NCBI GenBank assembly: GCA_019694345.1
Contig: JAIBCA010000069.1
Coordinates: 1-64,000 of the forward strand
Direction: 5' to 3'
Length of the DNA: 64,000 bases
DNA from: Pyrinomonadaceae bacterium
GTDB lineage: Bacteria; Acidobacteriota; Blastocatellia; Pyrinomonadales; Pyrinomonadaceae
Shown: positions 1 to 64,000 of the stretch, in pieces
Layout: each line of letters begins with the position of its first letter
How positions within the stretch are numbered: the stretch's first letter is position 1
The notes under the pieces: generated by a model
What the model was told of the DNA's origin: nothing
Seen by the model: only the letters and a program-made list of their open reading frames with translations
Database searches by the model: none
Program-made: the position numbers and the translations under genes

Positions 1-990
1 CTAACGTCCGATGAAGTTCAGGTCATGGGATGTCTCTCAGACGATCCCGCAACCGCCGCGTCCATCATTGACCGCTCCGGCTTGTCGGAAGTGGCGGCAA
101 TTAAGGCCCTTTATGCTCTCTGGCTTACAGGTCGTGTGAGGCGGTCAAATTGGAATCCGGCGTTTTCTGACATGAAGATCTCGGCAATGCTCGGCGCCGT
201 GCTGGAACTGAAGCAGGAAGCTAAGACTTATTTCTCACCGGCTCTGTACGAAAAGGCCGTCGAAAATACTTCTCATGCCGAGCCGACGATCGAATCGCCC
301 GAAGCACCGGTCCTTACACTCGAAGAATATCTGGATCGCGTCGAAAAGGCCGAGACTCACTACGATATTCTTGGTGTCGATCCAAAGGCCGAGACTGCGG
401 TATTGAAGAGATCTTACTTCACGCTGGCAAAGAACTTTCACCCCGACCACTTTCATAAGGACGGGGGCGAGTTACTGAAGCGCGTTCAGGACGCGTTTAC
501 CCAATTGACTCAGGCTCACGAAGCGTTGAAGACTCCCGAAACCCGTGAGACATACGATTTCAAGATCCGAAAAGAGCTGGCCGATCGGCAAAAGGCGAAG
601 GAATCAGGGACGTACGACGAACGAAGCACACAATTTCAGCAGGCTGCCGCCAGCTTTGAACGCGGATACAGCCTCCTTTTGGATGATGAGCCCGAAGCAA
701 GCCTTCAGTTTTTTGCCAGAGCGGTGCACTTCGACCCGAATAACGCCAGATACCACGCTTATTATGGCCAAGCCCTGTCTCATGATCCTAAACATAGGCA
801 TAAGGCCGAAGGCGAAATGCAGGCCGCGGTCAAGATCGACCCGAACAATACGAAGTTCCGACTTATGCTCGCTGAGTTTTTCATCGCAATGAAGCTGATG
901 AAACGTGCCGAGGGCGAACTAAATCGGCTACTGGCTATTTTTCCGAGCAACCGCGAGGCCCGCGAGCTTTTGGCGAGCCTTCGATCCTAG
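1..990 (+). CDS. DnaJ-domain protein with C-terminal TPR repeats (5' end outside window)
   Basis: The frame is open to the first base of the window, so the gene starts upstream; an internal ATG at 25 is not a convincing start because the coding signal continues before it. The first ~50 visible residues resemble a winged-helix segment (LSEVAAIKALYALWLTGRV). A J domain follows at about residues 110-190, with the diagnostic HPD tripeptide in 'LAKNFHPDHF'. The last ~130 residues are TPR-like ('FFARAVHFDPNNARYHAYYG', 'AAVKIDPNNTKFRLMLAEFF'). J domains stimulate Hsp70 ATPase and TPRs bind partners, so this is probably an adaptor or signalling co-chaperone. Similar proteins in Acidobacteriota and Myxococcota often carry an N-terminal DUF4388 domain; that part would be off-window. 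It is followed after 63 bases by an HD-GYP-like gene. Confidence 0.8.
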   Translation, partial: LTSDEVQVMGCLSDDPATAASIIDRSGLSEVAAIKALYALWLTGRVRRSNWNPAFSDMKISAMLGAVLELKQEAKTYFSPALYEKAVENTSHAEPTIESPEAPVLTLEEYLDRVEKAETHYDILGVDPKAETAVLKRSYFTLAKNFHPDHFHKDGGELLKRVQDAFTQLTQAHEALKTPETRETYDFKIRKELADRQKAKESGTYDERSTQFQQAAASFERGYSLLLDDEPEASLQFFARAVHFDPNNARYHAYYGQALSHDPKHRHKAEGEMQAAVKIDPNNTKFRLMLAEFFIAMKLMKRAEGELNRLLAIFPSNREARELLASLRS

Positions 991-1053
991 CGTTTATTCG
1001 CCGACGTCTGATTCGCACTTGAATATTCGAATCGAAAGCACGAAACTATTTCA

Positions 1054-1629
1054 ATGCAGATTGCTCCGGCGGAAAATCCAAAGGTCGACGATAAATTGCT
1101 GAAAGCTTCTTCCGAAATGGATGCGTTTGAGGGTTACCCTGAGACGCACGCACAGCGAATGGCTTCGCTTGCGGAGTCGATAGCGGTTTCGATGAATGTT
1201 GAGCCGCACGACCGAGAGCTTCTTAAACAAGCAGTATTGATCCACGACATCGGCGAGGTACAGATGGGCCGCGAATACATCTCCGCGGTGAGGCAGTTGA
1301 CCGACGACGAGCGGATCGACCTCCATCGACATCCTGTCATCGGCGAACAGGCGGCTGCCAAATTAGAACTCTCGAGAGCTGTTCAACTGATCGTGCGTTG
1401 GCACCATGAATGGTGGTGCGGTGCCGGATACCCTGATGCACTCAGCGGTGACGAGATCCCGCTGGCGGCACGAATTCTGCGGGTTGCCGATACATATGCC
1501 GCGTTAGTTACGCCGCGGCCGCACAGGCCCGCAATGTCGCAGGATGAAGCTAGAAAGTATATGGTCGAATGGTCCGGGATCGAATTTGATCCGGCTGTCG
1601 TCAAGGCATTTCTCTCGCCCAGAGCATAG
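1054..1629 (+). CDS. HD-GYP-type metal-dependent phosphohydrolase
   Basis: A 191-residue single-domain protein. Metal-binding residues typical of HD-GYP domains are visible: H32, the HD pair H64-D65 in 'LIHDIGEV', H91/H93 in 'LHRHPVIGEQA', the HH pair 117-118 in 'VRWHHEWW', and the GYP tripeptide in 'GAGYPD'. Characterised family members hydrolyse cyclic di-GMP or other cyclic dinucleotides. The substrate here is not shown by the sequence and there is no receiver or sensor domain, so regulation must come from a partner or from expression. It lies 63 bases after the DnaJ/TPR gene and 18 bases before the next gene, so the three probably share a transcript. Confidence 0.85.
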   Translation: MQIAPAENPKVDDKLLKASSEMDAFEGYPETHAQRMASLAESIAVSMNVEPHDRELLKQAVLIHDIGEVQMGREYISAVRQLTDDERIDLHRHPVIGEQAAAKLELSRAVQLIVRWHHEWWCGAGYPDALSGDEIPLAARILRVADTYAALVTPRPHRPAMSQDEARKYMVEWSGIEFDPAVVKAFLSPRA

Positions 1630-1647
1630 TTTTTGCGGAAAGCTCAT

Positions 1648-2580
1648 ATGCAGGTACAACACAAAGTATCGCCCCGATCATGGCTCGCCTTCGAATTGAA
1701 TGTGCTGCGTCGGACAAAGTTCAATTCAGCGGCACTGCCCTTCACGCCGGATCCGGCTCTCGGCACATACTTAAAGCGTTGGAACGTTAGAGTTTCAGCC
1801 AATGACCCGACCCTCTCGGGCTGGACCCGTTCCGAGGCTGAGATCGCCAATAATGAGGCCCGACTTTCCGAAAGTGAGGTCAATGCGGTCCTGGAGGACG
1901 CATATGTTCCGGGCTATAAACTTAAGAACCCGGCGTTGTCGAACTGGTTTTCCGAAACGGATGCATGGTGGTTTGATAACGTGCGTCGCCAAATTGACAC
2001 CCTACCGTCACCGACAGCCCGGGCGATCGCGAGCACGATAGCTATGGCCGCTGGTCAATATGTACTCTCATTCAGCGATGAGAATCGTGAGCTTCGCCAG
2101 CCGCTGTCACAAGCATTTCGTAGATTTTGGTCGATACAACCGAAACCCTACGACAACCACGCTCGAAATTCCTCGTCAAATCGATCGCCGGATGATTTTG
2201 TGGCCGAGAGTTTCGCCGATCTTCTTTTCTTGCGTTTGCCGCCCGCGCACGGGCAGACTACTCGTGCGTTCATGGGCCGGCGAGCCTGGACAGAGGAATG
2301 GATACGCGGCGGCAATGAGTTTTGGAACGAACTCGAAGCTTCGATGACCGGCCGGCTCGGAGCTCCGACCGAGACCAAATCACAATATCTTCGACTCGTC
2401 GACGAACTCCTTCGAAAGGCATCGCATATCGAAAATTGGGCCATCGCCCACGTTGAGACTGGCTTTATTACCACTCAGGATATCGTCGAGACAATATCAA
2501 AGATCCGCCGTGTGGACACAATTTACACAAAGGACTTTTCGGAACTCTCCGGCACCAAGGCGGTCATTATAACTGCCTAA
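1648..2580 (+). CDS. Conserved-looking protein of unknown function
   Basis: A 310-residue soluble protein that I do not recognise. It has no signal peptide or membrane segment. It is mixed alpha with conserved-looking aromatic blocks ('WWFDNVRRQID', 'GRRAWTEEW') and a C-terminal ~80 residues beginning 'SHIENWAIAHVETG' that may be a helical domain. I chose the ATG at 1648, which has a GGAAAG ribosome-binding-like sequence about 6 bases upstream, over an in-frame TTG at 1633. It sits 18 bases after the HD-GYP gene in the same direction. The stop codon overlaps the convergent MFS gene by 4 bases. No function is assigned. Confidence 0.65.
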   Translation: MQVQHKVSPRSWLAFELNVLRRTKFNSAALPFTPDPALGTYLKRWNVRVSANDPTLSGWTRSEAEIANNEARLSESEVNAVLEDAYVPGYKLKNPALSNWFSETDAWWFDNVRRQIDTLPSPTARAIASTIAMAAGQYVLSFSDENRELRQPLSQAFRRFWSIQPKPYDNHARNSSSNRSPDDFVAESFADLLFLRLPPAHGQTTRAFMGRRAWTEEWIRGGNEFWNELEASMTGRLGAPTETKSQYLRLVDELLRKASHIENWAIAHVETGFITTQDIVETISKIRRVDTIYTKDFSELSGTKAVIITA

Positions 2581-3857
2581 GCTGCGGTCGCCGGTTCGGA
2601 ATTCTCGCGGGGCTGCCGGACAAACCAAACTACACCGGCAAGTGCCGACAACACCCCTGAAATGATGGTCAGTGTCTGTGGCGTGATGAGGTACATCAGC
2701 TCGCCCGCGGCGAAACTGGACAAACCAAAAACCGTCATTTCCGCCCCGCGATCGAGGGTTGAGATCCGCCCGCGTATCTGATCGGGAAGACTGCGTTGGA
2801 ACATCGTTTCCTGGACCGCGTACTCTACCCCGACTATGGCTCTGGAAATAAAGGCGACGATCGCAAACAGCCATAGCGACGGCATTAGGGCACCGAACGA
2901 AAAGACCACGCCGTGGACGATCAGTGTCCAGCCGATAAATGCCCGATTGCGCTTTCGACGATCGAGGTACGCTGAAGTTCGATGTGCAATTAGCATCCCA
3001 AACGCCAAGCCGAGGCCGGTAGCAAACCACAGAGCACCTACCGCGGCGTCTGGATTCCATCCTTCGATCGTTGCGAAATGAACGCCGCCAATGCGTTCAA
3101 AAATGATATTTATCGATCCGCCGCCAGTGGCCCAGATCACATTCATTATGAGGATCGTAGCGGCAAACCGGTCGGTCAAGGCATACTTCACTCCTTCGCG
3201 AAGTTCGGTCATGAACGGAGAACGATTTGATCTTGATGCCATTCGTTCCGCCGTTTCCTCATCTCGGGTCGCCTCTTCAGGGATCAGCCATACCGTATAT
3301 GCGGACGCAACGAACGACAGTGCGTTAATGACGAACGCCGCCTTGTAGCCCAGATAGGCCGCGGCCCAGCCGCCCAGTGCCGAGCCGATCGCCATTAGCA
3401 AAAACCGTGTCGAAAAGAGCAGAGCCGTACCGGCCAATAGCCCCTCTTTACCAGTTAGATTAGGGGCTGCGGCGTTCTTTGCCCCGTCGAAGAACGCTCC
3501 GAAGGTATGGAGCAGGACCGTAGCCAGATAAGCTATCCAGAGGTCTTCGGCACTTGTTACAAACAAGAACGCAAGGGCTATCAAACCGCGTGCAAGATCG
3601 GTGGCGATCATCACCTGCCGCCGTGAAAAGCGGTCAACGAATGTCCCCGCGATCGGCGACATAATCGCAAATGGGATCAATCGCGCGACAAAGAACAACC
3701 CTGCGGCAGTCGGCGAAGCATCAGAAACGTGGCGCACCAGACCCAGTCCCGCAATGAAATTGAACCAGTTTCCGAGTTCAGAAATAAACTGCCCGGCAAG
3801 AAGGTTGCGGAAATTGCGATTACCCTTGATCAGTTGTCCGTAGGTGAGCGACTGCAT
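2577..3857 (-). CDS. MFS transporter (EntS/MFS_3-like exporter)
   Basis: A 426-residue polytopic membrane protein with about 12 hydrophobic segments. The N-terminus ('FRNLLAGQFISELGNWF') and the loop 2-3 motif 'GTFVDRFSRRQVMIATDLAR' match the major facilitator MFS_3 group, which includes the enterobactin exporter EntS and macrolide-efflux-like carriers. The likely role is proton-driven export of a small molecule across the inner membrane. The substrate cannot be read from sequence. Siderophore export would fit the next gene on the same strand (PepSY, Fur-controlled), but the start is 71 bases beyond the stop of that gene, so co-transcription is possible rather than shown. The start ATG has only a weak ribosome-binding site. 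Confidence 0.85.
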   Translation of the reverse strand: MQSLTYGQLIKGNRNFRNLLAGQFISELGNWFNFIAGLGLVRHVSDASPTAAGLFFVARLIPFAIMSPIAGTFVDRFSRRQVMIATDLARGLIALAFLFVTSAEDLWIAYLATVLLHTFGAFFDGAKNAAAPNLTGKEGLLAGTALLFSTRFLLMAIGSALGGWAAAYLGYKAAFVINALSFVASAYTVWLIPEEATRDEETAERMASRSNRSPFMTELREGVKYALTDRFAATILIMNVIWATGGGSINIIFERIGGVHFATIEGWNPDAAVGALWFATGLGLAFGMLIAHRTSAYLDRRKRNRAFIGWTLIVHGVVFSFGALMPSLWLFAIVAFISRAIVGVEYAVQETMFQRSLPDQIRGRISTLDRGAEMTVFGLSSFAAGELMYLITPQTLTIISGVLSALAGVVWFVRQPRENSEPATAA

Positions 3858-3928
3858 TTTAATAGGATGTGGTTTTCGCTTACGATTCGCAAGCAGTCGA
3901 ACATCGCCATCGACGGCGGCCTTCGGGG

Positions 3929-5074
3929 TCAGAGAGCAGTATCGGTCACTCTACGTGAGCGTCCGCGAAGCCAACGGCTAAAACGCCGCGCAGCTAGAGA
4001 CAGTCCCGTGTAAACCAGATACGCTCCTCCCAAACATGCCGCAAATCCAATGAACTGACCCACTATCCCGAATGATTCGCCGGTGTGTGTGAATCGAAAC
4101 CACGATCGGAGCTTCTGGGCCGAATTGCGATCCTCGTACGCATCCCAACTAACCACCGAGCCGGTGGCAGCATCCAATGTCAGCGTCGAACGGGCGAAGA
4201 CATTCCAGGATCTACCTTCGTCTATTGTGAAAACCGCGTCCTTGCCAACCGGAAGCTTGAGTGAAATCGACTTTGCTCCATGAGAATGCCGCTCCGCTGC
4301 CGACCATAACTGATCGATATTGGCCGGGGCCGAAATCGGAGACTCGGCCTGCAAACCGGAGCCAGACGAAGACCTTTGTGCGGGCGGGACCTCATTGCCG
4401 GTCAATGTGTAAAGCAGATTTCCGGCCCATTGAAAAGAGATGACCGCTGCGGTGACGGTCAGAACTACCAGCACCAGTGAACACCAGAAACCGACCACGT
4501 TATGCCGGTTGAAATGATCCGCCTTTACACTCGGACCTGACCTGAACCAAAGCCGCGCCCGCAAATGGCGAAAGGTCAACCTTCGCGGAAACCAGATATA
4601 TATCCCTGTAATGGCGAGAAATAAGAATAACAAGTTGCTCACACCAGTGATAGCCTTGCCAATTGCGCGGCCATCACCGGAAAGGGCGATCCAGCGATGT
4701 AGATCCGTCATCGTGCCGAAGAACTTCCGGGCACCCGAGCTACCTTCGCCGGTGATATCACCGGTGTACGGATCGACAAACAGACGCCCTTCACGGCCCA
4801 GCGAAACTGTTGCCGCCGCGACAGGATCATTGACGACGAGAAGTGACGCCGGCTTGGCGTTTGGCCGTGCATTCAAGACGTTTGCAAGCAGTTCATTGGT
4901 AGATAGCCGCTTTTCGCCAACCTTTACCGATCGTTGGCCGCTCTCGATGTAATTGGTGATATTTTTCTCAAAGGATAAGGCCGCTCCCGTGATACACATG
5001 ACGAAGATCACGAGCCCGCCCAAAACTCCGGCGATCAAATGCAGCCAAAATACGGATTTGCGAATGTATCCCAT
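3929..5074 (-). CDS. PepSY-associated transmembrane protein (ferri-siderophore reductase-like)
   Basis: A 381-residue membrane protein. The long open frame extends upstream, but the coding signal starts at the ATG encoding 'MGYIRKSVFWLHLIAG', 2 bases after the stop of the small upstream gene. The typical PepSY_TM layout is visible: an N-terminal helix (~8-30), a periplasmic PepSY-like domain with 'LFVDPYTGDITGE', helices near 'GVSNLLFLFLAITGIYIWFP' and 'VVGFWCSLVLVVLTVTAAV', a second PepSY-like domain and a last helix with 'FTHTGESFGIVGQFIGF'. Membrane-facing histidines ('LHRW', 'FNRHNVVG', 'FTHTG') could bind haem. PiuB/FoxB-like relatives reduce ferri-siderophores in the inner membrane. Two Fur-like boxes upstream of the pair support a role in iron. 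The exact substrate is inferred only. Confidence 0.8.
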   Translation of the reverse strand: MGYIRKSVFWLHLIAGVLGGLVIFVMCITGAALSFEKNITNYIESGQRSVKVGEKRLSTNELLANVLNARPNAKPASLLVVNDPVAAATVSLGREGRLFVDPYTGDITGEGSSGARKFFGTMTDLHRWIALSGDGRAIGKAITGVSNLLFLFLAITGIYIWFPRRLTFRHLRARLWFRSGPSVKADHFNRHNVVGFWCSLVLVVLTVTAAVISFQWAGNLLYTLTGNEVPPAQRSSSGSGLQAESPISAPANIDQLWSAAERHSHGAKSISLKLPVGKDAVFTIDEGRSWNVFARSTLTLDAATGSVVSWDAYEDRNSAQKLRSWFRFTHTGESFGIVGQFIGFAACLGGAYLVYTGLSLAARRFSRWLRGRSRRVTDTAL

Positions 5075-5076
5075 CT

Positions 5077-5316
5077 TCAATGAACGCTGTCTGTAAAGGT
5101 TCCGACGATCTCGCCTTCCGCTCGATCCGTGACCATCGCATCCCAGCTGCTGTAATGAATTTCGACCGCTGCCTGAATAAAACTGGCAAACTCCTCGCGA
5201 TTCAGGCTCGCTATTGACTCTCGTGCAGCAAGATGAACTTTCCCACATCGTTCGCAATGCCACAATTTGATCCCATCGCCCGAACTCGGCCGTCGGGCTG
5301 TTCTTGTTATCTCCAT
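5077..5316 (-). CDS. Small Cys-pair protein upstream of PepSY gene
   Basis: A 79-residue protein. I chose the ATG at 5316 because it has a strong GAGGAAG ribosome-binding site 8 bases upstream; the open frame continues further up but without such a signal. Residues 'LWHCERCGKVHLAA' form one CxxC pair like half of a zinc ribbon. The rest is helical and acidic ('SLNREEFASFIQAAVEIHYS'). There is no signal peptide. The stop lies 2 bases before the PepSY start, so the two are translationally linked. Function unknown; its position suggests an accessory or regulatory role in iron handling. The single Cys pair might bind metal as a dimer. Confidence 0.65.
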   Translation of the reverse strand: MEITRTARRPSSGDGIKLWHCERCGKVHLAARESIASLNREEFASFIQAAVEIHYSSWDAMVTDRAEGEIVGTFTDSVH

Positions 5317-5431
5317 GTTCAAAACTTCCTCGACAAATATTCTCTCGTCCGAATTGTCCGAACGGTCAACGGTGTCGACACCCTCGTACCGCAGTCCGGA
5401 CACAGCGATCCGCGGGCACCCAATTAATTTT

Positions 5432-5450
5432 ATTGAAAGTGATTTTCAAT
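5432..5450. promoter_or_regulatory. Fur-like box 1
   Basis: The 19-base inverted repeat ATTGAAAGTGATTTTCAAT contains a 7-1-7 core (TGAAAGT-G-ATTTTCA, 5434-5448) that matches 11 of 14 positions of the Fur core TGATAAT-N-ATTATCA. It lies 116 bases upstream of the small Cys-pair gene and overlaps a weak possible minus-strand promoter (TTGAAA, then about 17 bases, then TAATTG). Expected effect: repression of the Cys-pair/PepSY transcript when iron is sufficient. Confidence 0.65.
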
Positions 5451-5492
5451 AATATTTGAAGGATAGGGCGCCGATACTTGGAAGTCAAGTCA

Positions 5493-5511
5493 CTTGAAAG
5501 TTATTTTCAAT
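5493..5511. promoter_or_regulatory. Fur-like box 2
   Basis: CTTGAAAGTTATTTTCAAT has the same half-sites as the box at 5432 (TGAAAGT-T-ATTTTCA, 5495-5509), centred 61 bases away. The only nearby gene start facing it is the minus-strand Cys-pair/PepSY transcript; the enoyl-CoA hydratase ends at 5528. Two boxes with identical half-sites make chance less likely than one alone. Confidence 0.6.
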
Positions 5512-5527
5512 AAGGAACGGCCGACGG

Positions 5528-6322
5528 TTATTTGCCGGTGAAGTCTGGCGGGCGTTTTTCGAAAAAGGCCATTACGCCCTCTCGGAAATCGTCTGAACGG
5601 CCCGATTCGATCTGACATTCATGCTCAAGGGTCAGTTGTGAGCCCAGATCATTCGAAAATGTCGAATTAATCATCCGTTTGATACGGCCGATCGATCCGG
5701 TCGGGCCGGCTGCAAGCTTGTCGGCGATCGAGCGGGCTTCTTCAAGAAGATCTTCGGAGGCCACGACCCTATTTATCATTCCGATCTGCAAAGCTCGGGC
5801 GGCGTCGATCGTTCCCCCGAGCATAAACAACTCAGCCGCGAGTTTTTCGCCGACGGCTCGCGGCAGAAAGTATGTGCCGCCGCAATCCGGAGACAACCCA
5901 ATGCGAACGAATGCTTCGTTAAAGGTTGCTTTCTCATCCGCAACGATAAGATCACAGGCGAGAGCAAAGTTGGTCCCCGCTCCGGCACAAACCCCATTGA
6001 CAGCGGCAATGAACGGGATCGGAGCCTCGCGTATCAGGCTGATCACGCCGTGCAGCGCCTCCAACGGGTCTTCGAGAAACGCCTCGATCCGCCCTTCCCT
6101 TTCCCACATTGACCGCATCTCGCGCAGATCGCCGCCCGAACAAAATGCACGGCCATTGCCGGTAAGCACGACGGCCCTTGCCCCATCGGCGATCGCCTGC
6201 CGGCAAGCGGCAAGCAGATCGACCGTTAACTGCAGGGAAAGCGCGTTCAGAGCGTCAGGCCGATTCAGCGATATTGTCGCGACGCGCCCATCGAAACTAT
6301 AGTCAACTGTTTCAGATCGCAT
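5528..6322 (-). CDS. Enoyl-CoA hydratase/isomerase family protein
   Basis: A 264-residue crotonase-fold protein, normal length. I chose the ATG at 6322 ('MRSETVDYSFDGRVATI'); the longer open frame adds 31 residues with no family match. Oxyanion-hole glycines are visible in 'AFCSGGDLREM' and 'VNGVCAGAGTNFALACD', and a 'LSPDCGGTYFLPRAVG' segment follows. In place of the usual catalytic Glu in the EAFVRIGL/GGT region, the residue after GLSP is Asp, as in several crotonases of isomerase or paaG/menB-like subfamilies, so the exact reaction (hydration, isomerisation or ring chemistry on a CoA thioester) is open. The genomic context does not fix the pathway. Confidence 0.85.
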   Translation of the reverse strand: MRSETVDYSFDGRVATISLNRPDALNALSLQLTVDLLAACRQAIADGARAVVLTGNGRAFCSGGDLREMRSMWEREGRIEAFLEDPLEALHGVISLIREAPIPFIAAVNGVCAGAGTNFALACDLIVADEKATFNEAFVRIGLSPDCGGTYFLPRAVGEKLAAELFMLGGTIDAARALQIGMINRVVASEDLLEEARSIADKLAAGPTGSIGRIKRMINSTFSNDLGSQLTLEHECQIESGRSDDFREGVMAFFEKRPPDFTGK

Positions 6323-6372
6323 ACTTGTTTTTAACTGACCGAATTTGCGGGTCGACCGCTCAAGGCCGATGG

Positions 6373-6648
6373 CTAACGGTGCCTTGAGCGGCTCGATTCG
6401 TGACATTCTTTGCACAATACCGACCGGCCTACCTTTGGCTGAAATGGCACTTGATCATGTTTGCCGCAATGATCGCAAACGATGTCGAACTTGCTCGGAG
6501 CGTCCGGCCGAAGAGCAGCTTTCTTAGAACGGCAGGCCGGACACCTCTGGGGCGGCATCATGTTGCGTTGGTAAAATATCTCCTGATCTTTTTCTGAAAA
6601 TATGAAGATATCTCGGCATTGAATACAAGGGATCTCGATGTCCGGCAC
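6373..6648 (-). CDS. Small protein with two zinc ribbons
   Basis: A 91-residue protein with eight cysteines in four CxxC pairs: 'IPCIQCRD', 'QRCPACRSKK', 'IVCDHCGKH' and 'VLCKECHESS'. That is enough for two zinc ribbons and resembles the 'probable zinc-ribbon' and CxxCxxC families of small bacterial proteins. The start is a GTG at 6648 with GGAG 8 bases upstream. It is on the same strand between the deacetylase-like gene (57 bases before) and the enoyl-CoA hydratase. Such proteins may bind nucleic acid or deliver zinc; the function is not known. Notably, the neighbouring amidohydrolase is itself a zinc enzyme. Confidence 0.75.
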   Translation of the reverse strand: MPDIEIPCIQCRDIFIFSEKDQEIFYQRNMMPPQRCPACRSKKAALRPDAPSKFDIVCDHCGKHDQVPFQPKVGRSVLCKECHESSRSRHR

Positions 6649-6705
6649 GGCATTGTCTCCTTTCTCGGCAGTTCAGGGTCTTGTGATGCCCTGAGTTTAA
6701 CATAT

Positions 6706-7650
6706 TCACCGCGAACGGCTGAGTTCCGCGACATGATTGCGCACGGATCCGCCGAGCGTCGTCAAATTGTATCCGCCCTCAAGGCAGGACACTATCCGAC
6801 CGCAGGCATCATCTGCCCATTGTCGAACAGATCGCGTCATTGCGGTGTAATCCGCGTCCTCCAATTGAAGTTGACCGAGCGGATCGGTCAAATGAGCGTC
6901 AAAACCGGCCGAGATAAAGATCAGATCGGGCTTGAATCGTCTCGAAATATCCTCGAGTGCTGCGTCGAACATACGGCGTTGTTCAGCTGCTTTCGTATTT
7001 GCCTTGACCGGCACATTCAGGGTTGTTCCCAGGCCGCGGCCATGCCCTGTTTCACCTCTGGCTCCCGTTCCCGGATACCATGGGTACTGATGCATTGAAA
7101 AAAAGTGCACGGTCGGGTCGACGTAAAATATCCCTTGTGTGCCGTTTCCGTGATGAACATCCCAGTCAATGATCGCGACTCGCTCTATTTCCTTGTAATT
7201 ATTTTGAGCATACCTTGCGGCAACAGCGACATTGTTAAAAATGCAGAACCCCATCGCATGTTCACCGGTCGCGTGGTGTCCGGGCGGCCGCACGGCGACG
7301 AAAGCATTATCCGCCGCACCTTTCATTACCGCGTCAACCGCAGCGCAAGCACCTCCCGCACCTAATAGAGACGCATCAAATGACTGCATCGAAATTGTCG
7401 TATCAGCATCGAGTCGGTCGAGGCCGTTCTCAAACGCTCCTTCGACCCGCTTGAAATGTTGGGCTGAATGGACCGATTGAATTAGCCCTTTAGATGCCTT
7501 TTCCGGAGTTATTTCCAGTAGGTTATTCCACAATTCGATATCACCGCGAAGTGCCTCCATCACCGCGGGATATCGCTGCGGGGTTTCCGGGTGTCCTGCA
7601 CCGGTGTCGTGTTTCTGGTAGATCGGATGATGAATAAGTGCGGTTTTCAT
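6706..7650 (-). CDS. Histone deacetylase-family amidohydrolase
   Basis: A 314-residue arginase/deacetylase-fold protein, normal for bacterial class II-like HDAC relatives. I start it at the ATG 7650 ('[17 protein letters not shown]'). Catalytic features seen: the general-base His pair H125-H126 in '[15 protein letters not shown]', zinc ligands D164 and H166 in '[14 protein letters not shown]', an Asp in 'SAGFDAH', and a Tyr in 'LEGGYN' that matches the transition-state-stabilising residue. The family removes acetyl groups from polyamines, acetoin-type compounds or protein lysines using zinc. The substrate is not decided by sequence. It is divergent from the hydroxyproline operon (125 bases between starts). 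Confidence 0.9.
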
Positions 7651-7775
7651 AACATGACGGAAACTCAGATTACCACAATTCCCGGCGGGCCTTCCTGCCG
7701 GGGGCGATCGGAAACGGAACTGTCCGGCCATGCCTTCAAATGCTTGCGTATCAGTGGTATATTTCCAATGATCTT

Positions 7776-8720
7776 ATGTCATTATTTCAAGTCACCCGGC
7801 TAAGGGCAATCGACTCTCATACCGGCGGCGAACCAACACGCGTGGTCATCGACGGCTTTCCCGATCTGGGTTCAGGCCCGATGGCCGCGAGACTCGATGC
7901 TTTTCGCCGCGGACACGACGACTTACGTTCGGCGATCGTCTGCGAGCCACGCGGCCACGATGCCGTGGTCGGTGCCCTGCTTTGTGAGCCGGTTGACCCG
8001 ACGGCCGCTGCCGGAGTCATCTTTTTCAACAACGTCGGCTATCTTGGGATGTGCGGTCACGGAACGATCGGACTCGTGAAGACACTCGAGTTCATGGGGC
8101 GGATCACGACCGGCACGCATCGGATCGAGACGCCGGTCGGCGATGTCGAGGCTACCCTAAACGTTGACGGTTCGGTCACCATCACCAACGTTCCGAGTTA
8201 CCGCTACGCCAAAGACGTCGAGGTCGACGTTCCTGGGATCGGGGTTGTCAAGGGCGATGTCGCATACGGCGGCAACTGGTTCTTTTTGATCGGCGAACAT
8301 CCGCTCAAGCTCGAACTCGCGCATCTCGATTCACTGACTCGATTTTCGGCCGCGGTTCGCAACGCTTTGGCCGCCAACGGCATCACCGGTGCTGGCGGAG
8401 CCGAGATCGATCACATCGAGCTTTTTTCGCCAACGCCGACGGCTGACAGCCGTAATTTTGTGCTTTGTCCGGGCCTTGAATATGACCGCTCACCCTGCGG
8501 GACGGGCACGAGTGCCAAACTCGCCTGCCTTGTCGCCGACGGCAAACTTACCGAAGGCGGCGTCTGGCTGCAGGAAAGCGTCATTGGCAGCGTTTTCGAA
8601 GGCCGCGTAAAGCTCGACAGTGATAGGATAATTCCTGTCATTCGCAGCACGGCGCATGTGACGGCTGAACTGGATCTAATTTTCGATCCCGACGACCCGT
8701 ATCGCTTTGGGATCAATTGA
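7776..8720 (+). CDS. 4-hydroxyproline 2-epimerase (proline racemase family)
   Basis: A 314-residue protein, first gene of the hydroxyproline operon (LhpA-type). It interconverts trans-4-hydroxy-L-proline and cis-4-hydroxy-D-proline without cofactor. Both catalytic thiols are present: C93 in 'MCGHGTIG' and C241 in '[12 protein letters not shown]', so this is a true two-thiol enzyme rather than the one-Cys dehydratase type. The N-terminal '[13 protein letters not shown]' is also typical. I chose the ATG at 7776 over an upstream TTG-initiated frame from 7740. No clear Shine-Dalgarno is visible, so initiation may be weak or leaderless. The neighbouring genes carry out the remaining steps, which argues for hydroxyproline over proline as substrate. 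Confidence 0.9.
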
Positions 8721-8777
8721 TCTAAATAGGATCCAATAAATAAGTATTAATTATCGAAATAACAATTAGCGTGTCGA

Positions 8778-9890
8778 ATGTCTTTTGATGTTGCCATCGT
8801 CGGAGGAGGACTTGTCGGTGCGGCCTGTGCCGCGTCTCTTTCCGAACGCGGCCAAAAAGTAGTCGTAATAGAATCGACGGGCATCGCATCCGGCACCACC
8901 GCCGCCGGAATGGGCCATATTGTTGTGATGGACGACAGCGAAGCCCAGTTCGCCCTGACCCGCTACTCGCAAATGCTCTGGGATCGACTTTCCCCGGAGC
9001 TTCCAAAACTCGCTGAATTTGAGAATTGCGGGACGATCTGGGTCGCGTCAGACGACGAAGAGATGGACGAGGTCCGTCGAAAAAGCGCTTTTTACGCCGA
9101 GCGAGGTATCAGTTGCGAGATCCTCGACGAGTGTTCGCTCCGAGCGGCCGAGCCTAACCTTCGCCAAGGGCTGGCCGGCGGTTTGCTTGTCGAAGGCGAT
9201 AGCGTTGTATATCAGTTATTCGCTACGCGATTTCTGATCGAAAAAGCAAAGCGGAATGGTGCCGAATTGATCGTCGGCAAAAAGGCCCTCGAGATCGGAG
9301 CAAATGCGGTCACGCTGTCGGACGGAACAAGGGTACTATGCGGTCGGGTTGTGAACGCCGCGGGTGCCGCCGCCGCCGAACTTTCGCCCGGGTTAAATAT
9401 CTCTAAGCGAAAAGGCCATCTCGTTATCACCGAACGCTACCCCAACTTCGCCCGGCATCAGCTTGTCGAACTCGGCTATCTAAAATCGGCTCACGGCTCG
9501 GCGACAGATTCTGTCGCGTTCAACGTCCAGCCGCGGAGCACCGGGCAGGTTTTGCTCGGTTCGTCAAGGCAATTTGGTGCCGAGGACGGTGAAATCGATC
9601 ACGAGATCCTGCGGAGGATGACGGCAAGGGCGTTTGATTATATGCCGGCACTCAGAGATTTGTCGGTGGTCCGGGTGTGGACCGGTTTTCGCCCGGCGAC
9701 GCCGGACAATCTGCCATATATCGGTCGGTTGCCTGAACACGACAACATTTTCATCGCAGCCGGCCACGAAGGACTCGGCATCACCACATCGCTCGGAACC
9801 GGAGAGCTGATCGCCGACGCGATGCTCGGATGCGAGCCGGCGATCCCGATCGAGCCATATTCGCCGGCAAGGAAGGTGGCAGAACATTGA
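8778..9890 (+). CDS. D-hydroxyproline dehydrogenase, FAD subunit (DAO family)
   Basis: A 370-residue FAD-dependent oxidoreductase of the DadA/D-amino-acid oxidase family. The N-terminal dinucleotide-binding motif is 'VAIVGGGLVGAACAASL'; the C-terminal FAD-contact region 'FIAAGHEGLGITTSLGTGEL' is also typical, and 'VWTGFRPATPDNLPYIG' is shared by sarcosine- and D-proline-type dehydrogenases. In the heteromeric LhpBEF-type enzyme, this subunit oxidises cis-4-hydroxy-D-proline to the pyrroline and passes electrons to the 2Fe-2S subunits encoded next. The stop overlaps the following start by 4 bases (TTGA), which fits stoichiometric synthesis of a complex. Confidence 0.88.
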   Translation: MSFDVAIVGGGLVGAACAASLSERGQKVVVIESTGIASGTTAAGMGHIVVMDDSEAQFALTRYSQMLWDRLSPELPKLAEFENCGTIWVASDDEEMDEVRRKSAFYAERGISCEILDECSLRAAEPNLRQGLAGGLLVEGDSVVYQLFATRFLIEKAKRNGAELIVGKKALEIGANAVTLSDGTRVLCGRVVNAAGAAAAELSPGLNISKRKGHLVITERYPNFARHQLVELGYLKSAHGSATDSVAFNVQPRSTGQVLLGSSRQFGAEDGEIDHEILRRMTARAFDYMPALRDLSVVRVWTGFRPATPDNLPYIGRLPEHDNIFIAAGHEGLGITTSLGTGELIADAMLGCEPAIPIEPYSPARKVAEH

Positions 9891-10126
9891 TAACGCTGAC
9901 GATAAACGGTTCAAAGATCTCTGTCGAAGAAGGCACGACCGTTGCCGCGGCCGTTATATGCTCCGGGGAGACTGCATTTCGCAGGTCGGTAACTGGCGAG
10001 GCACGCGGCCCCCTGTGCGGAATGGGGATATGTTTTGAATGCCGTGTTACGATCGACGGTGAAGTCCTTAAACGTAGCTGTAATATAACCGCTATCGATG
10101 GAATGGAGGTCTCGACCGATGAGTGA
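9887..10126 (+). CDS. D-hydroxyproline dehydrogenase, small 2Fe-2S subunit
   Basis: A 79-residue ferredoxin-like protein. Cysteine ligands are in 'GPLCGMGICFECRVTID' (CxxxxCxxC) with the fourth in 'LKRSCNITA', the plant-type 2Fe-2S pattern used by small subunits of LhpBEF, opine oxidase and hydrogen-cyanide-synthase-like complexes. The start is TTG at 9887, which overlaps the previous stop (TTGA), with AAGGTGG upstream; no better start exists in frame because upstream residues belong to the antisense of the previous frame. It overlaps the next gene by 8 bases. The role is electron transfer between the two flavoprotein subunits. Confidence 0.85.
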   Translation: MITLTINGSKISVEEGTTVAAAVICSGETAFRRSVTGEARGPLCGMGICFECRVTIDGEVLKRSCNITAIDGMEVSTDE

Positions 10127-11366
10127 GATCGGGTCCGAGGTATTGGTGATCGGCGGCGGTGCCGCCGGAATGTCGGCCGCTCTCCCGGCCTCTGCCCGAG
10201 CTAAGGTGACTGTCGTTGACGACAATCCGTTGCTCGGCGGCCAGATCTGGCGGGCCGAACTGGGAAAGATCAGATCTCCCGAAGCTAAACTCCTGATCGA
10301 ATCGCTAGAGGCCGGCAAGATCACCGTGATCAACAATGCTCATGTGTTTGGGCCCGATAGCTATGGGCGTCTGCTCGCTGAATCGCCCGATGGCACGATC
10401 CAGCTCAAATACGAGAAGTTGGTGCTTGCGACCGGAGCACGTGAACGCTTTTTGCCTTTTCCCGGTTGGACACTGCCAAATATCCTAGGTGCTGGCGGCC
10501 TGCAGGCGATGGTCAAGGGCGGCTTAAGTATTGAGAACAAGCGTGTTGTCGTTGCCGGAACGGGGCCTTTGCTCTTCGCAGTTGCTGACTATTTGAAGGC
10601 GAAAGGCGCGATTGTCGTCTGCATCGCAGAACAGGCTCCGGCAGCAACGATACGTCGATTTGCCCTCGGCCTGTGGCGTTATCCTACCAAGATCACTCAG
10701 GGAACCGCAATGAGAATACGGCTCCGCGACGTTCCTTATCTAACCAATTCGTGGATCACCGGCTGCATCAAAAGCAGCGGATCGTCGAACGCGATCACGG
10801 CAACGATCTCGCGAAGAGGCAAGACTGTCAGTCTGGACTGTGATTACGTCGCGTGTGGATTCCATCTGGTCCCGAGCACCGAACTTGCTTCCGTTCTCGG
10901 CTGTCGGATCGAAAAAGGCGTGGTCGTGGTCAACGAATATCAGCAAACTTCCGTCGCCAATATCTACTGTGCCGGTGAACCGACCGGCATCGGCGGCATT
11001 GAGGCATCGCTTGTTGAAGGCAAGATCGCCGGGCTTTCGGCGACCGGTCAGACAGACGCCGCACGCGAACATTTTGCCGAACGAGACAAAACGCGAAGAT
11101 TCGGCAAGGCTCTGAATTCGGCATTCGCCCTTCGAGCCGAGCTAAAGCGGCTCGCCGGACCCGATACGATCATCTGTCGATGTGAGGATGTCGAGTACGG
11201 CCGCCTGACTGAATTTCCAAGTTCGCGTGAGGCCAAGCTGCAGACCCGCTGCGGAATGGGCCCGTGTCAGGGCCGCATTTGCGGTGCCGCGACCGAATTT
11301 CTCTTCGGCTGGGAGCCCGGCACCGTGCGTCCACCGATCTTTCCCGTTAAAATGGAGAACCTATGA
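10119..11366 (+). CDS. D-hydroxyproline dehydrogenase, large FAD/2Fe-2S subunit
   Basis: A 415-residue pyridine-nucleotide-disulfide-type flavoprotein. It has an FAD motif 'VLVIGGGAAGMSAAL', a second nucleotide motif 'KRVVVAGTGPLLFAVADYL', and a C-terminal BFD-like 2Fe-2S cluster site with 'IICRCEDVEYG' and 'RCGMGPCQGRICG'. This is the layout of the large subunit of heteromeric D-hydroxyproline dehydrogenase, opine oxidase and HcnB-like proteins. The ATG has GGAGG 9 bases upstream and overlaps the small subunit stop by 8 bases; its own stop overlaps the deaminase start (ATGA). It probably links substrate oxidation to a downstream electron acceptor. Confidence 0.85.
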   Translation: MSEIGSEVLVIGGGAAGMSAALPASARAKVTVVDDNPLLGGQIWRAELGKIRSPEAKLLIESLEAGKITVINNAHVFGPDSYGRLLAESPDGTIQLKYEKLVLATGARERFLPFPGWTLPNILGAGGLQAMVKGGLSIENKRVVVAGTGPLLFAVADYLKAKGAIVVCIAEQAPAATIRRFALGLWRYPTKITQGTAMRIRLRDVPYLTNSWITGCIKSSGSSNAITATISRRGKTVSLDCDYVACGFHLVPSTELASVLGCRIEKGVVVVNEYQQTSVANIYCAGEPTGIGGIEASLVEGKIAGLSATGQTDAAREHFAERDKTRRFGKALNSAFALRAELKRLAGPDTIICRCEDVEYGRLTEFPSSREAKLQTRCGMGPCQGRICGAATEFLFGWEPGTVRPPIFPVKMENL

Positions 11367-12292
11367 CAATGAAATGGATGGGCGTTATGCCCGCGATCAC
11401 CACTTGCTTTGACGACGATCTTAATATCGACCACGATTTCACCGCAAAGCACGTCAATTGGCTGGTTGATAACGGCTGTACGGGTATTGTGACCAACGGA
11501 AGCCTAGGCGAAGGCGGTACATTTTCGCTTGACGAGAAGATCGCGCTTTGGAAGACCGTTGTCGGTACTGTCGGCGATCGAGTGCCCGTTGTAGCGGCTA
11601 TCGCCTCGATGACCACGTCCGACGCTTGTGCCCAGGCGGTCGAGGCCGCGTCGGCCGGCTGTTCGGGCCTTATGGTTCTACCGCCGTACGTTTATCGTGG
11701 CGACTGGAGGGAGATGAAGTACCATATCTCACAGATCGCCAAATCGACCGACCTTTCGTGCATGCTTTATAACAATCCCGTTGCATATGGGACCGACTTT
11801 CTGCCGGAGCAGGTTGCCGAGCTTGCTGCCGAATTGCCGAACCTGCACGCGGTCAAAGAATCTTCGACCGATGTACGCCGCGTGACCGCCATTCGTGCTT
11901 TGTGCGGCGCTCGCCTGGAGCTTTTTGTCGGCGTTGACGACTGCATCGTCGAGGGCATAAATGCGGGAGCGACAGGTTGGATAGCGGGGCTCGTGAGTGC
12001 GTTTCCGAAGGAATCGGTCGATCTTTTCAATTACGCGATGAATGGCGAGAACGAAAAGGCCCGCGAAATTTACGAGTGGTTTCTTCCGCTGTTAAGGCTC
12101 GACACGGTTCCGAAGTTTGTTCAGCTCATCAAGCTTGTTCAGGAAAGAGTGGGCTGGGGCAGCACCCGTGTACGACCGCCGCGTCTAGAACTCGTCGGTA
12201 CCGAACTCGCTGAAACACTTGCAATTATCGATCACGCCTTGGCAACACGTCCGGCGTCGTCGGAAACATCCAATGCCGAGGACCGCAGTTAG
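11363..12292 (+). CDS. 1-pyrroline-4-hydroxy-2-carboxylate deaminase (DHDPS/NAL family)
   Basis: A 309-residue TIM-barrel aldolase-family protein. The Schiff-base lysine is K165 in 'LHAVKESSTD' and the active-site tyrosine Y136 in 'MLYNNP'; 'TNGSLGEGGTFS' matches the substrate carboxylate loop. In the DHDPS/N-acetylneuraminate lyase family the LhpC branch deaminates 1-pyrroline-4-hydroxy-2-carboxylate to 2-oxoglutarate semialdehyde plus ammonia. The operon position between the dehydrogenase subunits and a semialdehyde dehydrogenase is the main reason for choosing this over true dihydrodipicolinate synthase. The start overlaps the previous stop by 4 bases, with GGAG upstream. Confidence 0.88.
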   Translation: MTMKWMGVMPAITTCFDDDLNIDHDFTAKHVNWLVDNGCTGIVTNGSLGEGGTFSLDEKIALWKTVVGTVGDRVPVVAAIASMTTSDACAQAVEAASAGCSGLMVLPPYVYRGDWREMKYHISQIAKSTDLSCMLYNNPVAYGTDFLPEQVAELAAELPNLHAVKESSTDVRRVTAIRALCGARLELFVGVDDCIVEGINAGATGWIAGLVSAFPKESVDLFNYAMNGENEKAREIYEWFLPLLRLDTVPKFVQLIKLVQERVGWGSTRVRPPRLELVGTELAETLAIIDHALATRPASSETSNAEDRS

Positions 12293-12311
12293 TAAATGAC
12301 ACTTTGGACCA

Positions 12312-13895
12312 ATGAAAAATGATCTGACCGGAACATCTATTATCGGCCGATCACGCGGCGCGGTCACCGCCGACGCCTTCCGTGCATTCGACCCGACAAC
12401 CGGCAACGCTGTCGAGCCGGCGTTTTACTCGGCAACACTTGACGAACTTGACCGAGCTGCCGCACTTGCCGAAGCCGCTAGAATTCCCTATGGAGTGATC
12501 CCGGGCCGCGAGCGTGCCATTTTTCTTCGCAGGATCGCAGATAATATCGAGGCTCTCGGCGACGAATTGATCGAGCGGGCCACGCTTGAGACCTCACTGC
12601 CAAATGCCCGATTCGTCGGTGAACGCGGACGCACCTGTATGCAACTCCGAATGTTTGCCGACCTGCTCGACGAGGGCTCATGGGTGGACGCACGGATCGA
12701 TCACGCTATTCCGGACCGTGAACCGCTGCCCAAGCCTGACGTTCGTTCGATGCTTCGGCCGGTCGGCCCTGTAGCCGTGTTTTGTGCGAGCAACTTCCCG
12801 CTCGCGTACTCCGTGGCGGGCGGCGATACCGCTTCCGCACTCGCCGCGGGTTGTCCGGTGATCGTAAACGCCCATATCGCCCACCCCGGAACGGCGGAAC
12901 TCGTCGGCAACGCCGTTGCCGATGCGGCAATGGAATGCGGCATGCCCGAGGGCGTCTTTAGCCTCTTATTTTCAAGCGGTTACGACATCGGCCAGGCTCT
13001 CGTCAAGCACCCGTCGATCAAAGCCGTCGGATTTACGGGTTCGCGTCGCGGAGGCCGGGCATTGATGGACATCGCCGCCGCACGTCCCGAGCCTATACCG
13101 GTTTACACAGAGATGAGTTCGGTAAATCCGACATTTATCCTTCCAAATGCCGTAAGGGAACGCGGCGACGCGATCGTTGAGGGTCTTCTTGCCTCGGTGA
13201 CCGGCGGCGTCGGCCAGTTTTGCACGAAACCGGGTCTGGTCTTTCTGCCGACGGGTTCGCCAGGCGACGGATTTGCAGAAAAGTTTGATCGAATGATCGA
13301 GGACACTGCCCCGGCACCGCTGCTGACCGGCGGGATCAGCGACGCATATAAGGCTGCAAGCTCAAAACGAAAGAACGAGGTCAAAGGATTTACCTTCAAT
13401 ACGCAGTCTGATCTGGAGGGTTTTGCGGTAAATCCCTCGACCTTTGAGGTGCCGGCGGTCGATTATCTCAACACGCCCGAACTCAACGAAGAGATCTTCG
13501 GCCCGACAACCCTGCTCGTCCGCTCGGACCGGCACGACGAACTTCTGGCAATTGCCCGCTCGCTCGAAGGTCAGCTTACCGCCTCGGTCCACGGCACCGA
13601 AGAGGACCTTCGCTCATATGCTGATCTCATCGCGATACTCGAAACCAAGGTCGGCCGGCTTATATTCAACGGATTTTCAACTGGTGTTGAGGTTTGTCCG
13701 TCGATGGTACACGGCGGCCCGTATCCGGCGACGTCGGACGGTCGTTCAACAGCGGTTGGCAGTCGGGCGATGACCCGGTTCGCGAGATTGGTCTGTTTCC
13801 AGAATTTCCCCGACCCGTCACTGCCCGACGAGTTGAAAGAAGCAAATCCACTAGGGATTGACCGTATGATCGACGGAAAGATGTCGCGAATCTGA
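12312..13895 (+). CDS. 2-oxoglutarate semialdehyde dehydrogenase (aldehyde dehydrogenase family)
   Basis: A 527-residue aldehyde dehydrogenase. The catalytic cysteine is C304 in 'GVGQFCTKPG', the general base E267 in 'VYTEMSSVNP', the oxyanion Asn is in 'CASNFPLAYS', and NAD(P) contacts are in 'VGFTGSRRGG'. The long form and the 'GQFCTKPG' and 'YTEMSSVNP' blocks match type III alpha-ketoglutaric semialdehyde dehydrogenases, which finish hydroxyproline and pentose/hexarate routes by making 2-oxoglutarate with NADP+. It is 19 bases after the deaminase. No transporter or regulator follows: the next gene is convergent. Confidence 0.9.
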   Translation: MKNDLTGTSIIGRSRGAVTADAFRAFDPTTGNAVEPAFYSATLDELDRAAALAEAARIPYGVIPGRERAIFLRRIADNIEALGDELIERATLETSLPNARFVGERGRTCMQLRMFADLLDEGSWVDARIDHAIPDREPLPKPDVRSMLRPVGPVAVFCASNFPLAYSVAGGDTASALAAGCPVIVNAHIAHPGTAELVGNAVADAAMECGMPEGVFSLLFSSGYDIGQALVKHPSIKAVGFTGSRRGGRALMDIAAARPEPIPVYTEMSSVNPTFILPNAVRERGDAIVEGLLASVTGGVGQFCTKPGLVFLPTGSPGDGFAEKFDRMIEDTAPAPLLTGGISDAYKAASSKRKNEVKGFTFNTQSDLEGFAVNPSTFEVPAVDYLNTPELNEEIFGPTTLLVRSDRHDELLAIARSLEGQLTASVHGTEEDLRSYADLIAILETKVGRLIFNGFSTGVEVCPSMVHGGPYPATSDGRSTAVGSRAMTRFARLVCFQNFPDPSLPDELKEANPLGIDRMIDGKMSRI

Positions 13896-13921
13896 GATCA
13901 TTCCGATTCAAACCCTGACAG

Positions 13922-14845
13922 CTAAAGTACAAATTCCGGCACGCTCGGCTCGTCCGGAACTATGAACTCCCTTCCCTTATCGCGTGCCCAACGGTGGAGC
14001 CACGAGATCCCCGCCGGCCCGACGTACGTGTCCGGCAGGCGATAAGCCTCGTCTTTCAGCGCGGTCTCGAGATCGACGAACTTGTATCCTCGTCGCTTGA
14101 ACATCGCCGCCAGGTCGTCGAAATGGTCCGAGTTGATAAAATTCGCGTGGATCAGCAGCGTCTGTGCGATCTCTCGTCCAAACAGCCTCATTGATTGGCG
14201 TTCCCAGTAGTCCAGCTTCTTTTCCATGTACGGCACATACGCATCGCCGACCTTTTTCATCAGCGCCTTATCGCCGCGGTCAAACGCTAGATCGTAGGCT
14301 CGCGAAAAAATGTAATCCGCGTTATCGAATGAGATCGGCGCGATCGTATATCCGCGATCGTTCAGGAACCGGCCAAATTCGGCCTTGATCTCCATCGTAC
14401 GGCCGGTCTGCAAGAAGGGATGTCGAAAATACCTCATTTTGCGGCCCTTTTCGGCGAGCAATTGCTTAGTGATCGTTTCGCCCTTTAGAAGGTCCGACTC
14501 ATATTCGGCAAGGTCGATCTGATTCAGACTGCGGTGCGAATACGTATGATTGCCGAGTTCGAGACCCGCAGTGAGCCACATTCGGAGCAGATCGACCTGT
14601 TTCTCGTCCGCCTTGCCGCCGGCATAAAGCTTGTTCTCGTTTACAAATCCGATCGCCGGAACCTTGGCCTTGGTAATGTGCCCGAGCAGTTTCTTAGTGA
14701 TCTCCTGACGATTCTTGAGCGTGCCGCGTGTCGAGACGACCGGTAAGTCGTCTATAGTTACCGCAAAAGTTCGTTCAACTTGCGACAACGAGATAACTGG
14801 CATCAGCGATACCAAAATAAGAGCGAACGATAATACTTTAGGCAT
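13922..14845 (-). CDS. Secreted polysaccharide deacetylase (NodB homology)
   Basis: A 307-residue exported protein with an N-terminal signal sequence ('LSFALILVSLMPVISLS'). The NodB domain shows the catalytic pair D32-D33 in 'AVTIDDLP', metal-binding H100 and H104 in 'ELGNHTYSHRSL', and the motif 3 'RYFRHPFLQTG'. These enzymes remove acetyl groups from N-acetylated sugars of chitin, peptidoglycan or surface polysaccharide. An insertion of about 60 residues after motif 3 ('YIFSRAYDLAFDRGDKALM') is larger than in simple chitooligosaccharide deacetylases. It faces the hydroxyproline operon and precedes nothing co-directional except the VOC gene, whose stop lies 3 bases upstream of its start. Confidence 0.88.
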   Translation of the reverse strand: MPKVLSFALILVSLMPVISLSQVERTFAVTIDDLPVVSTRGTLKNRQEITKKLLGHITKAKVPAIGFVNENKLYAGGKADEKQVDLLRMWLTAGLELGNHTYSHRSLNQIDLAEYESDLLKGETITKQLLAEKGRKMRYFRHPFLQTGRTMEIKAEFGRFLNDRGYTIAPISFDNADYIFSRAYDLAFDRGDKALMKKVGDAYVPYMEKKLDYWERQSMRLFGREIAQTLLIHANFINSDHFDDLAAMFKRRGYKFVDLETALKDEAYRLPDTYVGPAGISWLHRWARDKGREFIVPDEPSVPEFVL

Positions 14846-14848
14846 TAA

Positions 14849-15265
14849 TTATTTGGCAAAAACCTGTGCCAGGTCCGCAAAGGCCTTAAACTCGAGAGCG
14901 TTGCCACTCGGATCGAGAAAAAACATTGTCGCCTGCTCGCCGACCTCGCCGGCGAATCGTATCTTGGGTTCGATCACAAACTCGACGCCTTTCGCCGAGA
15001 GATCGTCAGCGAGAGCGACCCATTGTTCCATCGGAAGGATCACGCCAAAGTGCGGCACCGGCACATGGTCGCGGTCAACGTCATTCGTTGCCCGTACACC
15101 GGCATGTTCGGGGGCGAGATGGGCGACGATCTGGTGGCCGAAAAGGTCAAAGTCCACCCAATGATCCGAACTTCGGCCTTCGGTGCAACCGAGCACATTC
15201 AGATAGAATTCACGTGCCGCGGCCAGATCAGTTACGGGGAACGCCAAATGGAAAGGATTTCTCAT
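14849..15265 (-). CDS. VOC (glyoxalase/bleomycin resistance fold) protein
   Basis: A 138-residue protein with two beta-alpha-beta-beta-beta modules: '[19 protein letters not shown]' and '[20 protein letters not shown]'. Metal ligand candidates are H6, the His in 'HFGV' and the Glu in 'NALEFKAF'. The family includes glyoxalase I, dioxygenases and antibiotic-binding proteins; this one is a dioxygenase-like '[12 protein letters not shown]' type, and its substrate is unknown. Its start is 20-odd bases from the divergent methyltransferase region, with a CATAAT hexamer just upstream, so the mRNA could be nearly leaderless. It is immediately upstream of the deacetylase gene. Confidence 0.85.
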
Positions 15266-15337
15266 ATCTAGATTATGTCGAGGCCAAGCGCTATCGCGAT
15301 TCAGCAGAGTCCGTTCGTTGTGCTAGTCTTTTCAATA

Positions 15338-16513
15338 ATGGTCGAACATATTGAGAATTTTGTCAGCGAGATCGCCAAGAGCATTCAGAACGGCACATTC
15401 GTTAAACTCTCGCTTGCAAATTATAAGGGCTCAGAACCGCATCTGCAAAAGATACTGATCCGCCTTGTCGAAACAAAAAAGGGCGTTCGGCTATATTTTC
15501 TGTATCGAAGCGAGACGCGCGATGTCGCTAAAAACTATGATTTCGACCTTGGATTGGGATTGATCGCTACAGCCTTTGATGACGGCTTTCGAAACGGACA
15601 CTTATTCACCACGGCGGGCGACCTCCAGTTGGATATTAGCAATAAAGGCAAAACTCGCCTTAATCGAGCCAAACCGGCTTTCCGGCTGACTCCGCCGCTC
15701 GGACATGATCGCGAAAAGGCCGCACTCGTCGATGCCAACAGCTTTTATCTCAAGGCTCTCGGGATCACAGATGACACCGGCCGTATCAAGGATAAACAGC
15801 AGGACAAATGGCGTCAGATCAACAAATTTGTCGAGGTGATGGCAAGCCTATACAACAGATCTGAATTGCGTGAAAAAAGATCACTGTCAATCGTCGATAT
15901 GGGTTGCGGCAAAGGTTACCTGACTTTTGCGGCGTTCGATTATTTCCGAAATACGCTTGGCCTCGAGGCCGTAGTGACCGGGATCGACGTAAAGAGCGAA
16001 CTTGTTGACCTGTGTAACGGCATCGCCAGGGCCTGCGACTTCGACGGCCTTAGCTTCGTTGTCGGCAGGATCGACGACTTCGTGGTGGGCGATACCGATA
16101 TGCTGATCGCACTTCACGCATGTAATACGGCGACGGATGAGGCTCTCTTTAAGGGCATCAAGGCCAACGCTGGCCTGATATTGGCCGCTCCGTGCTGTCA
16201 TCAGGAGATCCGGCCGCAGATCACGCCGCCGGCGATGCTCAAGGATGTTCTAAAGCACGGCGTGATGCTCGAGCGATTCGCCGAGTTCATTACAGACGGT
16301 CTCAGGTCGCTTTTGCTGGAACGGAGCGGATATTCGACCAAGCTTTTCGAATTTGTCAGTACGGAGCATACCCCAAAGAACAATATGCTCGCCGCTACAC
16401 GGCTTGGTCGACCGAGGCCTCCCGAAGAGTTCCAGCGACAGATCGTTGAGATCAAGGAACAGTTCGGCATAGATCAACACCGTCTTGAGACGCTTCTGGG
16501 ACCGCCGGATTGA
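15338..16513 (+). CDS. SAM-dependent methyltransferase (METTL25/RRNAD-like)
   Basis: A 391-residue protein. Motif I for S-adenosylmethionine is 'SIVDMGCGKGYLTF'; an acidic loop follows with 'GIDVKSELVDLCNG'. A later 'LILAAPCCHQEIRPQ' block (APCCHQ) is a signature of a methyltransferase group found in bacteria and as METTL25/RRNAD-like proteins in eukaryotes, in which RNA or protein substrates are suspected. The ~140 residues before the Rossmann domain are a separate region of unknown fold. I prefer the ATG at 15338 ('MVEHIENFVSEI') to the frame-extending start at 15275, which lacks a family match. Substrate unknown. Confidence 0.75.
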   Translation: MVEHIENFVSEIAKSIQNGTFVKLSLANYKGSEPHLQKILIRLVETKKGVRLYFLYRSETRDVAKNYDFDLGLGLIATAFDDGFRNGHLFTTAGDLQLDISNKGKTRLNRAKPAFRLTPPLGHDREKAALVDANSFYLKALGITDDTGRIKDKQQDKWRQINKFVEVMASLYNRSELREKRSLSIVDMGCGKGYLTFAAFDYFRNTLGLEAVVTGIDVKSELVDLCNGIARACDFDGLSFVVGRIDDFVVGDTDMLIALHACNTATDEALFKGIKANAGLILAAPCCHQEIRPQITPPAMLKDVLKHGVMLERFAEFITDGLRSLLLERSGYSTKLFEFVSTEHTPKNNMLAATRLGRPRPPEEFQRQIVEIKEQFGIDQHRLETLLGPPD

Positions 16514-16577
16514 ACCTTATTCGTCAGACCGCTCGATTTTACTTGACCAGACCAACGAACCGCTCTATGATTGAGGT

Positions 16578-16605
16578 TTGCGTTTAGTCGCACATCGCTT
16601 ATATA
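16578..16605 (+). promoter_or_regulatory. Candidate sigma-70-type promoter of rpmE
   Basis: TTGCGT (16578-16583), a 16-base spacer, then TATATA (16600-16605), 19 bases before the rpmE start. The -35 hexamer matches 4 of 6 consensus bases. The assignment is by pattern only. Confidence 0.35.
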
Positions 16606-16624
16606 CGGCGAAGGAAGTGAGATT

Positions 16625-16846
16625 ATGAAAAAGGAAATTCATCCTAATTACAACGAGATTTCGGTGATCTGTGCCTGCGGAAGCACATTCAAGACCCGCT
16701 CAACGATGGGCGAGGATCTCCATATAGAAATTTGCTCGGCCTGTCACCCGTTTTTTACCGGCAAACAAAAGCTTGTTGACACGGCCGGCCGTGTGGATCG
16801 CTTCAATAAGCGATATGCTCGCGGTGCCGCTGAAACTGCGAAATAA
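16625..16846 (+). CDS. rpmE: 50S ribosomal protein L31 (zinc-binding form)
   Basis: A 73-residue ribosomal protein, normal length. It is the C+ zinc-binding form with four cysteines (C16, C18 in 'VICACGS'; C37, C40 in 'ICSACHPF'), followed by the conserved '[15 protein letters not shown]'. The ATG at 16625 is preceded by GGAAG; the longer frame from 16571 is not part of the gene. L31 sits in the central protuberance of the 50S subunit and bridges to the 30S. Zinc-containing L31 can act as a zinc store and is replaced by a Cys-less paralogue in some bacteria under zinc limitation. Its neighbours, DUF1385 then prfA, form a common gene order. Confidence 0.97.
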
Positions 16847-16900
16847 GGCGAGAATGCGATCAACAATCGTAATTTTCAACTATTAGCTCTCTAAAATTTG

Positions 16901-16970
16901 ACGCCGACCACTAGCGCCGTTCGATACGGGTGTGCCGAACACACCCAGATCGGTGAAAAAGGGTCGGCGT
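16901..16970 (+). other. Structured intergenic element between rpmE and DUF1385 gene
   Basis: Outer arms ACGCCGACC (16901-16909) and GGTCGGCGT (16962-16970) are perfectly complementary over 9 bases. Between them is a second perfect hairpin, GGGTGTG (16928-16934) with CACACCC (16940-16946) and a CCGAA loop. This nested design with strong GC stems suggests a folded RNA in the transcript, not a simple terminator, because no T-run follows. It matches no riboswitch consensus I can recall. The orientation assigned follows the flanking genes. Confidence 0.45.
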
Positions 16971-17089
16971 TAGTTGTTTCTTAGCTGTGTTGGGATAAAT
17001 GCGGTGTGGGCGGAACATCTGATCACGATGACGCCCGGTCCAATATCAGCAAGCATCCGTTTTACGACTTGAGCAATCAAAATCGAAGT

Positions 17090-18235
17090 ATGAAAAAGCA
17101 ACCATCGGCAAGAAAACTTAGATTTCTCCATACGGTCTTTGCAATGGAGCGTGATCTGATCGTCGGAGGGCAAGCCGTTATGGAAGGCGTGATGATGCGA
17201 ACGCCTTCGGCGTACGCGATCGCGTGCCGACGGCAAGACGGGTCGATCGTGACGACGGCGGAAACACTTCCCAAATGGAGCGATAGATACAGGTGGCTCA
17301 ATACTCCCGTTCTCCGCGGCGGGGCAACGCTGATCCAATCGATGGCGCTGGGCGTCAAAGCACTAAATTTCTCGGCCCGTATCTACGAAGAAGATCTGGC
17401 AGCTAAAGAGGAGGCCGAAAAGGCTAAGGCGGGCGATCCGGCGGTCGCACTAGTTGACGGGGCAATAGACGAGCAATTTCTGAAAGCTCCTGTGAAGGTG
17501 ATCATGCCCGACAAGGCGGTAAAGAAGACCGGACAGTCGGCAAGTGCGGTTGGGTCGATCATTTTTGCGTTGCTCTTCAACGTTCTGCTTTTCATTGTGG
17601 CTCCGCTGGTGCTGACCAACGTGCTGTTCATCGCTCTCGGATGGGCAGAGTCACCTGTCATTGCGGCCGATGCATCGTGGTGGTCATTCGTCAAGGCATA
17701 TGTTTGGAAGATCAAGCTCGACTCGTTCGGCTCGTGGATATCTTTTAATCTCATTGACGGATTGATCCGGATGGCGTTCTTCATATTTATGATCTTTTCG
17801 ATGTCCTTCTTGAAGGACATTCGCCGTGTTTTCGAGTATCACGGTGCCGAGCATAAGACCGTGTTTACCTGGGAAAAAGGCCTCGACCTGACGGTCGAAA
17901 ATGCCGCCCAACAGCGGCGCCAGCATCCGAGATGCGGGACCTCCTTTTTGATGGTCGTGATGCTCGTTGCGATCGTGCTGTTCTCGGTGATCAATTTCGA
18001 GGCGACGTGGCTCAATCTTGTCGTCAGAATAGCGTTGATGCCGCTCGTCGCCGGCTTGTCATACGAGGTGATCAGATACGCCGCCAAGAAGGAATCAGGT
18101 CCGATCTTCAAATTTATGACCCTTCCCGGGCTTTGGCTCCAAAATATCACTACCCAGGACCCCGATGCGGAACAACTCGAAGTCGCAATAAGGGCCTTGG
18201 ATGAATCATTAAAACTCGAGCCAGTGACGGCCTGA
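17090..18235 (+). CDS. DUF1385 family membrane protein (YqhQ-like)
   Basis: A 381-residue membrane protein. The family signature '[20 protein letters not shown]' is near the N-terminus, and '[16 protein letters not shown]' and '[11 protein letters not shown]' contain conserved His, Glu and Cys residues thought to bind metal. About four transmembrane helices (near '[20 protein letters not shown]', '[17 protein letters not shown]', '[16 protein letters not shown]') are seen. The role is unknown in bacteria. The order rpmE - DUF1385 - prfA is shared with Firmicutes and other phyla, which hints at a link to translation. The start is uncertain: ATG 17090 is used; ATG 17144 ('[10 protein letters not shown]') is the alternative and is closer to the family N-terminus. 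Confidence 0.88.
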
Positions 18236-18267
18236 TCGCTGGTACGGGTATCGAGAAATAGCGAATT

Positions 18268-19344
18268 ATGTTTGAAAAACTTGCGCAGATCGAAAAAAGC
18301 TATGACGAACTGACCGAACAGATCTCCCAACCGGAGTTCATGTCCGACATGTCAGTTTACGCAAAGCTGATGAAACAGCACCGCAGCCTGGGCGAGATCG
18401 TCGGGAAGTATCGCGAGGTCCGAAAAATGACCGAGGATCTTCAGGGAGCCAGGGACCTAGCTGAGATGGCCGACGATGACGAGATGCGTGAGATGGCCGC
18501 TCTTGAGATCGCATCGATCGAGGAAAAACTCCCGGCAGCCGAAGAAGAACTTAAAATGCTCTTGCTGCCCAAAGACCCGAACGATGAAAAGAACGTAATT
18601 CTCGAGATCCGTGCAGGAACCGGAGGTGATGAGGCGACGCTGTTCGCCGCTGAGATTCTCAGAATGTATGCCCGATATGCCGAGCGTCAGGGTTGGAAAA
18701 TGGACATTCTTGAGGCTTCCGACACCGGCGTAGGCGGGATCAAAGATGCTGTCGCCGTGATCGAAGGCGATAACGTGTACTCGAAACTTCGTTTCGAGTC
18801 CGGCGTACACCGTGTCCAGCGAGTGCCGCAAACCGAGACCCAGGGCCGGATCCATACCTCAGCGATCACCGTCGCCGTATTGCCTGAAGCCGAAGAGGTC
18901 GATGTCCAGATCAATCAAAATGACCTCCGGATAGATACATTCTGCTCCTCGGGGCCGGGCGGGCAATCAGTGAATACGACATATTCTGCGGTGCGGATCA
19001 CTCATATGCCGACGGGCGTGGTCGTTTCGATGCAGGACGAAAAATCGCAGATCAAGAATCGCGAAAAGGCGATGAGGGTACTGCGGGCGCGGCTTCAGGA
19101 GATCGAAGAGCAGAAACAACACGACGCCCTTTCGGCCGAACGCAAATCAATGGTCGGCAGCGGTGACCGTTCGGAGAAGATCCGAACCTACAATTTCAAG
19201 GAAAACCGTGTCACCGATCACCGGATCGGTCTGACCGTACATCAGCTTGACCTGGTAATGGAAGGACAGCTGGATGAATTTATTGAAACGCTTCGGACCC
19301 ATTATCAAACCGAAAAATTGAAAGCCGAAGCGGTCGGAGCCTGA
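18268..19344 (+). CDS. prfA: Peptide chain release factor 1
   Basis: A 358-residue class I release factor, normal length. It ends translation at UAA and UAG. The stop-codon recognition tripeptide is PQT (187-189, in '[12 protein letters not shown]'; usual forms are PAT/PVT/PET) and the peptidyl-transferase motif GGQ is at 231-233 ('[11 protein letters not shown]'). N-terminal helical domain and the '[10 protein letters not shown]' start of domain 2 are also typical. It follows the DUF1385 gene after 32 bases and precedes the histidine phosphatase. PrmC, which methylates the GGQ glutamine, is not in the window. Confidence 0.97.
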
Positions 19345-19376
19345 TACCAAACAGTATTTTGGCGTTTCGAAAAAAG

Positions 19377-20033
19377 ATGCAGCCAACGCGATTATATCTG
19401 ATAAGGCACGGTCAGTCGGCCGGTAATGCCGAGGGCCGCTTCGGCGGTCACGGTCCCACGCCGCTATCGGATCTCGGTCGGCGACAGGCGGAAATGACGG
19501 CAAACTCCCTTGCCAAAGAGGGTATTTCCGCGATCTATTCCAGTGATCTGACGCGTGCGGTCGAAACTGCCGAGCCGCTCGCCCAACTGCTTGGCCTGCC
19601 GATACATCAGTCGCCCGCATTTCGTGAGCGGCATGTCGGTGTGCTCGAAGGACTGACGTTTGACGAGTCAAAGGAGGCATATCCCAAGGACTATTACGCT
19701 CTCGTCAATCGAAACATACATCATGTGATCACAAAAGGGGAGAGTTATCGACATCTGCTTCGCCGGATCACCCAAAAGGTCAACGACGTTCTCCGGGTCC
19801 ACCAAGGTGAACGAGTGGCAATTTTCTCACACACTGGTGCGATCTGTTTTCTCACGCTGCACCTTCTCGGGGCGATCCATCGCGGCACAAAACAGACGCC
19901 ATGGCTGATCACTTCAAATTGCGGGATCAATCGCTTTGAGATCCGCAATCGAAGCAATATTCGCGTCTTGGCTCTTAACGATACACGTCATTTGGCCGCC
20001 GTCACCGGGAACGATTCATTTGCCGCCCGATAG
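19377..20033 (+). CDS. Histidine phosphatase (phosphoglycerate mutase-like)
   Basis: A 218-residue protein of the histidine phosphatase superfamily. The catalytic motif is 'LYLIRHGQSAGNAEGRFGG' (RHG, His near residue 10), with a second active-site His in 'VAIFSHTGAICF' and an Arg in 'SDLTRAVETAEPL'. This layout matches alpha-ribazole phosphatase (CobC), broad-specificity phosphatases and cofactor-dependent PGM-like proteins. The ATG at 19377 is preferred over an in-frame TTG at 19359. It follows prfA after 32 bases. CobC would fit with cobalamin uptake elsewhere in the window, but nothing specific in the sequence proves this. Confidence 0.85.
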   Translation: MQPTRLYLIRHGQSAGNAEGRFGGHGPTPLSDLGRRQAEMTANSLAKEGISAIYSSDLTRAVETAEPLAQLLGLPIHQSPAFRERHVGVLEGLTFDESKEAYPKDYYALVNRNIHHVITKGESYRHLLRRITQKVNDVLRVHQGERVAIFSHTGAICFLTLHLLGAIHRGTKQTPWLITSNCGINRFEIRNRSNIRVLALNDTRHLAAVTGNDSFAAR

Positions 20034-20110
20034 CATGACCTACAATTTCTTGACTTTCTATCCCGTTTGAAATCTACTTGCATTTGATCATTAGATCTGC
20101 CGAGGCAAGT

Positions 20111-21139
20111 ATGAACAAAATTATCGGGTCGCTAACTCTTTGCGCGTTGACACTTTTGGCCGTAGTTTCGGTCGCCGCCCAGGACGATGAAACACGTCAG
20201 GGTACGGGCTTGCCTACCTTGGTCGGTGAAAATGCCGGCCGCGGCAATCGGATGAACGTGTCAGGTAAGGTCTCCTTGATGGGGACCGATCAGCCCAAAC
20301 GAAGGCCGGTGATAACGGTCTCTGTCCTGATGTCCGGAGCGGTTCTCGACCGAACAACTACCAACGATAAGGGCTTTTTCATCATTCGCAGCGTTCCCAG
20401 GGAAACCGTCACGATACTCGTTGAAGTTGACGGAAATGAGGCCGCCAGGCAGGTTGTTGCCGCGTCACCCATGGGCAACACTTCGCTTGAGATCTCGATC
20501 CCCTGGCCATCGCTAGCCCCGCCCGCGAAGCCGGGCGTGATCGCCGCCGACCAGATATACGACCGATCCCCAAATAATCAGGCCCTTTTCAGTAAGGGTC
20601 TTGACGCAGCCAAATCCAACGAAAAAGCCCAGGCCATCACTTTTTTCAATGAGTTGCTCACCGCCGATCCGAAAGACCACATTGCCTGGACAGAACTCGG
20701 CACCGTGTATTTCAAGCACGACGATCTCGATAATGCTGAGGCCTGCTATTTCAAAGCTATCGAACTCAAGCGGGATTATTTTATGGCGCTGCTCAACCTC
20801 GGCAAACTTTATTTTGGCCGAAAGCAATATGATGATTCCGTACTGGTGCTAACCAATGCCGTAAAGGCCCGGCCGGATTCACCGGATGCTCACGTATTCC
20901 TAGCCGAGGCGTATCTTCAGACCAAGAAGGGAAACTCAGCCGTTTATCACTATAACGAGGCACTTAAATTAGCACCGATCGAAAAGGCTGAGGTCCATCT
21001 GCGTCTTGCGTCGCTCTATGACGCGGCCGGACTGAAGAACAAGGCTTCGAACGAATACAAGCTGTTTCTAAATAAGCAGCCAAATTATGCTGAAAAGGAA
21101 CGGCTGGAAAAGTACATTAAAGACAACCCACCCAAATAA
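20111..21139 (+). CDS. Exported TPR protein with Ig/carboxypeptidase-regulatory-like N-domain
   Basis: A 342-residue protein with a signal peptide ('IIGSLTLCALTLLAVVSVAAQ'). Residues ~45-135 look like a carboxypeptidase-regulatory or transthyretin-like beta domain ('NVSGKVSLMG', 'TTTNDKGFFIIRSVPRETV'), and residues ~160-340 hold about five TPRs ('AWTELGTVYFKHDDLDNAEA', 'ALLNLGKLYFGRKQYDDSV'). Probably a periplasmic or outer-membrane-associated scaffold; the pairing of these two domain types is common in Acidobacteriota, and the large TonB receptor next to it has the same N-terminal domain type. The start ATG has GAGG upstream. It ends just before a strong terminator. Confidence 0.85.
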   Translation: MNKIIGSLTLCALTLLAVVSVAAQDDETRQGTGLPTLVGENAGRGNRMNVSGKVSLMGTDQPKRRPVITVSVLMSGAVLDRTTTNDKGFFIIRSVPRETVTILVEVDGNEAARQVVAASPMGNTSLEISIPWPSLAPPAKPGVIAADQIYDRSPNNQALFSKGLDAAKSNEKAQAITFFNELLTADPKDHIAWTELGTVYFKHDDLDNAEACYFKAIELKRDYFMALLNLGKLYFGRKQYDDSVLVLTNAVKARPDSPDAHVFLAEAYLQTKKGNSAVYHYNEALKLAPIEKAEVHLRLASLYDAAGLKNKASNEYKLFLNKQPNYAEKERLEKYIKDNPPK

Positions 21140-21150
21140 GGGACAAAAAA

Positions 21151-21180
21151 GGGCCGGGCGAATTGCCCGGCCCTTATTAT
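21151..21180. terminator. Bidirectional intrinsic terminator
   Basis: A 9-bp perfect stem, GGGCCGGGC / GCCCGGCCC (21151-21159 and 21165-21173), 5-base loop. On the minus strand it is followed by a T6 run (the AAAAAA before it), so it is an excellent terminator for the large TonB receptor; on the plus strand TTATTAT follows, good enough for the TPR gene. Confidence 0.88.
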
Positions 21181-21196
21181 CGGTCAGGTACGAGAT

Positions 21197-24100
21197 CTAG
21201 AAATCGTACCTGAGAGCAAATTGCATGATACGCGGTGAATTGGCCATCGCCGTATATCGTCCAAACGCGCCGTCGGCCGCTGTTCCGGTGTAGCCAAGCG
21301 TCCCGATCGACTGTCCCGTGAAGTACGGCGTGTTAGCCACGTTGAAAACATCCCATCGGAACGTTACCTTGTGTCCCTCTCTCCACGGCATATCGAAAGA
21401 TTTCGACAAGCTTGCATCGAGGTTGATCGACGGCGAGAACCGAAGCGGATTACGGCTGCCCGTTTCGCCGGGATGAGGCGTGCGGAATGCCGCGTTGGCG
21501 TCGTCCGGGTTGGCGAACATATTCGGGATGTCGCAACCCGATGTGCAGGTGCTCGATGCCGAGTTGTAGAACGTGCCCGATTTTACCTTGCGGATGTTCG
21601 TCATATAGCTTCGGATGTTCCAGTTGGTCTGCCAACCGGTAGCATCGTAAAAGCCGTCGAACGGATAACCCGAATCCCATCTGAACACGGCCGCCAACGA
21701 CCATCCACCAAGGACAGCATCAGCGAATTTGTTCATTCCGTTCCAGAGCTTTCGGCCCTTTCCGACCGGAATGTCCCAAACGCCGTTGAAGTTGATCTGA
21801 TGACGAAGGTCAAAATCCGAGTAGGATTTCTGGTCACCCAACTTGAATGCGTTCAGAACGAAAGCTGACCCGAACAGGCCGCCTGTCTGCAAGCCCGAGG
21901 CCTCGTCAAGTGATTTTGAATAAGTGTAGTTCAGGTCCCACGTGGTTCCGGCAAGACGCTGTCGAAGCGACACCGTTGCACCATGGTAGTCTGATTTACC
22001 GACCGTGCTGAAGGCCGATAGTGAATCATATTGGCCCTGGAAGAAGTATCTTGAACCGGTAAACTGGTCAAGCTGCTGCATAAGATAGGTCCAGTCACCC
22101 GCACTTGGCTGTGCAAGATAGACGGCCTGAGTGTTGGTCGTGCCTGCCGGCAAGCTGAACGCCGCCGCAAGACTGCCCGGAGCCCACATATTGTTGTAAA
22201 ACGCCAGATTCGGGACCGAACTCAGCGGAGCCCCGGCCTGCAGCAGCCGATCGAGGATAGTTCCGGCCTCGTTGTAGCTCATACCCGATACGGGGTCGCG
22301 GATGTCACGGAGCATCATCGCGTCGCGTCCGACCAGAAGGTTGCGGGCGAGGCGGCCGATGTAAGCAACGTCTAGCCAGATCTTGCCCGGCAACTGTCTG
22401 CCGTAGCTGACATTCCACGTATAGTTGATCGGCGAGACCAAATTCTGATCCAGCGATGTCTCGATCTTGCCCTGTCCGGGGTTGTTGAATGGAGCAGTCT
22501 GCGGGAATGTCAATCCGGTCGGGATCGTCAGGTTCGGCAGATTGCGGATCACCATATTCGGGCCGGTGTAAAGCGGAGCCGGGTTGTTCGTGATGTTGTA
22601 GGTATTTACGTTGATCGACGCCGAAGACGCAAATCCAAGCGTGTTCGAACCATCCCAGTTGGTCGCCAACTGCTGGCCAAAATAGTCATTGGTGATCGCA
22701 AAACCGGCCCTGAAGACCGACTCGGAATCCTTGCCGAACATTTTCGACAAGAATCCTTTTTCAAACTCCGGCGACCACGCGATCGAAACGCGGGGCTGAA
22801 CGTTGTTCTTGTCGAGCGGATAAATGCTATCGAGGCCGTTTGCCTTTCCTGCCTTGCGGACCGAAAGCGGTTCACGGTAGTTCTGCCCTCGATTCATCGC
22901 ATCGATCGTGTTCTGAAGATAGGTCGACAGCACGATGCTCGGCACGGTCTCATAGCCCTGAGTTTCGGTCACCGGCATGCTCAGCCCGTATCGAACACCG
23001 GCGGTGAGTGTAAGGTTTGACCTCAGCTTCCAGGTATCCTGAAAGTAGAAATCGTATTCTTCGGTCTTGAACTGACGGAAAATACCCGTATTTGCCGGGA
23101 TCAACTGTCCCTGGGTATCGAAATTGAAGTTAGCCCCATAGCCGCTCAGACGGCCAAGCAATGCAACGAGAGCTCCCTGTGCGGGCGTGCTCCATGCGGT
23201 TCCCGAGATGGTCCTGGGTGATCCCGCCGTTGCAGTGATGTAATTGTTGATCGCCGTTCTGGCGACATTGCTCGGATATGCACTCGGGTTAGTAATACCG
23301 TTATCAAACGCCCGGGCAAAATTAGTCCGCGAGTTCTTGATCAAACGGATATTGGTTCCGAACTGCAGCGAGTGATTGCCCTTGATCCAGGTGAAATCGT
23401 CCGTGATGTTTTGCGTCGGATTGGTACGATTGAACGTACGCGCAAATCCCGTCGGCTGAAAGATATAGCGGAACGTGATCGCCGGTGCGTCTGAGTCGCC
23501 CTGGTTGCTGAATGCGATTCGCGTCAACCCATAGCTGAGGCGATTGGTCATGTTGCTGTTGATCAACCAAGTGTGGGTCAATGCCATTCCTAGCGGGTGG
23601 CTCCATGTATTGGTCGGCGGCGTGTCGGGGAAATACGACGGAGCTCCGGTGATATCCTGCTGATAGTTACCTCGGAACGACAGCTGATGCTTCTGATCCT
23701 TGGTCACGTTCCAGTCAAATCGGGCTGTATGAGCATTCTGTTTGATGGGTGTCGCAGCATTGAATCTGAAACCGCCGGAATTCAGGCCGTCACCGACGGT
23801 GCTGTCATTTACCGGATATCTTGAAGCCGCCGATGCGAAAAGGCTCGCAGCGATCGGATTAACATCGACCACCGGCAGACTACTCACCGTAAACGTATTG
23901 ATCTGGGCCGTTGTGATTGTCCATGCCTGGCCCGTGTTGTCGAAGAACTTGATATTGCCCTGTCCGAGACTGGCTGTCGGAACGAGTCGTACGACCGACT
24001 CGCCCTTTGCTTCTCTCATTCCTTCGTAGTTGTAGAAAAAGAACAATCTGTCCTTAATGATCGGACCGCCGAGCCGGCCGCCGAAAAGGTTTCGGATCAG

Positions 24101-24928
24101 CTTCGGACGTTCGACACCTGACCGGTTGTTGAACCAGTCATTGGCCGTCGTTGCGGTATTACGATGGTATTCGTAAAGCGCTCCGCGAAAATCATTTGAT
24201 CCGCTCTTGGTGATCAATGAGATCTGGGCACCTGATGACCGTCCCTTGCTGGCATCAGGGTTTAGCGTCGTAACGCGAAATTCGTCGACCGAGTCGGGGT
24301 TGACACGCAGAACCGACTCAAATGCGCTCGCATTCTGCTGGTTGTTGACGTCTATACCGTCCAGGGTGATATTCGCCTGATCGGCACGGCCGCCGGCAAC
24401 CGAACCGTCAGGCGTCACGGCTGCCTGCAGGCTCAAGAGGTTTGCAACGTTTCTGCCCTGCAGCGGAAGCTGCAGGATCTGACGTGAAACAAAGTTGTTT
24501 CCCAAACTGGCGTCCTGCGTGTTGACGATACTTTCAAGTCCGTCCGCGGCAACATTTACTACCTCGGAAACCGCACCCGGTTCAAGCATCGCGTCGATCG
24601 ATGTGGTCTTGTCCACGAGCGCCGAGACGCTGGACTGGACGAGCTTCTTAAAGCCATTGGCTTCGATCGTTAACTGATAGGTATCGGGCGGTACGCTGGA
24701 AAATGAATAGGCCCCGGAACTGCTGGTAACCACCGTACGGTTAAATCCACGGGACTCGTTAACCAACTTGACTGTCGCACCGGCCACAACGGCACCCTGC
24801 TGATCAGTTACAGTGCCCTGAATAGTTGCCGAGCCCGTCTGTGCGGTTGCCGAGCCGGCCAATACGATCGACAAAACGACCGCAAAAATAGCAAGTAATC
24901 CCTTACTCTTGCAATTGCCAAATGTCAT
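21197..24928 (-). CDS. TonB-dependent receptor, Oar-like, with carboxypeptidase-regulatory domain
   Basis: A 1243-residue outer-membrane protein with a signal peptide ('LLAIFAVVLSIVLAGSATAQ'). Residues ~30-115 are a carboxypeptidase-regulatory-like domain ('GTVTDQQGAVVAGATVKLVN', 'GAYSFSSVPPDTYQLTIEAN'). Next comes a plug-like domain ('LPLQGRNVANLLSLQAAV', 'ANITLDGIDVNNQQN'), then a long beta-barrel with a C-terminal Phe ('QFALRYDF'). This Oar-type layout is typical of Acidobacteriota and Myxococcota and takes up sugars, peptides or other large substrates with TonB energy; the substrate is unknown. The start has AGGAGG 5 bases upstream. No Fur-like or riboswitch element was seen in the 437-base upstream region. 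Confidence 0.92.
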   Translation of the reverse strand: MTFGNCKSKGLLAIFAVVLSIVLAGSATAQTGSATIQGTVTDQQGAVVAGATVKLVNESRGFNRTVVTSSSGAYSFSSVPPDTYQLTIEANGFKKLVQSSVSALVDKTTSIDAMLEPGAVSEVVNVAADGLESIVNTQDASLGNNFVSRQILQLPLQGRNVANLLSLQAAVTPDGSVAGGRADQANITLDGIDVNNQQNASAFESVLRVNPDSVDEFRVTTLNPDASKGRSSGAQISLITKSGSNDFRGALYEYHRNTATTANDWFNNRSGVERPKLIRNLFGGRLGGPIIKDRLFFFYNYEGMREAKGESVVRLVPTASLGQGNIKFFDNTGQAWTITTAQINTFTVSSLPVVDVNPIAASLFASAASRYPVNDSTVGDGLNSGGFRFNAATPIKQNAHTARFDWNVTKDQKHQLSFRGNYQQDITGAPSYFPDTPPTNTWSHPLGMALTHTWLINSNMTNRLSYGLTRIAFSNQGDSDAPAITFRYIFQPTGFARTFNRTNPTQNITDDFTWIKGNHSLQFGTNIRLIKNSRTNFARAFDNGITNPSAYPSNVARTAINNYITATAGSPRTISGTAWSTPAQGALVALLGRLSGYGANFNFDTQGQLIPANTGIFRQFKTEEYDFYFQDTWKLRSNLTLTAGVRYGLSMPVTETQGYETVPSIVLSTYLQNTIDAMNRGQNYREPLSVRKAGKANGLDSIYPLDKNNVQPRVSIAWSPEFEKGFLSKMFGKDSESVFRAGFAITNDYFGQQLATNWDGSNTLGFASSASINVNTYNITNNPAPLYTGPNMVIRNLPNLTIPTGLTFPQTAPFNNPGQGKIETSLDQNLVSPINYTWNVSYGRQLPGKIWLDVAYIGRLARNLLVGRDAMMLRDIRDPVSGMSYNEAGTILDRLLQAGAPLSSVPNLAFYNNMWAPGSLAAAFSLPAGTTNTQAVYLAQPSAGDWTYLMQQLDQFTGSRYFFQGQYDSLSAFSTVGKSDYHGATVSLRQRLAGTTWDLNYTYSKSLDEASGLQTGGLFGSAFVLNAFKLGDQKSYSDFDLRHQINFNGVWDIPVGKGRKLWNGMNKFADAVLGGWSLAAVFRWDSGYPFDGFYDATGWQTNWNIRSYMTNIRKVKSGTFYNSASSTCTSGCDIPNMFANPDDANAAFRTPHPGETGSRNPLRFSPSINLDASLSKSFDMPWREGHKVTFRWDVFNVANTPYFTGQSIGTLGYTGTAADGAFGRYTAMANSPRIMQFALRYDF

Positions 24929-25365
24929 AGCTCCTCCTGAGTGTTACTACGGTATCGTCGAAATTGTTAAAGGAAACCTCTGACACGCACGTACTGTGCC
25001 GCAAGTCAGAAATTCAATGCTGACCGTTGTAATCAGCTAGTTTTATGGCTCAACCCGGACTATCGGGAATGCCATTTTCGATGAGAATCTGAATTTGATT
25101 CAAAATCTCGTCGGTCTTTACTCAATCCGTAAATTTTAGGTGTTTCAAAAGAATTGACGGTAATTTAACACATATTTGAGAAAAGAGAAGTCTCGTTTTG
25201 CGTTTTTTTTGCCGATACTCGTATCAAGTTGACGAAAAGCAGCCTTCTGCACTGTCCGATACTAAAAGTAATCGTGGCGACAGCCGGAGCATGGCCGCAG
25301 GTTCGCGCTGGGCGGTTGACAGGGCAGGGTTTGCAGGCCGAACTAAGTCCGAGAAAAACTGAGGT
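24929..25365. other. Intergenic region without a gene
   Basis: 437 bases between the TonB receptor and the flavoprotein gene, both on the minus strand. It contains the receptor's ribosome-binding site and, presumably, its promoter; the AT-rich stretch at 25100-25210 is the likeliest place, but I see no convincing -35/-10 pair. No coding frame, riboswitch consensus or tRNA is visible. Confidence 0.6.
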
Positions 25366-26301
25366 CTACTCACCGACGAACTGTTGATATATCGCCTTGA
25401 CCGCGGTCGCAGCCTGACCGACGGCTCCGGCGATCGTTGGCCCCGTCCGGTTTACGATATCGCCGACCGCAAATACCCTCGAGAGATTTGTGCGGCCGAC
25501 TGAATCAGCGATGAGATACCCGTCCGGCGTTTTGGCAATGTCAACAAAAGGCTCGGAGTTAGGTTCGACGCCGATCCGGATCAGCAAACGGTCGATCGCC
25601 AATTGACGGATCTCGTTCGAATTCACATCCTTGATCTCAAGTCCCCTAACTTGATCATCGCCGAGTATCCTGGTAGCGATTGCACCGAAAACAACCTGAA
25701 CATTTTCGAGATCTCCCGTGGCGTCAATTAGCTCACGCCTTGCCGAGAACTGTCTGCCGCGATGGACTATGAATACCTCTTTGGCAGATCTGCCAAGGAT
25801 CAAGGCGTTCTCGACGGCCGCATCGCCGCCCCCGATTATGGCAACCGAGAGGCCCGAGGCACCGCTTCCTGTCTTAGCCCCTGACTCGAGTATGCCGCGT
25901 CCGAGAAAATCCATCTCGCCCGGAATTTGCAGTTTTCGCCGTCTGACCCCGGCGGCAATTATCACTGCACGTGAGCAAACGTTTCGGCCGCCGGATAATT
26001 CTATCTGGACTCCATGTTCGGACTCGGCGATGCCCAAGGCTTCTCCCGCGAGCACTTCCGTTCCGGAACGGCGTTCAGCCTGAGCGATCATCAGATCGGC
26101 CAATTCCGTTCCGTTGGCAGTTTCTATCCCGGGATAATTCACTACCGGGTTGTAGATCCGCCGCATTTGTCCACCGAGGAGGCCTTCCCGCTCGATGATG
26201 ACCGAAGTCAGACCGAGATCGCCGCACCACAGTGCAGCGGCGAGGCCGCCCGGGCCGCCGCCGATCATCGCTACGTCAAAATCGCTGTTGAACGTCGCCA
26301 T
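25366..26301 (-). CDS. Thioredoxin reductase-like flavoprotein lacking the redox CxxC
   Basis: A 311-residue two-domain FAD/NAD(P) protein. FAD motif 'VAMIGGGPGGLAAALWC', NAD(P) motif 'VAIIGGGDAAVENALIL' and the C-terminal 'VFAVGDIVNR' are all present. The usual CxxC between the two (CATC in thioredoxin reductase) is replaced by 'ILESGAKTGSGASG', so it cannot reduce thioredoxin by the classic route. It belongs rather to the group including ferredoxin/flavodoxin-NADP+ reductases (YumC-type) and similar single-electron donors. It is preceded by a 17-base perfect palindrome and is divergent from the TPR/receiver gene. The electron acceptor is unknown. Confidence 0.85.
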   Translation of the reverse strand: MATFNSDFDVAMIGGGPGGLAAALWCGDLGLTSVIIEREGLLGGQMRRIYNPVVNYPGIETANGTELADLMIAQAERRSGTEVLAGEALGIAESEHGVQIELSGGRNVCSRAVIIAAGVRRRKLQIPGEMDFLGRGILESGAKTGSGASGLSVAIIGGGDAAVENALILGRSAKEVFIVHRGRQFSARRELIDATGDLENVQVVFGAIATRILGDDQVRGLEIKDVNSNEIRQLAIDRLLIRIGVEPNSEPFVDIAKTPDGYLIADSVGRTNLSRVFAVGDIVNRTGPTIAGAVGQAATAVKAIYQQFVGE

Positions 26302-26348
26302 CCTGATCCGAAACCTCTCTGTCCATTACCTCATTTTGTCATCGACTT

Positions 26349-26365
26349 GTGACATATTATGTCAC
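26349..26365. promoter_or_regulatory. 17-base perfect palindrome, probable operator
   Basis: GTGACATA-T-TATGTCAC with both 8-base arms fully complementary. It lies 48 bases upstream of the flavoprotein start (minus) and about 225 bases upstream of the TPR/receiver start (plus). On the minus strand its centre contains TAATAT, so a bound protein could block a -10 element. The spacing does not fit CRP (TGTGA-N6-TCACA) and the half-site is not one I can assign. Confidence 0.5.
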
Positions 26366-26590
26366 TTTTACCAGGTTCTTTGTTATATTCGCTGACCATC
26401 ACCTTCATTTGATCGTCTTCAACATCCCTAGTTTAGGCATATTTACGTCGATAAACAACGAAGCGCGCATTTGACCGATGTGGCACCCATTTTGCATAAC
26501 CGTTTATCCGGGATAATGGCGCCTTTGTCTAGGGGCCCCGATCTTCCGCACTCTAGTTGTCAAAGTTCACTACGTCACCCAGTGCAAAAT

Positions 26591-28744
26591 ATGAGATTAG
26601 AAATCGAGCAATCCATCGAATCCACAACCACCAACTACTATCGCCAGCCCGTCGAAGAAACATCATCGAACGGTGTTGACGTTTCGCGGCTCCTTAAACA
26701 GGGAGTTTCGGCCGCTCAAAGCGGCGAACGGGCGCTCGCTCGGACGCTTCTGTTGCGGGTCACCGAAGCCGACCCGCAAAACACCGACGCGTGGCTCTGG
26801 CTTGCGTCGATCAGCGAATATCCCGAAGAACTTCTCGGTTTCCTGGATAACGTTTTAAGTGTCGACCCTGACAACTCTCGTGCTCGCCAGTGGAAAGCCG
26901 CGACGAGATCTCTGCTTGCGAAGACATTCGTCCAGCGTGGTATCTCTGCGAACGAGGACGGCCAGACCCAGTTTGCGATCGACTGTTTCGATAAAGCTCT
27001 CGAGCATGACGAGCAGTGCGAAGCGGCACTTGTGTGGAAGGCCTCACTGATGGAATCAGAGAATGAGCGCGAAAGCCTATTGGTACGTGCTCTTGAGATC
27101 AACCCGGACAATGAGGACGCAAAGGCGGCCCTCTCAGCCATCACCGGCCGACGAGAACAATTGCAATTGAACGCAGCCCGGACCGCGGCGGTCAACGGTG
27201 ACCTCAGCGGCGCTGAATTGATCCTGCATCAGATCTTGGCGAATGATGCCGACTCTATCGACGCCTGGCTGCTGATGTCACAGGTCGCTGCCCCGTTCAG
27301 CGAAAAAATGCTCGCGTATCGCCGTATCCTCGAACTCGATCCGTCAAACGCACTGGCCAATGCCGGCCATGATTTCATTTCAGACATGCGCGATGCGGTC
27401 CAGGCCGAGGATTCCGATACCGAAGCCGCCGAGACCGTTGAGGGTGCTGAGCAGTTCGCCGCCGAGCCTTCAACCGAAGGCGATCAGCAGATGTCGGCAG
27501 ATGTTGAACAGTTCGAGGAAACCGGCTACTACGAAAATTCGATCGAGCCGGTAATACCGGAAATGAACGAACCGGCCGAATCCTATGACTTTTTGAACGA
27601 CACTGAGCCTGACTCGGTCGAAAATGAAACAAGCCAAGTGGACGAAATGCCCGAGGTCGATTTTCAGGCAGCCGAAGAAACCGACCATAACGGCTCGTAT
27701 TATCACGAAGAAGAACTTGCACCCGCGAACACAGAAGCAACAATGGAAACCGATGCTTTCGATAGCGAACAGAGCGACGATGAACCCAGCGTCGCAGCCG
27801 GATCGATGGCCGACGATGCTAACGCTTATGATCTCGGACAGAGGCGTGAATTTCTCTCTCACGCATCCGAGACACCTGTCGTCGAAGAACCGGCGGCCGA
27901 GCCGGAGTGGCCCGCCGAGCAGCCGTCGGACGAAGTTGGCCAGCATTTCTTTGCCGAAAACGATCAGATCGTGGAGGATGTCGTTCCGCAAGATCATTGC
28001 CCATACTGTCATGCAGCAAATGAGCCGCATGCGTTCGAATGCTCTTCGTGTATGGCGATACTGACACTGTCGGACCTTGAGCGGCTTTTGGCCAATTCAA
28101 ATCCGAACGTTGAGGCCGTTCAGGAAGCCGTCACCAGGATGGAATCCGAGTGGAATCTGCGTGAGTTCACAGAACAGGAACTCACGGTGTTAGGTATAGG
28201 CAAGTTGAACCTCAACGATCCGGACGCCGGATTTGCGTACCTGCAGGAAGCGTCGCGGCTCAATCCGAACAACGTGATCCTGGCCAGTCAGGTCAATGCT
28301 CTCGCGATCCGCCTTGATGAGATCCGCCGTCAGAACGAAGTTCACGGCGCGATGCCGAAAGGCAAGACCATTCTAGTGGTGGATGACAGCGCGACGGTGC
28401 GAAAATTGATCTCGAGCAAACTCGAAAAATCAGGCCACAATGTGGTCTGTGCCGAAGACGGTGTCGATGCAATGTCGGTGCTCGAATCGACGGTTCCCGA
28501 CCTCGTTCTTCTCGATATTGCAATGCCGCGAATGGACGGATATTCGGTCTGCAAGCTGATCCGTTCCAATGAAGCGACCAAGGAGGTTCCCGTTGTGATG
28601 ATCTCCGGAAAGGACGGATTCTTCGATAAGGTACGCGGCCGAATGGCAGGAACGACCGGCTATATTACCAAGCCCTTTGGCCCGGAAACGCTGATGCGTG
28701 CCCTTGAGACCTACCTCCTTCCGGAAATGGCCGAAAACGACTGA
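26591..28744 (+). CDS. TPR - zinc ribbon - response-regulator receiver protein
   Basis: A 717-residue soluble signalling protein. Residues ~35-300 hold TPR-like repeats ('AWLWLASISEYPEELLGF', 'AIDCFDKALEHDEQCEAAL'). Residues ~300-465 are a low-complexity acidic linker. A zinc-ribbon-like segment follows ('HCPYCHAANE', 'ECSSCMAI'), then a second short TPR, then a CheY-like receiver at 592-717: acidic pair in 'ILVVDDSATVRK', phospho-acceptor D642 in 'LLDIAMPRMDG', K694 in 'ITKPFGPE'. The usual Thr is Ser. The next gene encodes a CheA-like kinase 20 bases on, so this is probably its target. PilG/PixG-like but with large extra modules. Start ATG 26591 has no clear ribosome-binding site. Confidence 0.85.
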   Translation: MRLEIEQSIESTTTNYYRQPVEETSSNGVDVSRLLKQGVSAAQSGERALARTLLLRVTEADPQNTDAWLWLASISEYPEELLGFLDNVLSVDPDNSRARQWKAATRSLLAKTFVQRGISANEDGQTQFAIDCFDKALEHDEQCEAALVWKASLMESENERESLLVRALEINPDNEDAKAALSAITGRREQLQLNAARTAAVNGDLSGAELILHQILANDADSIDAWLLMSQVAAPFSEKMLAYRRILELDPSNALANAGHDFISDMRDAVQAEDSDTEAAETVEGAEQFAAEPSTEGDQQMSADVEQFEETGYYENSIEPVIPEMNEPAESYDFLNDTEPDSVENETSQVDEMPEVDFQAAEETDHNGSYYHEEELAPANTEATMETDAFDSEQSDDEPSVAAGSMADDANAYDLGQRREFLSHASETPVVEEPAAEPEWPAEQPSDEVGQHFFAENDQIVEDVVPQDHCPYCHAANEPHAFECSSCMAILTLSDLERLLANSNPNVEAVQEAVTRMESEWNLREFTEQELTVLGIGKLNLNDPDAGFAYLQEASRLNPNNVILASQVNALAIRLDEIRRQNEVHGAMPKGKTILVVDDSATVRKLISSKLEKSGHNVVCAEDGVDAMSVLESTVPDLVLLDIAMPRMDGYSVCKLIRSNEATKEVPVVMISGKDGFFDKVRGRMAGTTGYITKPFGPETLMRALETYLLPEMAEND

Positions 28745-28764
28745 TCGCTCCCTCGTCTCTTAAA

Positions 28765-30903
28765 ATGCCCCCCACCCAACCCGAACTTACCGAAATTGAT
28801 AGGTCGGCCCTGAATGCTTTCGTCGAACGAGCATCGGGCCGGCTTGTCGGCATTCGCAACGGCCTGCTGATATACGATCAGAACCGCAACTCCGACGGCG
28901 ATATCGAAGTCTCACTTCGCGGGCTCGAACTGCTACGCCGGGATGCATTGGATCATCATTTAGATGCGGTCGCCGGCCTCATCGACGAATGCGAGGCCTC
29001 GATCCGGCTCGCGATCGGTCCCGAACCGCCGCCTTCGTTGATCGGACAGTCTTTGGATATTGTTGCTCGTATTGAAGAGTCTCTGTTGACCATCTCTCTC
29101 GATTCCGAGGAATTTCTTCCGGACGTATCTGATTTTATCGATGATTCGTTCCGGTCGCTTTGGGGCGAGGAGCCCGATCCGGAAACTGACGCATGGACCG
29201 AAGAGTCTGAGGTCGACGAAGAAACGCTCGATATCTTTCGCTCCGAGGCGTCCGAATTGCTCAGGAGTATCGCTAACAGCATTGATGCTCTCAGGTCACA
29301 TTGTGATAACCGCGAGGCTCTCTGGGAAGTGCGCAGATGTGCCCATACTTTCAAGGGCGCCGCCGGGATCGTCGGGATAAGGGACGCATCGGAGTTGGCC
29401 CATCGGATCGAGGACCTTTTGGACCTCATGGTCGAAAACAGCTCGATGCCTGACGCCGAGATCCTCGATCTGCTATCAATAGCCGCAGAGCGACTCGACC
29501 GGGCAACGTTTGGATCTTCTGCGATCGAGAACCGCGGCAACTCGATATATACCGATTTTGATCGTGTGATCGCCCGCGTAAATGCTGGCAGCTCATTGGA
29601 AACTCCGGTCCCGACTGCGGCGTCTGTCAATCTCCCGAAACCGGTCGCCCAAACCATTGAACGACCCGCAACGTCACCGATAGTTCGAGTTTCCCTCGAT
29701 CGTTTGGATGATCTGATCGGACTTTCCGGAGAAATGGCGGCCAATCGCCGCTCCGTGGCCGAAGAATTTGCAAAGCTGCTCGAAACGAATGACGCAGGGT
29801 CTCGTACCGCCATGGTCGAGTCGATCGCCTCACTGCTCGACGCACAGCGGCATTTGACGGCCGAACTTCAAGACAAACTATTCGGTATCAGGCTCGTCCG
29901 GTTCGGCACGCTCGAAACGCGCCTTTCGCGTGCTGTCCATGTCACGAGCGAAGAGGAAAACAAGAGTGTCGGCATAGTGGTTGAAAATGGCGATACTGAG
30001 ATCGACACCCAGATCATCGATGCCCTTATCGAACCACTGCTGCACCTGTTGAAAAATGCGGTCGTCCACGGCATCGAACCCGCAGATACAAGGCGATTGA
30101 TCGGGAAGGCGGAAAAAGGCCTCATCAGGATCCGGGTCGACTCCGATGAGGATGGAGTAACGCTTATGATCGCCGATGACGGGCGCGGTATCTCCGTCAC
30201 AAAACTCAAGGAAAAAGCCGTTAAGAACGAGATAATCTCGCCCGAGATTGCGGAGACGCTCGACGACGAGGCGGCCCACTATCTGATGTTCGAGCGCGGC
30301 CTTACGACCGCTGACACCCTAAATCTCAATGCCGGCCGCGGCATCGGAATGAGCATCGTCAAGGAAAGCGTCGAAAAGTGCGGCGGCCGCCTGGCAATAT
30401 CTTCTGAGCCTCAGATCGGGACGACATTTACGATCCGGATGCCGCTGACCATACCGAAGAGCGCCGCCTCCACGTCGTCCGCCCGCTTGACCGAGGCGGA
30501 TGCTCCGAACTCTGCCAAGGCTAGAAAGGTCGTTCTGATCGTGGACGACAGCCCAAGTGTCCGGCGTCAGACGTGCAAGATCGTCGAGGAGTGCGGCCAC
30601 CGGGTCATAACAGCCCAAAACGGCGCCGAGGCTCTCGAATTGCTTCTGTCAGGCGTTTGGCATCCGGACCTCATCCTGTCTGATGTGGAGATGCCCGTTA
30701 TGGACGGTTGGGAATTTCTGGAATATGTAAAGACCGACGACCATTTCGGCACGATCCCCGTGGTCATGGTCACCTCGCTGGACGAACAACAGCACCGCGA
30801 CCGGGCAACCGTACTCGGAGCATCCGATTATCACATCAAACCTGTCAATCGCGTCCGGCTTGCCGCCACTATCGCAGCCCAACTTGGCAGGAATGCGGGC
30901 TAG
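28765..30903 (+). CDS. CheA-like hybrid histidine kinase lacking a CheW-type domain
   Basis: A 712-residue protein. Residues 1-130 are a helical, Hpt-like region without the active His. A true Hpt follows with H194 in 'CAHTFKGAAGIVG'. After a linker comes a CheA-type dimerisation/kinase core ('VSLDRLDDLIGLSGE', 'LLHLLKNAVVHGIE', 'MIADDGRGISV', 'NAGRGIGMSIVKESV'), and the C-terminus is a receiver (~585-705; 'VVLIVDDSPSVRR', phospho-acceptor in 'LILSDVEMPVMDG', Lys in 'YHIKPVN'). The CheW-like P5 domain expected after the kinase core is missing: the core ends at 'GTTFTIRMPL' and an ~25-residue linker leads straight to the receiver. It thus cannot couple to chemoreceptors in the usual way. Likely partner: the TPR/receiver protein upstream. 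Confidence 0.85.
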   Translation: MPPTQPELTEIDRSALNAFVERASGRLVGIRNGLLIYDQNRNSDGDIEVSLRGLELLRRDALDHHLDAVAGLIDECEASIRLAIGPEPPPSLIGQSLDIVARIEESLLTISLDSEEFLPDVSDFIDDSFRSLWGEEPDPETDAWTEESEVDEETLDIFRSEASELLRSIANSIDALRSHCDNREALWEVRRCAHTFKGAAGIVGIRDASELAHRIEDLLDLMVENSSMPDAEILDLLSIAAERLDRATFGSSAIENRGNSIYTDFDRVIARVNAGSSLETPVPTAASVNLPKPVAQTIERPATSPIVRVSLDRLDDLIGLSGEMAANRRSVAEEFAKLLETNDAGSRTAMVESIASLLDAQRHLTAELQDKLFGIRLVRFGTLETRLSRAVHVTSEEENKSVGIVVENGDTEIDTQIIDALIEPLLHLLKNAVVHGIEPADTRRLIGKAEKGLIRIRVDSDEDGVTLMIADDGRGISVTKLKEKAVKNEIISPEIAETLDDEAAHYLMFERGLTTADTLNLNAGRGIGMSIVKESVEKCGGRLAISSEPQIGTTFTIRMPLTIPKSAASTSSARLTEADAPNSAKARKVVLIVDDSPSVRRQTCKIVEECGHRVITAQNGAEALELLLSGVWHPDLILSDVEMPVMDGWEFLEYVKTDDHFGTIPVVMVTSLDEQQHRDRATVLGASDYHIKPVNRVRLAATIAAQLGRNAG

Positions 30904-31616
30904 CGCACCGGCGGTTTGCTCGGCCTGATCTCGACCTTGCTGGGTAATGCTCTCGGATCCATCTCAAGCAGAGAGATCACTGTTTGTGCGATATCCTCCG
31001 GCTGCAGTTGCCAGGCTTTTGCATCTGACGGCGTGTCACCGCCGAAATATGTATTGACACTACCCGGGCAAATATAGCTGACCTTGATGTTGTCCTGCCG
31101 CACTTCCTGCATCAATGCCTCAGAAAATCCGTTCAATCCAAATTTTGAGGCGTTGTATGCCGCCATTTTCGGATGCGCGTTCTGGCCCGCAAGACTCGAG
31201 ATATTAAAGATATATCCGCTTCCCCGCCGCTTCATCATCGGGATCGCGTAGTGGCATGCGTAAAACACGCCGAGCAGATTCGTCTCGATCGTTTGGCGAA
31301 ATTCGTCACCCGAGATGTCTTCAACCGTCTTTCCAAATACTCCGACCCCGGCGTTATTGACCAGAATATCAAGCCCCCCGAGAACGCGTTCGGCTTCCTC
31401 GAGCATCTGCCGGACCTGTTCCTCGCTGCGGACGTCACAGGTTTCGCCGTAAACATCGCCAAGCTCCCTGAGCCGCTCGAGGGCCGACGTCAGATCTCTT
31501 TTGCCGCGGCCGCAGACAAAGACCTTCGCTCCGGCACGTAAAAAAGCCTCGGCGATCGCTAACCCGATCCCTTTTGTTCCGCCCGTTATTACTACTGTTC
31601 TTACAGTCTGAGTCAC
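30900..31616 (-). CDS. Short-chain dehydrogenase/reductase
   Basis: A 238-residue classical SDR, normal length. Cofactor motif 'VITGGTKGIGLAIAEAF', 'DILVNNAGVG', and the catalytic Ser-Tyr-Lys set in 'NISSLAGQNAHPKMAAYNASK'. The residue after the glycine motif region 'FVCGRGKRDL' (Arg) suggests NADP(H). Substrate unknown; FabG-like. The start is GTG within the gatB stop (GTGA, 4-base overlap), so it depends on gatB translation. It overlaps the convergent kinase gene by 4 bases at its stop. Confidence 0.88.
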   Translation of the reverse strand: MTQTVRTVVITGGTKGIGLAIAEAFLRAGAKVFVCGRGKRDLTSALERLRELGDVYGETCDVRSEEQVRQMLEEAERVLGGLDILVNNAGVGVFGKTVEDISGDEFRQTIETNLLGVFYACHYAIPMMKRRGSGYIFNISSLAGQNAHPKMAAYNASKFGLNGFSEALMQEVRQDNIKVSYICPGSVNTYFGGDTPSDAKAWQLQPEDIAQTVISLLEMDPRALPSKVEIRPSKPPVR

Positions 31617-33082
31617 AGTTTTTGCTTTAGTATCTCGTTAACCACTTTCGGATTTGCCCTTCCCTGTGAGGCTTTCATTACCTGGCCGACAAAGAAACCA
31701 AAGAGTTTCTCGTTTCCGGCTCGATACGCCTCGACGTTTGCCCGGCTGGCGGCGATCACTTCGTCAACGATCTTTCCGATCGCGTCGGCGTCAGAGACCT
31801 GCTCGAACCCCTTTTCCGAAATCACCTCGGGAGCGGACTTTCCGGTCGCAAACATTTCCGACAAGACCTCTTTTGCCTGATTGTTGTTGATCTTGCCGGC
31901 CTCAACCGTTTTAAGTAGTTCGGCGAGATCCTCGGCGGTCAACAAGCTTTCGTTGACCGGTTTTCCCGAGTTATTGATCTCACGGGTCAGTTCGCCGAGT
32001 ATCCAGTTAGCTGACAATCGCGGATTTGCCGTAAATCGCGCCGTTGTTTCAAAATACTCGGCCAGATGTTTATCCGACACGATCTGCGACGCATCAGCAA
32101 AACTCAGCCCATATACATCGATGAAGCGGTCACGCATCGCATCTGGCAGTTCGGGCATTTCTCGCCTGACCCGCTCGACGAATTCGGCAGAAACGGTCAA
32201 CGGCTGTAGATCGGGCTCCGGAAAATAGCGGTAATCGTGAGCGTCCTCTTTTGACCGCATCACCCGCGTGCAGTTGTTCTTTTCATCCCAAAGCCGAGTT
32301 TCCTGATTCACCTCTTCGCCTGATTCATGTGCGGCGATCTGGCGTTCGATCTCAAACTCGATCGCCCGCTGCATGAACCTGACCGAGTTGAGATTCTTAA
32401 GTTCGACCTTATTTCGAAAGGCGGTCTCGCCGACCTTTCTTACCGATACATTAGCCTCACAGCGGAGATTTCCCTTTTCCATGTCGGCATCACTCGCACC
32501 GACCCACTGGAGCACTCGCCGGACGTGGTTGACATAGTCGTATGCCTGCCACGACGTTCGAAAATCCGGCGACGTTACGATCTCGCCCAACGGAGTTCCG
32601 GCCCGGTTGAGGTCTATGTAGGAATATTTATCGACCTCAGGCAGCCCTTCGTGAACGTTTTTTCCCGCATCTTCCTCAAGATGCATTCTCTGTACATGGA
32701 TCGTCATCGGCCGCCATTCCTCGGCACGGCCGTGTTCGTCCCGCTCGGCGGTCATTATCGTCAACTGCCCGTCCGCCGAAAAAGGCTTGTCGTACTGAGA
32801 TATTTGATAACCCTTCGGCAGATCTGGGTAGAAGTAGTTCTTCCGAGCAAAGATCGACGTCTCCTGCACCTCGAGTCCCAGAGCTAATGCTGCTCGCGTC
32901 CCCAACTCGATCACGCGTCGATTCAAGACCGGCAACGCTCCCGGCAGCCCGAGGCACGTCGGACAAGTATTCGAATTCGGCTCGCCGCCTGTTTCGACCG
33001 AACATCCGCAAAATATCTTTGTCTTTGTGGCCAACTGGGCATGGATCTCCATCCCGATGACCGCTTCCCATCCCTGCTTCAT
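31613..33082 (-). CDS. gatB: Asp-tRNA(Asn)/Glu-tRNA(Gln) amidotransferase subunit B
   Basis: A 489-residue GatB, normal length. Starts at the ATG 33082 with AGGA 5 bases upstream; an upstream extension lacks family sequence. Typical blocks: 'AVIGMEIHAQLATKTKIFCG', zinc-site cysteines in 'NTCPTCLGLPGALP', 'YFYPDLPKGYQISQYD' and the C-terminal YqeY-like domain ('NNQAKEVLSEMFATGKSA'). GatB binds tRNA and phosphorylates misacylated Glu or Asp in the GatCAB complex, which gives Gln-tRNA or Asn-tRNA. The partner genes gatA and gatC are not in the window. A free-standing YqeY homologue occurs at 58533. Confidence 0.97.
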   Translation of the reverse strand: MKQGWEAVIGMEIHAQLATKTKIFCGCSVETGGEPNSNTCPTCLGLPGALPVLNRRVIELGTRAALALGLEVQETSIFARKNYFYPDLPKGYQISQYDKPFSADGQLTIMTAERDEHGRAEEWRPMTIHVQRMHLEEDAGKNVHEGLPEVDKYSYIDLNRAGTPLGEIVTSPDFRTSWQAYDYVNHVRRVLQWVGASDADMEKGNLRCEANVSVRKVGETAFRNKVELKNLNSVRFMQRAIEFEIERQIAAHESGEEVNQETRLWDEKNNCTRVMRSKEDAHDYRYFPEPDLQPLTVSAEFVERVRREMPELPDAMRDRFIDVYGLSFADASQIVSDKHLAEYFETTARFTANPRLSANWILGELTREINNSGKPVNESLLTAEDLAELLKTVEAGKINNNQAKEVLSEMFATGKSAPEVISEKGFEQVSDADAIGKIVDEVIAASRANVEAYRAGNEKLFGFFVGQVMKASQGRANPKVVNEILKQKL

Positions 33083-33096
33083 ATTGATCCTGGTTA

Positions 33097-33570
33097 TTAA
33101 CGCCTTCTTATCCACATCGGACGCACTCTGGTCGCCGACCCTGTCGGCCAAAACTGTCCACCGGCAAAATAGCCCGGCTGTTGGAATGACCGTCGCCCCT
33201 GACCGGCCGGATAGTAATGATCCGGGTAAACATAGGTCTGATACCCGTTGACCAACACCACTTCCGGGATCCGCTCTTGCGGCAGAACCCCGATGATCCT
33301 GTTTTCGGACTCGCGACGCTCGCGTTCGAGCCGCTCGCCTCGCATTTTGAACGAAAGCTCAGCGGACTCTTTTCGATCACGTTCGTTCCGCTGTGCGAGT
33401 TCCTCCGGTGACGGCATCCCCCGCTTTGCATAGTTCGAACGATAATCAGCAGCGGCTTTTTCCCGTTCAGCGCGATATTTGTCGAGATCGGTGTTTGTGA
33501 CGACCTTTGACTGTGCAGCGGCCGCAATACAGCCCGACAAGAGGACGCACACAAAAAACAGTGTCTTCAT
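33097..33570 (-). CDS. Small exported protein, charge-rich, unknown function
   Basis: A 157-residue protein. Start ATG 33570 with GGAGG upstream. The N-terminus is a signal peptide; 'LLSGCIAAAAQ' could be a lipobox (LSGC) or a normal cleavage after AAAAQ. A long Arg/Glu-rich helical stretch follows ('RERREKAAADYRSNY'-like region, 'MRGERLERERRESEN'), then a Tyr/Gly/Pro-rich tail ('QTYVYPDHYYPAGQGRRSF'). I do not recognise a family. It lies 14 bases before gatB and 144 bases after the BtuB-like gene, all minus strand, so some read-through from the B12 operon is possible. Confidence 0.7.
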   Translation of the reverse strand: MKTLFFVCVLLSGCIAAAAQSKVVTNTDLDKYRAEREKAAADYRSNYAKRGMPSPEELAQRNERDRKESAELSFKMRGERLERERRESENRIIGVLPQERIPEVVLVNGYQTYVYPDHYYPAGQGRRSFQQPGYFAGGQFWPTGSATRVRPMWIRRR

Positions 33571-33714
33571 GATCCATTGCCTCCGTATTACCGAGACCAC
33601 TGATTTTATCACGTTACAGTTTTGACCGCGACAACCGCAATGACGCGTGAAAGGCCCCGAGGTCCGCCGGTCTTCGATCACGGTCCGTCTAACGCTTCTT
33701 GCCGCATGTCCGGC

Positions 33715-36093
33715 TTAGAACCCGAATGACAAACCGATCCTGCCGCTGGCTTTGGCCGTCCTGAATCCGTTGTCGTAATACTCCTGGTCAAAGACATTTT
33801 CAACCGTACCGAACAAGCGAAGATTCATTTTTTCCCGCTTGATAGCGAAGGTGTATCCGGCAGTCAGATCTGCCTTTCGATTCCCCGTGAACCGATAGAC
33901 GTACGTTGAAAATGTTGAACTGCTGAAGATCGGTGCCAAATACGCCGTTGTCGCTAAAAGGTCAAAATTTATCCAGAATCGATCGAACCGCTGAGTCGCG
34001 ACCAAGGTGAACTGCTGCAACGGTACGCCAAGAGTCTTTAGGGTCCGGCTGCCGGACACTTGCGGGGTCATCTGGTCGCTGTTGGTGTAAGTGTACGACG
34101 CAAAAATGTCGGTCGACTTTGTTGGTTTGAACGTCGCACTGAACTCGCCTCCACGCGCGATCCCGCCTTTTTGATTCAAATATCCGCCAAATGGCCGTGT
34201 GGTTGTTCCGATGTTCGGCACAACGTTTCCGTAACCGATCACGTCCGTGAGTTTGGTATAAAAATAGGTCGCGGCCAGCCGCACCTTGTCGTTAACGAGG
34301 GTCTGCTCGACGCCCGCGTCAAAAGCGATCGATTTCTCCGGCTTCAGGAATGGATCGCCAAGGGCAACGAAGCTCGGCGTTCCGAAAGAGGAAAAGAATG
34401 TTCCCAACCTTTCATACAGCGAAGGCACACGATAACCGTTGCCGACATGGGCTCGGAATTTGGTGCCGGTTTCCGCCGCAAAATAAGAAGCCGATCCGTC
34501 AAATGTGTAAGCAGTTGGCGGGTTATCGAGGACGAGTCCGCTGTACGGTGCGTTCGTCAAGCTAAATGACGGTCGGTTGAGGCTATAACGTTGAACACGA
34601 AGACCGCCGGCGAACTGTAGTTTTCCCTCGAACAGCCGGACCAGATCCTGAAGGTATAAGGTGTTGCTTGACTGGCCGGCGTGTGTGAAAAAGTTACCGT
34701 TTCCCGATGGGGTTTTGCCAGCATTACCAAAATTTTCGAATTCGAACTCGTACCCGGCGGTAAGCTGGTTCTCACTGATGGGCATCCAGTTCAAATGAAT
34801 ATTCGCGGTGTGTATGCTGCCGTCAAATATGCTGCTTGATGCACTCTGATATCCGGCACCAAGCGTCCCATTGTCATTTGTCCGCTTCGTCGTAAGCCCT
34901 TGGTAATACCCGCTGACGACCAACTTGGTATTCACCACCTGATTCACCACAAGCTGGCCGCTGAAAAACCTGGACCGCTGGAAACTGTCGGGATCGTTTG
35001 CATCCGCCACGAAATTTACGCCCGGATCGGCATTGATTATCGTGGTGTTCGATGAGGGCAAAGTTCCGAACGTGTCCGGGCTCGAATTCAGACGAACCCG
35101 TGCGTCGGACAGAAAGAACCTGCTGGAAATACTCGTTTTTGAGAATGGCTTCAGTTCGATCCTCGATTGAAGATTCGTGTTGTTTGCATTGTCCTGCCCG
35201 TCGATGCCCTTGGTGTATGTGGTGCGCGAAACACCCGCGGAAATGCCAAATTTCCCATTTTTCAAACCGTGTGAAATATTTCCGCGAAATCGCCCGAGCC
35301 CCATTCCGCCGAAGGCTCCCGAGATCTGTCCGTGAGTGCCGGCGGCCGCACGCGGCGTCTGAAAGTCGACCGTTCCGCCGATAGCATTGGTACCATAGAT
35401 CGACGAACCCGAACCGCGCAGCACTTCGATCTTGCTGACACTGGTCAAGGTGATGTCGCTCAAGAACGGCGAGGCGTCACCGGTGATCGCCGCCGGGTCA
35501 CGCAACCTAATACCGTCTATCAACAACGCGGTATCCTGATTGCGAAGTCCGCGCGTCTTTATCGTCGCCGTTCTGCCAAATCCGCCTAACTGCTGAACGC
35601 GAAAACCGGGAATCGTTCGGAGCGACTCGATCATCGAAAAATCGGCACGGTCACGCAGCTCCTGCCCGCTGATCACGTTCACGGATTTTGACACTTCATC
35701 GACAGGTTGGCCGATCCCGGCCGAAACCGTCACGCTTTCAATGATCTTCATGGTTGAAACAAATACCGCGTAATCGGCCATTCCGAGTTCAAGGGCAAGT
35801 ACTGTTTCACGTCCTTCAGCGACAACTACAGACGCTCTGTAGGCTATCCCTTTGCCCGGTTCGCCTTCGGCTATCAACATATAACTCCCCGGCTTGAGAC
35901 CGGCAAATCTGTAGGTGCCTGTTTGATCGGTAACGGCTGTGAATGTCTTGTTTCCGGCCGGATCGTGGATCGTGACCTCGACCTTGGCCCCGGCGACGGC
36001 CGCACCTTTTTGAGTGACATTGCCCGATAGACCGCCGCCGGACTGGGTGAAAGCCGTGGCGGCACAAAATAATATTGTTGCAAGTAGCTTCAT
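33715..36093 (-). CDS. TonB-dependent receptor, BtuB-like, probable cobalamin receptor
   Basis: A 792-residue outer-membrane receptor with signal peptide ('LLATILFCAATAFTQ'). Residues ~20-100 are a carboxypeptidase-regulatory-like domain ('GAAVAGAKVEVTI', 'GTYRFAGLKPGSYML'). The plug domain follows ('SVNVISGQELRDRADFSM', 'ALLIDGIRLRDP', 'IEVLRGSGSSIYGTNAIGG'), then the barrel, ending in 'GRIGLSFGF' with the C-terminal Phe. It is on the same strand as a BtuCDF-like transporter and lies 279 bases after btuD. The riboswitch at 39367 is the main evidence for cobalamin as substrate; without it, a siderophore or haem receptor would be equally likely. Confidence 0.85.
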   Translation of the reverse strand: MKLLATILFCAATAFTQSGGGLSGNVTQKGAAVAGAKVEVTIHDPAGNKTFTAVTDQTGTYRFAGLKPGSYMLIAEGEPGKGIAYRASVVVAEGRETVLALELGMADYAVFVSTMKIIESVTVSAGIGQPVDEVSKSVNVISGQELRDRADFSMIESLRTIPGFRVQQLGGFGRTATIKTRGLRNQDTALLIDGIRLRDPAAITGDASPFLSDITLTSVSKIEVLRGSGSSIYGTNAIGGTVDFQTPRAAAGTHGQISGAFGGMGLGRFRGNISHGLKNGKFGISAGVSRTTYTKGIDGQDNANNTNLQSRIELKPFSKTSISSRFFLSDARVRLNSSPDTFGTLPSSNTTIINADPGVNFVADANDPDSFQRSRFFSGQLVVNQVVNTKLVVSGYYQGLTTKRTNDNGTLGAGYQSASSSIFDGSIHTANIHLNWMPISENQLTAGYEFEFENFGNAGKTPSGNGNFFTHAGQSSNTLYLQDLVRLFEGKLQFAGGLRVQRYSLNRPSFSLTNAPYSGLVLDNPPTAYTFDGSASYFAAETGTKFRAHVGNGYRVPSLYERLGTFFSSFGTPSFVALGDPFLKPEKSIAFDAGVEQTLVNDKVRLAATYFYTKLTDVIGYGNVVPNIGTTTRPFGGYLNQKGGIARGGEFSATFKPTKSTDIFASYTYTNSDQMTPQVSGSRTLKTLGVPLQQFTLVATQRFDRFWINFDLLATTAYLAPIFSSSTFSTYVYRFTGNRKADLTAGYTFAIKREKMNLRLFGTVENVFDQEYYDNGFRTAKASGRIGLSFGF

Positions 36094-36372
36094 TTATCTC
36101 TTGTTCTGCCCATCGCAGAATGGCTCCAAAACACAACAAACGGGCACAGTTCCAGGCTCGGCCAAATTCCGGATCGTCAACGGTGAAAACGGCTACCGTT
36201 TTGATATTCGCCATTCGACATCCATTATTTGATCTCACTGTTGCGTGGGCAGCGTTGGCATTACACCAAACTTCCTTTGCGTCGCTTGTCAACAAAAAAG
36301 ACGATGTTTGCCGCTACCTACACGAACCAATAGTGCTTCTCTATTCGTGCCAATCGAGGCTTAATAGTCCTT
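36094..36372. other. Intergenic region between btuD-like and receptor gene
   Basis: 279 bases upstream of the BtuB-like receptor. I looked for a second cobalamin box and found none. The receptor's transcript either starts here or continues from the riboswitch-controlled promoter; no terminator with a T-run is seen. Confidence 0.5.
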
Positions 36373-37143
36373 TCAAAATACGCTCGTAACCCGAACATTA
36401 CCGCTGACCGGATGCCGATCCAGCAAAACATCGACTCCAAAGGTATTGCGTATGTTCTCGGCCGTTAGAACTTCCGCGGGGGAACCCTGTGCGGTGATCT
36501 TTCCGGCTTTTAGCATCACGATCTCATCCGCAAATTCGGCGGCAAGATTAAGGTCGTGCGTGATCACTATTGCCGAACAGCCGCATTCAGCACAGCGTTT
36601 TCTAACAAGCCTGAACATCATCGCCTGATGCGAAAGATCGAGGTTTGCCGTCGGCTCATCGAGCAGCAGCGTCATCGAACCGGCTGCTAATGCTCGTGCC
36701 AATACGACCCGCTGACGTTCGCCGCCCGACAGGTGATTCATCAGCCGATCTTCAAATCCATCCAGGTCACAGTCACGCAAGGCATTGCGTGCAAACTCTA
36801 AGTCGCGTTCGGTTTCCCACCCAAGAGCTCCGCCATGGACGTAGCGGCCCGAGAGTACAAATTCAAGTACGGTCACGGGAAAACGCGTCTCGTTTTCCTG
36901 TGCGACCACCGCGACCTGCCCTGCGATCTCGCGGCGTGACATTTCGCTGATCCTCCGCGAAGTAAGCAATATCTCGCCATTCACCAGCGGCAGCGTGCCA
37001 TTGAGTGCCCGGATAAGCGTCGTTTTGCCAGCTCCGTTGGCTCCGAGAAGGGCAATGATCTCGCCTTCGCGCAGATCGAACGTGACGCCGCTCAAAACCG
37101 TGCGCTCGTCGTAACCAACCGAAATATCTCGAACCTCAAGCAT
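36373..37143 (-). CDS. BtuD/FecE-type ABC transporter ATPase
   Basis: A 256-residue ATPase of the iron-siderophore/cobalamin class. Walker A 'LLGANGAGKTTLIRAL', signature 'LSGGERQRVVLARAL', Walker B 'LLLDEPTANLDLSHQ', and the switch His in 'ITHDLNL' are all present. It powers the permease encoded 8 bases upstream. The cobalamin riboswitch in front of the operon makes B12 the likely substrate. Confidence 0.92.
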   Translation of the reverse strand: MLEVRDISVGYDERTVLSGVTFDLREGEIIALLGANGAGKTTLIRALNGTLPLVNGEILLTSRRISEMSRREIAGQVAVVAQENETRFPVTVLEFVLSGRYVHGGALGWETERDLEFARNALRDCDLDGFEDRLMNHLSGGERQRVVLARALAAGSMTLLLDEPTANLDLSHQAMMFRLVRKRCAECGCSAIVITHDLNLAAEFADEIVMLKAGKITAQGSPAEVLTAENIRNTFGVDVLLDRHPVSGNVRVTSVF

Positions 37144-37151
37144 CTGCTTTG

Positions 37152-38141
37152 TTATTTTCGCCTAAGCAAATAAATGAAAAGCGGCGCGCCAACAAGCGCC
37201 GTTATCGCTCCGACCGGCAATTCACGCGGCGCGATCGCCGTTCTGGCTATAGTATCGGCGAATATTACAAATATCGCTCCGGTGATAGCCGACAGCGGCA
37301 CGACCAGACGATTGTCGCTGCCGACCGTTAGTCTCACGAGATGCGGCACGATCAATCCGACGTATCCGACCGAACCGCTTGCGGCGACGGCGGCTCCGAC
37401 CACCAGACTTGCCGAACCAAAGACGAGCAAACGGACGCGCCCGACCTCGACACCAAAATCGAATGCATCACGCTCGCCGACCATCATCAGATTGAGAGCC
37501 TTTGCTTGCGAGGCAAGCACCAGCGTACCGATCAGCATTGCCCCGAAACTGATGTAGACGCCATTCATAGTTGACTGTGACAGATCACCCAGCAGCCAGA
37601 ACGTAAAACTGCGCAATTTGGCAACGTCAAGCAATGTCGTCAGCATTACGATCACAGACGAGAGGAATGTCGTAACGATCACACCCGAAAGGACCAACCG
37701 CTCGACGTTCATTCCGGTGCGGCTCCTTGCCATTCGATAGACCGCGACGGTTGCCAGGCCGGCACCCGCAAACGCAAGCAGCGGCCGCGACCACTCAAAA
37801 CTCTGAAAAAAAACGAATGCCAGCATTGTGCCCAACGCCGCGCCGTTCGAAACGCCCAAAAGGTACGGTTCGGCCAGCGGGTTTCGCAAGAGCGACTGCA
37901 GGCCGGCTCCGGCCACTGCCAGACTGGCCCCAACGGCGGCTCCAAGCAGGATCCGAGGCAAACGAATATCAAACAATATCGTTCGTTGCTGCTCTGACAG
38001 ATCGAACAAAGGGAGCCGTTCGGCCCCGAGCAAAGCCGCACCGAAAAGAACGATGAGAAGTAGCAAGATTAGTCCGCCGCCTACCAGCAGATATTTGCGT
38101 TTCGAATCGTTTTTCTTTACGGTCTTCAAATAAATTGCCAC
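37152..38141 (-). CDS. BtuC/FecCD-type ABC permease
   Basis: A 329-residue inner-membrane permease with about 9-10 helices, typical of FecCD family: 'LPRILLGAAVGASLAVAGAG', 'GVSNGAALGTMLAF', and 'VGLIVPHLVRLTVGSDNR'. It forms the translocation pore for a cobalamin or siderophore transporter with the ATPase 8 bases downstream. The start given is GTG at 38141, which lies inside a repeat hairpin (38138-38157); a TTG at 38129 is the alternative. Neither has a Shine-Dalgarno sequence. It seems the repeat was inserted against, or replaced, the original start region. Confidence 0.88.
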   Translation of the reverse strand: MAIYLKTVKKNDSKRKYLLVGGGLILLLLIVLFGAALLGAERLPLFDLSEQQRTILFDIRLPRILLGAAVGASLAVAGAGLQSLLRNPLAEPYLLGVSNGAALGTMLAFVFFQSFEWSRPLLAFAGAGLATVAVYRMARSRTGMNVERLVLSGVIVTTFLSSVIVMLTTLLDVAKLRSFTFWLLGDLSQSTMNGVYISFGAMLIGTLVLASQAKALNLMMVGERDAFDFGVEVGRVRLLVFGSASLVVGAAVAASGSVGYVGLIVPHLVRLTVGSDNRLVVPLSAITGAIFVIFADTIARTAIAPRELPVGAITALVGAPLFIYLLRRK

Positions 38142-38252
38142 TAGTTTTCGCTAGTGGTTAAGTTTGGAAAAAACTTCCGGCTTTAGCCAAACAAGAGATT
38201 CGGCTAAAGCCGCACCAGTCGCCCTAATCATTCCACTAGCTAAAGCTAGTGG
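38137..38252. repeat. Composite palindromic repeat (REP/BIME-like) between btuF and btuC
   Basis: Three hairpins in 116 bases. (1) CCACTAG/CTAGTGG at 38138-38157 with TTTTCG loop. (2) CGGCTTTAGCC/GGCTAAAGCCG, an 11-bp stem at 38178-38212. (3) CCACTAGC-TAAA-GCTAGTGG at 38233-38252. The outer hairpins share the CCACTAG/CTAGTGG arms and the middle one uses the CTTTAG/CTAAAG element. This modular pattern resembles intergenic REP-type repeats often mobilised by RAYT transposases. Confidence 0.75.
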
Positions 38253-38264
38253 CAACTAAAAACC

Positions 38265-39221
38265 CTACTTGAACTTCTCGGGATGCAGATCCTTTGCGAT
38301 CTGCTCCAACGCATCGACCAACCTCGGTCCCGGCCGGGAGATCAGATCAGCGTTTATCCTATATACGCGTCCATTTTTTACTGCAGGCGAATTCTTAAAA
38401 ACCTCGTTTGGCTCTTTGTTGTCCTCGCTGTCGGAAAGAATTACGACCTCGGGGTTTAAGGTCAATGCGGTTTCCTTACTTACCTTTGGATAATCTGTCT
38501 CCAGGTTTGCGGTGACCGATTGTCCGCCCGCACTTACAATCACATCCTGAAGGAACGAGGATTTGCCGATTGTGAATAGAGGCTCCTTAGAAATTTGTAC
38601 GAAGACCTTATTCTGGTAAACCAAATCCATCGGATATCTGGGATCGTAAGTGCTGAAACTCCTCACTTTTGCTACTCGTTCGTTAAGCGACTCAGCTAGT
38701 GCATTGGCAAGTGAGGCGGTACCGAATAGATCACCCAATCTCCGGATTCCGGTCATGACACCTTCGAGTGAGCCGGGATTCGAAACATAAACCGCAATTC
38801 CATTCGCCTCAAGCGTTTTCATAAACGCTTCGATCTGTGATGCCGTCGATACAAAGACAATGTCCGGTTTTAGGGCAACGATCGACTCCATGTTCGGGTT
38901 CATCGTATCCCCGATCTTCGCGATCGACTTTGCCTCTTCGGGATAATTGCAAAATGTGGTAACGCCGACCAATCGATCGCCGGCTCCAACTGCGAATATG
39001 TTCTCAGTCAGATTCGGTGCCAAAGAGACTACACGCGTAACTTTTGTCGGGATCGTCACACTACGCCCCAGGTCGTCTGTCACGACACGCATTGCTACTG
39101 GCGTAGAGCCAACCGCCCCTGCAGAGTTATTGCCTGACGACGTCCGCCCGCCGCAGGCCGACAATAATGCCGCGGCGAGCAGAAGTACGATCCAAACTTT
39201 TTCACCTTTCGACTTTTTCAC
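38265..39221 (-). CDS. BtuF-type ABC substrate-binding lipoprotein
   Basis: A 318-residue periplasmic-binding protein with a lipoprotein signal: 'LLLAAALLSACGG', lipobox LSAC with C23. The class III binding fold shows 'RVVSLAPNLTENIFAVGAGD' and 'VGVTTFCNYPEEAKSIAKIG', typical of BtuF and of siderophore/haem binders. The start is GTG at 39221 with AAGGTG 5 bases upstream. It is the first gene after the cobalamin riboswitch and is therefore the likely B12-binding component. Confidence 0.9.
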   Translation of the reverse strand: MKKSKGEKVWIVLLLAAALLSACGGRTSSGNNSAGAVGSTPVAMRVVTDDLGRSVTIPTKVTRVVSLAPNLTENIFAVGAGDRLVGVTTFCNYPEEAKSIAKIGDTMNPNMESIVALKPDIVFVSTASQIEAFMKTLEANGIAVYVSNPGSLEGVMTGIRRLGDLFGTASLANALAESLNERVAKVRSFSTYDPRYPMDLVYQNKVFVQISKEPLFTIGKSSFLQDVIVSAGGQSVTANLETDYPKVSKETALTLNPEVVILSDSEDNKEPNEVFKNSPAVKNGRVYRINADLISRPGPRLVDALEQIAKDLHPEKFK

Positions 39222-39244
39222 TTATTCACCTTCGCAGACGCCAA

Positions 39245-39295
39245 AACGCCCTGCTTCTCCGCGTCGAGCTACATCGACCAGAAAAACAAGGCGTT
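39245..39295 (-). promoter_or_regulatory. Possible expression-platform stem before btuF start
   Basis: In the minus-strand RNA, AACGCCTTG pairs with CAGGGCGTT (39287-39295 with 39245-39253; one G-U pair), enclosing a smaller GTCGA/TCGAC hairpin. It sits just upstream of the btuF ribosome-binding site, so it could hinder translation or act as a weak terminator once ligand is bound. The link to the riboswitch is inferred. Confidence 0.35.
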
Positions 39296-39366
39296 CCAAA
39301 AATTAAGATTGAAAAACGATGTCTGCCGGCGATGTTTTGACGCGAAACACCAGGTTGGCAATAACG

Positions 39367-39471
39367 TTTGAGGCAGGCGTTCTGACTTATGTATTCACAG
39401 TGACGCGATCGTGCGGGAGTCTCACCCGGCTTTCCCTTTTATGCCGGTTCTTGAAAAAGCGGCACCTCAAA
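39367..39471 (-). promoter_or_regulatory. Cobalamin riboswitch, compact form
   Basis: Read on the minus strand: P1 arm TTTGAGG (39465-39471) with CCTCAAA (39367-39373); a P2-like hairpin TGCCG...CGGCA; the core segment with GGGAAAGCCGGGTGAGACTC and CGCGTCACTGTGA; and the B12-box-like AAGTCAGAACGCCTGCC (39372-39388). The order and sequences match the cobalamin aptamer. Only about 10 bases separate CACTGTGA from AGTCAG, so the peripheral domain of the long adenosylcobalamin form is absent and the aptamer is ~105 nt. It precedes the BtuF/C/D-like operon and, with the ligand bound, should lower expression. Confidence 0.85.
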
Positions 39472-39500
39472 GCTATAAATTTTTAAAGACCAAGCGGCAG

Positions 39501-39529
39501 ATTATTGCCCTAAAATGGTTAAAAGTCAA
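39501..39529 (-). promoter_or_regulatory. Promoter of the riboswitch-btuF operon
   Basis: On the minus strand: TTGACT (39524-39529), a 17-base spacer, then AATAAT (39501-39506). Both hexamers match 5 of 6 consensus bases, and the transcript would begin some 20-25 bases before P1 of the cobalamin aptamer. Confidence 0.7.
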
Positions 39530-39550
39530 TGATCGACTCGTTTGCCGAAC

Positions 39551-39946
39551 CTATTGCCCGTCCGATTCGCCCACATTGCCGGGCGCATCGGCGTTATCGG
39601 CCAGTGCGGCCTCGCCCCGCTTGGGCAGCGGCCTCGTGTAGCCCTTTCGTGCCGTAAGCATCACCGCCAAAAGCCGAAACCGGCGACCGGCGGCCGACGA
39701 TCCGGGATCGATGTTTTCGAATTCGAACGAATATGTATAGTGCCCGGCGGAGAGTTTCTTACACATATCTTCTGATAGATGAAAGAGAAAAGCATCGGCG
39801 TACTTTCCCATACTCTCATCAACGTGACCGATGACCTCGCCTGCCGGATCGTTGAGGTAAACCGGCACGCTCTCGATCGCCTCGCATCGTGAATAATATT
39901 CGCCAAGCACATGCCGGCGAGAAAGAGCCAGTGGTCCGTAAGCCAT
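39551..39946 (-). CDS. Protein of unknown function
   Basis: A 131-residue soluble protein I do not recognise. The N-terminal ~100 residues look like a compact domain ('SVPVYLNDPAGEVIGHVDES', 'ADAFLFHLSEDMCKKLSAG', 'YTYSFEFENIDP'), followed by a disordered, Asp/Asn/Gly-rich tail. There is no signal peptide. The start ATG at 39946 lacks an obvious ribosome-binding site. Its stop lies 20-odd bases upstream of the B12 operon promoter, on the same strand. Confidence 0.55.
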   Translation of the reverse strand: MAYGPLALSRRHVLGEYYSRCEAIESVPVYLNDPAGEVIGHVDESMGKYADAFLFHLSEDMCKKLSAGHYTYSFEFENIDPGSSAAGRRFRLLAVMLTARKGYTRPLPKRGEAALADNADAPGNVGESDGQ

Positions 39947-39986
39947 AGAAGCAGTTTAACACGTCCGGGACGATCCTGGATGAAAT

Positions 39987-40026
39987 AAAAAGCTGCCCGG
40001 CCGGAACACGTCCGTGGGCAGCTTTT
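39987..40026. terminator. Intrinsic terminator after the RRM gene
   Basis: AAAAAGCTGCCC (39987-39998) pairs with GGGCAGCTTTT (40016-40026), giving an 11-bp stem with flanking A/T runs. On the minus strand it follows the glycine-rich RRM gene by 24 bases and is followed by TTTTATTTC. Confidence 0.8.
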
Positions 40027-40050
40027 CACTTATTGGATTTGGTCAACCGA

Positions 40051-40413
40051 CTACCAACGGCCGCCGCCGCCGTATCCGCCGCCACCGCGGTTTCCACCGC
40101 CGTAACCACCACCGCCACCGCGGTTTCCACCGCCGTAGCCGCCACGGCCGCCGCCGCTGCGGTTCTCTTGCGGTTTCGCCTCGTTGACCTTGAGTGCACG
40201 CCCATCGACTTCCTTGCCGTTCAGCTGCGCGATGGCATTTTCACCCTCCGCCTGCGATGCCATTTCGACAAAACCAAAGCCACGTGAGCGGCCGGTCTCG
40301 CGGTCTTCGATGATGTTGGCCGACTCGACGGTGCCGATAGCACCGAAAAGATCGTTAAGATCCTGATTTGTTGTGTTGAAGGAAATGTTTCCAACGTATA
40401 GTTTCATTGACAT
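40051..40413 (-). CDS. Glycine-rich RRM RNA-binding protein
   Basis: A 120-residue protein with one RNA recognition motif. RNP2 is 'KLYVGNISF' and RNP1 is 'SRGFGFVEM', both intact with the aromatic residues that stack on RNA. The C-terminal ~35 residues are Gly/Arg/Tyr repeats ('GGGRGGYGGGNRGGGGGYGG'). Such proteins in cyanobacteria and others bind RNA in the cold. The start is ATG 40413 (an in-frame ATG at 40407 is also possible), with AAGG 10 bases upstream. A long, base-paired leader of about 300 bases precedes it, which would suit temperature control. It ends 24 bases before a terminator. Confidence 0.92.
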   Translation of the reverse strand: MSMKLYVGNISFNTTNQDLNDLFGAIGTVESANIIEDRETGRSRGFGFVEMASQAEGENAIAQLNGKEVDGRALKVNEAKPQENRSGGGRGGYGGGNRGGGGGYGGGNRGGGGYGGGGRW

Positions 40414-40747
40414 TGTTATGTTTACCTTGCCTCTTTTCGAGGTTTCTAAAGAAGTGTCGAACCGGTCTTGCGTCAAATAGAAACTATCGTCGTGCGAAGG
40501 AAACGGATCTCTGATACTCAAAAACTGAGAGCTACTTCTGATTAACTATTAGGGCCCGCTCTCAAACTTATCCAGAAATCGTTAAAGACGAAGCGCACCA
40601 TCAAAGGCGCGAGAGAAGGATTAACTCTTTGAGTATGACCGTCTTTAAGGTAAATAGCAACCTCTAATTTCATGCAATTGGGTGGCCGGCATATCGGACG
40701 GCCGTCCACGGCGATCCGAGCGCCATCCTGATGGTTACGCCCGCCCG
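40414..40747 (-). other. Structured leader/intergenic region upstream of RRM gene
   Basis: 334 bases between the RRM start and the end of the GH38 gene. Complementary arms seen: TTAAAGACG (40582-40590) with CGTCTTTAA (40640-40648), and ATACTCAAA (40514-40522) with TTTGAGTAT (40628-40636). They overlap, so they would form alternative folds rather than coexist fully. No coding frame is supported. A TTGACG -35-like hexamer near 40480 lacks a good -10. Confidence 0.45.
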
Positions 40748-43315
40748 CTATTGGAACTTCACCAAGTGCGTCTGGATCTGCTGCTGGTTCAACGCCGCAT
40801 TCAAGCGGCCGGCTCCGACATTGGCCGGGGCGATCGCGGTTTCAACATTGGTCGTTCGGTCGGCAGATTCAACAGTTCTGGCAAAAGAAACCGAATACGC
40901 GAGCGGCGACGAGGATTGGTTCCAAACCCTGAGGGCGACCCCACGGTCGATGCCATCCTCGGCGGGCTTCAACGCCCAGAGGAATACATTTGGATCGGAT
41001 ACATGCAAAAACGAATAACTCAGTGCCGGATACGGCCGTGTGACTTCACCCGTGCCGCCAACCCATCCAGTAACGAACGGGTTTTGATGTTCGAGTGAGA
41101 ACCGCATCGCCGACGCCTGATCAAATCCGCCGTGAGTCCGCAGAGCAAAACGCTGCATAAAGTACGCATCGCCTCCCTGGTCGCGGATCCCGAGATCAGG
41201 GCCGTCAACCTGTCCACCGGCAAGCACATTGATCTGCGGCGTCGACGTATCAAAAACACGCGGCCCGCTATTGCCTAACCGCATAAATGAATCGTCCCAG
41301 TTCGACAGCGTGATGCCAAACGCGTTGTTGCCCCCGTCCGAAATATCGGCGAAGTGGTTTAGCGACAGCCAATCATACCGGGCGTTCTTCGGCGAATAGT
41401 GTCCTCCGCCGGCCAGTAGTTTGCCCCGGATCACCGCACCGACCTCTTCATGCCAGACGTCCGGCGAATTTACGTCAAACGAATAACTCCAGGTTTTGAC
41501 GTCGCCAAAATTCTCGGTAATTTCGTTGCGAACGTCTATTCGGTCAATGTCGCGAAAAAGTGTTACACGGGTGACATGACGGACCGGGCTGCCCGAAACG
41601 GCCCTGAGTGTGACGCTCACCGGCCCCGCATTTTCGACCGTGACCGTCCCCGAACGGTCACCGCCAAGGTCGTTGAGCAGACGGCCGCCGATATTGCGAA
41701 CCGTCTCGCGATCGCCGCGGGTCTTATCGATCAGGCTCGTTATCGCCCCATCCGGCGCGAGCGTTAAGCGGTACCGGTCGTTCTCGATCGTCGCGCCGTT
41801 TTGTGCCGCGGCGTTCGGAATTGCGGCCGGTGCCCCGCTTCGCAGTTCGATGACCTTGTAACCGACCGACGGCACGTTCGAAGCCAAAACACGCAGTATC
41901 CTCTGCGTTCCAAACGTCAGTATCTGCGACGGTAGTTCGACACCGGTCGCCGCGTCCACCGCTTTGAGCTTTCGATAGCCGCGCAGTGGAATGTCGGCAA
42001 CATCTGTTCGCGGCCAACTGAGCGGATTAAATACATAGAACCGCTCCGCATTACCGGTCCGCGAGATCAAGCGGCCAAGTTCGAATTTGGCATCGTCGTA
42101 AAGCTTGTCCACATACCCCGTGATCTCCCTTTCAACCTTGCGGTGCCAGGCCGCCCGTTGCGCCCGCGTGACGGCCCCGTCGGCGGTCCAATCGTGTTCG
42201 TAATAAAGGCCAAAGTTCATCATCGCCCGGTCGCGGTCGGCGATCCGCGACGACATGAATGACGGTTGTTCGAGGGCCACAAGTGCGGCCATTGCTTCGG
42301 CACTGCGGAGCTTTTCCGAGGCACGTTTTACCCGCGAAGACACCTCGGCCATCGATGCGGTCAACACGTCCCATTCGTTGCCGAATGCGGCCGAGTATGT
42401 CTCAAGCCCTGCTCCGTGACTGGCCTCGAAATCGCGAAAAAAGTCCTCCTGATTAGAAATAATGACTCGCCGTTCGGGCGTTGACTGTTGCTGGGCGACC
42501 GAAACGAACTCGTCGCTGGTGTATTGCAGGTCATCGCCGCCGCGGCCAAAGGCCCCAATGACCGGATACAGATATTTTGACTGAAAGATCGGGTCGTATT
42601 CGGCAAAGTCGATCGTTTCGACCGGATCGTGGGCCTCGATGTAGCTGCCGAACATCTTGTTGGTCGTGTATTGCGACTGCCATTTCATCAGAACCCGGCT
42701 GCCGTCGCGGCCGCCCGAGTAATAGATCTCACGGTCGCGGTCGTTCAAGCCGGTCACCTCGGTCGCACAATTACAAACGCCCTTCCAGGAGTATTTCGCA
42801 CCGGCGCCCGCCCAGAGCGACGACAGGCCGAATGGCTGAGTTTGATTCTCCATCGCAATGGCCAACGGGAACCTCAGATCATGCCGCCGCTCGATCCGCC
42901 CGGAATAATACATTCCACGAAGCACGCTCTCGGCGTTAGAACCGCCCTGCGCGACGACCAGCGGATTCATCGGCACACTCATATGGCCATCGCGGATGCG
43001 TTGGATAAATCTATCGAACTGAGCCGTGCTGCGGTTACGCTCGTATTCCCACATCCAAAGACTGCCGTCGCAGCTCCAGCGCATTTGCGAATCGGACGGA
43101 TTCGCCTGCGTCTCGTCCATTTTGTTGAGGTAATAGTCGATCATCGTCAGGAATGCCTGTCGATAAGTTGCCTCGTCGGCGATCCAGTAATAATCGGTGT
43201 GGTCGTCGGGAGCGATATAGAATCGCTTTTGCGCGGCCGCCGCGCCCGAAACGGCGAATATGATCGCCATCAAGCACATTGCTCTCGTGATCTGTCGAAA
43301 TGATGTTCGGATCAT
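40748..43315 (-). CDS. Secreted GH38 family glycoside hydrolase (alpha-mannosidase-like)
   Basis: An 855-residue enzyme with signal peptide ('MCLMAIIFAVSGAAAA'). The N-terminal catalytic domain shows 'DDHTDYYWIADEATYRQAF', a variant of the GH38 H-x-D-x-x-W zinc motif (the usual first His-x-His-Asn-Asp-x-x-W is reduced). Later 'FYVFNPLSWPRTDVADI' and 'IENDRYRLTLAPDGAITSLI' are the GH38 C-terminal beta-domain blocks. These are retaining alpha-mannosidases that act on mannose-containing glycans. The divergent motif means activity should be tested. It lies 106 bases downstream of a MacB-type permease. I use the ATG 43315; the frame upstream has no family match. Confidence 0.78.
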   Translation of the reverse strand: MIRTSFRQITRAMCLMAIIFAVSGAAAAQKRFYIAPDDHTDYYWIADEATYRQAFLTMIDYYLNKMDETQANPSDSQMRWSCDGSLWMWEYERNRSTAQFDRFIQRIRDGHMSVPMNPLVVAQGGSNAESVLRGMYYSGRIERRHDLRFPLAIAMENQTQPFGLSSLWAGAGAKYSWKGVCNCATEVTGLNDRDREIYYSGGRDGSRVLMKWQSQYTTNKMFGSYIEAHDPVETIDFAEYDPIFQSKYLYPVIGAFGRGGDDLQYTSDEFVSVAQQQSTPERRVIISNQEDFFRDFEASHGAGLETYSAAFGNEWDVLTASMAEVSSRVKRASEKLRSAEAMAALVALEQPSFMSSRIADRDRAMMNFGLYYEHDWTADGAVTRAQRAAWHRKVEREITGYVDKLYDDAKFELGRLISRTGNAERFYVFNPLSWPRTDVADIPLRGYRKLKAVDAATGVELPSQILTFGTQRILRVLASNVPSVGYKVIELRSGAPAAIPNAAAQNGATIENDRYRLTLAPDGAITSLIDKTRGDRETVRNIGGRLLNDLGGDRSGTVTVENAGPVSVTLRAVSGSPVRHVTRVTLFRDIDRIDVRNEITENFGDVKTWSYSFDVNSPDVWHEEVGAVIRGKLLAGGGHYSPKNARYDWLSLNHFADISDGGNNAFGITLSNWDDSFMRLGNSGPRVFDTSTPQINVLAGGQVDGPDLGIRDQGGDAYFMQRFALRTHGGFDQASAMRFSLEHQNPFVTGWVGGTGEVTRPYPALSYSFLHVSDPNVFLWALKPAEDGIDRGVALRVWNQSSSPLAYSVSFARTVESADRTTNVETAIAPANVGAGRLNAALNQQQIQTHLVKFQ

Positions 43316-43421
43316 AATGCGGCGGCAGCGAGCGGCAAATACTAGAGGTATAAAAAGCCAAAAGCGAATGTTTTCCAACATTCGCTCATGAAAGGCCAAT
43401 GAAGTTTGGCATATAGTGCGA

Positions 43422-44525
43422 TCACTCGTACCCGAGCGCCTCGACCGGATCGAGCCTGGCGGCACGCAGGCCCGGATAAAGGGCTCCGACGATACTGCTG
43501 AGGATGCCGACGATCAGAATGCTGAGCACGATCGACGGTTCGATCTGAACGGTCAGCGACGTCCATTTGGTCAAGGCAATGCTGAGCAAGAACGTCGCGA
43601 TCACACCGAAAAGTACGCCGCCGGTACTGATCAAAAGGGCTTCCTGAACGATCGTGAACGCAATGCTGAAATTGGACATACCCAACGACTTGAGCACGCC
43701 GATCTGACGTGTTCGTTCGGTAACGGTCGTGTACATCGTCAAAAGGATAATGAGCGCCGAGATCGCTCCGGCGACTCCGACCACGACGTTCAGAAAGACG
43801 TTCAAGGCCGGAAAACCCTGCATGTAGAGTTCCTCGAGGTCGCGCGTTAGTATGATCTGATCGTCCGGAAACTTTGCCTGAATGCTCTGTGCGACAGTGT
43901 CGGGCGTGAAGCCTTCCTTGACCTTGATCAGCAGTGCCGAGACCTTGCCCTCGGCCCCGAGCTGCTTTTGCATGGTCGCGAGCGGGATCTTTATGCGGCC
44001 GCCGGCACTCGGTTCGTATGATCCGACCAGCGTGAAATCACGGTCGTAGATATTCATCTTGCCGCCGATGACGAGATTCTTTTGCTGGACCCATGCGACG
44101 TCGGCGATCACCTCGTCGGCACCGTCGGCGGGCTTGCGCCCTTTGGCGATCTGTACGCCGGAAACAGATGCGTATTCGTCAAAGTTGATGCCGTCGACCA
44201 GTCGGCTGCCGGTATTTGCGTCCGAGACCGAGATGCTGTTCTGGGCGATCGGCACAGCGGTCGCGACGCCATCTACCTCTTTTACGTCGTCGGCCAGGCT
44301 CACCGGCAGACGCAGTGCCTCAGAACCGCTGAGCCCGAGGCTGCCGGACGCACGCAGCATTATTTCGGCCCCGACATTCGCCTCACGCTGTGCCCGCTCA
44401 CGCAAACTGCCGTTGGCAAGCCCGACCGTAAATACGATCAGCAGAATGCCGATACCAATGCCGATCATGCTGACCGCCGTCCGTGCGGGCCGGTGAAGCA
44501 TATTTGAAAATACGAGGCTGTTCAT
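43422..44525 (-). CDS. MacB/FtsX-type ABC permease
   Basis: A 367-residue permease with one N-terminal helix ('RTAVSMIGIGIGILLIVFTVGLANG'), a large periplasmic domain ('GLGLSGSEALRLPV'-like region) and three C-terminal helices with 'TERTRQIGVLKSLGMSN' and 'LYPGLRAARLDPVEALGYE', the FtsX-domain hallmark. I start at the ATG 44525 with AGGA upstream. No ATPase is adjacent. Members act in lipoprotein, lipid or toxin export or in mechanical signalling; the substrate here is unknown. Confidence 0.85.
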   Translation of the reverse strand: MNSLVFSNMLHRPARTAVSMIGIGIGILLIVFTVGLANGSLRERAQREANVGAEIMLRASGSLGLSGSEALRLPVSLADDVKEVDGVATAVPIAQNSISVSDANTGSRLVDGINFDEYASVSGVQIAKGRKPADGADEVIADVAWVQQKNLVIGGKMNIYDRDFTLVGSYEPSAGGRIKIPLATMQKQLGAEGKVSALLIKVKEGFTPDTVAQSIQAKFPDDQIILTRDLEELYMQGFPALNVFLNVVVGVAGAISALIILLTMYTTVTERTRQIGVLKSLGMSNFSIAFTIVQEALLISTGGVLFGVIATFLLSIALTKWTSLTVQIEPSIVLSILIVGILSSIVGALYPGLRAARLDPVEALGYE

Positions 44526-44712
44526 CAAAAGCGTTCCTAAAAATCTCGTTACAAACAAATTGCCGCTAACGCAAAGGCCGGCGGCAAACAATAAATCTAC
44601 TCCTTTGCGGCGCAAAACGCTAGACGCCGAGGCCCCGTGAACGGGTTAGGCAGAGTTACGAACACGTTGGGCGACCGAACATGCTCACTCACGGTCAGGC
44701 GGCTAGCCGAAC

Positions 44713-45957
44713 TCAGGCGAACGCCTCGAGATATTTCACGCCCGACCCTGTATTGAATATCACCACGGACTCGCCTTCGCGGACCGCCTTCTGTTTGATC
44801 AGCTTTCTCAACGCCGGAAGGCAGGCGGCACCTTCAGGGGCGGTAAAGATGCCCGTCAAAGCGCCGATCTCGGCCACGGCCGCGACGAGTTCGGCATCCG
44901 TGACAGTTACAGCGGTACCGCCGGAGGCGCGGATCGCATCAAGGATAAGGAAATCGCCGATCGCCTTTGGCACCCGAAGCCCCGAGGCGACGGTCGAGGC
45001 GTTCTCAAATTCATCGGCGAACCTCTCGCCCGCGTGAAAGGCTCGCACGATAGGCGCGCATGTTTCGGATTGCACCGACACCATTCGCGGCCGTTCGCTG
45101 CCGATCCATCCCATCTGCTCCATTTCGTCAAAGGCTTTCCACATACCGATCAGGCCAGTGCCGCCGCCGGTCGGATACATGATGACATCGGGCAAACGAA
45201 GTTTGCCCGGCGATGAGTTATGAGTTTTGGGCGATGAGTTTCGGTTCCCGTTCTCATCACTGATCACTAATGACTCATTACTAAATTGCTCCGCAATTTC
45301 ATATCCCATCGTCTTTTTGCCCTCGACGCGGTACGGCTCCTTGAGCGTCGAAACGTCAAACCAGCCCATTTCTTCTTTCCTTTCGGCGACGATCTTGCCG
45401 CAGTCAGTGATCAGCCCGTCAATGAGCCTGACATTCGCACCGGTCTGCCGGCATTCGACGATATTCGCGTGCGGCGTGTCGGCGGGCATGAAGATGTTGG
45501 CTTCCATTCCTGCAAGAGCGGCGTACGCGGCCATGGCCCCGGCGGCGTTGCCCGCGCTCGGCACCGCTAGCTTTGTCACGCCGAGTTCGTTTGCCATCGA
45601 GATCGCGGCTGTCATTCCGCGGGCTTTGAACGACTGAGTCGGATTCTGTCCCTCGTCCTTGATGTAAAGGCCGAGTTTGATGGGTAGCGTCGCGGCGAGC
45701 CGGTCTGTTTTGAAAAGCGGTGTCCATCCCTCGCCGAGGCTGACGATATTCGCTTCATCGACGACCGGCAAAACTTCGCGATACCGCCACAACGAAGACT
45801 CGCGACCAGCAAGCGAATCCGGCGACAGTGTTTCGGCCGCCTTTTTGAGGTCATAGCGGACCAGCAGCGGCTTGCCGCAAGTTACGCAGAGATTCTGCAG
45901 CGTATTTGCCTCGTGCCGCTGCCCGCACAAAGCGCATTCGAGATGTGTGACATTCAT
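44713..45957 (-). CDS. thrC: Threonine synthase with an in-frame insertion
   Basis: A 414-residue PLP enzyme converting O-phosphohomoserine to threonine. An N-terminal zinc ribbon (C8/C11 and C24/C27 in 'LECALCGQ', 'LCVTCGKP') precedes the fold type II domain; the PLP lysine is K111 in 'NPTQSFKARG' and the phosphate loop is 'PTGGGTGLIG'. Residues ~226-254, coded by about 45196-45282, are a low-complexity extra segment ('SNESLVISDENGNRNSS') with no counterpart in the family. It arises from a repeat-like DNA insertion that kept the frame. The gene lies 9 bases from the upstream permease stop and 187 before the next. Other hom/thrB genes are not here. Confidence 0.92.
   Translation of the reverse strand: MNVTHLECALCGQRHEANTLQNLCVTCGKPLLVRYDLKKAAETLSPDSLAGRESSLWRYREVLPVVDEANIVSLGEGWTPLFKTDRLAATLPIKLGLYIKDEGQNPTQSFKARGMTAAISMANELGVTKLAVPSAGNAAGAMAAYAALAGMEANIFMPADTPHANIVECRQTGANVRLIDGLITDCGKIVAERKEEMGWFDVSTLKEPYRVEGKKTMGYEIAEQFSNESLVISDENGNRNSSPKTHNSSPGKLRLPDVIMYPTGGGTGLIGMWKAFDEMEQMGWIGSERPRMVSVQSETCAPIVRAFHAGERFADEFENASTVASGLRVPKAIGDFLILDAIRASGGTAVTVTDAELVAAVAEIGALTGIFTAPEGAACLPALRKLIKQKAVREGESVVIFNTGSGVKYLEAFA
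45189..45282. repeat. Repeat-like insertion inside thrC
   Basis: It starts with a perfect 9-bp hairpin (CGGGCAAAC-GAA-GTTTGCCCG, 45189-45209) and goes on with tandem-like GATGAGTTATGAGTT / GGCGATGAGTT and ACTGATCACTAATGACTC units. These direct and inverted short words look like an intergenic repeat rather than coding sequence, though it translates without a stop in the thrC frame. Confidence 0.6.
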
Positions 45958-45966
45958 AAGATCTAA

Positions 45967-47229
45967 CTATATCCCGCGCATTGCCTCGACCGGATCGAGC
46001 CGAGACGCCCTCAGAGCCGGATAGAATCCGGCGATCAATCCGACCAGCACCGACGCCCCGAATCCGGCAGCGATCGCCCAAAACGGTACTGCCGCCGGAA
46101 AGCTGACGATGTTTCTCACGGCAAACGCGAGGAACAGCCCGGCTGCGATCCCACTGAGGCCGCCAAGACCGGTCAACGTGATCGCCTCGACCAGAAACTG
46201 TGTCAATATCTCACTTCGTGTTGCCCCGAGAGCCCGCCGAATGCCGATCTCGGGAGTTCGCTCCTTTACCGACACGAGCATTATATTCATAACGCCGACG
46301 CCGCCAACAAACAAACTCGCGAGAGCGATAGGCACGACGATGACGCCAAGTCCGCTGATAACATCATCGACGAGTTCGAAAACCTGCTCCGAGCGATTCA
46401 CGCCAAAGTTGTTGGCGTCCGACGCTTTCAGGCCTCGTCTCTGCCGCAGCAGGAAGGTCACCTCGTCCGTCACCTCGTCCACGCGGCCGTTCGGCGCCCG
46501 CACGGCAATGAGTGTCTCCTCGATCTCAGGATAGAATTTTTCGGCCGTTTCAAATGGGATGTAAACCGTCCGCTCGTCGAGTTCGTCACTGCCGATCACG
46601 CCCTCGCCGCTCGCACGGGCAAGCACGCCGATAACCCGAAACAGTTTTCCGTCGATCTTAACGTCCTCACCGACGGGATCGAGATCTTCGAACACCTGCT
46701 TTGCAATTCCGAAACCGATAACGGCAACCGACGCCCGGCCGCGCCGCTCCGCTTCAGTGAAAAATCGGCCTCGCTCGATCGGGACGTTGATCACTTCCGG
46801 ATAATTTTCCCATACCCCGAGGATCAAGGGATTTATGCCCTCCCGAGAGCGGGCGGTCAGTTTGGGAATGTCCGCAGACGGGCCATAGCTGCCGCGGACC
46901 TTCTGAGGCGAAACGGCCTGCGGCGAACTCAATTCGGATACGGCGATCGCGTCGTCTAGCGTAAAGTCCTTTCTCTGTCTTTCCTCAGCTGTCGGCTGCT
47001 GCAGCGACGGGCCGATCCGAGCCTGCTTGGTAAAGTAGATCACGTTAGGAGCGCTTTTGTCCGACACCTCCTGAACCCTCTGCGACAGACCGGTCAGCAC
47101 CGCCCCAACCAGTGCAACGACCGCCGTGCCGATAATGACACCGGTCAGAGTCAGCCCCGACCGCAGCTTATTGCTCCGGATCGAATCGATGACCGTTCTC
47201 CAAGTATCATTTAATCGTTGAATATTCAC
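45967..47229 (-). CDS. MacB/FtsX-type ABC permease
   Basis: A 420-residue permease: first helix at 'SGLTLTGVIIGTAVVALVGAVL', a ~230-residue periplasmic domain with 'VIGVLARASGEG', and three C-terminal helices with 'VKERTPEIGIRRALGATRSE' and the ending 'LRASRLDPVEAMRGI'. Starts at GTG 47229, 19 bases after the end of the broken permease gene, and its stop is 9 bases before thrC. Same family as the two other permeases here, likely paralogues of a tandem array. No cognate ATPase or membrane-fusion protein is in the window. Confidence 0.88.
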   Translation of the reverse strand: MNIQRLNDTWRTVIDSIRSNKLRSGLTLTGVIIGTAVVALVGAVLTGLSQRVQEVSDKSAPNVIYFTKQARIGPSLQQPTAEERQRKDFTLDDAIAVSELSSPQAVSPQKVRGSYGPSADIPKLTARSREGINPLILGVWENYPEVINVPIERGRFFTEAERRGRASVAVIGFGIAKQVFEDLDPVGEDVKIDGKLFRVIGVLARASGEGVIGSDELDERTVYIPFETAEKFYPEIEETLIAVRAPNGRVDEVTDEVTFLLRQRRGLKASDANNFGVNRSEQVFELVDDVISGLGVIVVPIALASLFVGGVGVMNIMLVSVKERTPEIGIRRALGATRSEILTQFLVEAITLTGLGGLSGIAAGLFLAFAVRNIVSFPAAVPFWAIAAGFGASVLVGLIAGFYPALRASRLDPVEAMRGI

Positions 47230-47248
47230 TTTGGTTACGCCGGTGCGG

Positions 47249-48517
47249 TCATTCCGACCGAAGAGCCTCTATCGGATCGAGAGCGGCAGCCTGCCTCGCC
47301 GGCACGACCCCAAAAACGATCCCGACCGCACATGAAACGCCAATTGCAGCGACAACGGCCCAAGCCGGGACGGTCAGCGGCAACTTGGTCGCCAAGGCCA
47401 GAAGCCAGACGATGGCGGCGGCAAAAAGCACACCGATCGCCCCGCCGATCACGGTCAGCGTAGTCGTTTCGATCAAAAACTGGATCAGAATATCGCGACG
47501 CCTGGCCCCGACCGCTATTCGCACACCTATCTCTCTGGTCCGTTCTGTCACGGACGAAAGCATCATGTTCATCACCACTATTCCACCGACAAACAGCGAG
47601 ATACCTGTCAACGGGTAAACAATGGTGCCGACGATACCCGTCAACGAAGCCGAAAATGCCTGAACGCTTTTTGCGGTCACAAAGCTGAAATTGTCTTCTT
47701 TTTCAGTGCCGATCAGCTTTCGCTGGATCCTCAAGGCCACACGAACACGCTCCTCCACGTCTGCGAGCGAGAGTCTTTCGGCTTCTTTGGACTTTGCAAG
47801 AATTGCCAGTGAACGGGATCGCGATCCAAATATCCGCGTGAATGTGCCGAGCGGTATTTGAACAAATCCATCCTGCGACGAACCAAATGATGAACCGCGG
47901 GGTTCGGCAACACCGATGATGGTTTAGCGCATTTGCCCTAGTTGGATCTCCTCGCCGACCGGACTTGCTGCTCCGAATAGCTCCTCGACTATATCCTGGC
48001 CTACGATGCAAACGTTTCGCCTGTAAGCATCGTCTGCCGAGACAAATCCGCGGCCGTACGCGATCTTGATATTGGAAAGTTCGGTGATGTTTGCCGTAAC
48101 ACCCTGAATAGAAACGCCGGCCAGGGTTTTGGCACCTCGGCGCACCGGCAGAACAGCCGAGCCCTCGGCACCAAACAGGATATCTCCGCCCAGTCGCTCG
48201 TTGAGATAGGTCAGATCGTCAGCAAAGATATCCGGGCGTTTTGCCTGAGCTTCCACAAAAGCTTGTCCGTCAGATCCAAAATCCTGAAACGAAGCCTTTT
48301 CGATGCGCAGGACGTCCGGAGCAAAGCCGGCAGTTGCATTAACGATGAACGTTTGTGCACCCTGCAGGAGCGCCGCTACGGTCACGACCACGGCGACCCC
48401 AACGACAATGCCGATGATCGTCAGAGCCGAACGGGTGCGGTTCGCGCGAACGGAATCCCACGCCAGGGATATCGATTCGCGAAACAGGTTGAATCTGGCT
48501 CGAACGGTAAGCTGCAC
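47249..48517 (-). pseudogene. MacB/FtsX-type permease interrupted by one in-frame TAA
   Basis: Both halves are in the same frame: 48517-47927 codes the N-terminal part ('LTIIGIVVGVAVVVTVAALL' helix and periplasmic domain ending 'GEEIQLGQMR'), then TAA at 47926-47924, then 'TIIGVAEPRGSSFG' and on to the C-terminal helices ('TERTREIGVRIAVGARRRD', 'QAAALDPIEALRSE') at 47249. The family usually has an aromatic residue before T-[IV]-I-G-V, so the stop most likely replaced TAC/TAT by one base change. Total length 422 codons, as expected. The gene is followed by an intact paralogue. Either a recent pseudogene, a sequencing error or, less likely, a readthrough site. The GTG start lacks a clear ribosome-binding site. 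Confidence 0.85.
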
Positions 48518-48660
48518 AGCGTGATCCGATCAGGTTCGCACACCAAACACCATCTGCCCGATCTGCGTCAGGCATTGCGCGATCCTGTCGGTAGGTTCAT
48601 TCTAACGCTCAACCGCAGCAAAACGAATGGCGGCCGTCAGGGTTTGACGTGCTGAACGGC

Positions 48661-49257
48661 CTATTTCTTGAATACGAACTCTTTTACCAGATTGAACATG
48701 GCATTGACGCCCAACGATATGCCGCCGCTCTTCATTCCGTCCTTCCAGTCGTACCGCGCCGGATACCACAGTTCGTTGGCGACGACGTTTGCCGTAAAGG
48801 TCCCGACGATACGCGGTACTCCGACGGTGCGTTTGCCGTTCGCCTTACGGGCAGTCACGGTCGAGAGCAGAGCATTGCCAACGCGTGAACCAACATCACG
48901 TTTGGTACTGCGGTAATAACTGCTGTCGAGTTTGAACGCTTCGTCAAGGCCGTAGATGACGGTATTTCGGATCGCGTTCCTGCCAAGGTTCGAGGCAACG
49001 CGCCTGCCGAAGCCTTCGCCGGACCTGCCCCACTCCTTGGGGCTGTCCGCCGCGGTTGCAAATGCGGCTCCTGCACCGATACCGATCCATGCCGTCGGGC
49101 CCACCGTGTCCTTGACGAATCGCTTGAAACGCTTTTCGGCATTTGGCCGAACGTAAGATGCCTGGTCGTTCGATGCCGGTGCCGGGCTCGTCGACTGAGC
49201 CGCCGTCGCTAGTGCGCTGATCGAGGTCAGCAGAAGGGTAATTAGCACTTTTTTCAT
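48661..49257 (-). CDS. Exported protein of unknown function
   Basis: A 198-residue protein with signal peptide ('VLITLLLTSISALATAAQ'). The mature part contains 'GPTAWIGIGAGAAFATAAD', then 'EGFGRRVASNLGRNAIRNTV' and 'VGTFTANVVANELWYPARYD', which suggests a membrane-associated beta or amphipathic protein. I recognise no family; such short Gly/Ala-rich proteins are common in Acidobacteriota. It is upstream of the permease array, same strand, and 35 bases after the esterase stop. Confidence 0.7.
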   Translation of the reverse strand: MKKVLITLLLTSISALATAAQSTSPAPASNDQASYVRPNAEKRFKRFVKDTVGPTAWIGIGAGAAFATAADSPKEWGRSGEGFGRRVASNLGRNAIRNTVIYGLDEAFKLDSSYYRSTKRDVGSRVGNALLSTVTARKANGKRTVGVPRIVGTFTANVVANELWYPARYDWKDGMKSGGISLGVNAMFNLVKEFVFKK

Positions 49258-49292
49258 ACAGAATTGCTTTCGAAAGGATCGTAGTTACGGAT

Positions 49293-49985
49293 TCACTTCG
49301 CCAGCATCGGTTTTAACGCTTTGTAAACGTTTTCGGTCATCAATCGCTCGCCTTCGGCGTTAGGGTGGATGCCGTCGGCCTGATTCAGTTCCTTTTTCAA
49401 AGCGATGCCATCGAGCAGGAACGGAAGAAAATCAAGCTTGTGTTCGGTGGCAAGATCGGGAAAAAGATTAATAAAATCCCTCGAATAATCGTTGCCGCCG
49501 CCGGGCGGAGCGAGCATGCCGCACAGCAAGACCCGCACGTTCTTAGCCTTTGCCTTGCGGATCATCGTATCGAGATTGGCCTTCACTTTCGCCGGCGGAA
49601 CCCCACGCATCAGGTCATTGGCACCCAATTCAAGGATAAGGATCTTGATATTCTCCATTTCAAGTACCCAATCGATGCGCTCCAGGCCGCCTAGGGTCGT
49701 GTCGCCCGATACTCCCGCGTTGATGACCTCCAGATCGAAACCGTCCGCCGCCAATCTTTGCTGCAAAAGGTACGGATACGATTCTTTTTCGAGCAGACCG
49801 AACCCTGCCGTCAGGCTGTCGCCAAAAGCGACGACCTTTGGCCGGTCGGCCTTGATCTGCGGAGTCGCCAGCGGCTTTGCAGATGCGGCCGAATTCTGCG
49901 AGCCACCGGACGATGCACATCCGGCGCCGAACAGGACAACAAATATGAAACTTACGAGCGAATAATATCGAATAACAGACCGCAT
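49293..49985 (-). CDS. SGNH/GDSL arylesterase (TesA-like lipoprotein)
   Basis: A 230-residue secreted esterase. The lipobox is 'VVLFGAGCASSG' (C23). Catalytic blocks: nucleophile S57 in 'VVAFGDSLTAGFGL', the oxyanion Gly in 'VSGDTTLGG', Asn in 'LELGANDLMRG' and the Asp-His pair in 'DGIHPNAEG'. It hydrolyses acyl-ester and thioester bonds in the periplasm. Its start faces that of a YbbA-like ATPase (123 bases between), the same divergent arrangement as tesA with ybbA-ybbP in E. coli. Confidence 0.92.
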   Translation of the reverse strand: MRSVIRYYSLVSFIFVVLFGAGCASSGGSQNSAASAKPLATPQIKADRPKVVAFGDSLTAGFGLLEKESYPYLLQQRLAADGFDLEVINAGVSGDTTLGGLERIDWVLEMENIKILILELGANDLMRGVPPAKVKANLDTMIRKAKAKNVRVLLCGMLAPPGGGNDYSRDFINLFPDLATEHKLDFLPFLLDGIALKKELNQADGIHPNAEGERLMTENVYKALKPMLAK

Positions 49986-50108
49986 AGTTTAGTTTACTGT
50001 TGTTATTACGTGCGTTACGCAATTTTCGATGCAAGATAATTGAAACTTGTCCGGCTTATTTTCGCAAGTTAATATTCAAAATGGGCCACGGAGGCCAATA
50101 TTCCCGAT

Positions 50109-50807
<699 letters not shown>

Positions 50808-50870
50808 TGTGAAATCGCTATGTTGGCGTCTCTTTTTTCACGTGATCCTCGTTCGGCAGTAAATTAAACG

Positions 50871-53396
50871 ATGAAATTCATCCTCAACCTGACAATTCGC
50901 GAGATCAGATCTTCCTGGCGGCGTTTGCTGTTCTTTTTTCTCTGTATCGCTCTTGGAGTTGGGTCGGTCGTCGCTCTTCGTTCGCTGATCCAAAATCTGA
51001 CCAAGGCAGTTGGCACGGATGCTCGTGCACTTCTGACCGCGGACATCGAGTTGAGTTCGACCAATGACTTTTCGCCGGCAGAGATCGCCAAGATCGAGTC
51101 AGTGATAGGAAATTCGACGATCGTCGAGGCTCGTAACGAGACGATCACCACGGCTATGATGGTACGGCCGGCAGACCCATCGAACGAGTCGGTCAAATTT
51201 GTGGAACTGAAAGGCATCGAGCCGCCATTCCCACTCGTCGGTCAATTCACCATCTCGGGCGGACAACCTTTCGACTTTGCCTTGCTCCGCGATAACGGTG
51301 CGGTAATTGCCGAGATACTGCTCGAGGATCTTAAGGTCAAGATCGGTGACAAGATCAGGATCGGTGAGGGCGAGTTCACAATTCGCGCGTCCTTTGACGA
51401 AGAACCCGGCGGCACCAATGGATTCAGGCTCGGCGGACGCGTCTTTATCGAAAAAAAGGCGTTCGACTCGGCCGGCATCACCCGCAACACGGGCCGCATC
51501 CGTCGCCGCATTCTTTTTCGAACTTCTGATAATCCGGGTGCATTGGTTCGCCAGCTTCGCGAGGCATTAAAAGGCACGACGATCACGACAGCGTCTTATC
51601 GCGAACAGCAGGAGAATATGGGCGAGCAGTTCACACGCACTGAGAACTATCTCGCCCTGACGGGGCTTCTCATCCTTGTCCTCGGCGGGGTCGGCGTTTG
51701 GAACGTGGCCCGGGCGTTCGTCGAACAGAAACGAAAGACCGTCGCCGTACTCAAGTGTCTTGGGGCCGGCGGTACACGGGTCATTTCGGTTTACCTTTTA
51801 CAGATCCTGACCCTCGGGTCCGTCGGCAGCATATTCGGCGTGGGCCTTGCCCAGGCGGCTATGCTTTTTGTGAAATGGCGCTTTGTGGACGCCATGCCGG
51901 CCAAAATGACATATGGCGTAAGTCTTTCGACCGGCTTTCAGGGTGCCGTACTTGGCGTACTGATATCGTTGCTTTTCTCGGCGTTGCCGCTGCTCCAGAT
52001 CCGAACCATCAAGCCAAAGCTACTTTTGCGGGATGAAAACAACTCGAGCATGACGAACCTCGATTGGACCAAATGGATCTTCGGCATCATCTCGCTTGCC
52101 GGTTTGCTCGGATTGGCGGTTTGGCAGGCGGGTTCATGGAAGGTCGGGGTCTTTTTCCTGGCCGGCCTTGCCATAACGTCCGTGATCCTATATTCGGCGG
52201 CAGCGGTGCTGACCTGGCTGCTCCGCCGGGTCAAGCGATTTTCGTCGTTTTCAGTCACCCAGGCGATCAATTCGCTTTACCGGCCGGGCAATCAGACCCG
52301 TATCATTCTGCTTGCGGTCGGGCTGGGCGCGTTCGTCGTGCTAGCGGTACAGTCAATGCAGGCCAATTTGGTCCGCGAGTTTGATTTTTCGCGAAATCAG
52401 AAACTGCCGAGCCTTTTCTTTGTCGATATCCAAAAGAGCCAGGTTGAGGAACTGAGGCAGTTGCTGGCTGAACGGACGGGCGAGCAGCCCGAGATCATCC
52501 CGACGGTTCGGGCCCGTGTGGCTTACGTCAACGGTCAACCATTCGATTACACGAATCGCGAAGTGCGTCAACAGCAGGGCCAGATCGGACGCGAGTTCGC
52601 CGTGACATATCGCGAAAAGCTCGACGAGAACGAGAGCGTCGTTTCCGGCCAGTGGTGGACCGCTTCGGCGGCGGATGTTCCCGAGGTGTCGATCGAAGAA
52701 GACATGGCCGCGAGACTGCAAGTGACCGCCGGCGATTCGGTGACATTCGACATCTCCGGCCGCAAGATCACAGCCCGCGTGGCAAACATCCGAAAGCTCG
52801 ATCTTCGCAATACACGGACTGCGTTCATTTTTGTGTTCAGGCCTGGCGTCCTCGAAAAAGCTCCGCAGAGTTTCGCCGCGACCGTCCTCCGGCACCTGGG
52901 TGCGACCGACCGTCAACGGCTGCAGCGTGATACGCTTGAACGCTTTCCGAACATACAGATCTTTGACGTCGCGGACATCATCGCGACGGTTCAGCGTCTG
53001 ATCGCCAATTTTGTCCTCGCTGTCTCGTTCGTCGGCAGCTTTGTGATGCTCAGCGGTATTCTGATCCTGATCGGGTCCATTGCTTTGACCAAATCACAAA
53101 GGGTTTACGAAAATGCGATCCTCAAGACGCTCGGTGCCAAACGGCGTGTGCTGGCTGCGATATTGTTTGTCGAATACGGATTGCTCGGCCTGCTCGCCGG
53201 GCTCATCGGTGCGGGTTTTGCGACCGCCCTGTCTTACGCTGTAAGTCGCTTCGTGATGAATATCAAATGGGAATTTGATCCGGTTGGAATGTTACTCGGC
53301 ATCGCCGTCACCGCGTTCCTGGTAATGGCCGTCGGTGTCGCCGCGAGTTTTGACGTTCTATTCCGCAAACCGCTCGGCACGCTTCGGTCGCAATAA
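50871..53396 (+). CDS. Large ABC permease with two FtsX domains (YbbP-like)
   Basis: An 841-residue permease, normal for YbbP/LolE-like fused proteins. It has an N-terminal helix ('LLFFFLCIALGVGSVVALRS'), a periplasmic domain, a first FtsX domain with 'EQKRKTVAVLKCLGAGGTRV', a central helical section, a second periplasmic domain and a second FtsX domain with 'YENAILKTLGAKRRVLAAIL'. The ATPase is encoded just upstream. As in E. coli, the pair is divergent from a tesA-like gene. Its stop is 7 bases before the convergent gene. Confidence 0.9.
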   Translation: MKFILNLTIREIRSSWRRLLFFFLCIALGVGSVVALRSLIQNLTKAVGTDARALLTADIELSSTNDFSPAEIAKIESVIGNSTIVEARNETITTAMMVRPADPSNESVKFVELKGIEPPFPLVGQFTISGGQPFDFALLRDNGAVIAEILLEDLKVKIGDKIRIGEGEFTIRASFDEEPGGTNGFRLGGRVFIEKKAFDSAGITRNTGRIRRRILFRTSDNPGALVRQLREALKGTTITTASYREQQENMGEQFTRTENYLALTGLLILVLGGVGVWNVARAFVEQKRKTVAVLKCLGAGGTRVISVYLLQILTLGSVGSIFGVGLAQAAMLFVKWRFVDAMPAKMTYGVSLSTGFQGAVLGVLISLLFSALPLLQIRTIKPKLLLRDENNSSMTNLDWTKWIFGIISLAGLLGLAVWQAGSWKVGVFFLAGLAITSVILYSAAAVLTWLLRRVKRFSSFSVTQAINSLYRPGNQTRIILLAVGLGAFVVLAVQSMQANLVREFDFSRNQKLPSLFFVDIQKSQVEELRQLLAERTGEQPEIIPTVRARVAYVNGQPFDYTNREVRQQQGQIGREFAVTYREKLDENESVVSGQWWTASAADVPEVSIEEDMAARLQVTAGDSVTFDISGRKITARVANIRKLDLRNTRTAFIFVFRPGVLEKAPQSFAATVLRHLGATDRQRLQRDTLERFPNIQIFDVADIIATVQRLIANFVLAVSFVGSFVMLSGILILIGSIALTKSQRVYENAILKTLGAKRRVLAAILFVEYGLLGLLAGLIGAGFATALSYAVSRFVMNIKWEFDPVGMLLGIAVTAFLVMAVGVAASFDVLFRKPLGTLRSQ

Positions 53397-53403
53397 GATG
53401 GAA

Positions 53404-54678
53404 CTAGCCTTTTGGCACCTCGAACGGGTGCTTTTCAAGGACTGCTCTCATATTGACCTGAGCAAAAAGGGTCTCAACGTAAGCTCCGAATCGGTGAAGG
53501 ATCGGAACGAGATCCTTTTTCTCTTTGGTAACGATGATCTCCTCGGCAAATCGCTCGAACGTTTCCTTATCTTTGTAAAAAAGAAACGAAACAGCCTCCT
53601 CGAGGTAAGATTCGAGTGCCGAGTTCAGCGCCGAGACATTTGCCGGCTCAGGCTCACGTTCCGCCCGCTGGGCGAGTTTCATAATGTCGTATAGGTCTTG
53701 GCGAAGCTTGATCGAACGCCTTAGTTTGACCTCAAAATTCGGGAATAGGTCCAATGCGTCGGCTGCCGGTTCAAAATGGCGGGCAAACCCTGTCAAAATG
53801 TGCTGAAAACTCTCGGTCAGCACCGCGTGTGCGGCCTCGATCCGGGCATATACCGACGTCGCCGGCCTGACTGTCGTGAGTCCTGCAAGCTCGAGTTGGA
53901 CGACCTTTTTCAACTCGATCGACGCCATGTATGATGCTCCGTCGATCGCGGCCGTAAATTCGTCATCAGCATCGCCGGAACGCTCAACGCGGTGATTAAG
54001 GTGGGCAATGAGTTCGAGCGCCATTTCGTTGATACGTGAGAACAGCAGCAGGGACGGCTTTAATGGCTCGTCGGCGGCGAGCATTCGACCGACGATGTCC
54101 AGCAGCCGCAGTATCCGACCGAATCTCGGCAGGATGACGGCAAACTCCGATCGCTCGGCTCCTTGCGTTCCCAGAACAGTTCTCTGCAAAACCTCCGGCA
54201 GGTGTTCGTTTCCGCCGCTTTCGGTAATGGCGATCAACTTTGGATAAGCCGGAACCGATGCAAGTCGATCGATAAATACTCGGCACCATGCCTGCCACTC
54301 CGCAAGACCGAGTGAATCCGATCCTTGAAGGCTTTCCGCCAGCAGGAGCGGTTCACGCAATGCGGCCCCAAACTCGAGCAGTTCCTCCATCGTCAAACCA
54401 TACTCGGGCTTCAGGGCATCCTCCGCAAGTGAGGCCGTCAAAACCAGCCGCGAACACCGCTGAAGGACATTGTGCGATAACCTAAGATGGCGGATCAGGT
54501 CGGCACCCGCACTCTGAGCGGCCCGGTCGCCAAATGCATCGCCCGCAGCCGACAAAAAGCTGTCGAGGCCGGCGGTCCAGCCTGCCAACTCTAGCATCGA
54601 GTCACCGGCGGCAGAAACCGGGTCCGATGGGACCGGCTCCGAAACGAAGTTGTGTTGTTCAGTAATGGCGGATCGCAA
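53404..54678 (-). CDS. Helical protein of unknown function
   Basis: A 424-residue soluble, mostly alpha-helical protein rich in Leu, Glu and Ala. Segments such as 'AEDALKPEYGLTMEELLEFG' and 'YAKLRRSIKLRQDLYDIMKL'-type helices suggest a helical-bundle scaffold; no signal peptide, metal motif or known domain is seen. The start used is TTG at 54678 with GGGGAA upstream; the first in-frame ATG is at 54597 ('MLELAGWTAG'). It is divergent from rdgB (151 bases) and its stop faces the YbbP gene. Confidence 0.6.
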   Translation of the reverse strand: MRSAITEQHNFVSEPVPSDPVSAAGDSMLELAGWTAGLDSFLSAAGDAFGDRAAQSAGADLIRHLRLSHNVLQRCSRLVLTASLAEDALKPEYGLTMEELLEFGAALREPLLLAESLQGSDSLGLAEWQAWCRVFIDRLASVPAYPKLIAITESGGNEHLPEVLQRTVLGTQGAERSEFAVILPRFGRILRLLDIVGRMLAADEPLKPSLLLFSRINEMALELIAHLNHRVERSGDADDEFTAAIDGASYMASIELKKVVQLELAGLTTVRPATSVYARIEAAHAVLTESFQHILTGFARHFEPAADALDLFPNFEVKLRRSIKLRQDLYDIMKLAQRAEREPEPANVSALNSALESYLEEAVSFLFYKDKETFERFAEEIIVTKEKKDLVPILHRFGAYVETLFAQVNMRAVLEKHPFEVPKG

Positions 54679-54829
54679 TGTGTGAATTCCCCGTTTAAGA
54701 GCGAAAAAGCAGAGGCGGCCAATGGAACAGGCCGATAACTCTATTTATACATTTATTTTACCGCTATTGGCAATGTAAATCGCTCGGGGCCGTGACGCCG
54801 GTGTAACTATCGGGATATATTGTCGTTAT

Positions 54830-55450
54830 ATGGCGCTGATCGAACCGATCCGTCGACTGACCGTCGCGACATTGAATCAGGGAAAACTGGATGAGTTGAT
54901 CGCCCTTCTCAACGGATTGCCGATCGAACTCGCGAGCCTCAGGAGTCTGGGAAACGCCGTGGAGGTCGACGAGACAGGGTCCACATTTGCCGAAAACGCG
55001 GTTCTCAAGGCTTCCGGCTACGCGAGGATCACTTCAACCTTCACGCTGGCTGACGATTCCGGACTCGAGGTTGCGGCCCTCGGCGGACGGCCCGGCGTAC
55101 TCTCGGCCCGCTACGGAGGAGCTGATTCCGGTTTCGACCGGAAAATGGCAATGATCCTCGCGGAACTAGCCGGATCGGGGAGCGAGGACCGCCGGGCCCG
55201 CTTCGTCTGCAGCATGGCGATCGCAGATCCGGCCGGAAATATCGTCCATACGGCCGAGGGCGTTTGCACCGGCATTATCGCCGCTGAACCGCTCGGAAAG
55301 GGCGGATTTGGATACGATCCGATCTTTATTCCCGAAGGACACGACCGCACCTTTGGCCAGCTTTCGCCCGCTGATAAACACCAAATCAGCCACCGTGCAC
55401 GCGCCCTTGCCGAAATAATACCGTTTTTACGCGATAATTCGGCACTTTGA
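54830..55450 (+). CDS. rdgB: Non-canonical purine NTP pyrophosphatase (RdgB/HAM1)
   Basis: A 206-residue enzyme, normal length. It hydrolyses dITP, ITP and XTP to the monophosphates plus pyrophosphate and so keeps deaminated purines out of DNA. Typical blocks: '[15 protein letters not shown]' (N-terminal T-x-N-x-x-K), 'FAENAVLKA', '[20 protein letters not shown]', and the C-terminal '[12 protein letters not shown]' with '[12 protein letters not shown]'. The ATG at 54830 has TATATT only about 9 bases upstream, so the mRNA may be nearly leaderless. It is followed by tRNA-Pro after 64 bases. Confidence 0.95.
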
Positions 55451-55514
55451 CTTGACCCGACGCATTTTCAGCCTTAGAATTCGACACTTGGAATCGTTTC
55501 TGGAGTGAGACAGA

Positions 55515-55591
55515 CGGGGCGTAGCACAGCCTGGTAGTGCGCACGGTTTGGGACCGTGAGGCCGCAAGTTCGAATCTTGCCGCCCCGACCA
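55515..55591 (+). tRNA. tRNA-Pro (anticodon TGG), with encoded CCA
   Basis: A 77-base tRNA. Acceptor stem CGGGGCG (55515-55521) pairs with CGCCCCG (55581-55587), then A and CCA (55589-55591). D stem GCAC/GTGC, anticodon stem CACGG/CCGTG with loop TTTGGGA giving anticodon TGG, T loop with TTCGAAT. Reads CCN codons. No intron, no attachment-site repeat is seen on either side. Confidence 0.95.
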
Positions 55592-55703
55592 GTCAGGAAG
55601 TTTGTGATTGGTCGTTTGCACCATTTTGCGGGGTGACCGCGATAAGACATTTCACTGAAGAAGTTTTTAATATTCACAACCACACTTGGAGGATAGTTAG
55701 ATT

Positions 55704-55985
55704 ATGGCACGTATGACACAAACGGAAATCATCGGCAGCTTGGCTGATAGCACTGGATGCAAGAAGAGCGACGTCAAAGGTATGTTTGACGCTCTGGCAG
55801 CTTTGGCCACGGCAGAAGTCAAGAAGAACGGCGAATTCACTCTTCCGGGCTTCGGCAAATTGGTAAAGGCAACCCGCAAGGCCCGCGAAGGCCGCAACCC
55901 CGCTACCGGCGCAACCATCAAGATCCCGGCCAAGACCACCGTCAAGTTCCGTCTGGGCAAAGCGATGAAAGACGCGGTCAGCTAA
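55704..55985 (+). CDS. HU-family nucleoid DNA-binding protein
   Basis: A 93-residue HU/IHF protein. The beta-arm contains the conserved 'GRNPATGATIKIPA' and the N-terminal dimer segment 'TQTEIIGSLAD'. HU bends and wraps DNA as a homo- or heterodimer. The ATG has GGAGG 10 bases upstream. It follows tRNA-Pro by 112 bases and ends at a strong terminator. Confidence 0.95.
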   Translation: MARMTQTEIIGSLADSTGCKKSDVKGMFDALAALATAEVKKNGEFTLPGFGKLVKATRKAREGRNPATGATIKIPAKTTVKFRLGKAMKDAVS

Positions 55986-56016
55986 GACCACTACATTTCG
56001 TAGTACGTTTCAAGCG

Positions 56017-56047
56017 AAACGGCAGACCTTGTGGTCTGCCGTTTTTG
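56017..56047 (+). terminator. Intrinsic terminator after HU gene
   Basis: AAACGGCAGACC (56017-56028) pairs with GGTCTGCCGTTT (56033-56044), 12 bp, TTGT loop, then TTGCATTTTTG. Confidence 0.9.
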
Positions 56048-56116
56048 CATTTTTGCCCGAAAATCGAAAAAAAGTGTCCTTTCCCGAAAAAAAGTAGTGA
56101 CAAACCGGCAAAATCT

Positions 56117-56277
56117 CTGTTACCATCTTCTTACAAGTTGAAAGGAAGGTAACAGGCGCATTATCCCTGCAACGTAAAGGTTGAGGATTTCAACTTATTT
56201 TTTCCGTTTTGCGTTTTTTACGTGAATCGGCCATTCCATTGGATATTTATGGAATGAGATCTCTCGAAATAGAGAGA
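56117..56277 (+). promoter_or_regulatory. Inverted repeats and hairpins upstream of the 82-residue gene
   Basis: Three structures in the 256-base gap between the HU terminator and the small gene. (1) CTGTTACC (56117-56124) with GGTAACAG (56148-56155), which flanks a TTGAAA hexamer. (2) CATTCCA (56232-56238) with TGGAATG (56250-56256). (3) TCTCTC (56260-56265) with GAGAGA (56272-56277), ending 26 bases before the GTG start. The first could be an operator, the other two a structured leader. No known riboswitch motif is seen. Confidence 0.45.
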
Positions 56278-56303
56278 ATTTTATATACAAAGGAGAATAA
56301 AAA

Positions 56304-56552
56304 GTGGCAGCAGCTAGACCAATGAGTTTGCAGGACAGAGTTCTGCAGATCGATCACATCCAAGCACGCCGTTTTTCGAAATTGACGGGCGATACGCTTG
56401 AGATCGCAACGGAAGGCATCATCAGACATCTCAGGGCTTGCGTTCGAATGGACGTCAATCCTGATGCCTCAGCCGTTCGCGAGATCATAGACGACGCCCT
56501 GAATGGGCGCCGAGTGTTTGCTGAAACGTCAAACGATCTACTCGCAGCTTAG
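56304..56552 (+). CDS. Small helical protein of unknown function
   Basis: An 82-residue protein. Start GTG 56304 with GGAG 9 bases upstream; no better ATG start is in frame. It is acidic-amphipathic with 'MSLQDRVLQIDHIQARRFSK' and 'LEIATEGIIRHLRACVRMDV', mostly helix. No signal peptide or metal site. It sits alone between the HU gene terminator and its own terminator, with a structured leader, so it is probably a separately controlled mRNA. No family recognised. Confidence 0.65.
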   Translation: MAAARPMSLQDRVLQIDHIQARRFSKLTGDTLEIATEGIIRHLRACVRMDVNPDASAVREIIDDALNGRRVFAETSNDLLAA

Positions 56553-56585
56553 TAGTTTTAATATTTTAAGTAATACCAACTCCGG

Positions 56586-56615
56586 CCGCCTTTGAACAAA
56601 AGGCGGTCTTTTTTT
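56586..56615 (+). terminator. Intrinsic terminator after the 82-residue gene
   Basis: CCGCCTTT (56586-56593) pairs with AAAGGCGG (56599-56606), 8 bp, then a T-rich run TCTTTTTTTC. Confidence 0.88.
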
Positions 56616-56618
56616 CAC

Positions 56619-58433
56619 CTATTGGCGGAGCTTTAGGCGATACAGCATGTATCTGCCCAGCCTTTCACCGGCATCGCGGTCAAACCACTTATCGACGTTA
56701 GCGAGAGCCGGCGGCATTTCAGCATCGACCACAAGGTATTCCGGCGGGCGATTGATAGCTTTCGCCGGTTCAAATGTTCTGATGTAATCTGCGTACTTCA
56801 GCGATTCGGCCTCGATCTCGCCGAATGTCAACGGTTTATAGGCGGCGTTCAATCGGTCGGTGTGCCTGCCCCAACCGAAAAGTGCGATCACCGAGACGAA
56901 GTCGTCGCCGCTTTTCATGCCGGCGGCGAGTTGCTTGGGCGTGACGCCTTGATAATTCAGATACTGATAGTACCGCTCCTTGTTCTCCTCCCAGGTAACG
57001 CCTGCAAACACGTGTTGATGCCGGGCCCAGACCGTGGCCTGTGGTGCGATCGTCGGAAGGTCGTCGGCCTCAGCGATCCCGAAGTGAAGCACCGATTGCT
57101 GAAAGCGGTCTGGTGAATTGCCGGCAAGTTCGGTCAGACGCCTGGCAACCGGCATCTGTTCATCCCGGAGCACGTTGACATCGTCAAGTACCCTTACCGT
57201 GTAGTGACACTCGACAAAGCCCCAGGCGGCCGCCGCGATGGCCAAACCTGCGAATGCAGGCCTGAACCGCTTTGTATCACCGATGCCCTTGACCACCAAC
57301 CCGATCGATACGGCGAGCGCGAGCCCGGCAACGTAATTGCCGATAAAGACCTCGTAATGGATCGGCTGCAGCGAGCGGCCTGTGATCACCTGTTGATTGA
57401 ATACGGCGATCGGCACCAACGCCAGCGAAAGGGCAAAAACGCTTGCACGTTCTCGCAGCTCAATGACGCCGATCAACGCCGCCGCCATCAGAATAGCGAT
57501 CACCGCATAGCTGATCACCTCGGGCACGCGGAAAAGGTCCGGTGCATGTGTTAGGACGAGCAATTGGACATCGTCCATCGTATGCGACCGCTGCGACAAC
57601 AGGTAGGCATAGGGCACAAGAAACACGAGACATCCAACGCCGATGCACAATATCCACTTCAGATCGCTTCTGAAACCATCCGGCCTGAGGATCAAATAAC
57701 TGAGTACCAAGCTTGCAAGCCACGCAGCGGCTGCGGTCCAAACATAAAAGTACGAAAATACCGTATAGCCGAAGCAGATCGCGGCGGCGGCTGCGATCAG
57801 GGCAGACCGCCCGGACGGAAATGTCCGCCGGTCGTTCGGCTCCTTGTCAAGGAGTTTCCACACCAGGGCGATAAGGCCGAAGAACGCCGGAAACGCCATT
57901 GCGGGTATGTACCGCCGAAATCCCGGGAAATATGGATAAGAGTAGCCGCTCCCGAGTATCTCGCCGATCGCACCTTCGCCGGCAAAAAGGGCTCCGCCCG
58001 CCAAAACGACCAGTCCCGCAGCCATTGCGAACCAATCGTCGCCGGCCACCGCGCCGACAAACCAAAAGATGACGAGCGCAGTCAAAAATGCCGCGAATGC
58101 ACCGGCCAGCGTCATCGCCCAAGGGGCACCGACACCCAAAATACGGGCCGGGACCGCGATCGTGTACGGGCCCGCAAATTGTATCGAGAACAGCGACTCA
58201 GGCTGAGGATGATCCGGCGAATCGTCGCGGCCGGTGTACGGATCATTCTTGCGTGGCCGGCCGTCAACAAGGGCTTTCAGATATGCGGCATACGCCACTT
58301 CATCAATATCGTTATAGGCGTAGTGGCCCTGCCATTCCGCTCCGCGAAGATAGATCATCTTCATCTGCGGATACAGCGAAAACACCGCCAAAAAAAGCCC
58401 TGCAATGATCCCGAATCGCCAGCGTAGCTTCAT
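56619..58433 (-). CDS. Polytopic membrane protein, possible GT-C glycosyltransferase-like
   Basis: A 604-residue protein with about 10-12 membrane helices in the first ~400 residues and a ~190-residue soluble C-terminal part. The first loop contains 'YAYNDIDEVAYAAYLKALVD', an acidic pair of the kind seen in GT-C lipid-linked glycosyltransferases and O-antigen-type polymerases, but no full signature is visible. The gene stands alone between the small-protein terminator and yqeY. Function not assigned. The start ATG has a weak ribosome-binding site. Confidence 0.65.
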   Translation of the reverse strand: MKLRWRFGIIAGLFLAVFSLYPQMKMIYLRGAEWQGHYAYNDIDEVAYAAYLKALVDGRPRKNDPYTGRDDSPDHPQPESLFSIQFAGPYTIAVPARILGVGAPWAMTLAGAFAAFLTALVIFWFVGAVAGDDWFAMAAGLVVLAGGALFAGEGAIGEILGSGYSYPYFPGFRRYIPAMAFPAFFGLIALVWKLLDKEPNDRRTFPSGRSALIAAAAAICFGYTVFSYFYVWTAAAAWLASLVLSYLILRPDGFRSDLKWILCIGVGCLVFLVPYAYLLSQRSHTMDDVQLLVLTHAPDLFRVPEVISYAVIAILMAAALIGVIELRERASVFALSLALVPIAVFNQQVITGRSLQPIHYEVFIGNYVAGLALAVSIGLVVKGIGDTKRFRPAFAGLAIAAAAWGFVECHYTVRVLDDVNVLRDEQMPVARRLTELAGNSPDRFQQSVLHFGIAEADDLPTIAPQATVWARHQHVFAGVTWEENKERYYQYLNYQGVTPKQLAAGMKSGDDFVSVIALFGWGRHTDRLNAAYKPLTFGEIEAESLKYADYIRTFEPAKAINRPPEYLVVDAEMPPALANVDKWFDRDAGERLGRYMLYRLKLRQ

Positions 58434-58532
58434 AAAAGAACTGACAGATTAGCATATTGCGAGCCTGACGCGACAATTTTCACTTTTGCCGGCGGGCTTG
58501 AGTATCGGCCGCGGTGAATTTAGACTAAGTGA

Positions 58533-58979
58533 ATGAGCTTGAAAGAAACGATCATTTCCGACCTGACGGCCGCGATGAAAGCAAAGGATGCCGACAAACT
58601 GTCGACCCTGCGAATGGTCAAGGCAAATCTGACGAACCGCCAGATCGAAAAGGGCAGCGAGCTGACCGATGACGAAGTGGCAAGAGCCCTTCAATCATTG
58701 GTCAAACAACGGCGCGATTCGATCGATAGTTATGAAAAGGCCGGCCGGCCGGAACTTGCCGCCAAGGAGGCGGCCGAGATCAGCTATATCGAGGTGTATC
58801 TGCCGCAGGCCGCAACCGCCGAAGAGATCGCCGCCGCGGTTGACGCCGCGATCGCCGAAACGGGCGCTGCCTCGATGAAGGAAATGGGGTTGGTGATGAA
58901 AGCGACGCAAGCGAAACTTGCCGGCAAGTCGGCCGACGGCCGACTGGTCAGCGAAGCGGTGAAGGCTAGATTGGCGTAG
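58533..58979 (+). CDS. GatB/YqeY domain protein
   Basis: A 148-residue free-standing YqeY domain, normal length. 'LTAAMKAKDADKLSTLRMVK', 'ELTDDEVARALQSLVKQRRD' and the C-terminal 'LAGKSADGRLVSEAVKARL' are typical. The domain is related to the tRNA-binding tail of GatB (see 31613) and to GatE. Its function alone is not settled; roles in tRNA-dependent amidation are suspected. Divergent from the membrane protein, 99 bases away. Confidence 0.9.
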   Translation: MSLKETIISDLTAAMKAKDADKLSTLRMVKANLTNRQIEKGSELTDDEVARALQSLVKQRRDSIDSYEKAGRPELAAKEAAEISYIEVYLPQAATAEEIAAAVDAAIAETGAASMKEMGLVMKATQAKLAGKSADGRLVSEAVKARLA

Positions 58980-59000
58980 TTTTTACCGGCGAACGCAGGC

Positions 59001-59870
59001 CTATTGGGCCATAAAAACGGCACCGCCGAAAGTGAGCAAGAGGATTACGCTGACAAACGCGTTGGTTGTAAAGAACGCTGCGTTCATACGACTTAGGTCG
59101 TCTGAGCGGACCAGCGTGTGCTGAAACAGCAACAGCGCCCCGACAGCGGCAACACCGGCAAGAGCGAGCCAACCGAGACCGCTGACCAAATAGAGGATTA
59201 CCAGAACGACGAACGCCTGAAGGTGGAATAGCCTTGCGATCCAAAGCGAATTTGCGATACCGAATCTTGCCGGTATCGAATGAAGTCCGCTTTTTCGGTC
59301 AAACTCGAAGTCCTGACACGCGTACATCACATCGAAGCCCGCCGTCCACATCAGCACCAATAGCGACAGAAGTATCGGCAGTTCGTCATCGAGCGAACCG
59401 CGAACCGCGATCCACGCGGCCGACGGAGCGATCGCCAGTGCAAGGCCCAGCAGCAAGTGCGCGAAAACGGTAAACCGTTTCGCGTACGAATAACCCAAAA
59501 CCACCAACAATGCGACGGGCGACAGGGCGAAGGTCAGCCAGTTGAGCGAATACGAAGCGAGCAGGAAAAGTCCGATAGATACGTAAAGAAATATCCATGC
59601 GAATCCGACGGTGAGTTTTCCTGATGGCAGTTCACGGCCTGCAGTTCTCGGGTTTTTCGCGTCGATGTCGCGGTCGATGATGCGGTTGAAGGTCATCGCC
59701 GCCGAGCGTGCTCCAACCATCGCCAACGTGATCCACAGGATCTGCCGCCATGTCGGCAATCCGTTCGCCGCCAAAATAGCTCCCATGAATGCGAACGGCA
59801 ATGCGAAAAGCGTATGCTCGAACTTGATCATCTCGAGCGTCGTTTTTAGTTTTGTCCAGGCGGAATTCAT
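59001..59870 (-). CDS. UbiA-type prenyltransferase (4-hydroxybenzoate polyprenyltransferase/MqnP-like)
   Basis: A 289-residue integral membrane enzyme with about 8-9 helices. The two Asp-rich motifs that bind prenyl diphosphate through Mg2+ are '[19 protein letters not shown]' and '[19 protein letters not shown]'. It attaches a polyprenyl chain to an aromatic ring in ubiquinone or menaquinone synthesis. In non-proteobacterial genomes, such homologues often belong to the futalosine pathway (MqnP). The other genes are not here, so this is inferred. ATG 59870 is used; a TTG at 59876 is the alternative. Confidence 0.88.
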
Positions 59871-59936
59871 CGTCAAACGAAAACGAAGATTCTAGCACAA
59901 TACCGTCGGCACGGCTCAACAGGTTAGAATATTGCG

Positions 59937-60470
59937 ATGCCAAGCGGAAAGACACATGATGCGATCACGGTAGTATTATCGATCCCGGCCACCGTCATTA
60001 CATACGCAACGGCCGGCAGGCCGGTAGCGGCGGCGACGGTCGGTGCCGCATTTCTTTTCGGCGGCCTGATGTTTGGGCCCGATCTCGACACATCCTCCCG
60101 GCAGTACTCACGTTGGTGGATCTTTCGTACACTGTGGTTCCCGTACCGCCATTTCTTCAAGCACCGCTCGCGCTTTTCGCACGGGCTGGTCTTCGGAGCC
60201 TTGTTTCGAGTGATCTACTTTCTCGGCGTGGCTACCATCCTCGCATACGTTGCGGCCCTTGCTTGGAACGGCATTGCCGGCGATGACACCCCAGATACAG
60301 CCGACTTTGCCCGCGCGTGGAGCACCGTTGGCGCAGTCACCCGAAATTACCTGGGCGAGAGCTTTTTGATGTTTGCGTTCTTGGGGCTTTGGCTTGGGGC
60401 GGCGAGTCACACTCTGACCGACATCGCGGGGACGTTCATCAAAACCGGCCGTCGTGAAAAATTCTTCTAG
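59937..60470 (+). CDS. DUF2227 metal-binding membrane protein
   Basis: A 177-residue membrane protein with about four helices. It has 'MPSGKTHDAITVV' (conserved His), 'GGLMFGPDLDTSSRQYSRW' (Asp pair) and 'HFFKHRSRFSHG' (three histidines), the set of residues that defines this putative metal-binding family. The function is unknown. It overlaps the convergent HEAT-like gene by 4 bases and is divergent from the prenyltransferase (66 bases). Confidence 0.85.
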   Translation: MPSGKTHDAITVVLSIPATVITYATAGRPVAAATVGAAFLFGGLMFGPDLDTSSRQYSRWWIFRTLWFPYRHFFKHRSRFSHGLVFGALFRVIYFLGVATILAYVAALAWNGIAGDDTPDTADFARAWSTVGAVTRNYLGESFLMFAFLGLWLGAASHTLTDIAGTFIKTGRREKFF

Positions 60471-61690
60471 CCGCGGCCGCCCGTGCGGGCCGATAACAGC
60501 CGTGTCGCATGGCGGCGCACGGCATCCGATACGTTTCGATTCTTGGACAGTGCCGTCAGGTCACGCAGCTGCAGCCGCGACATGATCGTCAGCGAATTGG
60601 CGATCGGCGTTCGCGGATTTCGCACCAGAGCGTGCATCACGCCGTAGCTTCGTGACCATTGGCGGTTTGAGGCGATCTGCCTGAGGATATCTTCGGAAAG
60701 GCTGCGCATCGACGCAATTCCTTCGATCTCCTGCTCGCTGATCCGCGGATTGTTGACGACGGCACTTGAGACAAGGCGGTTGGGGTCGCGGATAAGGATG
60801 TTACGAGCCTCGCGGTCGCCCTTCATGCCGAGTTTGACGCGGTCCTTGACCCCCATCCGCATTATTCGATTGATCATCGAGATGCGTTCACCGGCGATCT
60901 CATCTTCTTCGTTTTTCAGTTCGCCGAGTATCTTATCGAGCGTTGCCTTTCGCTGGGCCTCGCTTTCCTCATAGAGATCCTCGATGTACTCGAGCCTGAG
61001 CCATTCGTCATCGGTGTCTTTGTCCAGCACTTCGATGTGCTGAGCCAGAAACAACGCGTCTTCTTCACTCAGCCCGAGCTCATCGCCGTCAGCGGCAATA
61101 TCAACGCTTTCGACAAATTCCGCTGCCGCCTCTTTGCCCTGAGCCCGAAGCTCGTTGGCGATCTGTTGGGCTCCGCGTTCCTTTTCAAAAAACTCTCGTT
61201 TCGTTTCCGACGCTCGTCTTTCCGCCTCCGACGTGCGGTGAGAATTACCGAGTATCGCCTCGATGATGCTCTTGTCGCGAATAAGCAGCTGCTGATTCAG
61301 CGAAATGAGTTCGAGCAGGTCGCCGCTCGTCGTTTTTCGGGCAAACCCGGCAATCGCTCCTGAGGGCGTATTCGAATTCTGTATGATCGCCTGATATGCG
61401 GCGCTCGGAAGGTGGTCCTGACCAATAAAATACTCGAGTACGCTAGGCGCGGTGTCATGGGACGTCAACGTTCCGTCAAGTGCGACCGTACTCTGTGTAC
61501 TCAGTGTTTGCCGCGCATTTTCCTTAAGCTCGGCATCACTGCCGTTGTAAAAGGTGACAAGTATCTCGAGCAGGTCCGCTTGCGGCAGCGGCAATATGCC
61601 ACGTGATGCCGCCACACACGCGGGACGCGGTGCGGTGCCCTCGACAACGGATCGTACAACCGGATTGCTTGAAAACACCCCTGAACTCAT
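60467..61690 (-). CDS. Helical/HEAT-like (DUF2336-like) protein
   Basis: A 407-residue soluble protein. The N-terminal half has short helical repeats; a probable coiled coil is at residues ~152-195 ('ASETKREFFEKERGAQQ'). The C-terminal third repeats 'ARNILIRDPNRLVSSAVVNN' and 'SYGVMHALVRNPRTPIA', HEAT/DUF2336-like alpha-alpha units. It lacks catalytic motifs, so a scaffold or regulatory partner is likely. The start ATG 61690 has a weak ribosome-binding site. Divergent from the nucleotide-sugar dehydrogenase. Confidence 0.65.
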   Translation of the reverse strand: MSSGVFSSNPVVRSVVEGTAPRPACVAASRGILPLPQADLLEILVTFYNGSDAELKENARQTLSTQSTVALDGTLTSHDTAPSVLEYFIGQDHLPSAAYQAIIQNSNTPSGAIAGFARKTTSGDLLELISLNQQLLIRDKSIIEAILGNSHRTSEAERRASETKREFFEKERGAQQIANELRAQGKEAAAEFVESVDIAADGDELGLSEEDALFLAQHIEVLDKDTDDEWLRLEYIEDLYEESEAQRKATLDKILGELKNEEDEIAGERISMINRIMRMGVKDRVKLGMKGDREARNILIRDPNRLVSSAVVNNPRISEQEIEGIASMRSLSEDILRQIASNRQWSRSYGVMHALVRNPRTPIANSLTIMSRLQLRDLTALSKNRNVSDAVRRHATRLLSARTGGRG

Positions 61691-61785
61691 AAGAAGTCGG
61701 AGAAACCAGCCTATTAACTGTTTAAAATTTACTTGGAGGGTAACGCGTCAAAACCCGGATAATTTTAACACAACTGGTAAAAAAT

Positions 61786-61814
61786 TTGACTAACTTTACT
61801 GCTTAACATAGTTT
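61786..61814 (+). promoter_or_regulatory. Candidate promoter of the nucleotide-sugar dehydrogenase gene
   Basis: TTGACT (61786-61791), 17-base spacer, TAGTTT (61809-61814). The -35 is strong; the -10 matches only 3 of 6 bases. It lies in the divergent region, 81 bases before the start. Confidence 0.3.
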
Positions 61815-61894
61815 AGAGAATCGGTGCATCGTTTTCCCAAATGAGAATTCACCCGGCACCACAGCCCAATATATCGGATTGGAATATTTAGATA

Positions 61895-63232
61895 ATGATC
61901 AAAGACGAATTTGAAAAACTGATCAAGGACCGACGCGCCCGGATCGGCGTGATAGGTCTCGGCTATGTCGGCTTGCCGCTTATTGTCGAATTTGCATTGA
62001 AAGGGTTTGACTCGGTCGGATTCGAGGTCGATCCTAAAAAGTCCGCTCAGGTAAACGCTGCCGATTCGTACATTGTTGATGTCCCAAGTACGGACCTGCG
62101 GAAATGTGTCGATTCGGGCAAGTTGGCCGCAACGACCGATTTCGGCCGGCTTGCCGAGTGCGACGTGATCATTATCTGCGTCCCGACGCCGCTGCGAAAG
62201 ACAAAGGATCCGGATATGTCCTATATCCTGACCGCAGGTGGCGAGATCCAGCGGTCGCTCCGGCGCGGCCAACTCATCATCCTTGAATCGACGACATACC
62301 CGGGCACCACAGACGAAGTGCTGCAGCCGATGTTTGAGGAAAACGGTTTTGAGTTGGACAAGGACTTCCTTCTCGCGTTCTCGCCCGAGAGGGTCGATCC
62401 CGGCAACCCGCAGTTTCAAACGCACAATATCCCGAAGGTCGTTGGCGGGTGCTCGGACGATTCGACGGCGATCGCGGCGATGCTGTACGGGCAGATCGTT
62501 GAGAACGTCTTTCCGGTTTCGTCAGCGCGGGTCGCCGAGGCGGCCAAGCTCTGGGAGAACACCTTTCGGGCGATCAACATCGGGATGGCCAATGAGATGG
62601 CCAAGCTCTGCAACGCCCTCGGCATTGATACCTGGGAGGTCGTACGGGCGGCGGCGACAAAACCGTTTGGCTTTATGCCGTTTTATCCGGGCCCCGGCAT
62701 TGGCGGCCACTGCATTCCGCTCGATCCGCATTATCTGTCCTGGAAAGCACGCCAGCACGGATTCGATTCGCAGTTCATCTCGCTGGCAGAGCAGATCAAC
62801 TCGACTATGCCGAATTACGTCGTCGAACTCGCGACCGAGGCTTTGAATTCTGACAAAAAGGCCGTTAATGGTTCCAAGATCCTGATCCTCGGCGTCGCCT
62901 ATAAAAAAGATATTGACGACATGCGAGAGTCGCCGGCCTTATCGATCATCGACCTTTTGCGGGCGGACGGAGCCGAGGTCGCCTATCACGATCCGTTCGT
63001 GCCTGAGGTTACCTTTGACCACGCCTACACCATCGGCGATGGCGAACCGCTTTTCAATCAGGAACTGACCGACGACCTGATATCGGCGTCTGACTGCGTC
63101 ATAATTTGCACCGAACATTCAAACGTCGACTACAGCCGCGTCTGCAGCCTCGCAAATCTCGTCGTTGATACTCGCAATGCATTGTCGAACGAGGTGCGGG
63201 AGAATTGCAGCGCAAGGATCGTGAGGCTCTGA
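61895..63232 (+). CDS. UDP-N-acetylhexosamine 6-dehydrogenase (WbpA/WecC-like)
   Basis: A 445-residue nucleotide-sugar dehydrogenase, normal length. NAD motif 'RIGVIGLGYVGLPLIVEFAL', the catalytic Cys C273 in 'GIGGHCIPLDP' and the 'GMANEMAKLCNALGID' helix are present. The family oxidises UDP-GlcNAc or UDP-ManNAc to the uronic acid in two NAD+-dependent steps. 'FMPFYPGPGIGGHCIPLDPH' fits WbpA (UDP-GlcNAc) as well as WecC, so the sugar is not fixed. Its stop shares one base with the wecB start, which suggests synthesis of a ManNAcA-type sugar. Confidence 0.92.
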   Translation: MIKDEFEKLIKDRRARIGVIGLGYVGLPLIVEFALKGFDSVGFEVDPKKSAQVNAADSYIVDVPSTDLRKCVDSGKLAATTDFGRLAECDVIIICVPTPLRKTKDPDMSYILTAGGEIQRSLRRGQLIILESTTYPGTTDEVLQPMFEENGFELDKDFLLAFSPERVDPGNPQFQTHNIPKVVGGCSDDSTAIAAMLYGQIVENVFPVSSARVAEAAKLWENTFRAINIGMANEMAKLCNALGIDTWEVVRAAATKPFGFMPFYPGPGIGGHCIPLDPHYLSWKARQHGFDSQFISLAEQINSTMPNYVVELATEALNSDKKAVNGSKILILGVAYKKDIDDMRESPALSIIDLLRADGAEVAYHDPFVPEVTFDHAYTIGDGEPLFNQELTDDLISASDCVIICTEHSNVDYSRVCSLANLVVDTRNALSNEVRENCSARIVRL

Positions 63233-64000
63233 TGTTAAAGGTCCTGCTGATCGCCGGTGCCCGGCCTAATTTCATGAAGGTCGCGCCGATCTATGCCGAG
63301 ATGAAGCGGCGGTCGGCGGCGTTCGAGCCCGTGATCGTGCACACCGGCCAGCATTACGATGCGGCGATGTCGGACGCGTTCTTTAACGACTTGGGCATGC
63401 CGAAACCCGACGTTTATCTCGGTGTCGGATCAGGCTCTCATGCGGTACAGACCGCCAGGATCATGACCGAGTTCGAACCGGTCCTTCTGGAGCAGCGGCC
63501 TGATTGGGTACTAGTCGTCGGTGACGTGAATTCGACGATAGCTTGTGCTCTCGTCGCGGTAAAGCTTGGGGTTAAGGTCGTTCATGTCGAGGCGGGACTT
63601 CGTTCGCGTGATCGTGCTATGCCCGAGGAGATAAACCGGATCCTGACCGATTCGATCTCGGACCTGCTTTTGACCACATCACAGGACGCTGACCAAAACC
63701 TCAAGGCTGAGGGCATCCCGGCTGAAAAGATCCGATTCGTCGGTAACGTGATGATCGATTCCCTGCGCGAGCACCTCAAGGTGGCCGCGGCGTCCGACAT
63801 TCGCGAGAAACTGGATGTGGCCGAAGGCGAATACGCCGTCTGTACACTGCATCGTCCGTCGAACGTCGACGACAAACCGGTATTTTCGGGCATTATCAAT
63901 GCGCTTGCCAAGATCTCCGGGAGGCTGCCGATCATCTTTCCCGTACACCCGCGAACGCGGTCGAAGATCGACGAGTTTGATCTTGCTGAGCAGATCTCGG
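63232..64000 (+). CDS. wecB: UDP-N-acetylglucosamine 2-epimerase, non-hydrolysing (3' end outside window)
   Basis: The ATG at 63232 overlaps the dehydrogenase stop by one base (TGATG). 256 residues are visible, about 70% of the usual 370. 'MLKVLLIAGARPNFMKVAPI', 'VHTGQHYD', 'GDVNSTIACALVAVKL', 'VEAGLRSRDRAMPEEINR' and 'TLHRPSNVD' are all family marks; catalytic Asp, Glu and His residues are in these blocks. It makes UDP-ManNAc from UDP-GlcNAc. Frame open to the last base. Confidence 0.93.
   Translation, partial: MLKVLLIAGARPNFMKVAPIYAEMKRRSAAFEPVIVHTGQHYDAAMSDAFFNDLGMPKPDVYLGVGSGSHAVQTARIMTEFEPVLLEQRPDWVLVVGDVNSTIACALVAVKLGVKVVHVEAGLRSRDRAMPEEINRILTDSISDLLLTTSQDADQNLKAEGIPAEKIRFVGNVMIDSLREHLKVAAASDIREKLDVAEGEYAVCTLHRPSNVDDKPVFSGIINALAKISGRLPIIFPVHPRTRSKIDEFDLAEQIS

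Follow-up and report, generated by a model that had tools for sequence, protein, structure and literature searches.

An uptake locus of a Pyrinomonadaceae bacterium carries two differently built B12 riboswitches, one (riboswitch A, before btuFCD) apparently transcriptional and the other (riboswitch B, before a TonB-dependent receptor gene) apparently translational. Judged from its sequence, riboswitch A is a genuine, shortened cobalamin riboswitch that most likely senses vitamin B12. The window, that is, the whole analyzed stretch, comprises 64,000 nt of assembly GCA_019694345.1 (contig JAIBCA010000069.1), and all coordinates count from window position 1 (Table 1). Computed in this work were aptamer homology and covariation, the conserved terminator, the promoter, the synteny, and the presence of two riboswitches at the locus. 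The cobalamin riboswitch is a known kind of element; new here are an order-wide compact group, which general models score weakly or miss, a putative CGCG kissing loop, a J6/3 strand that appears to be free to vary, and two unlike B12 switches at one uptake locus. Our literature search, which was thin on subscription journals, retrieved no paper on such riboswitches in this group or joining riboswitches with Blastocatellia.

A compact cobalamin riboswitch before a btuFCD-type operon

The sequence-only reading proposed a compact cobalamin riboswitch, to be checked with Infernal against the Rfam cobalamin families. A cmscan search of the whole window recovered it: RF00174 (Cobalamin) matched the minus strand over the full model span (39484..39355) with 47.3 bits (E=1e-8) against a gathering cut-off of 31.5 bits, a score that excludes a chance match. 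It was the sole riboswitch match in the window, and the 3.5-Mb genome contains no further match to RF00174. An order-specific covariance model, R1, scored riboswitch A at 112 bits, the window being part of its training set. The P3-P6 core with complementary L5 and L13 loops that defines RF00174 was found, and its helices covary. Minimum free energy folding of the aptamer alone did not reveal the aptamer (z 0.06); with the folding energy thus unremarkable, the case is comparative rather than thermodynamic, built on homology and covariation.

Both sequence blocks named in that reading, the B12-box-like AAGTCAGAACGCCTGCC (39388..39372) and the CGCGTCACTGTGA core, are present on the minus strand. 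Its P1 stem (UUUGAGG/CCUCAAA) is also present, but spans ~12 bp with one bulged base rather than 7 bp. The long peripheral domain is indeed missing, the usual 68-nt P7-P11 insert being reduced to 5–6 nt, although the gap between CACTGTGA and AAGTCAG measures 6 nt, not ~10. The proposed end at 39367 proved too short, because P13 and the terminator belong to the element and extend it to about 39243.

Table 1. Features of the two riboswitches and of the uptake genes, in window coordinates
Feature	Positions	Strand	Remarks
Riboswitch A, compact cobalamin aptamer	39355..39484	(-)	RF00174 match
P1 5' strand, AUAGCUUUGAGG	39465..39476	(-)	pairs with 39373-39361, one bulged C
P1 3' strand, CCUCAAAcGUUAU	39361..39373	(-)	pairs with 39476-39465, one bulged C
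P2 hairpin, GUGCCG..CGGCAU	39441..39464	(-)	missing in part of the genus
P4, UGAGA-type loop	39414..39429	(-)	helix 100% paired, G-C/A-U compensations
P5/L5, GA[UCGCG]UC	39402..39410	(-)	L5 UCGCG invariant in the order
P6, 5-6-nt remnant at the usual P7-P11 insert site	39382..39402	(-)	middle pair covaries
J6/3 AACG and P3 3' CC (canonical GAGACC)	39376..39381	(-)	
P13 hairpin, GGUGUUU-CGCGUCA-AAACAUC	39331..39351	(-)	L13 CGCG able to kiss L5
Intrinsic terminator, hairpin and U tract	39243..39297	(-)	-34.1 kcal/mol, z -6.68, 0/200 shuffles
Sigma-70-like promoter, TTGACT-17-AATAAT	39501..39529	(-)	consensus match; enriched in relatives
Riboswitch B, second compact cobalamin riboswitch, P6 hairpin-extended	36104..36290	(-)	before the TonB receptor gene, 3 kb downstream of A
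P13 hairpin of riboswitch B, UUCUGC-GAUGG-GCAGAA	36104..36120	(-)	directly before the ribosome-binding site
btuF-like periplasmic binding lipoprotein, GTG start	38265..39221	(-)	PF01497 (Peripla_BP_2); BtuF model 129 bits, below its cut-off
btuC-like permease	37152..38141	(-)	FecCD PF01032 298.7 bits; BtuC the best NCBIfam match, below cut-off
btuD-like ATPase	36373..37143	(-)	corrinoid/heme ABC ATPase models, below cut-offs
TonB-dependent receptor, BtuB-like by position	33715..36093	(-)	Plug domain; TonB-B12 model 96.6 bits, below cut-off

Across 27 aligned type A relatives, standard pairs filled 92.9% of the pair cells, a share that fell to 31–46% when the partners were slid against each other, and eight pairs were changed on both sides, yielding 35 double-change cells versus 8.8 in shuffles (0/500). 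The middle pair of P6, for instance, occurred as U-A in 15 relatives, C-G in 9, and A-U in 3. Where P2 is absent, as in part of the genus, aptamers can be no longer than about 77 nt (L049). The P6 tips of both riboswitch types frequently carry species-specific inserts of short repeated fold-back words, such as GGATTTTGGATTTT..AATCCAAAATCC (L043:7213-7468, L065:4462-4713, L036:3248-3432, and others), as if insertion of repeats were tolerated in the P6 loop.

L5 reads UCGCG in all 66 distinct type A sequences and L13 carries CGCG in all 64 in which both loops were parsed; the pair closing L5 is A-U in the clade of the window and G-C in the other relatives. Since the published L5 consensus is UCCCG (PMC10653944), the middle base appears to have been swapped in both loops. 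Within the order the L5-L13 match does not vary, and its covariation is seen solely against that outside consensus. The computed complementarity suggests that L5 may kiss L13. The CGCG in both L5 (39402-39410) and L13 is also self-complementary, and two RNA copies could therefore in principle kiss each other.

As the sequence-only reading had placed it, a BtuF/BtuC/BtuD-type ABC transporter follows on the same strand, and members of the genus share the gene order btuF-btuC-btuD-TonB receptor. The best matches of the uptake genes include NCBIfam B12 models, but all of these score below the curated cut-offs, and the B12 assignment of the genes consequently leans on the RNA. Given that the genome encodes MetH, methylmalonyl-CoA mutase, and class II RNR, whereas CbiC was not found in it, the bacterium probably depends on corrinoid uptake, importing corrinoids and using both methyl- and adenosylcobalamin. 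A search of the genome for the PduO-type adenosyltransferase, the one adenosyltransferase family considered, gave no match. A gene for an RRM-domain RNA-binding protein with a glycine-rich tail (40051-40521, minus strand) is located upstream of the riboswitch promoter, some 0.5 kb away.

Switching of riboswitch A

The consensus promoter TTGACT-17-AATAAT of the earlier reading is in place (39529..39501) and conserved, 26 of the 64 regions upstream of the riboswitch in relatives containing a promoter with 10 or more of the 12 consensus bases, versus 0.9 in shuffles. The terminator of the window ends about 20 nt upstream of btuF, and about 60 of the 66 type A loci have a hairpin plus U tract after P13 (61 pass the cut of -18 kcal/mol, at least one of them, L103, being a false pick). 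An intrinsic terminator between P13 and the gene is the arrangement of a transcription-terminating, repressing corrinoid riboswitch. In the sub-clade of L033, L044, and L051, the GTG at which btuF probably starts falls within the 3' arm of the terminator, so that the hairpin could also block translation there.

Because L13 can kiss L5 and a strong terminator precedes btuF, riboswitch A is most likely a transcription-terminating OFF switch, and we consider it highly probable that this shortened cobalamin riboswitch turns btuFCD off when B12 is sufficient. We infer ligand binding, the OFF direction, the kissing loop, and the antiterminator in the following scheme. RNA polymerase would start just 3' of the -10 box (39506-39501) and transcribe the aptamer; cobalamin bound at the P3-P6 junction would let L5 kiss L13 and thereby hold P13, whereupon the terminator (39297-39243) would fold and stop transcription ahead of btuF. 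Without ligand, P13 would be free, and its 3' strand or the stretch that follows would probably pair with the terminator's 5' arm, and the operon would then be read. This mechanism has been tested by mutation in the metE switch of P. megaterium (PMC10653944).

At -10.0 kcal/mol, P13 together with its outer stem matches the antiterminator candidates of the window in stability (-7 to -10 kcal/mol), a point against the proposed switch between states. The candidates were examined by a permutation comparison of cognate and non-cognate duplexes. The 3' strand of P13 offers a possible pairing, with cognate duplexes no better than non-cognate ones (z -1.1), and the 5' strand of P3 was rejected likewise (z +0.5). 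When truncated transcripts were folded, pairing of the terminator's 5' arm fell mostly on the linker that follows P13 (mean 0.27), and no one partner was conserved.

A second riboswitch at the locus and the distribution of both types

Riboswitch B falls below the RF00174 cut-off (19.7 bits; E=0.004 when 331 bases were searched), whereas R2, a model built from 16 relatives with the window excluded, scores it at 80.1 bits (E=2e-17). Its core is the same as that of riboswitch A (GGAAG..GGUG..CUGCCCACGCAACAGUGA..AGCCUGGAAC), and its P6 bears an 80-nt extension that may fold as a hairpin, for which the evidence is weak (z -1.35). The 16 type B relatives contain 26 double-change cells, and one position of P3 displays all four Watson-Crick pair types. 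Translational control is likely because P13 adjoins the ribosome-binding site, and ligand would thus block translation of the TonB receptor. In the window copy, P3 is mismatched at one position and the ribosome-binding site is weak, so that this copy may be less effective than those of its relatives. We found no promoter for riboswitch B on its strand; the receptor gene may accordingly be read through from btuFCD and stand under both switches.

R1 matches 90 of the 119 genomes of the order Pyrinomonadales and, mostly weakly, some genomes elsewhere in the class. In 60 related genomes, the RF00174 matches outside the genus are long and strong, whereas those within it are mostly short and weak. 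Within the genus two kinds occur, type A before btuF and type B before the TonB receptor gene. A few long forms within the genus precede other genes. In L038, L042, L045, L047, and L056, full-length cobalamin riboswitches precede a gene for a small membrane protein, a radical-SAM-like gene, or both, and not btuFCD. Named records with the same locus are mostly metagenome-assembled genomes of Pyrinomonadaceae and other Acidobacteriota.

J6/3 variation, ligand preference, and relation to known riboswitches

Outside the order, the strand after P6 reads GAGACC with few exceptions, and among the Pyrinomonadales relatives with the G-C loop closure, J6/3 is GAGA in 14 of 26 and GAAA in 5 of 26. The A-U closure clade of the window is different, with 25 different J6/3 4-mers in 39 sequences, nearly a random assortment, and an entropy of 1.7–1.8 bits at three of the four positions; these counts come from related sequences and are not independent events, yet the difference from L5 and P6, which are fixed, remains plain. 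The J6/3 of the window, AACG, departs from the canonical form, which same-locus relatives retain, whereas in type B this strand hardly varies (GGAAC). No clear signal beyond relatedness emerged from the mutual information of J6/3 with the other columns.

We tentatively suggest, as a possibility with less than even support, that in one Pyrinomonadaceae clade J6/3 of the btuF riboswitch has been freed from its usual constraint, or retuned in each species to the corrinoid form of its habitat, while the rest of the switch stayed fixed. Simple decay, in which ligand control was lost and the leader merely attenuates constitutively, would account for the near-random J6/3 and for RF00174 scores that are lower inside the genus than outside; we regard it as very improbable, because neutral decay would not keep the helices, terminator, and promoter, and the same sequences retain P4, P5/L5, P6, P13, terminator, and promoter, partly with compensatory change. 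Only slightly less improbable is that J6/3 varies since it doubles as the antiterminator and pairs with the 3' arm of the terminator. The window offers such a pairing (AACGCC-UGC with GCA-G-GGCGUU, 9 bp with one bulge), which reaches -13.8 kcal/mol in L126, among the nearest relatives and identical to the window in these letters, and the L033 clade has CACCUGU/ACAGGUG. The permutation gave z -2.2 (p=0.015, uncorrected), but with the clade isolated and near-identical loci thinned, cognate pairings were no better than non-cognate ones (z about 0), and we rejected this candidate. If J6/3 was instead freed or retuned, the clade would amount to a naturally occurring set of ligand-selectivity variants that share a single scaffold, adjoining a second riboswitch with fixed J6/3 at the same locus; were the variation functional, the ~25 natural variants on a near-constant scaffold would make the determinants of upper-ligand selectivity directly testable.

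J6/3 also bears on the ligand, which is probably AdoCbl or mixed. A switch of class IIa type, in which a small J6/3 pocket excludes the adenosyl group and so selects methyl- or hydroxocobalamin, would fit the absent P7-P11 and the AACG of the window, one base from AAUG, the J6/3 of the hydroxocobalamin-selective env8 RNA. It would also fit same-locus relatives without P2, which exceed the RF01689 threshold of 36.5 bits with up to 45.6 bits. We nevertheless hold this reading to be unlikely: riboswitch A itself does not pass RF01689 (30.5 bits, with 16.2 for riboswitch B), orthologous relatives retain GAGA or GAAA, and a J6/3 fixing one ligand in the clade should not vary near-randomly. Nor is the missing P7-P11 diagnostic of class IIa, since it is common to IIb; classes I and IIb select AdoCbl and IIa selects methyl- or hydroxocobalamin (PMC11260477). 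The preference for methyl- or hydroxocobalamin that the sequence-only reading drew from compactness is hence unsupported, as compact class IIb and the B. subtilis btuF switch answer to AdoCbl (PMC11260477, PMC9600662). The latter, with a short P6, responded in cells to AdoCbl only, an earlier in vitro report having differed (PMC9600662).

Riboswitch A shares with the RF00174 family the P1-P6 core, the complementary L5 and L13, and the site before btuF, but differs in lacking the P7-P11 insert, in a J6/3 other than GAGA, and in an L5 of UCGCG instead of UCCCG. With env8HyCbl it has in common a minimal core without the peripheral domain and perhaps a similar J6/3; env8HyCbl is translational, whereas riboswitch A has P1-P2 and a terminator. 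RF01689 (AdoCbl-II), formerly AdoCbl-variant and reported as marine (PMC2864571), likewise has a short P6 and no P7-P11, and its threshold is passed by several type B copies as well as by the same-locus relatives, but riboswitch A keeps P1-P2. The B. subtilis btuF riboswitch resembles riboswitch A in its short P6 accessory region, its control of btuF, and its L5-L13 kissing loop (putative in A), and differs in sequence and in having two short P6 accessory stems, of which riboswitch A has none (PMC9600662). The antiterminator partner demonstrated in the P. megaterium metE riboswitch is a proposed one in riboswitch A, and the two have the same layout, in which a P13 stabilized by kissing favors, or in riboswitch A would favor, the intrinsic terminator and represses the gene downstream (PMC10653944).
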